A stretch of DNA of 28,288 nt, taken from positions 1 to 28,288 of IMG/VR virus record IMGVR_UViG_3300000117_000067. The stretch is one strand, 5' to 3'. The notes beneath the pieces are model-generated. The model saw only the letters and a program-made list of their open reading frames with translations, ran no database searches and was not told where the DNA came from. Position 1 is the first letter of the stretch, and each line of letters starts with the position of its first letter. Shown in pieces: positions 1 to 28,288 of this stretch. The position numbers and the translations under genes were made by a program. This DNA comes from a virus.

Positions 1-159
1 CCGAATAAACAATTCCCATTCTTCTTCACTAATCGGTAGTTGGTTTCCTTCTTCGTCTTGATAATCTTCATCATCCATCATATGTTCCATGTGTTCTTTC
101 TCTATGTATTGCCATAATGTCGGCTTTAATTGTTGCCATAATCTTTCTTCATCCTTCAT
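1..159 (-). CDS. Acidic hypothetical protein (3' end outside window)
   Basis: A leftward frame starts at ATG 159-157 and stays open for 53 codons to the window edge. It overlaps the stop of the gene upstream in an ATGA junction, the usual sign of translational coupling here. The visible part is strongly acidic, with runs such as MMDDEDYQDEEG and SEEEEW, and has several Trp residues. I recognise no family. It is the most downstream visible gene of the leftward block that begins near 1127. Confidence 0.6.
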   Translation of the reverse strand, partial: MKDEERLWQQLKPTLWQYIEKEHMEHMMDDEDYQDEEGNQLPISEEEWELFIR

Positions 160-932
160 TCATCATCACCATGTTTTAATCTTGCTTCTCTAGTTAATGC
201 TACAATATCAGGACTACATTCTGTCTTTGATTCTGTAATATGTTCAAAATAACATTCTAGTTCGGGTTCATGTAAAAAGGTAATTTCTTCATCTGCAACA
301 TCTCTAAAACATTGTTGGAAAGCACTTTCAAATATATGTTGAATTAAACCAACATCAGAAATAATATTATCAACCATTCTTTCTTTAATAGTAGCGGCTT
401 TCTTTACTCTTGCAGATTCCCAACTAATATTAAATGTTAATATCAGACCATCACTTGAATTTGTAAGGCTACAAACTAAAATAACCTCTTCATCATCAGG
501 AATAGAATATTGAAGAAAATGTCCTTTAATATAATTATGATTAGAATTACCTACAAACTTAGACAATTCTTCAGTAGCCATATTTGTAAAATTAATTTTA
601 TTACCTTTGGGTTCATGCCAAACTGTATCGATAATCTCTTCAGTAGTAGTATTTAACTCAACATTTTCCCATCCATTATCTTTCATATTTCGAACTATAC
701 CAGCAGATAAATATTGATATGGTGAAGTAAACATTACTCTACCATCAACTACACATTCAGATACAACAGTTGATTTTATTTTATCATATTTACCAACGGG
801 AGATGTTTCATATATATTAGATACATTAACACCCCAATCATCTAATGCGTGTAATAACTCATAATAATGATAATCTCTCAGTTTCGTGTTTGCATATTTC
901 ATGTTCATTGTTCTTTTGTATGTTATACTCAT
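156..932 (-). CDS. Hypothetical protein, 258 aa
   Basis: A complete leftward gene whose ATG lies one base beyond the stop of the gene before it. The Shine-Dalgarno GGAG sits inside the last codons of that upstream gene (ATGGAGATAAAATAAATG), which supports this start over the in-frame ATGs a few codons later. The product looks soluble, with no clear signal peptide or membrane helix. It mixes beta-rich stretches in the middle (for example EEVILVCSLTNSSDGLILTF) with an acidic, helical C-terminus. I do not recognise the family. Its place in the leftward block with a regulated-looking promoter suggests an accessory or early gene, but that is inference. Confidence 0.7.
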   Translation of the reverse strand: MSITYKRTMNMKYANTKLRDYHYYELLHALDDWGVNVSNIYETSPVGKYDKIKSTVVSECVVDGRVMFTSPYQYLSAGIVRNMKDNGWENVELNTTTEEIIDTVWHEPKGNKINFTNMATEELSKFVGNSNHNYIKGHFLQYSIPDDEEVILVCSLTNSSDGLILTFNISWESARVKKAATIKERMVDNIISDVGLIQHIFESAFQQCFRDVADEEITFLHEPELECYFEHITESKTECSPDIVALTREARLKHGDDE

Positions 933-1127
933 TTATTTTATCTCCATTGTTTGAAAGGCTTTCAACCCTGCGGTTAATTCAGAAAAACATTCTGCGAAAT
1001 CTTCACCTTGTACAGTCAATTCCTTAATGACTAGTATTTGGGCTGAACCCGATTTCATATGTCCTACTGATAACTTATATCTGTAAGGTTTTGTTTCTTG
1101 TATTGTATTATTAGTTGTTTGCGTCAT
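933..1127 (-). CDS. Small hypothetical protein, 64 aa
   Basis: First gene of the leftward cluster 1-1127. The ATG lies about 31 bases from a TTAAATA box in the upstream promoter, so the mRNA may be leaderless or have a very short leader. The protein has a Thr/Asn-rich N-terminus, then alternating strands (YRYKLSVGH, AQILVIKELTVQG) and an amphipathic helix (DFAECFSELTAGLKAF). It could be a small alpha/beta domain, but no family is recognised. Its last codons (MEIK) encode the Shine-Dalgarno of the next gene. Confidence 0.6.
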   Translation of the reverse strand: MTQTTNNTIQETKPYRYKLSVGHMKSGSAQILVIKELTVQGEDFAECFSELTAGLKAFQTMEIK

Positions 1128-1152
1128 AGTTTATCACTTTATACATCAGTCA

Positions 1153-1194
1153 TAGGGTATTTAACTGGTAGCAGTCAAAGCACTACCATATGGT
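1153..1194 (-). promoter_or_regulatory. Composite promoter/operator P1 with ACCATATGGT palindrome
   Basis: Read leftward: perfect palindrome ACCATATGGT (1185-1194), 4 bases, CTTTGA (1175-1180), 10 bases, then TTAAATACCCTA (1153-1164), whose TTAAATA resembles an archaeal TATA box. The same order and similar spacing recur at P2 and P3. It lies directly upstream of the 64 aa gene. The palindrome is a likely site for a dimeric regulator. Confidence 0.6.
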
Positions 1195-1222
1195 TGTAAT
1201 ATTTGCTTTGCGGTATTATAGC

Positions 1223-1250
1223 CTTAAAAGGGCATTTCTGCCCAATTAAG
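1223..1250 (-). terminator. Hairpin terminator after the 173 aa gene
   Basis: GGGCA (1230-1234) pairs perfectly with TGCCC (1239-1243) around a 4-base loop. After a 2-base mismatch the stem resumes as CTTAA/TTAAG. On the leftward strand the hairpin is followed by TTTT. It sits between the end of the 1282-1803 gene and promoter P1, as expected for an intrinsic terminator. Confidence 0.55.
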
Positions 1251-1281
1251 GTGTTAAGTAGGGTTGAAACTACCTAACTAT

Positions 1282-1803
1282 CTATTCTTCCTCCTGAGAA
1301 GAAGTATTTACCAAAACAACGGGTGATTCCCCGTTCCAAAGGTAAGGTGCGTTATCTGTATTTTTGGTAAAATCTGAATATGCTTTATTCATCATTTGTC
1401 TACGGCTTGCAGTATTTGCATCAGCGAACTCAACTGCATCAGCATAATTTCCGCCACCGGATTTACCGTGTCTCATTTCTAGTGTGCGTATTGATTCGTT
1501 TTCATTGAAGAGTGTAATCATTGCAGAGTGATAAGCGGATAAAACCGCATCTCTTGCAATAAGTACAGCATCGGGCATGGTTGAACCTCTACCCGACCTA
1601 AATGGCTTGTCTGCGATATCTGCGAAACATGTTCTGATAGCCCCATAGAGAGCATCTCTAGACTCAGGTTTCTTATCAGCAGCAGCGATTAATTGCGGTA
1701 CTGCAATTAACTCAATATTCTGTTGCCAATCAGGATGGCTTTCAAACCATGCCTCAATTAGTGTTTTCTTACTTTCCCATTGTTCATTTGTCATATCTGT
1801 CAT
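1282..1803 (-). CDS. Hypothetical protein, 173 aa; paralogue of the 2056-2529 gene
   Basis: The chosen ATG at 1803 has a GAGGAAT Shine-Dalgarno 7-8 bases upstream; an in-frame GTG at 1851 and an ATG at 1794 are alternatives. The protein is mostly helical and shares collinear landmarks with the divergent neighbour: an N-terminal WE..KK, an (A)VQLIA-like stretch, S-K-P-E, an Arg/Gly-rich RSGRG, then HGKS followed by ADYA/YADA, and the same last six residues SSQEEE. The two genes are therefore products of a duplication and inversion. No database family is recognised. It has its own promoter (P2) and terminator, so it is a single-gene unit, possibly expressed early. Confidence 0.75.
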   Translation of the reverse strand: MTDMTNEQWESKKTLIEAWFESHPDWQQNIELIAVPQLIAAADKKPESRDALYGAIRTCFADIADKPFRSGRGSTMPDAVLIARDAVLSAYHSAMITLFNENESIRTLEMRHGKSGGGNYADAVEFADANTASRRQMMNKAYSDFTKNTDNAPYLWNGESPVVLVNTSSQEEE

Positions 1804-1873
1804 AATAATTCCTCTTTTTATCTCCTTAGTTAAGTATCTATTCAACCCCACTTAACATAATATACAGTGAATA

Positions 1874-1915
1874 TAGGGTACTTAAGGGTGTTCTCAAAGT
1901 GCCACACCATATGGT
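1874..1915 (-). promoter_or_regulatory. Composite promoter/operator P2 with ACCATATGGT palindrome
   Basis: Read leftward: ACCATATGGT (1906-1915), 6 bases, CTTTGA (1894-1899), 8 bases, TTAAGTACCCTA (1874-1885). It is nearly the same element as P1, and the flank ATTACA outside the palindrome is also shared. It is placed to drive the 173 aa gene. Confidence 0.6.
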
Positions 1916-1955
1916 TGTAATACATAATATTTCATTATACATTTAAATAAATACT

Positions 1956-1997
1956 ACCATATGGTTCTACTTTGATAGAACCCTTTAATAAGCCCTA
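1956..1997 (+). promoter_or_regulatory. Composite promoter/operator P3 with ACCATATGGT palindrome
   Basis: Rightward copy of the P1/P2 element: ACCATATGGT (1956-1965), 4 bases, CTTTGA (1970-1975), 8 bases, TTTAATAAGCCCTA (1984-1997). It points at the 157 aa gene. Its palindrome is only 40 bases from that of P2, so one regulator could control both divergent genes. Confidence 0.6.
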
Positions 1998-2055
1998 CAT
2001 CGGCTATTATTATGCTCACAAAGGCAATCAGTTAATGATAATAAAGGTGTTAAAA

Positions 2056-2529
2056 ATGGAAACATGGGAAGATACAAAAAAGAAAGTAGAAACAATGATA
2101 GCGGCAGATGATAGAGGTTCACTCGATGAAGGTCTAAAGGTTGTAGCCGTACAATTAATTGCAACAGGAGATAGTAAACCTGAGATGCAAGAACAAATGA
2201 CTAAGACTCTAAAAGAGGCTCTTAGAGGATGTCATGGATATCCTTGGAGAAGAGGTGGTGGAGGTATTCTTTCTGCTGCTGCTCTAAGTACAGTGGATGC
2301 AATAGTAGCAGATGTTGAAACAGCATTTGCAAATGCATTCGATTCTTGTATCGGTGTTCAAGCATTACTATTGCCTCACGGTAAGAGTAAGAATACTCAT
2401 TTTGAAAATGGTGCAGATTATGCAAGCACACTCACAAAGACAATTCGTAAAAACGCAACTACGCTTTACAAAGCAGGTTGGGATGGTTCTCTAGATGGTC
2501 TAGGGATTTCTTCACAGGAGGAAGAATAA
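2056..2529 (+). CDS. Hypothetical protein, 157 aa; paralogue of the 1282-1803 gene
   Basis: ATG 2056 is chosen because AAAGGTG lies just upstream and because METWEDTKKK then aligns with the start of the leftward paralogue. An in-frame TTG at 1972 sits inside the promoter element and is unlikely. Landmarks shared with the paralogue are WE..KK, VAVQLIA, DSKPE, a GYPWRRGGGG turn, LPHGKSKN, NGADYAS and the terminal SSQEEE. The protein is predicted to be alpha-helical, with a Gly-rich loop near residue 68 and no membrane segment. Function unknown. A strong terminator directly follows, so this is a one-gene transcript. Confidence 0.75.
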   Translation: METWEDTKKKVETMIAADDRGSLDEGLKVVAVQLIATGDSKPEMQEQMTKTLKEALRGCHGYPWRRGGGGILSAAALSTVDAIVADVETAFANAFDSCIGVQALLLPHGKSKNTHFENGADYASTLTKTIRKNATTLYKAGWDGSLDGLGISSQEEE

Positions 2530-2558
2530 AACGGATTGACTCTTTGTGAGTACTAATT

Positions 2559-2597
2559 GGGGGAATAGGGCTTTAATGCCTTATTCCTCCTTTTTTT
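2559..2597 (+). terminator. Strong intrinsic terminator
   Basis: GGGGGAATAGGGC (2559-2571) pairs with GCCTTATTCCTCC (2578-2590) over 13 pairs, two of them G-T, around a 6-base loop. Seven T residues follow (2591-2597). It ends the 157 aa gene. Confidence 0.85.
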
Positions 2598-2630
2598 ATT
2601 TTAAGGTCTTAAACTGACAAAGCGTTTAAT

Positions 2631-2698
2631 ACCATATGGTTGTGTATTGTTTTAAAATAGAGGCTGGCGAAAACTTGACCGTATCTTTTATATACCCT
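2631..2698 (+). promoter_or_regulatory. Fourth ACCATATGGT site and TATA-like box (P4)
   Basis: The palindrome is at 2631-2640. Further downstream, ACTTGACC (2673-2680) and TTTTATATACCCT (2686-2698) resemble the CTTTGA and TTAAATACCCTA parts of P1-P3, but the gap from the palindrome is longer. The box is a good archaeal TATA match. No coding gene follows for over 500 bases, so a transcript from here would be a leader or non-coding RNA crossing the candidate origin. Confidence 0.45.
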
Positions 2699-2960
2699 CC
2701 TAGCCGACTTGATTTGTAGGAACTGACCAAACATCATTCGTGTACAAGAATAACCTAATTAATACTTAAAGCAGTATTATTCAAAGGATAAATATTTTAC
2801 CACCAATATGACATCAGTTATTATTACTAATGATTAAAGAATCATTATTAATACAATATGTATTATTTGATAGAAATATCAGTATCTAGTATCCTATATA
2901 ATATAAGATAACTAAATAATATCTTACTCATTTTGACTAACATTCTTCCTTTTCACTTAA

Positions 2961-3015
2961 GTGGAAACGAGAGGTAGAACAAAATGAATAAGATATACAA
3001 TATATGTATATCATT
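2961..3015 (+). repeat. Origin-type repeat, copy A
   Basis: Begins GTGGAAACGAGAGGT and ends TATGTATATCATT (3003-3015), with TAGAACAAA and ATATACAA between. The same ordered blocks recur in copy B. The GTGG start overlaps the palindrome CACTTAAGTG, giving the box a dyad arrangement. Confidence 0.55.
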
Positions 3016-3042
3016 ATAATATACATTATCATTTACTACATT

Positions 3043-3061
3043 TACATACATACATACATAC
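3043..3061. repeat. TACA tandem repeat
   Basis: Nearly five tandem TACA units, followed at once by a C/T-only tract to about 3096. Simple sequence inside the candidate origin, possibly a helically unstable segment. Confidence 0.6.
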
Positions 3062-3106
3062 TTTTTTTCTCTCTCTCTTTATTTATTTCTCTCTCTATGA
3101 AAAACA

Positions 3107-3173
3107 GTGGAAACGAGAGAAACGAATAAAGTAGAGCAAAGTGGTAAACATATACTAACATATGTATATCATT
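3107..3173 (+). repeat. Origin-type repeat, copy B
   Basis: Begins GTGGAAACGAGAG (3107-3119), then TAGAGCAAA and ATATACTAA, and ends TATGTATATCATT (3161-3173). It is an imperfect, slightly longer copy of 2961-3015, suggesting an iteron-like duplication. Confidence 0.55.
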
Positions 3174-3189
3174 GTGTCATTTCCAACAA

Positions 3190-3212
3190 GTGTAAACGAG
3201 TGGAAACAAGAA
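3190..3212 (+). repeat. Tandem pair of origin-box-like motifs
   Basis: GTGTAAACGA (3190-3199) is followed directly by GTGGAAACAAGAA (3200-3212). Two box-like motifs sit one helical turn apart, just upstream of the first rightward gene after the origin region. Confidence 0.45.
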
Positions 3213-3239
3213 TAGCATTAAAAAAATAACGTGATTAAC

Positions 3240-3659
3240 ATGGATAAAGAAATTAAAAGAACAAATGAAGAAGATAGCAAAGAAAGGAAGATAACAATGT
3301 TTAGTGGAAAGGGTGATGTCAAATATACACCTCCACAAACAATGCAACAACCTTACACAAGAAAACCTCTTGAAGGTGTAGCACTATTAATACATGAGAA
3401 GTGTAATGATATCAAAGGAATGCTTATTGAAAAGAATGAGCAGTATGGAGATTCAGCATTGAATCCAATTAGAATATTTTCAACATCTAATACAGATGAA
3501 CAACTGCGAGTTAGGATAGATGATAAGTTAAGTCGTTTATCTCGCGGTAATGATTCATTAGAATCAGATGATGATATAATTAATGACCTAATAGGTTACT
3601 TAGTTTTATTATCAATACATAAAGACACTCACCCCATAAGTGGAGAAGTTGTAGAATAG
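3240..3659 (+). CDS. Nmad1/DUF1599-like protein (putative nucleotide-handling)
   Basis: ATG 3240 is preferred to the GTG at 3231 because GTGATT then acts as a Shine-Dalgarno. Residues 1-45 are polar and probably disordered. Residues 46-130 carry the pattern of the nucleotide-modification-associated domain 1 / DUF1599 family: KNEQYGDSALNPIRIF (65-80), then RVRIDDKLSRL (91-100) and DDDIINDLIGYLVLL (110-124). This all-alpha family is linked to MazG-like NTP pyrophosphohydrolases, and phages often carry it beside nucleotide metabolism genes. The substrate cannot be told from sequence. The gene stands alone between the candidate origin and the RNA-like region. Confidence 0.65.
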   Translation: MDKEIKRTNEEDSKERKITMFSGKGDVKYTPPQTMQQPYTRKPLEGVALLIHEKCNDIKGMLIEKNEQYGDSALNPIRIFSTSNTDEQLRVRIDDKLSRLSRGNDSLESDDDIINDLIGYLVLLSIHKDTHPISGEVVE

Positions 3660-3749
3660 TCTTAGCGGGCTATCCTACAATACTTTAGGGTGTTATAAAA
3701 AGGGTTTAATCCAAATTAAAAAAGTAAAAAGATATAGTGGATGAGTGAT

Positions 3750-3967
3750 GTCAAGCATAAAAGTCGCTTGATGCTAATTCTAGATTAGCAAAGTAATTCA
3801 ATATAGAGTAGTAGGTTATCACAAGTATTATGCTTGTAATAGTCGGTCATGTTTGTGTGAAAGCACTCACTTTACTTGAAAGTTGTCATATTACCAAAAC
3901 TTGTAAAACTAATGTATCTGTAATCTCAAACAGATAATCAGTAAGAATTGTTTCCGCTAGAGACAAT
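3750..3967 (+). ncRNA. Candidate structured RNA: chain of hairpins
   Basis: Consecutive stems: GTCAAGC/GCTTGAT (3750-3756 with 3766-3772, one G-T), TGCTAAT/ATTAGCA (3772-3778 with 3784-3790, perfect), ACAAGTA/TGCTTGT (3821-3827 with 3831-3837, one wobble), TATCTGT/ACAGATA (3915-3921 with 3930-3936, perfect) and ATTGTTTC/GAGACAAT (3947-3954 with 3960-3967, one wobble). Five stems of 7-8 pairs in 220 bases of AT-rich DNA is more than expected by chance. Strand is assumed from the neighbouring genes. Confidence 0.4.
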
Positions 3968-4067
3968 GGGCTGCTGATGACTTACCCACGTGGTGACGGC
4001 ATAGAACGGTTACTTTCCCTTTTAACACTCAATAGTCAATGAAGACTTTAAAATAAAAATACTCTAG

Positions 4068-4186
4068 ATTCGGTTTAGGGTAGAGGTTTATGCAGTAATT
4101 AGTTCAAAGCATTACGTTCGTTCTTAATGTGGTCTTATTATAGTGACATGCTATTGCATCTTGTGAACTCCCTCTACCCTCCGAAT
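4068..4186 (+). ncRNA. Candidate structured RNA closed by a 15-pair stem
   Basis: ATTCGG (4068-4073) pairs with CCGAAT (4181-4186), and GGGTAGAGG (4078-4086) pairs with CCTCTACCC (4171-4179). The asymmetric internal loop is TTTA on one side and T on the other. Inside are smaller stems such as GTAAT/ATTAC (4095-4099 with 4111-4115). A 15-pair closing stem over about 120 bases suggests a folded RNA with a multi-branched interior. No known family recognised. Confidence 0.5.
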
Positions 4187-4243
4187 ACTATTCACACTCA
4201 CGACTACTTATGTAGTTCACAATTAAGGTTTTATCTTAATAAT

Positions 4244-4349
4244 AAAATCTTCTAGTTTCTCTTGCTTAGGGGTATATCATTCTTTTATGTGGTGTTTTGG
4301 AATGATAAGTGCGTCATGCGACCTCAGTTTATTAGAACTAGAAGATTTT
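4244..4349 (+). ncRNA. Candidate structured RNA closed by a perfect 14-pair stem
   Basis: AAAATCTTCTAGTT (4244-4257) is exactly complementary to AACTAGAAGATTTT (4336-4349). Nested inside, TATCATTC (4275-4282) is exactly complementary to GAATGATA (4300-4307). Two nested perfect stems are strong evidence for a folded RNA or a cruciform element. Confidence 0.5.
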
Positions 4350-4361
4350 CCCTTAGTTGAG

Positions 4362-4424
4362 AGTCGGGTTTGTCAGTTAATACATCGCGGGTAATTGAGC
4401 AAGAGCCAAAAGATGTTCCCGACT
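4362..4424 (+). ncRNA. Candidate stem-loop upstream of the main operon
   Basis: AGTCGGG (4362-4368) pairs perfectly with CCCGACT (4418-4424) around a 49-base loop. It ends 45 bases before the first gene of the long operon, so it could be a leader structure or a transcript end. Confidence 0.35.
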
Positions 4425-4469
4425 AATCACAATCACATATACAACAATAAAAATTAAAGAGGAATAAAA

Positions 4470-5018
4470 ATGAATATATTCGTATTAGATAATGACCCAA
4501 AAACATGTGCAAAAATGATGCTAGATAAACACGTAGTCAAAATGCCTACTGAAAGTATGCAAATGATATCAACGATTTTACATCATCATGGTATAGATTC
4601 ACCTTACAAACCTGTAATGTTAAATCACCCTTGTACTATTTGGGCTAGAAAAAGTAGACAAAACTTTAGTTTTCTTTGGGAACATTGCTTTGAATTGTGC
4701 AAAGAATATACAAAGCGTTATGGAAAAGTACACAAAGTCGAAGAAACTTTACAAGAGTATGCAAGTAAAATTGCAGAAATGTACATTTTCTTACCTGATA
4801 TTGGACTAACACCGTTTGCTCAAGCAATGCCGGACAAATACAAAAATGAAGATGCAGTGAAAGCATATCGTGAATACTATCTAAACGAGAAATATACTTT
4901 CGCTACATGGAAAACACAAGAGCCTGATTGGTGGCCTGATAACCATTACAACAATATGATAGACTTAAGAAAGAAACAGTTTCAAGATAAAATGAGGAGA
5001 AATAAATATGCCATATAA
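4470..5018 (+). CDS. Conserved phage-type protein (DKHVVKM family), possible DNA-repair fold
   Basis: Starts at ATG 4470 with AGAGG upstream and is 182 aa. It carries the ordered landmarks of a protein common in marine phages: MNIFVLD at the start, DKHVVKM (19-25), NHPCTIWARKS (52-62), EYTKRYGK, a TPFAQAMPDKY segment, AYREYY and a C-terminal W-rich end (PDWWPDN). Phage homologues are usually left as hypothetical; some resemble pyrimidine-dimer glycosylase proteins in the D-x-H...E motif, but I cannot confirm activity. It is the first gene of the long rightward operon and overlaps the next gene by 11 bases. Confidence 0.6.
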   Translation: MNIFVLDNDPKTCAKMMLDKHVVKMPTESMQMISTILHHHGIDSPYKPVMLNHPCTIWARKSRQNFSFLWEHCFELCKEYTKRYGKVHKVEETLQEYASKIAEMYIFLPDIGLTPFAQAMPDKYKNEDAVKAYREYYLNEKYTFATWKTQEPDWWPDNHYNNMIDLRKKQFQDKMRRNKYAI

Positions 5019-5541
5019 TAATTGCCAAAAAATAATGGAAGACGGACACAGATGTAATAAACAGTTTAGAGTACCTTCACATAAATGGAAGTTGAAATTC
5101 TGTCCTGAGTGTGAAACTAATCCTAAACATAAAGGGAATAGGATGAGTGCCTTAGCAAACGAATTACAGATTAAAGATTATCTTAGAGCATTAATGAAAG
5201 AATATCCTAGTGTTAAAGATATAGTGCCTAATCAAACTCAAATGGATGAAATACGCAAAGTATTGAAGAGTTTTAGTGATGAATTAGATAGAATGAGACT
5301 CACAAGAGGAGAAATTGATAGGCTACTTAGTGCTAATAAAACTCATGTATCTAAAAAATTAAATGAATATAGTAATATAATCAATGAAGAATTGAATGTT
5401 GCTCGAAGTGAATTAAAGGAATTAACTAAACCTGAATCAGAAAAGTTACAGAGACAATTACTAACGCTAAGTAATAGACTTACTAAGTTAGAGAAAAGGC
5501 TAAAAGTAATAGAAGATGAATGGAGTGATGTTGATTGTTGA
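5008..5541 (+). CDS. Zinc-ribbon plus coiled-coil protein, 177 aa
   Basis: Starts inside the end of the previous gene with AGGAG upstream. Residues 6-35 form a Cys4 zinc-ribbon-like unit (C6, C16, C32, C35). From about residue 70 the sequence is highly charged and heptad-like (LDRMRLTRGEIDRLL, ARSELKELTKPESEKL, LSNRLTKLEKRLKVIE), indicating a long coiled coil. Such proteins are often nucleic-acid binding or scaffolding, but no specific family is recognised. The stop overlaps a TTG-start mini-gene. Confidence 0.65.
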   Translation: MPYNNCQKIMEDGHRCNKQFRVPSHKWKLKFCPECETNPKHKGNRMSALANELQIKDYLRALMKEYPSVKDIVPNQTQMDEIRKVLKSFSDELDRMRLTRGEIDRLLSANKTHVSKKLNEYSNIINEELNVARSELKELTKPESEKLQRQLLTLSNRLTKLEKRLKVIEDEWSDVDC

Positions 5542-5669
5542 AGTGTAGTGAATGTCACGACACTGGGATGGTAGTTAAACAAGACGCAACAGGTGAAATG
5601 GATGTTGAAATGTGTATTTGTAAATCACATATATATAAGGATTGGTTGATTAAATATGGACTTAAATGA
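5538..5669 (+). CDS. Mini zinc-ribbon protein, 43 aa (TTG start)
   Basis: TTG 5538 overlaps the preceding TGA in a TTGA junction. The product has CSEC near residue 3 and CIC near residue 26, then a basic/aromatic tail (YKDWLIKYGLK). The Cys spacing suggests a small zinc-binding knuckle. Its last codons overlap the start of the next gene. One of several mini zinc proteins in this operon. Confidence 0.5.
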   Translation: MKCSECHDTGMVVKQDATGEMDVEMCICKSHIYKDWLIKYGLK

Positions 5670-5889
5670 TATTAAGAATTTTGAAATGATGAAGCATCAT
5701 TTTAATCAGATGATAGAGTTCTATGAGGAGATGCCACCATTGGTAAGTAATATCCATAGAACGATAATTGAAGATTCATTGACTTCAATAGCAGCCGTTA
5801 TGGAAGGAGTAACAGCACAGTTATTAGAAATAATTGATGATGAAACAATTATAATAGATATAACAAAACAAGTGGAGGATGAATTATAA
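5656..5889 (+). CDS. Small helical acidic protein, 77 aa
   Basis: ATG 5656 follows a short spacer after ATAAGGA and overlaps the upstream mini-gene. The sequence is predicted to be almost entirely helical (IKNFEMMKHHFNQMIEFYEEM, then SLTSIAAVMEGVTAQLLEII) and acidic at the end (KQVEDEL). No family recognised. The end codons GTGGAGGATGAA supply the Shine-Dalgarno of the next mini-gene. Confidence 0.6.
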   Translation: MDLNDIKNFEMMKHHFNQMIEFYEEMPPLVSNIHRTIIEDSLTSIAAVMEGVTAQLLEIIDDETIIIDITKQVEDEL

Positions 5890-5954
5890 TGGAGTTCTTT
5901 TTAATCATGTTAGTAATATTTATTAGTTTACGTTTATTGGGGTTTAAGATATGA
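5889..5954 (+). CDS. Single-pass membrane micropeptide, 21 aa
   Basis: ATG 5889 shares its A with the preceding TAA stop, and its TGA overlaps the next ATG. Almost the whole 21 residue product is hydrophobic (EFFLIMLVIFISLRLLG), enough for one membrane span. GGAGGATG upstream supports translation. Function unknown. Confidence 0.4.
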   Translation: MEFFLIMLVIFISLRLLGFKI

Positions 5955-6064
5955 CTATTAGGGTTAGAAGATGTACAATTTGTGGTAAAAACCACCGCAT
6001 TAAAGACCAATATACTAGTAGGATTTGTGAAGAATGCTACCAAAAAAAAGAAGGAGAAGAATGA
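5951..6064 (+). CDS. Mini zinc-ribbon protein, 37 aa
   Basis: ATGA-coupled at both ends. CTIC and CEEC pairs are separated by a basic stretch (GKNHRIKDQYTSRI), a compact Cys4 zinc ribbon. The N-terminus is basic. Likely a nucleic-acid or protein binding knuckle; no family assigned. Confidence 0.5.
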   Translation: MTIRVRRCTICGKNHRIKDQYTSRICEECYQKKEGEE

Positions 6065-6204
6065 ATATGAAATTATTATGTAAAGGGTGTCTATATGTTA
6101 TGGAACACCGCAAAAGTAGAATCAGCAACAGGTGGCTTTGTACTAGATGTAGCAAGCCGTTTATACCTGAAGGATATACATCTATAAAAATAGGAGAAAA
6201 GTAA
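6061..6204 (+). CDS. Mini zinc-ribbon protein, 47 aa
   Basis: ATG 6061 overlaps the preceding TGA; GAAGGAGAAGA is the ribosome site. CKGC and CTRC pairs bracket a basic segment (HRKSRISNRW), again a Cys4 ribbon. A second ATG two codons in is an alternative start. It is the third zinc mini-protein of the cluster, which suggests duplication or a shared role. Confidence 0.5.
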   Translation: MNMKLLCKGCLYVMEHRKSRISNRWLCTRCSKPFIPEGYTSIKIGEK

Positions 6205-6205
6205 A

Positions 6206-6397
6206 ATGAAAACAACAATGAAAACAACAACAGGTGAAACGACAATAGATTGGTCAGAAGTTTGTGCAGTAACAGTCTGCCGAATTTGGTCAACTGAATT
6301 TGCGATGATGCTAGAAGAATATCATGTGCATCTTAAATCAGGTACGATTTTTGTAACAAAAGATGCAGAGATTAAATCCGTAGGGTGGTGGGCTTAG
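6206..6397 (+). CDS. Small hypothetical protein, 63 aa
   Basis: ATG 6206 lies just after the stop of the previous gene with TAGGAG upstream. The product begins with Thr/Lys-rich sequence and continues as probable beta strands (EVCAVTVCRIW, YHVHLKSGTIFVT). No known domain recognised. The stop directly abuts the next ATG. Confidence 0.55.
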   Translation: MKTTMKTTTGETTIDWSEVCAVTVCRIWSTEFAMMLEEYHVHLKSGTIFVTKDAEIKSVGWWA

Positions 6398-6643
6398 ATG
6401 AATACATTTCAAATGGAAATAGAAACTAAATTAATTAGTGATATTGATTTACCACCATTGATTGTCAAGATGGATGAAAATGATTATCCTAAGATATTAA
6501 TTAATACAGCACACAAGACTTGGTTGATGTTATATCGTAAAGAAATAGCAGGATGTGCAGAACATTTATTTAAACAATTAGATAGAGTTCTTACAGCGCA
6601 CTTACAAGAAATGCGCTCATTTGAGAAAATGGAAGATGAGTAA
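6398..6643 (+). CDS. Small hypothetical protein, 81 aa
   Basis: ATG 6398 directly follows the previous TAG; AGGGTGGTGGG upstream is a plausible ribosome site. N-terminal beta-like half (IETKLISDIDLPPLIVKM), then a helical C-terminal half rich in Leu and charge (EHLFKQLDRVLTAHLQEM). Acidic end. Function unknown. Confidence 0.55.
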   Translation: MNTFQMEIETKLISDIDLPPLIVKMDENDYPKILINTAHKTWLMLYRKEIAGCAEHLFKQLDRVLTAHLQEMRSFEKMEDE

Positions 6644-6644
6644 A

Positions 6645-7217
6645 ATGACTGATGATAGTTTTCTTCTAGAGTTAAAAGAAGGGGCGACTGAAAAAGGTAA
6701 ACTGAATATTAGATTATTGATGAACACTTACTATCTATCAATCAGAGCAGGATTAAGTGATGCTTTGTGTGTGACTTGTCATGACCCTATTGATATAAAT
6801 CAAATTTTAGGTAGTGGTCAAAAGTATAATTTGTTTTGTTCACTTACGTGTAAAAAAGAAATATATGATAGTCGAAAACCACAGTTCCCTCCGACAACAA
6901 AACATTGTGAAAATTGTGGAGTTCCTTTTACGGTGCATAGTGCAAAAATGCTAGGGGTAAGAAAATATTGTAGAGAACAATGTCAAGTTGAAGCAAAGAA
7001 CAAAAGAAAATTAATTAAGAAAATAGATGACATACAGAATTTCAATGCTCTTAAAAATAGATTAGAAAGAAACATAGCATCATTCAAAAAAGGTAAAGGT
7101 GTTGAATGTTTGGAGTGTGGGAAATTGTTTATTGGTAAGTCAAGTAAGAAGTTTTGTTCAGACCAACCTTGTGGTCAAAGATATAGAAGAAGACAAGAGA
7201 AAAACGGAGTGAGATAA
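6645..7217 (+). CDS. Triple zinc-finger protein, 190 aa
   Basis: ATG 6645 is chosen from GGAAGATGAGTAAAATG, the same start context seen at 8478 and 21379; ATG 6636 is an in-frame alternative. Three zinc modules follow in order: CVTC...FCSLTC, HCENC...YCREQC and CLEC...FCSDQPC. The repeated (F/Y)C-x2/3-C second half resembles MYM/treble-clef-like fingers. Basic linkers (KNKRKLIKK, RYRRRQEK) suggest nucleic-acid binding. No HNH catalytic pattern was seen. Specific role unknown. Confidence 0.65.
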   Translation: MTDDSFLLELKEGATEKGKLNIRLLMNTYYLSIRAGLSDALCVTCHDPIDINQILGSGQKYNLFCSLTCKKEIYDSRKPQFPPTTKHCENCGVPFTVHSAKMLGVRKYCREQCQVEAKNKRKLIKKIDDIQNFNALKNRLERNIASFKKGKGVECLECGKLFIGKSSKKFCSDQPCGQRYRRRQEKNGVR

Positions 7218-7218
7218 A

Positions 7219-8394
7219 ATGATAGAAGGAGAATACAAATATAAAAGAGAATTAGGTGAAGGAAAGTGGGACAAGATTCTGAAAAGAAAATTGGTAGAAC
7301 TATCCGTTGCTGATAATTATGAGGAAGCAAAGCATGAATGGATAGCAACAGGTGAATGTTGGTGGAGTGGATTAAGTGAGATGCCTGAATGGGTTACAAC
7401 TCACCCACGCAAATGTTTATGTTCACACAATATTGTATATCATTTTGAGATATTAAATACTGAAAATGGCATACGAGAGTGTGTAGGTTCAGACCATATT
7501 AATTCATACTTAATCTTGAGAGCAATTGCAGAAGATACAGGATTAGATATTGACTCAATATCAGAAGATATGATTGAGAAATGGATTAATGTTAGAGTCG
7601 AATCTATGAAGAAAACTGCGTGGTGGCATACTAATGGTGATGCATTTACAACAATGTTTGACCATGTTAAAGATTTAGATATGAGAGTGAATGTTCGTAA
7701 AGTAGGTAAATACTATAATCATGAATATAAACAGTATTTTGATAATACTAAGATTCGTAAATCTAGTAAGGGTACTTATGGCGCACCAACATATAAGATG
7801 GCTAGTATCGTTTGGAGATGGAATAGTCCTGAAAATCCAAAGAGACAGATTTTAACAAGAGGTTATCCAACTGAGAAGTTGATGAATGATTTAACATTGT
7901 TTTATGCTATGTTTGAAATGCATCAGACATTAACAGAGAATGAGGATAAGAAACTTGCTGAAAGACTTCTTGAGGTTCAAAAAGAGAAGGATGACTTAAT
8001 ATCAAGAAGACAAAGATATATGGAAATAGAGAGAAATAAAATGATTGCTTCTAATATTCAAGAGAATCAATATGATTCATTATTTGAGGTCAAATGTAAA
8101 TATTATGGTATCAGAATATTTTCAGAATTAGATGGTATTAATGATTGGGAACGTAAGTTCTTAAGTAGTATTAAGGATTGGATGATGTCGGGCAAAGAAC
8201 CTACTGAGGCACAACGCCAATCACTAGTAAAAATTCTAAACAGAGACAATGGAGATGTTCAAATGGCAACAGAAAAACAATGTAGTTATTTGAGGAACTT
8301 AGGCTATGAAGGAGACTTTGCAAGCCTAAGTAAACACGATGCATCAGCAGCCATTTCAACTCTGTTAGAAGAAAGGAGGAAAGGATATGAGTAA
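7219..8394 (+). CDS. Large hypothetical protein with Cys/His N-terminal domain, 391 aa
   Basis: ATG 7219 lies just after the previous stop. The N-terminal domain has a Cys/His group at 66-93 (KCLCSH, then ECVGSDHI), a pattern like phage C-x-C...VGS-C treble-clef proteins. The middle is mixed alpha/beta with many aromatics (KTAWWHTNGDAFTTMFDHV). Residues 240-290 are a charged probable coiled coil. The C-terminus has a two-helix element (EAQRQSLVKIL, then ATEKQCSYLRNLGYEGDF, ending LSKHDASAAISTLL) of the kind seen at the ends of phage DNA-metabolism proteins. A binding role is likely; no enzyme motif identified. Confidence 0.6.
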   Translation: MIEGEYKYKRELGEGKWDKILKRKLVELSVADNYEEAKHEWIATGECWWSGLSEMPEWVTTHPRKCLCSHNIVYHFEILNTENGIRECVGSDHINSYLILRAIAEDTGLDIDSISEDMIEKWINVRVESMKKTAWWHTNGDAFTTMFDHVKDLDMRVNVRKVGKYYNHEYKQYFDNTKIRKSSKGTYGAPTYKMASIVWRWNSPENPKRQILTRGYPTEKLMNDLTLFYAMFEMHQTLTENEDKKLAERLLEVQKEKDDLISRRQRYMEIERNKMIASNIQENQYDSLFEVKCKYYGIRIFSELDGINDWERKFLSSIKDWMMSGKEPTEAQRQSLVKILNRDNGDVQMATEKQCSYLRNLGYEGDFASLSKHDASAAISTLLEERRKGYE

Positions 8395-8476
8395 GATAGG
8401 AGCATTGGCGAGATTTGCAGTAGGCGTAGTAGTGGTATCAACATTATGGCCTATTGGATTATTCGGAGATGAGTAA
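8387..8476 (+). CDS. Membrane micropeptide, 29 aa
   Basis: ATG 8387 overlaps the end of the 391 aa gene and has GGAGGAAAGG upstream, a strong ribosome site. The product has one hydrophobic stretch (LARFAVGVVVVSTLWPIGLF) long enough to cross a membrane. Its last codons (GDE) encode the Shine-Dalgarno of the next gene. Confidence 0.45.
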   Translation: MSKIGALARFAVGVVVVSTLWPIGLFGDE

Positions 8477-8477
8477 A

Positions 8478-8687
8478 ATGAGTAAAAAGAAAAGTGTAAA
8501 AACAGAAGAAGCAGAACCAGCGAACGCAGAACCAACTATTGAGGATTATATTGCCGAGATAAATAAGGCACAAAATATAATCAATCAACTAGTTGCAGAT
8601 TTGAACAACCATAAGGCATTATGTGTTCAATATGAAAATACAATAAACGCTTTAACAGGCCGTTTATTAGAGGGAAGGTCGCAATAA
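8478..8687 (+). CDS. Small coiled-coil protein, 69 aa
   Basis: ATG 8478 is preferred, with GGAG 9-10 bases upstream; ATG 8469 is possible. Basic Lys-rich start, an Ala/Glu/Pro linker, then a helical heptad-like segment (YIAEINKAQNIINQLVADLNNH) indicating an oligomerising coiled coil. Function unknown. Confidence 0.55.
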   Translation: MSKKKSVKTEEAEPANAEPTIEDYIAEINKAQNIINQLVADLNNHKALCVQYENTINALTGRLLEGRSQ

Positions 8688-8733
8688 TTATAGACCTATA
8701 AAAATGTAGAGAAAATACAAGGAAAGTGAAAAT

Positions 8734-8943
8734 ATGAAATTAACAATAGCAAATGAAACCGGACATACGGTAATGGAAAATATGACAGTAGATGATATGC
8801 TTGACCAAATACAAGACCATCCAACACATTGGATATATCTTGATGGGATTCAAGTACCTAAAGAAACGATTACAGCAACAGACTGGGACTCAGTAGCAGA
8901 TGTACTGCTAATGCCCGGAATGCAGGGTGGAGGCAACCAATAA
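8734..8943 (+). CDS. Ubiquitin-like beta-grasp protein with GGG tail
   Basis: 69 aa starting at ATG 8734 after AAGGAAAGTGAAA. The secondary-structure order fits a MoaD/ThiS/ubiquitin-like beta-grasp: beta hairpin (KLTIANET, HTVMENMTV), helix (DDMLDQIQDH), strand ending in DGIQV (like the N/D-G-E-x-V of MoaD/ThiS), and last strand ADVLLMPGMQGGGNQ. In this superfamily the C-terminal Gly-Gly is activated by an E1. Here GNQ or NQ follows the Gly pair, so trimming by a JAMM protease would be needed. An E1 (13945) and a JAMM protein (15412) lie downstream in the same direction. The fold is inferred from a short sequence. Confidence 0.55.
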   Translation: MKLTIANETGHTVMENMTVDDMLDQIQDHPTHWIYLDGIQVPKETITATDWDSVADVLLMPGMQGGGNQ

Positions 8944-8974
8944 ATACCATTTAGGTATTTATGTCTCTACAATT

Positions 8975-9020
8975 GAGGTGGCAGCATTCCCTCACAATTT
9001 GCTGCCCCTCATACCTTTTT
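8975..9020 (+). terminator. GC-rich hairpin with T-run between the Ubl gene and the next gene
   Basis: GAGG (8975-8978), one bulged T, then GGCAGCA (8980-8986) pair with TGCTGCC (9000-9006) and CCTC (9007-9010) around a 13-base loop. TTTTT follows at 9016-9020. It is unusually GC-rich for this genome and lies in the only sizeable gap of the operon before 27194. It may attenuate transcription or protect an mRNA end. Confidence 0.55.
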
Positions 9021-9034
9021 AGGAGAGGAATCCT

Positions 9035-9415
9035 ATGTTATGCGATTATGCGAATATATTACCGACTGGAATATTACCAGTCTTTTTGAAATCACAAGGT
9101 TGGCTTTACCGTGATAGTAAAAAATATGAAGATTATACTTTAATGAAGCCCGACTTTTACCCTGTTGGATATGTTCTAGCAGTGAGTATGAAAGCAGTTA
9201 TTATTTGTGATGGGGAAACCTTGATTGAATATAACAATAAACAATATAAAGATGTAGATGATTTAGTTTCAGAATATGGAATTGATGTAATTTCTACCTT
9301 CCCATCTTGGAACTTTTTGGTCGAGAGAGAATGGGTCGTAAAGAAGAATGGTGAATATGTTCATTCATTCTCTTCATTTGACCAAATAGTAGAAAGAAAA
9401 AAATTAAGGTGTTAA
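9035..9415 (+). CDS. Hypothetical protein, 126 aa
   Basis: ATG 9035 has GGAGAGGAA upstream. Alpha/beta protein with hydrophobic strands (GYVLAVSMKAVIICDG) and an aromatic-rich C-terminal half (FPSWNFLVEREWVV). No signal peptide or catalytic motif recognised. It lies between the ubiquitin-like gene and the reductase, whose Shine-Dalgarno overlaps its end. Confidence 0.6.
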   Translation: MLCDYANILPTGILPVFLKSQGWLYRDSKKYEDYTLMKPDFYPVGYVLAVSMKAVIICDGETLIEYNNKQYKDVDDLVSEYGIDVISTFPSWNFLVEREWVVKKNGEYVHSFSSFDQIVERKKLRC

Positions 9416-9417
9416 AG

Positions 9418-11301
9418 ATGAAAGAAATGGAACTACAAAATAAAGTGCTATCAGAGTTTAATGTATTTACGAAGTATGCTAAATATAAAGCAGATGAAAA
9501 CAGAAGAGAAACTTGGGATGAAATTTGTGAAAGAAATAAACAAATGCATCTAAAAAAATATGTTAATAGAGGTAATCCTCAATTGATTGAAGAAATAGTA
9601 AATGTATATGAGAACTTTGTTAAGCCTAGAAAGGTAGTTCCATCAATGAGGTCTTTTCAGTTTGCAGGTAAACCCGTTGAACTCTCACCTAATAGATTAT
9701 ACAATTGTGCGTATATGCCAATAGATTCTTTAGAGTGTTTTTCTGAGTCTATGTTTTTGTTATTAGGTGGAACAGGCGTAGGGTATTCCGTACAACGTCA
9801 TCATGTAGAACAACTACCAACTATCAGAAAACCCAATCCTAATAAGTTTAGAAGAATATTAATTAATGATTCTATTGAAGGTTGGGCTGATGCAATTAAA
9901 GTTCTTTTTGAATCATACTTTGGTATGAGAACATCTTCTCCTAATTTTGATTATGATGATATTAGACCTAAAGGTGCGCCACTAAAAACTAGTGGTGGAA
10001 AAGCACCCGGTCCAGCACCACTAAAAATAGCATTAGTTAAAATTGAAACAATGTTATTACAAAAAGAAGAAGGTACACAACTAACTCCTTTAGAGTGTCA
10101 TGATATATTATGTCATATTGCTCATGCAGTTTTATCGGGTGGTATTAGACGAGCAGCATTAATATCTTTATTTAGTGCTGATGATAATGAAATGATTAAT
10201 TGTAAAGCAGGTAAGTGGTATGAACAGAATCCACAAAGAGGTAGAGCAAATAACTCAGCATTCTTACTTAGACATAGAATAGAAAAAGGATTCTTTGAGG
10301 ATTTATGGGAAAGAATTAGATTATCTAACTCAGGAGAACCGGGAATATATTTCTCCCATGATAAAGATTGGGGAACAAATCCTTGCTGTGAGATTGCTTT
10401 ACGCCCTTATCAGTTCTGTAACTTGTCAGAGTGTAATGTTTCTGATGTTTTATCTCAAGAAGATTTAGAAGAGAGAGTAAAAGCAGCCGCTTTCTTAGGA
10501 ACTTTACAAGCAGGTTATACAGATTTCCACTATTTACGGGAAGTTTGGCAGAAAACTACTGAAAAAGATGCACTTTTAGGTGTATCCATGACGGGAATAG
10601 GTAGTAATAAAGTAACTTTATTAGATATTGAACAAGCAGCAATCGTTGCAAAGAATGAAAATGAAAGAGTTGCTGAATTACTTGGGATAAATAAAGCAGC
10701 AAGAGTTACTTGTGTTAAACCATCAGGAACGGCTAGTTGTGTATTAGGTACTTCATCAGGTATCCATCCTTGGTATGCTCCATTCTATAATAGAAGAGTT
10801 AGAGTAAACAAAGTAGAACCTGTATATCAATATCTATTAGATAGAGTACCTGATTTAATAGAAGATGATTACTTCAGTGCTACTGAAGCAGTATTCTCTA
10901 TACCACAAAAAGCACCTAAAGGTGATGTAATAACTAGACATGAGTCTGCAATTAATATGTTAGAACGTGTAAAGCGTTTTTCTGTTGGTTGGGTTCAACG
11001 TGGTCATAGGGATGGATTGAATACTCATAATGTATCTGCAACTGTTCAAATTCGTGAAGATGAATGGGAAGATGTAGGTGCATGGATGTGGTTAAATAGA
11101 CATTATTACAATGGTCTAGCAGTTTTACCATATGATAATGGTTCTTATAAACAAGCACCATTTGAAGAAATAACAGAAGAAGAATATAATAGTATGAGGT
11201 CTAAACTATATGATTTAGACTTTACACAAGTAATAGAATTAGATGACAATACCGATTTACAAGGAGAAATTGCTTGTGCAGGTGGAGTTTGTGAAATATG
11301 A
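9418..11301 (+). CDS. nrdJ: Adenosylcobalamin-dependent (class II, monomeric) ribonucleoside-triphosphate reductase
   Basis: ATG 9418 follows TTAAGGTG; the GTG three codons earlier is less likely. Length 627 aa. Catalytic landmarks of the Lactobacillus-type monomeric RTPR are present: C97 (LYNCAY) and C334 (QFCNLSE) as the redox pair, radical Cys in NPCCEIAL (N321, C323, E325), the KPSGTASC loop (434-441), and the terminal C620-x4-C625 pair that regenerates the active site. It reduces nucleoside triphosphates to deoxynucleotides using vitamin B12 coenzyme and needs no second subunit. No ATP-cone is visible. It would supply dNTPs for viral replication. It overlaps the next gene in an ATGA junction. 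Confidence 0.92.
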   Translation: MKEMELQNKVLSEFNVFTKYAKYKADENRRETWDEICERNKQMHLKKYVNRGNPQLIEEIVNVYENFVKPRKVVPSMRSFQFAGKPVELSPNRLYNCAYMPIDSLECFSESMFLLLGGTGVGYSVQRHHVEQLPTIRKPNPNKFRRILINDSIEGWADAIKVLFESYFGMRTSSPNFDYDDIRPKGAPLKTSGGKAPGPAPLKIALVKIETMLLQKEEGTQLTPLECHDILCHIAHAVLSGGIRRAALISLFSADDNEMINCKAGKWYEQNPQRGRANNSAFLLRHRIEKGFFEDLWERIRLSNSGEPGIYFSHDKDWGTNPCCEIALRPYQFCNLSECNVSDVLSQEDLEERVKAAAFLGTLQAGYTDFHYLREVWQKTTEKDALLGVSMTGIGSNKVTLLDIEQAAIVAKNENERVAELLGINKAARVTCVKPSGTASCVLGTSSGIHPWYAPFYNRRVRVNKVEPVYQYLLDRVPDLIEDDYFSATEAVFSIPQKAPKGDVITRHESAINMLERVKRFSVGWVQRGHRDGLNTHNVSATVQIREDEWEDVGAWMWLNRHYYNGLAVLPYDNGSYKQAPFEEITEEEYNSMRSKLYDLDFTQVIELDDNTDLQGEIACAGGVCEI

Positions 11302-11585
11302 GATATAGGTCAAAACTGAATAGAGAAGAGTTTCTAGAAATAGAACAAGAAATATATGATATGTTTTCTAATGATACAGTTAAAAACAATGTGCATAAGA
11401 GATTCAATCAGTTGAGGGATGGTAATATGACTCCCCTAACATTTATGCATAACTTATTGCGTACAATGAATACTATCAACAATATAACGAGGAGTGAAGC
11501 CCTCACAAAAATAGTGGAAACGCACGAATATAAAAAATATAAAGAGAGGAATATAAATGAAGATAATTTACGAGAACATACCTAA
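11298..11585 (+). CDS. Small basic helical protein, 95 aa
   Basis: ATG-TGA coupled to the reductase. Charged and helical throughout (REEFLEIEQEIYDMF, VHKRFNQLRDG, FMHNLLRTMNTI), with a Lys/Arg-rich C-terminal region. No family recognised. It overlaps the next gene by 29 bases. Confidence 0.6.
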   Translation: MRYRSKLNREEFLEIEQEIYDMFSNDTVKNNVHKRFNQLRDGNMTPLTFMHNLLRTMNTINNITRSEALTKIVETHEYKKYKERNINEDNLREHT

Positions 11586-11814
11586 GAGCAAAATAATAAA
11601 AGCATATAGAAATAAACTGAAAGAATCAGGACTTTATACCAAACGGTATAATACTTCTGATTGTGAACCTGCTTTGGTACGGCCTAATGTTATGGGTTTT
11701 ACAATGAGTTGGGTTGACTTTCGTAGATTACCTAGACAAATGGTTGCAATGCATTGTTTTATGCAAGGTCTAACTATTGATGGGGTTCAGACTATTATGG
11801 AGGAAGAAGAGTGA
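11557..11814 (+). CDS. Small hypothetical protein, 85 aa
   Basis: ATG 11557 has GAGAGGAATATAA upstream. Basic N-terminal helix (KSKIIKAYRNKLKES), then a conserved-looking core (CEPALVRPNVMGFTMSWVDFRRL) and an acidic MEEEE end that doubles as the ribosome site of the next gene. Could be a small DNA-binding protein; no family assigned. Confidence 0.55.
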   Translation: MKIIYENIPKSKIIKAYRNKLKESGLYTKRYNTSDCEPALVRPNVMGFTMSWVDFRRLPRQMVAMHCFMQGLTIDGVQTIMEEEE

Positions 11815-13034
11815 AAGTTAAGTTATATGTTCCGAGAGCAGATGATAGTCAGATATTTGATACAACAAGTTTTCTATATCGCACTACTGATTTGAAACGT
11901 AATTATCGTAGTAAACTAAATAGATTTGGTGAATATAAAGTAGTAAGTAATCTTGACTTAGATAAAAAAAATAGTTTAGACCCTATTTATGCAGGAATTA
12001 GTAAAGCACTAAATAAATTTCTATTTATGTCAACCAATGATAATGTTACAACTATTATTACCTTTAGGTATAGGGATGGGGACTCAACTATTGTTTTTCA
12101 AAAGAATAAACCTCACTTTTTCTTAAATGGTGAGAAAGATAGTAAAGGTATTATTATAGATAATTTAAGTAAGATTTTTTATCGTTCTTGTTTTGAGAAG
12201 AGTAGTACTAAGATGGATAGATATATTCGTAGGTTGTTATTATTTCCACCGAATGTAATGTATTCAGTAGAAAATAGAACACCTTATTCATTTTATAGTA
12301 ATGATGGGTCAATGACGAAACAGAATGTTAGGATTAAAACAAAGATAATTTCTGATAAAGAATGTGCATTAGAAATTTCTGATGGTGTTTGGGCTAGTAT
12401 TACAATAAAAGATTTAAATTCATTTATTAATTACCATAGGCATGGTCATAAACGCTCTGAAAAATGGGGAGTTTCACCGGAAAACCTATGGAAAAAATTG
12501 TTAAGTTATGAGCCTAGTAAGTCTCAAGTAAAATTGATGTATGCCTTTCTAGCGCAAAATAGAACTCAATCATTAGTTGAAAAGAGAGCCGAAGAACTAT
12601 TAAAAGAACTAGAAACTAAGTTCCCTAGTAAAATTAAAGTCTTTAGGTTGGGTAAAATACATAAGCAAACTATTATGTTAGTTAGAGGTCAGAGATGTGA
12701 TTGGGTATTAAAAGAAAACCCTTCTTCTTCTGATACTCAAAAAGTTAATACTCATAGATTTGTAGAAAATAATGATGGTGAAGCAAGTTCCAAAGGGGCT
12801 TTAATACATCCTCATAATTCTACTGTACTAGGTACTTTATCAGGAGTATGTATAGATAATATTCATAAAAATTCTAGTCTAGGCGACCAATTTGCTGCAA
12901 GAGCAATGTTTCTTATGAATGATGTTATGTCAAGTTCACAAATCAATACAATGAGACTACCCGAAAAGGAACATAGGATACCTGATGTATATTGGGATAA
13001 CTTAGATTTAATTAGTAAGAGGGGAAAACTGTGA
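11811..13034 (+). CDS. 407 aa protein with possible E2-like (UBC-fold) C-terminal domain
   Basis: A GTG start at 11811 overlaps the preceding TGA, with GGAGGAAGAA upstream. Residues 1-210 are an uncharacterised alpha/beta domain. Residues 260-390 are the interesting part: probable strands (KIKVFRLG, TIMLVRGQ, CDWVLKENP), then IHPHNS (H333-P334-H335), SGVCID (C347) and a long helix (GDQFAARAMFLMND). This order matches E2 ubiquitin-conjugating enzymes and phage E2-like domains, which have HPN/HPH before the catalytic G-x-CL. The E1-like gene is 0.9 kb downstream. The assignment rests on motif order only; it could be an unrelated domain. Confidence 0.45.
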   Translation: MKVKLYVPRADDSQIFDTTSFLYRTTDLKRNYRSKLNRFGEYKVVSNLDLDKKNSLDPIYAGISKALNKFLFMSTNDNVTTIITFRYRDGDSTIVFQKNKPHFFLNGEKDSKGIIIDNLSKIFYRSCFEKSSTKMDRYIRRLLLFPPNVMYSVENRTPYSFYSNDGSMTKQNVRIKTKIISDKECALEISDGVWASITIKDLNSFINYHRHGHKRSEKWGVSPENLWKKLLSYEPSKSQVKLMYAFLAQNRTQSLVEKRAEELLKELETKFPSKIKVFRLGKIHKQTIMLVRGQRCDWVLKENPSSSDTQKVNTHRFVENNDGEASSKGALIHPHNSTVLGTLSGVCIDNIHKNSSLGDQFAARAMFLMNDVMSSSQINTMRLPEKEHRIPDVYWDNLDLISKRGKL

Positions 13035-13942
13035 AATGTATAGAATGTGAATCAGAAAGAAATATGTTTGATGAAAGATTGGGTGAGCAAGTTTGTTTAG
13101 ATTGTGGACTTGTCTTGGTGAAAAATATATTTGAAGATACTATCAAAAATATAGATTATAATATATCAAATATAGATTACAAAGGCGCACCTAACAAGTC
13201 TTGGGATTTAGGTTCAACTATTCATAAAGGAGATGTGAATAAGTTTGGTGTTATGGGTAGGAAATTATTCTTTACTCAAAGACATAACAACCCATTGAAT
13301 GAATCTTATTTGAGGATGTTAAAATTATCTAATATGAATCTATCATATTATAATGTAGCACCTGTACTAAAGAGTAGAGTAAGTAAATATTATAATTTGT
13401 TAAATAAAAAACAGGCATTAAGAGCAGTGCCTATTGATAATAGAGCAGCAAGTTTAACTTATTATATATTGAAAGAAGCAGGTATTGCAGTAACAGTACA
13501 GAAGCATTCTAATGTAACTAAGATATCTAGAGGTGAAATATCAAAATATGCTAGAGTGATAGCAACTCATTTAGGCAAGCCTTGGGTCTTTTCTCAAATG
13601 AACATTGAAGGTTTGATTCAAGAAGTTGGGTCAAAATTATATTTACCTAACCCTCAATATATTGGGGATGTAAGTAAATTATCAGAACACGTTTATCAAA
13701 AACTAGATGCTCATGGTGTGCAATTTACAATAGCAACTTTGTCTGCATGTTTTTATCTAGTGTCAGTATTTAGACGGGAAAATTATACACAACAAGAGGT
13801 TGCTAAATTAGTCGGTACTACCGAAGTATCACTAAGAAAGAACATGAAAAAGATTTTACAATTATATAATGTAGATAAAAATAAATTAAATTATATGGTA
13901 TTAAATGATTTTATTAATGGAATAAAAAAAGGAGAGAAATAA
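13031..13942 (+). CDS. tfb: Transcription factor B (TFB/TFIIB homologue)
   Basis: 303 aa, typical TFB length. A GTG start overlaps the previous TGA. The N-terminal zinc ribbon has CIEC (C3, C6) and CLDC (C22, C25) with GLVL after it, the standard TFIIB ribbon ending. A linker with GAPNKSWDLGSTI (52-64) resembles the B-finger/reader. Two cyclin-like helical repeats follow (about 100-200 and 205-295), the second containing TIATLSACFYLVS and a helix-turn-helix-like QEVAKLVGTTEVSLRKNMKKI. TFB recruits RNA polymerase to TBP-bound promoters in archaea, so a viral copy could redirect host transcription. It lies between the E2-like and E1-like genes. Confidence 0.85.
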   Translation: MKCIECESERNMFDERLGEQVCLDCGLVLVKNIFEDTIKNIDYNISNIDYKGAPNKSWDLGSTIHKGDVNKFGVMGRKLFFTQRHNNPLNESYLRMLKLSNMNLSYYNVAPVLKSRVSKYYNLLNKKQALRAVPIDNRAASLTYYILKEAGIAVTVQKHSNVTKISRGEISKYARVIATHLGKPWVFSQMNIEGLIQEVGSKLYLPNPQYIGDVSKLSEHVYQKLDAHGVQFTIATLSACFYLVSVFRRENYTQQEVAKLVGTTEVSLRKNMKKILQLYNVDKNKLNYMVLNDFINGIKKGEK

Positions 13943-13944
13943 GA

Positions 13945-14520
13945 ATGAAAAGAAAGATAATGATAATAGGTGCAGGTGGTATAGGTAGTATGTTAATACA
14001 TAATTTAGAAAGGTTAGGTATTTATGACATAACTGTTTTTGATGATGATAAGGTAGAAAAAAAGAATTTAACTTATCAACATTATAATGAAAGCCACTTA
14101 GGAGAAAATAAAGCAGAAGCAATTAGTAGTCAGTTTAATGGTATTAAAGCCGAACCGTATTTAGTTTTAGTACCAAAACAGTTGAAAGGTTATGACCTAG
14201 TTATTTGTTGTGCAGATAATTTAGATGTAAGACGCTTGCTTTATAGGCAAGGTACAGGTGATGATGCTAACGTGAAGTGGTTAGATTTACGCGCACAAGG
14301 CAGAAATGCTACGCTAATATCATATATGCTTAATCCTAATTTAGTGGATACTGTATTAACAGGGGAAGAAGGTTCTTTTTCCTGTCAAGCACAATCTTGG
14401 GATGGCTCTGCTAAAGGTGTTAATATGATGAATAATGTAATCGCTTCTATTGCTGCTCAATGGATTCAGAAATGGTTCAATAAGCAGGAAGTAACTGCAA
14501 GTATGGTGTTTAATATATGA
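13945..14520 (+). CDS. ThiF/E1-like adenylating enzyme
   Basis: ATG 13945 has AAGGAGAG upstream. 191 aa, a minimal E1 Rossmann domain. Nucleotide site IIGAGGIGS (7-15); acidic loop FDDDKVEKKNL (32-42) then YQHYNESHLGENKAEA, equivalent to the E1 D-x-D-x-V..NL.RQ...D.G..K signature, though the usual Arg of RQ is Tyr44. CCADNLDVRR (88-97) is the CxD/D-N-x-x-R segment. C147 (GSFSCQ) is a possible thioester cysteine. Such enzymes adenylate the C-terminal Gly of a beta-grasp protein. Coupled by ATGA to the next gene. The activity is well supported by motifs; the partner is inferred from neighbours. Confidence 0.85.
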   Translation: MKRKIMIIGAGGIGSMLIHNLERLGIYDITVFDDDKVEKKNLTYQHYNESHLGENKAEAISSQFNGIKAEPYLVLVPKQLKGYDLVICCADNLDVRRLLYRQGTGDDANVKWLDLRAQGRNATLISYMLNPNLVDTVLTGEEGSFSCQAQSWDGSAKGVNMMNNVIASIAAQWIQKWFNKQEVTASMVFNI

Positions 14521-14759
14521 CCGATAAAGTTGATGACGATTTAGAATTATCAGATGAGGAGATAGGTGAAATAATAAGTATTATTTCTAAGGATGGGATT
14601 TATCTTAGGTCTGAAATAGTTAGAGTTTGTTGTCATGTTTGTGGTGAAGAGTTTATAGGAACAAAAAGACACGCAGGAGGTTTTCTAAGTGGACATCAAG
14701 TATATCATGAGTCTATTATTAAAGAGAGTATTAGAGCATCCCAACAAGGAGGGGTCTGA
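14517..14759 (+). CDS. C2H2 zinc-finger protein, 80 aa
   Basis: ATGA overlap with the E1-like gene. N-terminal acidic helix (LSDEEIGEIISIIS), then CHVCGEEFIG...FLSGHQVYH giving C39, C42, H60, H64, a classical C2H2 finger with a slightly long middle. It may bind DNA or act as an adaptor. It ends with AAGGAGGGG, the ribosome site of the next gene. Confidence 0.65.
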   Translation: MTDKVDDDLELSDEEIGEIISIISKDGIYLRSEIVRVCCHVCGEEFIGTKRHAGGFLSGHQVYHESIIKESIRASQQGGV

Positions 14760-14760
14760 T

Positions 14761-15057
14761 ATAGGATTAGAGGATTGGAAGCCCTCTAGCGATAGTAAAG
14801 CATCAGAAATTGATGTAGTTAATGTTGTGTCAAATTGGACTAATGAATATCCAACAGAGTTTGGTATGACTAGTTTCCTAAGAGACAAGATATTTGCTGT
14901 ATCTAATACAGGTAAGAGTGTGTTAGTACATATGATGAATGGTCAAACATTTACAATAACTATTAAAAATAGCCCTATTCCTTTTTTTAAGGATGATAGG
15001 CTTACTAATGAAATTGTAATCAAAGAATTAAAAGGTGAGAAAAATGAAAAAAAATAA
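14761..15057 (+). CDS. Hypothetical protein, about 98 aa, apparent ATA start
   Basis: The frame is open from 14689, but upstream ATG/GTG codons lie inside the previous gene and lack ribosome sites. The only good Shine-Dalgarno (AAGGAGGGG) points to an ATA at 14761, one base after the preceding TGA. From there the protein begins GLEDWKPSSDSKASEID and continues with beta-rich sequence (KSVLVHMMNGQTFTITI). No domain recognised. If ATA is not used, ATG 14707 is the alternative. Confidence 0.55.
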   Translation: MGLEDWKPSSDSKASEIDVVNVVSNWTNEYPTEFGMTSFLRDKIFAVSNTGKSVLVHMMNGQTFTITIKNSPIPFFKDDRLTNEIVIKELKGEKNEKK

Positions 15058-15415
15058 AGTTAAGAAAGGAAAATGGGATGAGCATGAAGTAAAGTTACTT
15101 TGTGTTTGTTTGGATGAAGGTTTGGATGTTGAAGAAACAGTATTACGATTTGATGGTACTAGGACTTCTGCACAAATTAAAAGTAAAATTTCATCCAAAG
15201 CAATAAGAGAGCGTCATGTTGATTTAGATATAGAAGAGATGCATGAGGACTTGGTTAAAGAAGAAGAAATGGAAGAACATCTAGAAAAGGTAAAAGATGT
15301 TCTCGATGAGAAAATAGCAGAAGTTAAGAAAACTAACAATAAAATGGTGTTTAGATTAGTTCTAATTACAGCAGTAATTGTTGGAGTATTAATACAAACA
15401 GGGGTAATAGAATGA
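15044..15415 (+). CDS. Myb/SANT-like protein with C-terminal membrane helix
   Basis: ATG 15044 has AAAGGTGAG upstream. 123 aa. Basic start (KKNKVKKGKWDEHE), then a Myb/SANT-like helix-turn-helix (WDEHEVKLLCVCLDEGLDVEE, SAQIKSKIS) over residues 10-50. Residues 60-97 are acidic and heptad-like. Residues 101-119 form one hydrophobic transmembrane segment (MVFRLVLITAVIVGVLIQTG). A DNA-binding-like head on a membrane anchor could tether DNA or a complex to the membrane. The Myb-like call is by pattern only. ATGA-coupled to the JAMM gene. Confidence 0.55.
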   Translation: MKKNKVKKGKWDEHEVKLLCVCLDEGLDVEETVLRFDGTRTSAQIKSKISSKAIRERHVDLDIEEMHEDLVKEEEMEEHLEKVKDVLDEKIAEVKKTNNKMVFRLVLITAVIVGVLIQTGVIE

Positions 15416-15969
15416 AGATAAAGAATAGTGAAGAAGAATATGATGAGAATGATAGATTATATGCGAATATAATGGAAAAAGTGGTTAAAGATAACGAATG
15501 GAAAAAACCTATTAGAGAATTATGGGAAGTATGTTCTGATAGTATGGAATGGGTGTATCCTGATTTTGGTACAGAAGCATTCCTGAGTCAAATATACAAA
15601 CAATCTATTGAGCATTTTGATATTCCTAGAGAAGTTCAAGTGTTAGTAGATGCTAATAATAATCTATTCATGAGTGTTGGGACACCGGGGTTTGTATCTT
15701 TTGCAAATCAAGATGATGAGTTATATGGTAGTGAAGAACCAATGAAATTACCTATTAAATGTTGGATTCATACTCATCCTAATATGTCAGCATATTTCAG
15801 TGGAACTGATTGGAATACTGTTGATACTTGGAAAGGTAATTTAGATAGTGCAATTGTTTTAGGTCAAGGTGAAGTGTGGGCTTATGATTGTAAAACTGAA
15901 ATAGGTAAGCACGTATCATTTATTAAGACCAATAGTGGTAGGTATTCTGTAACGGAAGGTGAGGAGTGA
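15412..15969 (+). CDS. JAMM/MPN+ (JAB) metalloprotease
   Basis: 185 aa, coupled by ATGA to the gene before it. The zinc-binding JAMM signature H-x-H-x7-S-x2-D is complete: H120, H122, S130, D133 (IHTHPNMSAYFSGTDW). It follows a beta-rich core (VQVLVDANNNLFMSVG). These enzymes cleave isopeptide or peptide bonds after the Gly-Gly of ubiquitin-like proteins, trimming precursors or removing modifiers. The N-terminal 60 residues are an acidic helical extension. With the ubiquitin-like and E1-like genes in the same operon, it is the likely processing/deconjugating enzyme. A phage-tail-type role is another known use of JAB domains, but no tail genes are nearby. Confidence 0.88.
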   Translation: MKIKNSEEEYDENDRLYANIMEKVVKDNEWKKPIRELWEVCSDSMEWVYPDFGTEAFLSQIYKQSIEHFDIPREVQVLVDANNNLFMSVGTPGFVSFANQDDELYGSEEPMKLPIKCWIHTHPNMSAYFSGTDWNTVDTWKGNLDSAIVLGQGEVWAYDCKTEIGKHVSFIKTNSGRYSVTEGEE

Positions 15970-16454
15970 TGGATATTCTTAATTCAAGACAAACTACATT
16001 AAGAGAATTTGGATTAGTATTTCTAATGACATTTATGTTAGCAGGGTGTACTATACCATCCCCCGAAGAAGTATTTGCAGAGGAAGAAGAATGTGTAAAG
16101 GAGTGGTCTATGATGAATGGTTCATTCACATATTTAATCAATGATTTGAATAACTCAACACAAGAAACAGTGGTGTTAGATTTTAACACAACTCACGGTC
16201 TAATTGAATTAGATTATTTCTATTACAACTTGACTCATCTGAGTTTTGATATCATAAATAATACTGTAATATTTAATAATTTTACTTTTAATGCAGAAGG
16301 TTATGTACAACAAGGGACTCATTTATGGTCTAATGGTTATGCACCTCAATTTGGTAATGCTACCTTAGTATTCCCTGTATTTCCTTTTGACGTAACCGTT
16401 GAATATGAAGTTAAATATAGAGTATGGAATGGTAGAGAATGCAGCCGACAGTAA
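15969..16454 (+). CDS. Secreted lipoprotein rich in N-glycosylation sequons
   Basis: ATG 15969 (a GTG just upstream is possible). The N-terminus has a signal sequence (LREFGLVFLMTFMLAGC) with a lipobox-like LAGC at C27. The mature part is beta-rich and has seven N-x-S/T sequons in about 130 residues (NGS, NST, NTT, NLT, NNT, NFT, NAT), which archaea can glycosylate outside the cell. It is therefore probably displayed on the cell surface and may act in superinfection exclusion or surface modification; that is inference. It overlaps the next gene. Confidence 0.65.
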   Translation: MDILNSRQTTLREFGLVFLMTFMLAGCTIPSPEEVFAEEEECVKEWSMMNGSFTYLINDLNNSTQETVVLDFNTTHGLIELDYFYYNLTHLSFDIINNTVIFNNFTFNAEGYVQQGTHLWSNGYAPQFGNATLVFPVFPFDVTVEYEVKYRVWNGRECSRQ

Positions 16455-16840
16455 CCGTAACTTTCCCTGCCCCATTACCCGCAGAAATACCTTGCCCTAT
16501 TTGTGAAGGGAATAAGTGTAAAGTTTGTGACATGACAGGTAAACTACAATTAACAGTAGATGCCAAAGTCCCTATTCAAAGAGCGCACATAGTAAAGTTT
16601 GTAGCAGAAAATATGAGTAGTATGTCAACTCTATTAAACAAACAATATGGTTTAAGTCCTGAAATAGAAACAGAAGAGATGATTCAATATCAGGGCGGTG
16701 TGTATGAAGTTGTCAGGATTAGTAGTCTTGGTGGTGCAATGTGGATGGTGCATAGAGTGGATAAACTAGAATCCCCTAGATATTTTAAAACCTATAAAGA
16801 ATTAAAGACATTTAAGGGAGGATTAGCATATGAAGAATGA
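16439..16840 (+). CDS. DnaJ-type zinc-knuckle protein, 133 aa
   Basis: ATG 16439 lies inside the previous gene. Residues 19-30 form CPICEGNKCKVC, close to the C-x2-C-x-G repeats of DnaJ-like zinc domains. N-terminus has strands (TVTVTFPAPLP). The C-terminal part (YQGGVYEVVRISSLGGAMWMVHRVD) is beta-rich. It overlaps the PC4-like gene and may belong with the transcription factors that follow. Confidence 0.6.
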   Translation: MQPTVTVTFPAPLPAEIPCPICEGNKCKVCDMTGKLQLTVDAKVPIQRAHIVKFVAENMSSMSTLLNKQYGLSPEIETEEMIQYQGGVYEVVRISSLGGAMWMVHRVDKLESPRYFKTYKELKTFKGGLAYEE

Positions 16841-17072
16841 AAGAATCGTAGTAAGAATACCTAGAAATGCTACGTCAGAATTACTTGTGGTAACAGGTAA
16901 TTATTGGAATATTGATGTGTTGGATATTCGATGGTATGATAATGGTAAACCTACCAAAAAAGGTGTTAGAATGAATATAGACGAAGCCGAGTCTCTAAAT
17001 AAGGCATTAAGGAGAGCATTAAATGATAATATCAATAAGAAAACTAAAGAAAGAATTGAAGAAGAGACTTAG
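16830..17072 (+). CDS. PC4-like single-strand-DNA-binding transcription coactivator
   Basis: 80 aa from ATG 16830 with AAGGGAGG upstream. The core matches the PC4/YdbC family: strands VVRIPRN and ELLVVTG, then VLDIRWYDNGKPTKKGVRM (30-48), the family's DIRxWY...G-K-KG signature, followed by the helix DEAESLNKALRRAL. PC4-type proteins bind single-stranded DNA as dimers and help transcription or replication. Basic and acidic C-terminal tail. It overlaps the histone-fold gene by 50 bases, so the two are likely made together. Confidence 0.65.
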   Translation: MKNERIVVRIPRNATSELLVVTGNYWNIDVLDIRWYDNGKPTKKGVRMNIDEAESLNKALRRALNDNINKKTKERIEEET

Positions 17073-17256
17073 AACAGGAACATACATCAGTGCAGATATC
17101 TATCCTATTATGGATAAGTATATGAGATTTAGTTTAAATGAACTAAATTTAGAAATTGATAACATATATACTGAAAGTGGCGATAGAAAAGTTACTACTA
17201 TTCATGTAGAAAAGGCAATGTTGAATTTGCTTTTATCTAAAACAGAGGAGGAATAG
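17023..17256 (+). CDS. Small histone-fold protein, 77 aa
   Basis: ATG 17023 has AAGGAGAGC upstream. The size and layout match archaeal histones: short basic helix 1 (IRKLKKELKKRL), loop plus strand then long helix 2 beginning ISADIYPIMDKYM (22-34) and continuing SLNELNLEIDNIYTES, and loop 2/helix 3 with GDRKVTTIHVEKAMLNLL (53-70). The RKVTTIHVEKA segment corresponds to the RKT-x-x-x-D-x-x-A of histones. It could compact viral DNA or pair with a second histone-fold protein (19101). No database check was possible. Ends in TEEE encoded over a GAGGAGGAA ribosome site. Confidence 0.6.
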   Translation: MIISIRKLKKELKKRLRTGTYISADIYPIMDKYMRFSLNELNLEIDNIYTESGDRKVTTIHVEKAMLNLLLSKTEEE

Positions 17257-17258
17257 TT

Positions 17259-17360
17259 ATGGATAAAGAAAGAAGAGAGAATATGAAAATACTCATGGAA
17301 CTTATGAATAGAAATAAGAAACATGATGTAGAAAGATTAGCAAGAATGGAGGAAGAATAA
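17259..17360 (+). CDS. Charged helical micropeptide, 33 aa
   Basis: ATG 17259 has GAGGAGGAATAG upstream. The whole product is one charged helix (ERRENMKILMELMNRNKKH) ending MEEE. Its TAA shares an A with the next ATG. Strong ribosome sites at both ends support translation. Confidence 0.45.
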   Translation: MDKERRENMKILMELMNRNKKHDVERLARMEEE

Positions 17361-17440
17361 TGAAATGGTGTCCGTGTTTAGTGGATTCAACATTATATGC
17401 AAATATTAAATGCCCAATACATGATAAGGAGGAAGAATAA
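17360..17440 (+). CDS. Cys/His micropeptide, 26 aa
   Basis: ATG 17360 overlaps the preceding stop with GGAGGAAGAA upstream. MKWCPC and KCPIH give Cys3His, enough for a tiny zinc knuckle. The stop overlaps the ligase start, and the ending KEEE comes from the ligase ribosome site. Confidence 0.4.
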   Translation: MKWCPCLVDSTLYANIKCPIHDKEEE

Positions 17441-19089
17441 TGTACACTATTCAAACAGGTAGTTTGAGTAACTTTGCTAATGTTTGTGAGATACTTGAGT
17501 TCCAAACACCTAATGAAAAGGCAAAAACTATCTCTGATAATCTAAGTGCATTTAAGTCTAAACCATTGGTGATGCAAGTGTTTTCATTATCGTATCCTAC
17601 CAACAACATTGGTAATATTAAAGCAGTATCTTGGATTGCTTCTGCATTAGGTTTGTTCGATGATGAAGTTAAATCTGCTGCTAAAATGTGGGGAGATTTA
17701 GGAGAAGGTCTATATCAAATGTATGAAGGTGAGAATAATCATTCTGATATTACATTTGGAGAGTTTTATTCTTTATTACTTTTAGATTGTTCTTCTATTA
17801 GTAATTCTTCATATGAAACATTTGCTTCTGCACTTAGACAAATGTCTGCTTTAGAATTAAAATGGTTTGTAAGGTATTGGCTAAGAAAACCTAGAAATGG
17901 TGTGAACAATAAGATACCTTTGAAAGCATTGGCTTTGCATTATAGAAGTAATGATACTACTATATACAAATATGCTCAATATAATTCAGCAAGTGAAATT
18001 TGTTCTAGTCTAGAGTTAGGTCAAACTCCTGAGTGCAGATTATCTCACGGGCAATTCGTACAACCTATGTTAGCGAAGGCACGTAAAGGTAAAGAAAGAC
18101 CTGATAATTATTATGTAGATGCTAAGTATGATGGAAATAGATATCAGATACATAAGAGTCAAGATTTATCTGTAATAATCTTTAATCGCAAAGGTAAAAT
18201 TGTAACTGAGCAATTTCCTGATGTTGAAGACCAAATGTTAGAACTAGAAGTGGATGATTTCATAATTGACACCGAAATATATCCAATCAATATAGATGGT
18301 ACACCTGCACCCCACAAGAAGATGGGTAAGAGAGTTCATAAATTAGATAAAGAAGAAGCAGTAAGAGAATGCCCTGTTAAAATGGTAGCGTTTGATATAC
18401 TATATTGGAAAAATGTAAGTTTCTTGGATTTAAATTTTAAAGATAGATTAGAAAGATTGTCGTGGTTATTACCAAAGGATTTGATAGCGAAAGGTTTTGA
18501 TAATCAAACAATAGAGGGTGCATATAATACTGCAATTAGTTTAGGTTTTGAAGGTATAATGATAAAGGATTTGGATATGGTATATCAAGCAGGTAAAAGA
18601 AGTAATGCTTGGTTAAAATATAAACCTGCTAGAATAAGTTTAGATGTTGTAATAACAAGTGCGACCTATGGTACAGGAGATAGGTCAGATGTATTTGGTT
18701 CTTTTGGTATATCTTTAAGGAATATTGCTTATCATAAAGCCCCTAGAAAAAATATGCCTGAAAGCATACCTCATGGTGGTGATAAAATATTGGTAAATAT
18801 GACAGGTATGAAAGGTAAAGAATATGTTTCTATTGGTTCTGTTGGTACAGGACTTTCTAGATTGGATTTGTTAAACTTAACAACAGACTTGAAGAAGAAT
18901 GTATCTTCATATGAAAAAGGAGTATTTACTTTCTTACCGAGAATAGTACTAGAAGTAACTGCTGATTTGGTAACACAAGATGCTGATGGTAACTATGGTC
19001 TTAGATTTCCTAGAGTAGTTAGGATAAGGGATGATAAGTTTGCTAAAGATATAGATACACTTCAAAATGCACAGAGGATGATACTTTGA
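17440..19089 (+). CDS. lig: ATP-dependent DNA ligase
   Basis: 549 aa, close to archaeal Lig1. ATG 17440 overlaps the previous stop, and GGAGGAAGAA precedes it. An N-terminal helical DNA-binding domain (1-200) is followed by the adenylation domain with nucleophile motif I KYDGNR (K229), FDILYW (318-323), FEGIMIKDL (370-378) and WLKYKP (391-396). The OB-fold domain then contains GFG-like turn DVFGSFGISL and ends with RFPRVVRIRDDK, the usual motif VI region. It seals nicks in viral DNA using ATP. All motifs appear intact. Confidence 0.92.
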   Translation: MYTIQTGSLSNFANVCEILEFQTPNEKAKTISDNLSAFKSKPLVMQVFSLSYPTNNIGNIKAVSWIASALGLFDDEVKSAAKMWGDLGEGLYQMYEGENNHSDITFGEFYSLLLLDCSSISNSSYETFASALRQMSALELKWFVRYWLRKPRNGVNNKIPLKALALHYRSNDTTIYKYAQYNSASEICSSLELGQTPECRLSHGQFVQPMLAKARKGKERPDNYYVDAKYDGNRYQIHKSQDLSVIIFNRKGKIVTEQFPDVEDQMLELEVDDFIIDTEIYPINIDGTPAPHKKMGKRVHKLDKEEAVRECPVKMVAFDILYWKNVSFLDLNFKDRLERLSWLLPKDLIAKGFDNQTIEGAYNTAISLGFEGIMIKDLDMVYQAGKRSNAWLKYKPARISLDVVITSATYGTGDRSDVFGSFGISLRNIAYHKAPRKNMPESIPHGGDKILVNMTGMKGKEYVSIGSVGTGLSRLDLLNLTTDLKKNVSSYEKGVFTFLPRIVLEVTADLVTQDADGNYGLRFPRVVRIRDDKFAKDIDTLQNAQRMIL

Positions 19090-19100
19090 TTGGTGTAGAT

Positions 19101-19574
19101 ATGATGACTATAATTGATGACTACCCATATAGATGTATTAGGGTTTATCAAAATATAGCAGTATTACAGCCAGTTGGTAATCCAAAGAGAACTATTGAAG
19201 TTGATATTGATACCTGCCCGTATATAGATTCTGAATCAAAGAAACTAATTACACCCAATAAGGAATTAGTAATTAAAGCAAAGGTTAAGAAACAAAAAAG
19301 ACATAAAGCGAAGACTATTGATATAATGAAAATTATAAAAGATGAAGTTGATATGTCAATATCTAGGGATTTAGTTTATTTTGTACGTGACCATATTGAA
19401 ACCCTTATTGCTAACTTAGCACTTGAGGCTCAAAACAATGTAATTAGAAACGGTGATAAGCGACTAGCACCTAGACATTGGTACTGGTTGGAAGTCCCAA
19501 TACACGGCACACAACATATCGTGCGAGAACAAGATGAAATTGCATCGGAAATAAAAGAGAATTATTGGGAGTGA
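19101..19574 (+). CDS. Histone-fold protein with extra N-terminal domain, 157 aa
   Basis: ATG 19101 is chosen with GGTG five bases upstream; a TTG at 19086 overlapping the ligase stop is an alternative. Residues 1-65 form a beta-rich domain (RCIRVYQNIAVLQPVG, ELVIKAKVKKQK). Residues 71-128 fit a histone fold: helix 1 TIDIMKIIKDEV (compare the IGRIIKDAG of HMf), SISRDLVYFVRDHIETLIANLALEAQ as helix 2, and loop 2/helix 3 NGDKRLAPRHW, matching the GRKT.KAEDI position. The tail is acidic. A longer histone-fold protein may pair with the 77 aa one or act as a regulator. Confidence 0.6.
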   Translation: MMTIIDDYPYRCIRVYQNIAVLQPVGNPKRTIEVDIDTCPYIDSESKKLITPNKELVIKAKVKKQKRHKAKTIDIMKIIKDEVDMSISRDLVYFVRDHIETLIANLALEAQNNVIRNGDKRLAPRHWYWLEVPIHGTQHIVREQDEIASEIKENYWE

Positions 19575-19578
19575 TATC

Positions 19579-19977
19579 ATGTTTAACCGAAGCCAACTTG
19601 AAGGTATATTATTATCACATCCTAAATGTGAAATTAATGTGTCTAGAGATAAAGAAACATACATTGGGTATAGAGTTAGGCTAAAGGTTAGTTTTAGGGG
19701 TAAGAATGAGTTCCTATTGGGTATTCAGCGCACTCTTTTACAGCATGAGATAGTTGCTAAGTATAAAGAAGAAGAACACAAGACAAGACCTAGACCAATA
19801 TTAACTATAACAGGTAAAAAAAATCTATGGAACTTATGTAATATTGTTCCCGACAATTTACCTACTGCTAAAGGAGAATGGGAAACTTTCAAACAGGCAG
19901 TAATAATAGTTGATTCAAATCGACAACACACTGAAAAAGGTCTAGATGAAATCTTAGCATTAAAAGGGGTAATATGA
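19579..19977 (+). CDS. Possible degenerate LAGLIDADG-like domain protein, 132 aa
   Basis: ATG 19579 lies just after the previous stop. The layout resembles a single LAGLIDADG homing-endonuclease domain: helix RSQLEGILLSHPKCEINV, then strands (YIGYRVRLKVSFRG), a helix (FLLGIQRTLLQ), strand PILTITG, and NLWNLCNIVPDN...WETF. The acidic residues of the catalytic motif are not evident (LEGILLSHPK where LAGLIDADG would be), so any nuclease activity is doubtful. It may be a domesticated DNA-binding form. Confidence 0.4.
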   Translation: MFNRSQLEGILLSHPKCEINVSRDKETYIGYRVRLKVSFRGKNEFLLGIQRTLLQHEIVAKYKEEEHKTRPRPILTITGKKNLWNLCNIVPDNLPTAKGEWETFKQAVIIVDSNRQHTEKGLDEILALKGVI

Positions 19978-20321
19978 TGAGATGCCACCGTTGTAATGTT
20001 TTTGAAGTTGAAGAAAATCAGTTATGTAGCACTTGTAAAATTGCTGTAAACTTTTTGAATGAACCTAAAGAACGTGCAACGGATGAGCAAATACTAGAAT
20101 CTTCTATGTTAATGAAAATGAAAGAAGGTTGTAGAGAGTGTGGTAGCAATGACTTTGGTTATAATGCCGGAGTATTAGAAGAAGGTAAACTAAAGTGGTT
20201 TATTATTCAAGTTAAGTGTCATAGTTGTGGTGCAGACTATGATGAAGCATTAGATGTGAGGATTAAAAATGAGTTTAATAAAAATGAAAAACAAGCAAAG
20301 ACCAATAATAATAGTAGGTAA
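19974..20321 (+). CDS. Double zinc-ribbon protein, 115 aa
   Basis: ATG 19974 overlaps the preceding TGA; a second ATG directly follows. Two Cys4 ribbons: C4, C7, C18, C21, and C53, C56 with C82, C85, the latter around a WFIIQVKC strand like TFIIS/RPB9 ribbons. A disordered Asn/Lys end overlaps the next gene. Probably a nucleic-acid or polymerase binder; the role is unknown. Confidence 0.6.
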   Translation: MMRCHRCNVFEVEENQLCSTCKIAVNFLNEPKERATDEQILESSMLMKMKEGCRECGSNDFGYNAGVLEEGKLKWFIIQVKCHSCGADYDEALDVRIKNEFNKNEKQAKTNNNSR

Positions 20322-21129
20322 ATCAAATAGGAATTGTATAGATAAGGCGTTAGAACTTTTATCTAGTTCTGATAATCCTATTATACGATATGCAGATGAA
20401 TATGATATAGAAGATAATTATTCTCTTCCTAGAAATAGGGGTCTAATTATTAGAGAAGTTAACATTAAACCTAAGACGGATTTGATAATCAAATCTATCC
20501 TAGAGTATAGAGGGACTGTTATATTAACATCATCTAACCAAAAAGATGTTCCCAAACCCATACTTAAGTTAGTGAAGTTGACTAGGGCTACATCTGATTC
20601 AGAAGATATATTGAACATAAAGAAAATATCACCTAGAAGTAATCCACCAAAAGAATATGATTTAGATATTTTTAAGATTATGATGGACTATTTGAAGAAT
20701 CCTGATAGAGAAGATGTATTAGAGATTCTTAAAATAAACAAACCATCTGATACTCAACTATTAAGTTGGTTAGCACAAAATGTACATCCTAACAAATTAA
20801 TGTATATTGATTCAGAAGTAAAAAGGAAATGGTCATCAGATTATTTCTATGAGTTATTGGCATATTCACATGAAGGAAAAACTCATGGTAAATTGGTTAT
20901 GCCTAAGAGAAGACCGCAAAGTGAAATGCGGGATATATGTAGAAGATTAAAATTAAAGAGAGAGCAACAGCATCTACTAAAACATTTATTAGAAGATGAT
21001 GAATTTAGAAAATATGCTAAGTCTAGATTAGATAATAGACAATGCAGACTCCTAAAATTAGGAGAAAAAAAGAAAATAAAAACAAAGCAACCAACGGTTG
21101 TTACAACAACATTGGATAAGTGGTTATAA
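20269..21129 (+). CDS. Clamp-loader large-subunit-like protein with degenerate ATPase and PIP-like tail
   Basis: 286 aa; ATG 20269 has GAGG upstream. The start PIIIVGKSN (12-20) looks like an AAA+ first strand with a broken Walker A. TVILTSSNQKD (83-93) matches the sensor 1 strand, and LLSWLAQNV (164-172) fits the W-x-x-x-N of RFC subunits. The C-terminus has basic helices and ends VTTTLDKWL, similar to the PCNA-binding box (Q-x-x-L-x-x-W-F/L) at the end of archaeal RFC-L, though Gln is Thr. Located just before RFC-S. It probably completes the clamp loader without hydrolysing ATP. Confidence 0.55.
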   Translation: MSLIKMKNKQRPIIIVGKSNRNCIDKALELLSSSDNPIIRYADEYDIEDNYSLPRNRGLIIREVNIKPKTDLIIKSILEYRGTVILTSSNQKDVPKPILKLVKLTRATSDSEDILNIKKISPRSNPPKEYDLDIFKIMMDYLKNPDREDVLEILKINKPSDTQLLSWLAQNVHPNKLMYIDSEVKRKWSSDYFYELLAYSHEGKTHGKLVMPKRRPQSEMRDICRRLKLKREQQHLLKHLLEDDEFRKYAKSRLDNRQCRLLKLGEKKKIKTKQPTVVTTTLDKWL

Positions 21130-21377
21130 TGGCAAGAAACAATAAAAATTATTACAGGTATAAAGCATTACACGAAATTGGAAACGACAGAGCAGAAGAA
21201 GAAATGAATATTCAGGAGATAATGACATTCATTAATAACTATAAAAATAGTAAAGGTCGTTTACATCGGCATGTTAATTCTATGACTAATGTTATAGTAA
21301 ATCTGATGTATCAAATGCCTGAATATGAAATAGTAAAAAATGGGGTATGGGTATATACTCCTATCGGAGATGAATAA
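21129..21377 (+). CDS. Small probable winged-helix protein, 82 aa
   Basis: ATG 21129 overlaps the previous TAA; a GTG three codons earlier is possible. Basic start (ARNNKNYYRYKALHE), two helices (MNIQEIMTFINNYKN, HVNSMTNVIVNLMYQ) and a beta hairpin ending YEIVKNGVWVYTPI, the order of a winged helix-turn-helix. Its end supplies the GGAGATGA ribosome site of RFC-S. May regulate or bind DNA; a guess from fold pattern. Confidence 0.5.
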   Translation: MARNNKNYYRYKALHEIGNDRAEEEMNIQEIMTFINNYKNSKGRLHRHVNSMTNVIVNLMYQMPEYEIVKNGVWVYTPIGDE

Positions 21378-21378
21378 A

Positions 21379-22290
21379 ATGTTATGGACTGAAAAATATA
21401 GACCTCAACACTTAGATGAAATAGTGGGTCATTATAATTTAATAATGGATGCAGAAGAATGGCTACAAAATAAAGAGATGCCTAATCTTCTTTTATACGG
21501 TGTAGCGGGTACAGGTAAAACTGCATTCGCAGGGGCATTGGCTAATGATATATTAGGTGAGTTCAAAGATTCTAATTTCTATGAAATTAACGCCTCAGAT
21601 GATAGGAAACTTGAAACAGTTAGGACTAAGATTAAGGAAATAGCATCTACATCTAAAATAGGTGATGTACCATTCAAAATAGTTTTACTCGATGAGATGG
21701 ATGGTATGACTAAAGATGCTCAAAATGCACTAAAAAGGATTATGGAAAGATATTCAGAAAATTGTAGGTTTATAATAACCTGTAATGAAAGAAATCGTAT
21801 CATATATCCTTTACAATCTAGATGTGCTAATTATCTATTTATTAGATTGAGTGATGAGAATATGTCATTCATATTAAACAGAATATTAACACTAGAAAAA
21901 ATAACAAGTGTTGATAAAGAAGAACTCGATTCTTTTATATTGGGGCTGCATGGTGATATTCGTAGAGGAATTACCGAATTACAAGCATCAATTTCTAGTA
22001 AGAGTCCTCTATCAAAATTAAATCAAGAAAGCCTTGAGCCGTATGTTATTATAATTAATATGTTAAATGAAAATAAATATGAACAAGCATTAGACGAGGT
22101 ACATAAAATGATTTACAATTCTATTGACATGGCATCGTTGTGTGTTAATTTACATGATGCTGTTGTAGCAAAAGAAATGCAACACAAAAAGAAATTCCAA
22201 TATCTGCGAGTAATCGGGGAGGCTGAATGGCGTAGTAAAACCATGACTCCAAAATTATTAGCGAGTTGGATGATAGCACAAATGATATGA
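21379..22290 (+). CDS. rfcS: Replication factor C small subunit (clamp loader ATPase)
   Basis: 303 aa. ATG 21379 gives the canonical N-terminus LWTEKYRPQHLDEIVG of RFC-S. AAA+ motifs are intact: Walker A GVAGTGKT (41-48), Walker B LLDEMD (103-108), sensor 1 TCN (134-136), the SRC arginine-finger motif QSRC (146-149) and a sensor-2-type GDIRRGI. A helical C-terminal collar domain follows. It loads the sliding clamp (24697) onto primed DNA. Followed by an A-rich spacer and the SSB-like gene. Confidence 0.93.
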   Translation: MLWTEKYRPQHLDEIVGHYNLIMDAEEWLQNKEMPNLLLYGVAGTGKTAFAGALANDILGEFKDSNFYEINASDDRKLETVRTKIKEIASTSKIGDVPFKIVLLDEMDGMTKDAQNALKRIMERYSENCRFIITCNERNRIIYPLQSRCANYLFIRLSDENMSFILNRILTLEKITSVDKEELDSFILGLHGDIRRGITELQASISSKSPLSKLNQESLEPYVIIINMLNENKYEQALDEVHKMIYNSIDMASLCVNLHDAVVAKEMQHKKKFQYLRVIGEAEWRSKTMTPKLLASWMIAQMI

Positions 22291-22320
22291 AAAAAAAGAA
22301 AAAAAGAAAAGGTGAAAAAA

Positions 22321-23583
22321 ATGGAAAATAATGAAAATATTGAGAAATTAATGAAAGAAGTGGAATTGGGAGCAGGTCGAGTAGATTTAAGTCTAGAAGA
22401 TGCTGTTCTAAAGATAGATGAAATCTGTCAACAAAATGGTTTAGATAAAAACGAAGAACCATTAGTTGTGATGAATCTATGGAGACAGTACGTTGCAAGT
22501 GTAATGATGTCAAGAAAGAAAGATTCTGCCGATAATAACGAAAGCCCGACCAATGCTCCTAGCAACGGTTGGTTAAAACAAGCATTTGGTATGTTTGTAT
22601 CTTTAGATGAATCTAGAGATATGATGGAATGGAGTAGGAATAATGTATTCAATGAATATAATATGGATAAAGAAACTACCCTTGAATCAGGTAAAGTAGC
22701 AGTAGTAAATCAAATTGAAGATGGTACTTATCAAGTGATTAGATATCATGAAGGTGAAAGACAAGAAAGATTCATTCAGACATTACCTGCGGGAGCAATG
22801 CCGTTAGATGATGAAAAATGGTGGATAGTACCTTTAGATGCAGTTGCTAAATACAGAGAAGACCCTAACCCTAATTATGGTAAACCATTACCTAAAGAAG
22901 AGTTTAGAAGAAGTGGTGTATTTGTAGGTGAAGTTGATGGTAAGTTTGGTAAGTATTACTTTAATTATAAAGGTGATTCTTCTAAGGTTTTTGAACCAAA
23001 GACCTTTGAGTGGGTATCATTTAACTGTATCATAAACAGTTTTGATGAGACTAAGATTCATGGTATAACTACAAGAACTCTTGCTTCATTAGTAGTTAAT
23101 GATGAATTACCTGATGATTCTGATTCAAAGAGAGATATGAGTCAAACATCTAAACCTGATTTGATGATGGAATATGCTAGAGAGCATTATGTACCATTAA
23201 ACGATTTAGATAGGGCGCATAGTATGAATCTATCTAAAACATACCTAGAGAGGTTTGTTATTACTGATGGTAATGTGGCAAGTATGATACTTACACCTAC
23301 TGCTAATGGCAATAGAATAGTATCTATATCAGATTTGAATGCTGATTTTGAATATGATGGAGATGGCTATGTTGGTACAACTTGTTGGATACCTAGTAGT
23401 ATTGATATTGATTTTGGTGTAGGTTCTGATGTTATTGTAGTAGGTAGAACTTCACAACGCACAAATGATGATGGTTCATTAGATGGAACTACGCTAAATG
23501 TTAGCGGGTTGTTTGTAACTTCAAAGCGAGGTAAAGTTGTAGAAGTAGAAATTCCTGTTGAAGATGATACAGATTGGTTCTGA
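22321..23583 (+). CDS. Probable RPA/SSB-like single-strand DNA-binding protein, 420 aa
   Basis: ATG 22321 follows AAAAGGTGA; a GTG three codons earlier is less likely. N-terminal helical domain (LSLEDAVLKIDEICQQNG), a linker with Asn/Pro, a central beta-rich domain (120-250, for example GTYQVIRYHEGERQERFI), and a C-terminal OB-fold-like region (CWIPSSIDIDFGVGSDVIVVG, then TTLNVSGLFV). It ends in an acidic tip EDDTDWF, like the acidic aromatic tails of SSBs that recruit partners. Position between RFC-S and the Sak4 ATPase fits. No zinc finger seen; the assignment rests on layout. Confidence 0.5.
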   Translation: MENNENIEKLMKEVELGAGRVDLSLEDAVLKIDEICQQNGLDKNEEPLVVMNLWRQYVASVMMSRKKDSADNNESPTNAPSNGWLKQAFGMFVSLDESRDMMEWSRNNVFNEYNMDKETTLESGKVAVVNQIEDGTYQVIRYHEGERQERFIQTLPAGAMPLDDEKWWIVPLDAVAKYREDPNPNYGKPLPKEEFRRSGVFVGEVDGKFGKYYFNYKGDSSKVFEPKTFEWVSFNCIINSFDETKIHGITTRTLASLVVNDELPDDSDSKRDMSQTSKPDLMMEYAREHYVPLNDLDRAHSMNLSKTYLERFVITDGNVASMILTPTANGNRIVSISDLNADFEYDGDGYVGTTCWIPSSIDIDFGVGSDVIVVGRTSQRTNDDGSLDGTTLNVSGLFVTSKRGKVVEVEIPVEDDTDWF

Positions 23584-23592
23584 GGATATAAT

Positions 23593-23862
23593 ATGTATCA
23601 GATATCAGGGCAGATAATACATAGTCATAGTTTTGCTGTTCCATTAGAAACAGTAGAATTTTTGACAGTTAGGTTGAATGAAGAAACCGGGGAATACTGG
23701 TTAAAAATGCATTTGCCTTCTAGTAAAGAAATAAGAATAAAAGTAAGTGAGGCAGAAGTCAATTCCATATTAGGAGAATGGGCTATGTCTAAGGGTAATG
23801 ATGTTTATCCTGAATTTAATGGTGATAAAAATGAGTTGGAATACAGAAAAGGTAGAAGATAA
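23593..23862 (+). CDS. Small hypothetical protein, 89 aa
   Basis: ATG 23593 has TGAGGATATA upstream. Mostly beta (MYQISGQIIHSHSF, EFLTVRLNEETGEYWLKMHL), then a helix (SEAEVNSILGEWAMSK) and a basic tail (EYRKGRR). It overlaps the next gene by 32 bases. No family recognised; may assist the ssDNA-binding and recombination proteins beside it. Confidence 0.55.
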   Translation: MYQISGQIIHSHSFAVPLETVEFLTVRLNEETGEYWLKMHLPSSKEIRIKVSEAEVNSILGEWAMSKGNDVYPEFNGDKNELEYRKGRR

Positions 23863-24700
23863 TAGTGACACTTTTGCAGAAGCAAAGGCGAGGATTAAGG
23901 CACAGATTAAGGCACGAAATGAAAGGGAGAAATCCTTTTTATTGTGTTCTATTACTGGCGAGCCAAAGGTAGGTAAAACAGGAACAGCAATGGATTGTAG
24001 AACCACCAAAGAAATTGAAGAAGGATACAAAGTATTTATTCTAGATTTTGATGATGGGGCAGAACCTACTTGGGATTCAGGATGGGATAGAGATGAAAAC
24101 ATAGTAATCTTTAACCCTATTGAAATGAAAGGTGATGGAACAGTTGATTGGAATGAGACATTTCAGAATGCACATTCTTTCATAACATATGTTAAGGAAG
24201 AAATGGCAGAAGGAATACTTGTTAAATCAGTAATCTTTGATGGTGTGGATAAAGCATTTGAAGGGTCAGGTGATGTATTAAGGCAACACTTGGTAAGGTC
24301 TTCAAAGAGAGATGGATTGATTATACATGATACTGATTCTGTAACTGTTAAACCTCTAGATTGGAAGATTAGAAATAGAGTTTATAATCGTCTTTTAGAT
24401 GCGTTTATTGCTATTGATGCAGATAGGTTTTTGATAACACATATGAAACCTATCTATGGTAACATAGTTAATCCAGTACCTATTGGTGTTGTACCTGATT
24501 GGCATAAATCTACACCTGCTAGATTTACTCAAATGATACACATTAATAAAATTAAGAGTGGAGCAACAACTAATTATATTGCTGAATTACAAGCAAGTAA
24601 AACAAATCCCTCAATAGTAGGAAAGGAATGGACTGTATTTATTACCAATGGTGAAAATGTATGGTCAGGTATTCCTGAACTACGTGAGGGGAAATTATGA
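23831..24700 (+). CDS. Sak4-like RecA-fold ATPase
   Basis: ATG 23831 has GGTGAT four bases upstream. 289 aa. N-terminal basic helix (AEAKARIKAQIKARNERE), then Walker A GEPKVGKT (43-50), strand with acidic end YKVFILDFDDG (66-76) and Walker B SVIFDGVD (133-140). This is the layout of the phage AAA_24/Sak4 group, RecA-core single-strand annealing or pairing proteins. It probably works with the SSB-like protein in viral recombination and repair. Coupled by ATGA to the clamp gene. Confidence 0.75.
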   Translation: MSWNTEKVEDNSDTFAEAKARIKAQIKARNEREKSFLLCSITGEPKVGKTGTAMDCRTTKEIEEGYKVFILDFDDGAEPTWDSGWDRDENIVIFNPIEMKGDGTVDWNETFQNAHSFITYVKEEMAEGILVKSVIFDGVDKAFEGSGDVLRQHLVRSSKRDGLIIHDTDSVTVKPLDWKIRNRVYNRLLDAFIAIDADRFLITHMKPIYGNIVNPVPIGVVPDWHKSTPARFTQMIHINKIKSGATTNYIAELQASKTNPSIVGKEWTVFITNGENVWSGIPELREGKL

Positions 24701-25485
24701 GATTTGTAATAGATAATAAAAAGTTTATTGATGCATTAAGTGCAGTAGCATTGAGAGGTAAATATCCTAGTGGCGGTGCAACTAAGATTAAAACATTGTC
24801 AGATTATGCGTACATAGTTGCTGATATGAATGATGGACTACCGTCATCAATTACTTTGTATAATGCAAATGACTCTACTGCTTGTTCTATTAAAGTACAA
24901 GATAACGAAAACTTGAGCATGGTTCACATTGGGGGTGAATCTGTTCTTGATATTTCTAAGTTGAAGAAGTATCTTAAACCTATGAAAGGATTAGTTACTG
25001 TAAATATTGGTGAAACTATCACGTTGGATACTACAACTAAACATGCTACAATACCAACAGTAATTAACCATCCATCATTCTCTATGATTGCATTGGTTAG
25101 AAATATTGATTTAGATGGTAAAGATGTAAATAACTTACCTACATTTGGTAAGGCTAATGTTCAGTTTGAGGCAGCAGTTATGTTAACTTCTGATTCATTG
25201 AAAGATGCTTGTGCCACTTGTGATGTTGCTAACACATCTAGATACATATTAGAATCTACTTCTAATGATTTCAGAATAAGTATTCCTGAAGTTAATACAG
25301 AAACGATTGTAGTATATCCTGATACATTAACCGTTGAAGGTGAAGAAGCAATAGTAGAATTGACAGGTGAGTTTGCTCATTTTTTAGATGGGATAACTAC
25401 CATCTATCTTAAGGATGATTTTCCGGTGTTGATTACATCCCCTAATAGAGTTTTAATTAAAGCACCTAGATTTAATCCGAGGTAA
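24697..25485 (+). CDS. pcn: PCNA-like sliding clamp
   Basis: 262 aa, the size of archaeal PCNA, coupled by ATGA to the Sak4-like gene. Two similar alpha/beta halves: FVIDNKKFIDALSAVALRG at the start and DSLKDACATCDVA at about 165, each like the helix that opens a clamp domain. C-terminal IYLKDDFPVLITSP and LIKAPR match the DDxPL...LAPR ending of PCNA. The trimeric ring would tether PolB and ligase to DNA. Divergent in sequence, but context with RFC and PolB supports it. Confidence 0.8.
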   Translation: MRFVIDNKKFIDALSAVALRGKYPSGGATKIKTLSDYAYIVADMNDGLPSSITLYNANDSTACSIKVQDNENLSMVHIGGESVLDISKLKKYLKPMKGLVTVNIGETITLDTTTKHATIPTVINHPSFSMIALVRNIDLDGKDVNNLPTFGKANVQFEAAVMLTSDSLKDACATCDVANTSRYILESTSNDFRISIPEVNTETIVVYPDTLTVEGEEAIVELTGEFAHFLDGITTIYLKDDFPVLITSPNRVLIKAPRFNPR

Positions 25486-25490
25486 TATAT

Positions 25491-27194
25491 ATGATAATTA
25501 GTGAAACAACAGAAGGAATATACACAGCATGGCGGGATGATACAGGTAAAAGGGAACGCTGTATCACCCCCCACTCTGTTTTTAGACCATATTTCTATAT
25601 TTTAGCAAGTGATTCTAAACCTGAGAATATTATTAGTAGAGATAAATGGGGCAATAGTAGAGTATTAACTGTATCTTATGAAGAAAATAGAGCATATAAA
25701 AGTCTACAAAACCTACCTTTAACTAGAGTTTCCTGTAAAAACCCTCAAGAGATGAGGAAGGTAAAGGATGAGTTTACTACTACTTTTGAAGCAGACGTAA
25801 GATATACACATAGATATGCTGTTGATGTATTTTACAAGACTAATAGTGAAACGATACGTTTCTTTGGTGAAAAAGGATTTCCTGAATATGATTTAAGAAA
25901 GTGTTATTGGGACATGGAATGGATGCAAGGTGGAGAACATGATGGTAAGATTACTTGTATAGTTATGTATGATAATTTTGAAAAGAAGTTTCATAGATAT
26001 AGTTGGTTTCCTACGAAAAGAAACTTAAGTGAAAATACTGTAAGAGAAGATACAGAAGAGTTTGTCTTTGATAATGAGAAAGCAATGGTACTTTATTTCT
26101 TAACAGTAATAAATAAACAAGACCCTGATATGTTAATATCTTGGTTTGGAAACAGATTCGATTTACCTAAGTTATTAGAAAGATGTGCTGCACTTAATCT
26201 AGACGCTAGGTTATTATCACCTGTTTGGGAAGTTGATGGGTTCAAGAATAATAAAAACAGTTATTCGTTTAATAGAGATTTTTTTGGCCCTATTGAACAA
26301 CCAATTAAAGGAAGAATAACATTGAGTTTAGATGTAGCATTTGAAAGACAATGGAATGATGCTCAACGCGGTACTCTTCCTTCACTATCCTTAGATTATG
26401 TATCGAATCTAGTTCTAGGTTCTAAGAAATTAGTTAGTGAAAAGTTTCCTGACAAGCAGGAGTTTTTCAGAAGAGGTTGGTTAGAAGATTCTGACACTTA
26501 TTTACAGTATGCTTTAATAGATGTTGAACTAATTAAAGAGTTAGATGAAACAAACTATTTATCAGAAGCAGTATTGTCATTACAGCGTTTAATCAAAGCC
26601 CCGTTTGATGCCTGTTTTTATGCAAGTAATATGGGTGCAATATATTTCATGCGTAATGCTTGGTGGAAAGCACCATCATCAACTGATGGAGTCAAGATTA
26701 ACTACGAAGGTGCAATGATATATGACCCGTTGAAAGAAGGTACTAATGGTTTACATCAAGGTGTAGCAGCATTTGATTATGCACAACTATATCCATCAAT
26801 GATGATAGCACGTAATATATCTTGGGAAACTAAATCAGATGTTCCAACAGAATTTGCTGTAAACATTTCTACTCCTAGAGATTTCTCACCTGCTAAAACT
26901 AAAACAATGTTATATTACAAGACTGATGAATTAGGAATATTACCTAAATCAGTTTTAGAATTAAAAGCATTGAGAGATGAGTACAAAAAGAAAATGAAAG
27001 AAGCGACAACTAAAGATGATAAGGTTAAATGGAATAACAATCAGTTAGCAGTAAAGCGATTGATGGCAAGTTTCTATGGTATTATCGGGTATCAGGGTTT
27101 TGGTTGGTCTGATGTAGATATAGCCGCTAGTATTACTGCTAGTGCAAGACAAGCAATTAGATATGCTGCATTAAAAGTGGAGGGATTAGAATAG
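25491..27194 (+). CDS. polB: Family B DNA polymerase, N-terminal part (exonuclease and palm/fingers)
   Basis: 567 aa. Exonuclease motifs are complete: Exo I YWDMEW (D141, E143), Exo II WFGNRFD (N221, D224), Exo III YALID (Y340, D344). Polymerase motif A is DYAQLYPSMM (429-438) and motif B is KRLMASFYG (522-530). The protein then stops at ALKVEGLE, at the end of the helix that in one-piece enzymes leads to motif C. Motif C begins the separate gene at 27499, so this half has proofreading residues but lacks the second catalytic aspartate. It must pair with the C-terminal part to polymerise. Confidence 0.92.
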   Translation: MIISETTEGIYTAWRDDTGKRERCITPHSVFRPYFYILASDSKPENIISRDKWGNSRVLTVSYEENRAYKSLQNLPLTRVSCKNPQEMRKVKDEFTTTFEADVRYTHRYAVDVFYKTNSETIRFFGEKGFPEYDLRKCYWDMEWMQGGEHDGKITCIVMYDNFEKKFHRYSWFPTKRNLSENTVREDTEEFVFDNEKAMVLYFLTVINKQDPDMLISWFGNRFDLPKLLERCAALNLDARLLSPVWEVDGFKNNKNSYSFNRDFFGPIEQPIKGRITLSLDVAFERQWNDAQRGTLPSLSLDYVSNLVLGSKKLVSEKFPDKQEFFRRGWLEDSDTYLQYALIDVELIKELDETNYLSEAVLSLQRLIKAPFDACFYASNMGAIYFMRNAWWKAPSSTDGVKINYEGAMIYDPLKEGTNGLHQGVAAFDYAQLYPSMMIARNISWETKSDVPTEFAVNISTPRDFSPAKTKTMLYYKTDELGILPKSVLELKALRDEYKKKMKEATTKDDKVKWNNNQLAVKRLMASFYGIIGYQGFGWSDVDIAASITASARQAIRYAALKVEGLE

Positions 27195-27325
27195 GTAAAA
27201 TAATATTTATTAGTAAAATATTTAAATGTAAATTGTGTAAGTTTCATAAAACGGATAATGCTTTTACATTAGAAGAAGGCGGCATATGTTGTGAAGAATG
27301 TTGGGGTAATATGAATGAGAAATAG
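27191..27325 (+). CDS. Mini zinc-ribbon protein, about 44 aa, apparent ATA start
   Basis: No ATG/GTG/TTG opens this frame, but GGAGGG sits six bases before ATA 27191, which overlaps the PolB TAG. The frame then codes a basic start and KCKLCK...CCEECW, a Cys4 knuckle, ending GNMNEK. The conserved-looking Cys pattern supports a real protein. It overlaps the next mini-gene. Confidence 0.4.
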   Translation: MGKIIFISKIFKCKLCKFHKTDNAFTLEEGGICCEECWGNMNEK

Positions 27326-27404
27326 ATTAATATGTAGATGGTGCAAGGCCAAAGTATCTTGGAAGCATGATAGACGAAGACGATGTGATAGTTGTAAGGA
27401 ATGA
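27315..27404 (+). CDS. Mini zinc-ribbon protein, 29 aa
   Basis: ATG 27315 lies inside the end of the previous mini-gene. CRWC and CDSC pairs flank a very basic stretch (KAKVSWKHDRRRR), a compact Cys4 zinc knuckle likely to bind nucleic acid. ATGA overlap with the next small frame. Confidence 0.45.
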   Translation: MRNRLICRWCKAKVSWKHDRRRRCDSCKE

Positions 27405-27502
27405 TAATTATGAAAGATAAAATGTTAATAAGAATGATATATGTAATAGGTAAAATATCTACACTGATAAGTAGATTTAATAGTAGTAGGTGGAGAAAAT
27501 GA
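27401..27502 (+). CDS. Basic micropeptide, 33 aa
   Basis: ATG 27401 overlaps the previous TGA, and its own TGA overlaps the ATG of the polymerase C-terminal part. Amphipathic or weakly hydrophobic (MLIRMIYVIGKISTLI) with a basic end (RFNSSRWRK). The codons for RWRK supply the GGTGGAG ribosome site of the following gene, so it may exist mainly for coupling. Confidence 0.4.
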   Translation: MIIMKDKMLIRMIYVIGKISTLISRFNSSRWRK

Positions 27503-28288
27503 AAGTGGTTTACGGTCATACTGATTCTATTTATGTTAAGTGTGAAAGTATTGAGAAAGGAGAAGAGATTTGTGCTATGTTGAATGAGTCTGTAAGAGAA
27601 TACTTTCCTAATATTTTAGGGCTAAAAGAACATCCTGTGACACTAGAGTTTGAAAAGTATTTTGAAACACTAGGAGTCGGTGCAACAAAGAACAGAAATG
27701 CAGGAATGATTTCTTGGAAAGATGGTGATTTCTTAGATAGTAAAGAGTTTGTTATGACAGGCTTTACCGCTAAAAGAATATCAGAAACGGCACTTGCTAA
27801 AGAGGTACAAATAAAGGTTTTGAAAATGTGGGTAATGAACCACTCAGAAGAAGAAATACTAGATTATTTAGTATCTATTTATCAAGATACTTTACAAGGT
27901 AGATTAACACTTGATAAAATATTAAAGCGTAGTAGATATAAAGAAGAAAGATTTCATGTTTATTGTACTGTATGTAAGAAATCATATCATTTAGAAGATG
28001 ATAAATGTAACTGTGTTCTTCCTAATAACAAATCTGCACTGACTACTGCTAGAAAAAGTGGCAAAGGTTGGGCTTCGGCAGGAAAAAGACCTACTGTTGG
28101 TGCAGGTATATTGGGTGTACTAATGTACAATAAAACTAACACTACGCCAATAGAAGATACTTACTTGTATCTTAAAATGAAAGACTATCCATCTATGATT
28201 AATCACCCAATAACAGGGAACTCATTTGTTCCTAATTATATGGCGGGATTAACAGAAGAGGATTTTAAAACAATTACACCTGATTGGG
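27499..28288 (+). CDS. polB: Family B DNA polymerase, C-terminal part (motif C and thumb; runs off the window)
   Basis: ATG 27499 with GGTGGAGAAA upstream. It opens directly with motif C, VVYGHTDSIYV, where the canonical YGDTDS has His7 in place of the first Asp; the second Asp (D9) is kept. The palm/thumb KKRYAG-like motif follows as KNRNAG (64-69). A Cys4 group C156, C159, C170, C172 in the thumb region is unusual. KSGKGWASAGKRPTVGAG begins a loop near the visible end. 263 aa are visible. It pairs with the 25491-27194 product. Confidence 0.88.
   Translation, partial: MKVVYGHTDSIYVKCESIEKGEEICAMLNESVREYFPNILGLKEHPVTLEFEKYFETLGVGATKNRNAGMISWKDGDFLDSKEFVMTGFTAKRISETALAKEVQIKVLKMWVMNHSEEEILDYLVSIYQDTLQGRLTLDKILKRSRYKEERFHVYCTVCKKSYHLEDDKCNCVLPNNKSALTTARKSGKGWASAGKRPTVGAGILGVLMYNKTNTTPIEDTYLYLKMKDYPSMINHPITGNSFVPNYMAGLTEEDFKTITPDW

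Follow-up and report, generated by a model that had tools for sequence, protein, structure and literature searches.

The window, that is, the whole stretch of DNA analysed, is 28,288 nucleotides long (virus record IMGVR_UViG_3300000117_000067, positions 1-28,288). It carries ORFs for a ubiquitin-like modifier (Ubl), an E2-like protein, a ThiF-type E1 and a JAMM protease, all on the plus strand, as a preliminary description had reported for the interval 8734-15969. The features of this interval are as follows.

8734..8943, + strand: Ubl, a beta-grasp modifier of 69 amino acids with the tail ...MQGGGNQ, in which Gly-Gly is followed by a short variable tail
9409..11301, + strand: adenosylcobalamin-dependent ribonucleotide reductase (RNR) between Ubl and E2, a passenger that is not constant
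11811..13034, + strand: E2-like protein of 407 amino acids, with ...HPHNSTVLGTLSGVC-IDN and the candidate catalytic Cys347 followed by [IV]-[DN]
Residues about 251-393 of the E2-like protein: predicted UBC-like domain, preceded by an N-terminal 235 amino acids of unknown fold
13031..13942, + strand: viral transcription factor B (TFB, a TFIIB homologue), the constant neighbour that fills the gap from E2 to E1
13945..14520, + strand: E1-like ThiF-fold adenylyltransferase of 191 amino acids, with the candidate transthiolation residue Cys147 (GSFSCQ)
14517..14759, + strand: small C2H2-type zinc-finger protein in the gap from E1 to JAMM, accessory
15412..15969, + strand: JAMM/MPN metalloprotease of 185 amino acids, with a complete E74...H120-x-H122-P-x6-S130-x2-D133 motif (HTHP-x6-S-x2-D)

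Gene order and viral context

We examined 252 loci, many of which overlap one another. Homologues of all four proteins were present in 191 of them (117 distinct four-protein sets), and every one of the 191 kept the order Ubl, E2-like, E1, JAMM on a single strand. The TFB gene sits between the E2 and E1 genes in 191/191 loci and the RNR gene between Ubl and E2 in 138/191. A second sample was picked by an unrelated gene, RFC, and consisted of 24 records of 30 kb or more. Twenty of these contained all four genes, three had the cluster cut by the record end and one had none of them. Co-occurrence in related viruses, which the preliminary description had proposed as a check, is thus seen in both samples.

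It is very unlikely that the four are unrelated genes, brought together by nothing more than the collinearity of magrovirus-like genomes. These viruses do keep a broadly conserved gene order, and downstream replication genes are near-constant (ligase, for example, in 29/32 loci). Against such a chance grouping, seven other gene families in the cluster each occur in only 19 to 138 of the 191 loci, the RFC-selected records have the four genes together or, in one record, lack them all, and together the four are biochemically coherent.

A single peptide pattern of the E2-like family, scanned once against 84,980 cellular genomes, hit only two loci. Both are in bacterial MAGs and are probably mis-binned viral contigs. 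The E2-like and Ubl families have so far been seen only in marine viral contigs and in these two viral-looking MAG contigs.

The set had been described as lying in an archaeal virus, mixed with a TFB and a B12 reductase. Both context genes were found, by matches below the curated NCBIfam cut-offs: the TFB matched TFIIB (E 1.6e-13; Pfam Zn_Ribbon_TF, E 6.2e-6, was likewise below cut-off) and the class II RNR matched RTPR (E 1.7e-74). Further context genes are ligase, RFC (RFC-S) and PolB, whose best-placed relatives are from haloviruses at about 25% identity. The assignment of a sliding clamp at 24697 is a guess, for which Pfam gives no match. In a comparison with Aoguangviridae and Apasviridae profiles, the gene set of magrovirus-like archaeal tailed viruses (PolB, RFC-S, DNA ligase and TFB) was present in full. 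Because of this gene content (TFB, RFC, and PolB with halovirus relatives) the virus appears to be archaeal, a label drawn from the genes and not from a known host.

Properties of the four proteins

Residue counts given below refer to distinct homologues (103 Ubl, 139 E2-like, 133 E1 and 138 JAMM sequences). The JAMM protein matched Pfam Prok-JAB at E 0.0012, below the cut-off, and 35/56 members of its family matched this model at E <= 0.01. Its relatives in PDB are the deubiquitinases AMSH (best E 8.4e-6) and Rpn11-like proteins (2.4e-4). The E-H-H-S-D zinc site is invariant (138/138). The earlier assignment of a complete JAMM protease at 15412 is borne out by this site and these relatives.

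The E1-like protein scored above the Pfam ThiF cut-off (77.3 versus 28.1 bits, E 1.3e-21). Its best NCBIfam matches, PRTRC_ThiF (4.8e-16) and ThiF (4.9e-16), were practically equal and did not reach their cut-offs, and ThiF and MoeB are its near relatives. The first Gly of the glycine motif, two D, N, Q, K, D and Cys147 are invariant in 133/133 homologues. The NxxRQ motif lacks its Arg and has Tyr instead in 129/133. With Pfam and the key residues in agreement, the ThiF/E1 identity given earlier to 13945 stands.

For the Ubl, the best of five AF2 models had a pLDDT of 88.9 (the others 82.6, 82.4, 81.9 and 63.0). It is predicted to run strand-strand-helix-strand-strand-short helix-strand and to end in a disordered tail. 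MoaD, ThiS and ubiquitin-like proteins make up most of its fold neighbours. The model and these neighbours agree with the beta-grasp that had been proposed from the sequence. All 103 homologues also retain the Gly-Gly noted in the tail of 8734, with 0-3 variable residues behind it: 1-3 varied residues follow in 92/103, and Gly-Gly is the end of the protein in 11/103. Sequence libraries barely recognise this family, through weak ThiS matches. The window's own Ubl found nothing relevant in Pfam. ThiS, the sole beta-grasp Pfam match of the family, was matched by 6/52 members (the window's own not among them; best E 0.00084), and the unrelated family Inhibitor_I24 was weakly matched by 9/52 (best 0.013). 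In plain Foldseek against PDB the Ubl model had no match at E <= 0.001.

The AF2 model of the E2-like protein had a pLDDT of 85.2 and a pTM of 0.61. Among the 50 PDB fold neighbours listed by VIA for its C-terminal domain, 44 are E2-type by entry title, and the E2-type matches fall within residues 249-400. Their Z scores are low (4.1-5.1; the best 5.1, with rmsd 3.8 over 105 aligned residues), and by the tool's own caution a Z this low can mean merely a common arrangement. Cys347, D359 and Q360 are each invariant (139/139). In the model Cys347 comes after strands and before a helix, which is the E2 topology. A G tends to sit shortly before the Cys, as it does in PRTRC E2. Of the HPH...SGVC order in the preliminary description, the Cys holds throughout the family, but HPH occurs in 2/69 distinct rows, including that of the window. 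The UBC fold proposed there fares similarly: the listed neighbours favour it, but the Z scores are low and there is no sequence match to E2 families. None of the public models applied recognises the family. The window's own protein found nothing relevant in Pfam, 0/65 members matched Pfam E2 families at E <= 0.1, a PDB sequence search gave no match at E <= 10, a profile comparison with PRTRC E2 stayed at control level, and plain Foldseek against PDB had no match at E <= 0.001.

The 407-aa protein may not be an E2, but have an RWD-like or other alpha+beta fold with Cys347 serving another enzyme, which would leave the virus with Ubl, E1 and JAMM only. The low Z and the missing sequence link to E2s suit this view, as does the Foldseek list, where QueF-like chains reach a probability of 0.33 and the E2 rows are lower (0.18-0.25). 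We nevertheless consider it unlikely, given the invariant Cys347 and D359-Q360, the E2-type majority among the VIA matches listed, where no QueF-like chain appears, and the steady company of Ubl, E1 and JAMM.

Comparison with known systems

Like the viral set, the PRTRC cassette, which we take to be the type 6d operons of Iyer et al. 2006, has a stand-alone Ubl, an E2-like protein, a JAB protein and a ThiF-type E1. In hhalign, the viral E1 aligned with PRTRC ThiF over 170 columns (probability 99.4), with Cys147 at the position of the SC motif, and the viral JAMM aligned with PRTRC protein A over 71 columns (probability 86). The curated cut-offs were missed by both (ThiF TIGR03736, 58.8 versus 144.75 bits; protein A JAB TIGR03735, 15.2 versus 101.8 bits), and TIGR03735 was matched by 6/56 JAMM members at E <= 0.1. 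The protein B E2 model PF14460 had no match in the 40.6-kb record at E <= 10 and matched 0/65 family members at E <= 0.1. The viral Ubl scored at control level against PRTRC C (hhalign probability 0.23, with a shallow PRTRC alignment, n=8); PRTRC C / Prok_Ub matched neither the window's Ubl (E <= 1) nor the 52 members in Pfam (E <= 0.1). PRTRC ParB, E and F had no match among the viral Ubl, E2, JAMM, ThiF, zinc-finger and RFC families. The gene orders differ (ParB, E, C, F, B, A, ThiF in PRTRC; Ubl, E2, TFB, E1, JAMM in the virus), and PRTRC lies on a plasmid or chromosome, the viral set in a virus. Judged by these alignments, which are shallow on the PRTRC side, E1 and JAMM resemble PRTRC and Ubl and E2 do not. 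According to the available text of Iyer et al. 2006 (PMC1779556), the classical His is missing from the type 6d E2, and it is missing from the viral E2-like protein too.

Sampylation (SAMP/UbaA) shares with the virus a GG-tailed beta-grasp modifier and a ThiF-type E1 (viral E1 against the UbaA model, E 6.8e-10; the equivalog cut-off was far off, 38.7 versus 450 bits). It also has a JAMM deconjugase; to our knowledge it has no E2. Type II CBASS and Bil systems, like the proposed viral cascade, belong to a prokaryotic virus-host setting and employ E1, E2 and JAB chemistry. CBASS Cap2 is an E1-E2 fusion. In this the viral set departs from type II CBASS: the window and the 191 loci have E1 and E2 as separate ORFs on either side of the TFB. 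Of the viral proteins, the PADLOC models for E1-E2 hit the ThiF protein only, and none matches 11811.

In Candidatus Caldiarchaeum subterraneum, as the accessible part of the source has it (PMC5654768), the Rpn11 JAMM matures a pro-ubiquitin, which E1 and E2 then use, a precedent for the viral cascade proposed below. This operon shares with the viral set a separate Ubl precursor, an E1, an E2 and a JAMM that exposes the di-glycine. It differs in its small RING finger protein (srfp) and nine-residue pro-peptide, and the viral E1 has just 191 aa. No Pfam RING match was found among the viral proteins scanned. One viral protein has a C2H2-type finger, and no E3 was identified in the viral set. The best reading is that the viral set is like PRTRC and the archaeal ubiquitin operons and a member of none of the systems tested.

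The occurrence of ThiF in archaeal viruses is already published. The RaFAH paper (PMC8276007), in its available text, counts a MoeB/ThiF-family gene as one of the most prevalent archaeal-virus auxiliary genes and mentions ubiquitination, with no Ubl, E2 or JAMM partners described there. Our literature search, incomplete in coverage, found no report of the whole Ubl-E2-E1-JAMM set.

A putative virus-encoded conjugation cascade

The predicted folds, the invariant active-site residues, the invariant Gly-Gly with its non-conserved tail and the constant gene order are the basis on which we consider that the virus probably encodes a ubiquitin-like conjugation and deconjugation cascade. This reading, already put forward in the preliminary description, is supported; none of the outcomes named there as speaking against it (8734 without a beta-grasp, 11811 without a UBC fold, genes that do not co-occur) came about. 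From this basis we infer the chemistry, thioester relay, conjugation, reversibility and targets. JAMM would trim the 0-3 residues behind Gly-Gly off the Ubl precursor. The E1 would adenylate the exposed Gly-Gly, possibly forming a thioester at Cys147, and hand the Ubl to Cys347 of the E2-like protein, which would put it onto lysines of viral or host proteins. JAMM could then take the Ubl off again.

A sulfur-carrier pathway would use the same parts differently: ThiF would thiocarboxylate the Ubl, providing sulfur for a cofactor, tRNA or cysteine, JAMM would free the product, as the JAMM protein Mec+ does from CysO, and the 407-aa protein would be the acceptor. The kinship of the E1 with ThiF and MoeB, the ThiS matches of the Ubl family and the place of MoaD/ThiS among its best fold neighbours speak for such a pathway. 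We think it distinctly improbable, however, as rhodanese and cysteine-synthase-type PALP were each found in 0/30 records of 82-103 kb at E <= 0.001 (of 14 control genomes, 13 had the former and all 14 the latter), the PDB relatives of the JAMM are deubiquitinases, and a UBC-like protein with an invariant Cys suits conjugation better. Host enzymes could supply the missing parts.

For the cascade itself, control of proteins in infection may be the purpose, although this is a weaker inference. The transcription apparatus is the first candidate target, because the TFB gene is fixed inside the cluster. In a fuller version, the new E2-like and Ubl families would form a five-gene module with the TFB, and reversible tagging would mark the transcription apparatus and switch host or early/late programs; as a whole we hold this to be tentative and rather unlikely. 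The virus's own TFB, the host TFB and RNA polymerase are candidate targets in it. The kit might instead be a decoy or counter-defence that is similar to Ubl-based antiviral systems of the host or of bacteria, modifies or strips defence proteins and does not steer the viral program, a purpose compatible with the cascade and possible, if somewhat doubtful. In the available text on type II CBASS (PMC10097602), Cap2/Cap3, with E1/E2 homology, employ Ubl conjugation in defence, and the accessible part of a study of Borg elements (PMC12660748) reports many JAMM proteases, which its authors suggest may counter host targeting. Stripping tags alone, however, needs no complete E1-E2-Ubl set, and related viruses repeatedly carry the set as a fixed module that encloses the TFB.

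Bacterial mobile elements, defence operons and a few archaea are known to carry complete E1-E2-Ubl-deconjugase sets; here a large group of ocean viruses resembling archaeal viruses commonly has such a set. If our reading is true, ubiquitin-like signalling enters an archaeal cell with the virus itself, which would bear on the spread and diversification of E1-E2-JAMM systems outside eukaryotes. Four small proteins suffice for an in-tube test of the whole idea. The zinc-finger protein is a possible adaptor or substrate. Its gene lies <=3 kb from the cluster in 101/191 loci and further upstream in some relatives; C39, C42, H60 and H64 are invariant among 27 sequences, 18 of which end in a GGx tail.

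The four-gene cluster in related viral loci

The genes under study are as follows.

8734-8943, + strand: ubiquitin-like protein (Ubl)
9409-11301: B12-dependent class II ribonucleotide reductase
11811-13034, + strand: E2-like protein
13031-13942: TFB
13945-14520, + strand: E1 (ThiF family)
14517-14759: zinc-finger protein
15412-15969, + strand: JAMM protease

In IMG/VR, ThiF scans turned up 32 distinct loci and JAMM scans 62, and profile scans of the same database supplied the best 80 of 222 relatives of the E2-like protein and the best 80 of 291 relatives of ThiF. Among the 252 loci, many of which overlap and two of which come from MAGs, homologues of Ubl were found in 196, of the E2-like protein in 237, of ThiF in 243 and of JAMM in 244. 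All four occurred together in 191 loci, representing 117 distinct four-protein sets, and the co-occurrence in related viral contigs that the preliminary description had proposed as a check was thus observed. The four genes lay on one strand in the order Ubl, E2-like, E1, JAMM in all 191 complete loci, and the cluster spanned 3.8 to 8.5 kb. In the incomplete loci, the expected place of the absent gene was mostly at or beyond the locus end, as judged by position rather than by count. Whole records were searched for three of them (L251, L090 and L249): Ubl was present in the first two, and the L249 record, where E2 stands 1.9 kb from the start, contained no Ubl.

Because in some relatives the Ubl-E2 gap is as short as 256 bases, and the ThiF and JAMM genes can overlap, the 7-kb spread in the window comes largely from passenger genes such as the reductase. 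Of the 191 loci, 138 have the reductase in the Ubl-E2 gap; it comes and goes, and the Ubl set stays.

Records were also picked by the RFC gene as an independent marker. The profile search returned at least 600 stretches, 80 records were taken, and all 24 of at least 30 kb were searched whole. ThiF, the E2-like protein and Ubl were each found in 21 of these 24 records, JAMM in 23 and all four in 20, with an RFC profile that was made from cassette-bearing loci and so favours near relatives. Co-occurrence therefore also held when records were picked by an unrelated gene. Three records were cut by their ends: one starts at JAMM, one starts and ends inside the cluster and one starts inside E2. A further record of 65.8 kb (G015, locus L328) had none of the four genes; being related, RFC-bearing and cluster-free, it offers a natural "without" example for comparisons. 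Halovirus HCTV-1, searched over its whole record, had no homologue of the four, and tblastn with E1 and the E2-like protein found no match in the GenBank phage collection, a weak negative as the named magroviruses are absent from that collection.

A scan of cellular genomes with a single peptide pattern from the E2 profile gave two loci. They lie in MAGs that carry names of marine bacteria: L343 in Altibacter EAC109 and L344 in Maricaulis IN14. Ubl, E2, ThiF and JAMM occur together in L343, and E2, ThiF and JAMM in L344. Each MAG has a second, diverged E2 copy, and diverged second cluster copies lie on their contigs. Both loci are probably mis-binned viral contigs.

Features of the four proteins

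Residues were counted in E2-like proteins of at least 350 aa, E1s of at least 170 aa and JAMM proteins of at least 140 aa, identical sequences being counted once; some near-duplicate or truncated rows were left out of four alignments (A1, A2, A4 and A5). With Pfam ThiF, the match of E1 passes the cut-off (E = 1.3e-21). All 133 distinct E1s keep Cys147 along with the initial Gly of the glycine motif, two Asp, Asn, Gln, Lys and a further Asp. In the same 133 sequences the Arg of the usual NxxRQ motif was replaced by Tyr (129), Asn (3) or Thr (1). Cys147 is a candidate transthiolation residue by alignment, and the ThiF protein of the PRTRC system carries a cysteine in the corresponding column. 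Solved proteins near E1 include Cap2, MoeB, UBA5 and ubiquitin E1. The JAMM protein matched Prok-JAB at E = 0.0012, below the cut-off, and residues E74, H120, H122, S130 and D133 were found in 138/138 homologues; the nearest solved proteins to its profile were AMSH and Rpn11-like deubiquitinases. The E1 and JAMM calls of the preliminary description thus stand.

The 69-aa Ubl had no relevant match in Pfam, PHROGs, NCBIfam or PADLOC. Its best model reached a pLDDT of 88.9 (63.0 to 88.9 over five models) and showed the order strand, strand, helix, strand, strand, short helix, strand, followed by a disordered tail. The 50 VIA neighbours listed were largely MoaD, ThiS, ubiquitin and ubiquitin-like domains, the top one with Z 5.9, 63 residues aligned and an rmsd of 3.4, in agreement with the beta-grasp fold claimed earlier for this protein. 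Foldseek against PDB gave ubiquitin as the best match (E = 0.004) and none at 0.001. Pfam ThiS was reached by 6 of 52 family members (E ≤ 0.1, best 0.00084) and the unrelated Inhibitor_I24 by 9 of 52 (best 0.013), and the Ubl profile found three irrelevant matches among PDB sequences (best E 0.013). The Gly-Gly noted earlier in the tail was kept at or near the C-terminus in 103/103 distinct homologues, followed by no residue in 11, one in 40, two in 50 and three in 2. Including the empty one, the tails come in 34 forms. An invariant Gly-Gly with a drifting tail would fit a processed modifier precursor.

The 407-aa E2-like protein likewise had no relevant match in Pfam, PHROGs, NCBIfam or PADLOC. 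In its model (pLDDT 85.2, pTM 0.61), residues 252-377 form a helix, strands with Cys347 ending one of them, and helices. Among the 50 VIA matches listed (202 chains reached Z ≥ 2), 44 bore entry titles of the E2 type (E2s, CBASS Cap2 and a small number of E2 variants), with 97 to 116 residues aligned to model residues 249-400 at Z 4.1 to 5.1, which is low. The other six were four Mediator chains, one kinetochore chain and CapZ; RWD-like domains occur in Mediator and kinetochore subunits. Plain Foldseek of the model in PDB gave no significant match, with probabilities for QueF-like chains equal to or above those of the E2 rows. Cys347, D359 and Q360 were present in 139/139 homologues. The E2-like profile had no match among PDB sequences to E ≤ 10, and no family member had a sequence match to known E2 families. 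The structural neighbours and the invariant cysteine speak for the UBC fold suggested earlier, and the low Z-scores and the want of a sequence match speak against it. As an equivalent of the E2 "HPN", the HPH stretch before Cys347 was rejected, being kept in 2 of 69 distinct rows.

Residues 1-235 (window 11811-12515), ahead of the UBC-like domain, form a large N-terminal part that belongs to no recognised family. In BFVD, three viral proteins matched the greater part of the model of the E2-like protein (E = 2.6e-34 or better); the other matches were weak.

Proposed pathway and comparison with known systems

In the proposed pathway, JAMM would cut the tail off Ubl, E1 would activate it, and the E2-like protein would hold it on Cys347 and then transfer it; JAMM would also reverse the tagging. 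The paper on the Caldiarchaeum system describes maturation by its JAMM, E1 activation and E2 modification; its abstract speaks of a sequential cascade, and deconjugation is named in a section heading (PMC5654768). A sulfur-carrier pathway in place of protein tagging is the weaker explanation: no rhodanese and no PALP domain was found in 30/30 records of 82-103 kb, although host enzymes could still supply them. The four-gene finding is real and widely recurrent, and its reading as a tagging system has the support of folds, residues and the company the genes keep; conjugation, targets and purpose are putative.

Like type 6d of Iyer et al., described as having Ubl, JAB, E1 and E2 as separate proteins and E2s without the classical His (PMC1779556), the viral set has these four components, and the HPH of its E2-like protein is likewise unconserved. 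Type 6d appears to be the PRTRC system of NCBIfam, which was sampled in ten loci (four genomes and six plasmids; E2 and ThiF sequences from nine, Ubl from eight, JAB from five). By hhalign, PRTRC ThiF matched the viral E1 with a probability of 99.4 over 170 columns and PRTRC protein A matched the viral JAMM with 86 over 71 columns. PRTRC C against the viral Ubl gave 0.23, not above controls, and PRTRC B against the viral E2 domain gave 0.50 with unrelated pairs up to 1.48, negatives which are weak alone as the PRTRC alignments are shallow (4 to 9 rows). The hhalign E-values are uncalibrated. The alignment of E2 to PRTRC B covered 14 columns at the Cys motif. PRTRC membership was rejected on this likeness of two proteins and not of the other two; the viral system would work like PRTRC and is not filed as PRTRC. 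Unlike in the CBASS Cap2 fusion, the viral E1 and E2 are separate genes, and the set falls outside SAMP/UbaA by model cut-off.

The RaFAH study places a MoeB/ThiF-family gene among the most widespread auxiliary genes in archaeal viral genomes and mentions ubiquitination; its text on this gene does not name Ubl, E2 or JAMM partners (PMC8276007). Borg elements are described with many JAMM proteases and, in one Borg, a SAMP (PMC12660748). The words ubiquitin, ThiF and JAB are absent from the main texts on a magrovirus survey (PMC10160649), a marine phage (PMC5628999) and archaeal Caudoviricetes (PMC8651126). The literature searched yielded no description of the complete set in an archaeal virus, which does not establish absence from print since key papers lay outside it; our claim extends only to this search.

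The TFB gene lay between E2 and E1 in 191/191 loci. Seven other interval families occurred near the cluster in at least 19 to 138 of the 191, and a further family, just upstream, in at least 111; these are lower bounds, as the search can overlook families that are short or change fast. TFB thus matches the four genes themselves in constancy. The argument is weakened by near-constant genes beyond the cluster, among them DNA ligase (29 of the first 32 loci) and the genes at 16439, 16830 and 20269 (28/32). Since TFB sits between E2 and E1, transcription is the first place to look for targets; the position is a pointer to candidates and no evidence of modification. That new viral Ubl and E2-like families, with TFB, mark the transcription apparatus by reversible tagging seems to us rather unlikely.

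The 80-aa zinc-finger protein has invariant C-x2-C and H-x3-H. It was rejected as a second GG modifier, the GGx tail being present in 18 of 27 rows and absent in 9, and is possibly an adaptor or substrate.

Placement of the virus

The whole virus record has 40,563 bases, of which the window is bases 1-28,288. The window has a GC content of 29-37% per kilobase, no tRNA genes and a long run of + strand genes. It encodes archaeal-type replication genes (DNA ligase, RFC small subunit and PolB), together with the TFB and B12 reductase that the preliminary description had named as the context of the set. The best-placed relatives of PolB in the phage collection were haloviruses, at about 25% identity. 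By its predicted genes the window fits the published gene content of magroviruses (profiles of Aoguangviridae and Apasviridae), which are tailed and have been linked to marine Poseidoniales; this fit is the basis of the placement.

Near the window's start, the genes at 1282-1851 (- strand) and 1972-2529 (+ strand) look like divergently placed paralogues, with HGKS and SSQEEE stretches in common. Each had one match among the first 32 loci, both to a 174-aa protein. An inverted repeat with arms at 1663-1695 and 2152-2184 lies within these two genes and is expected from divergent paralogues.
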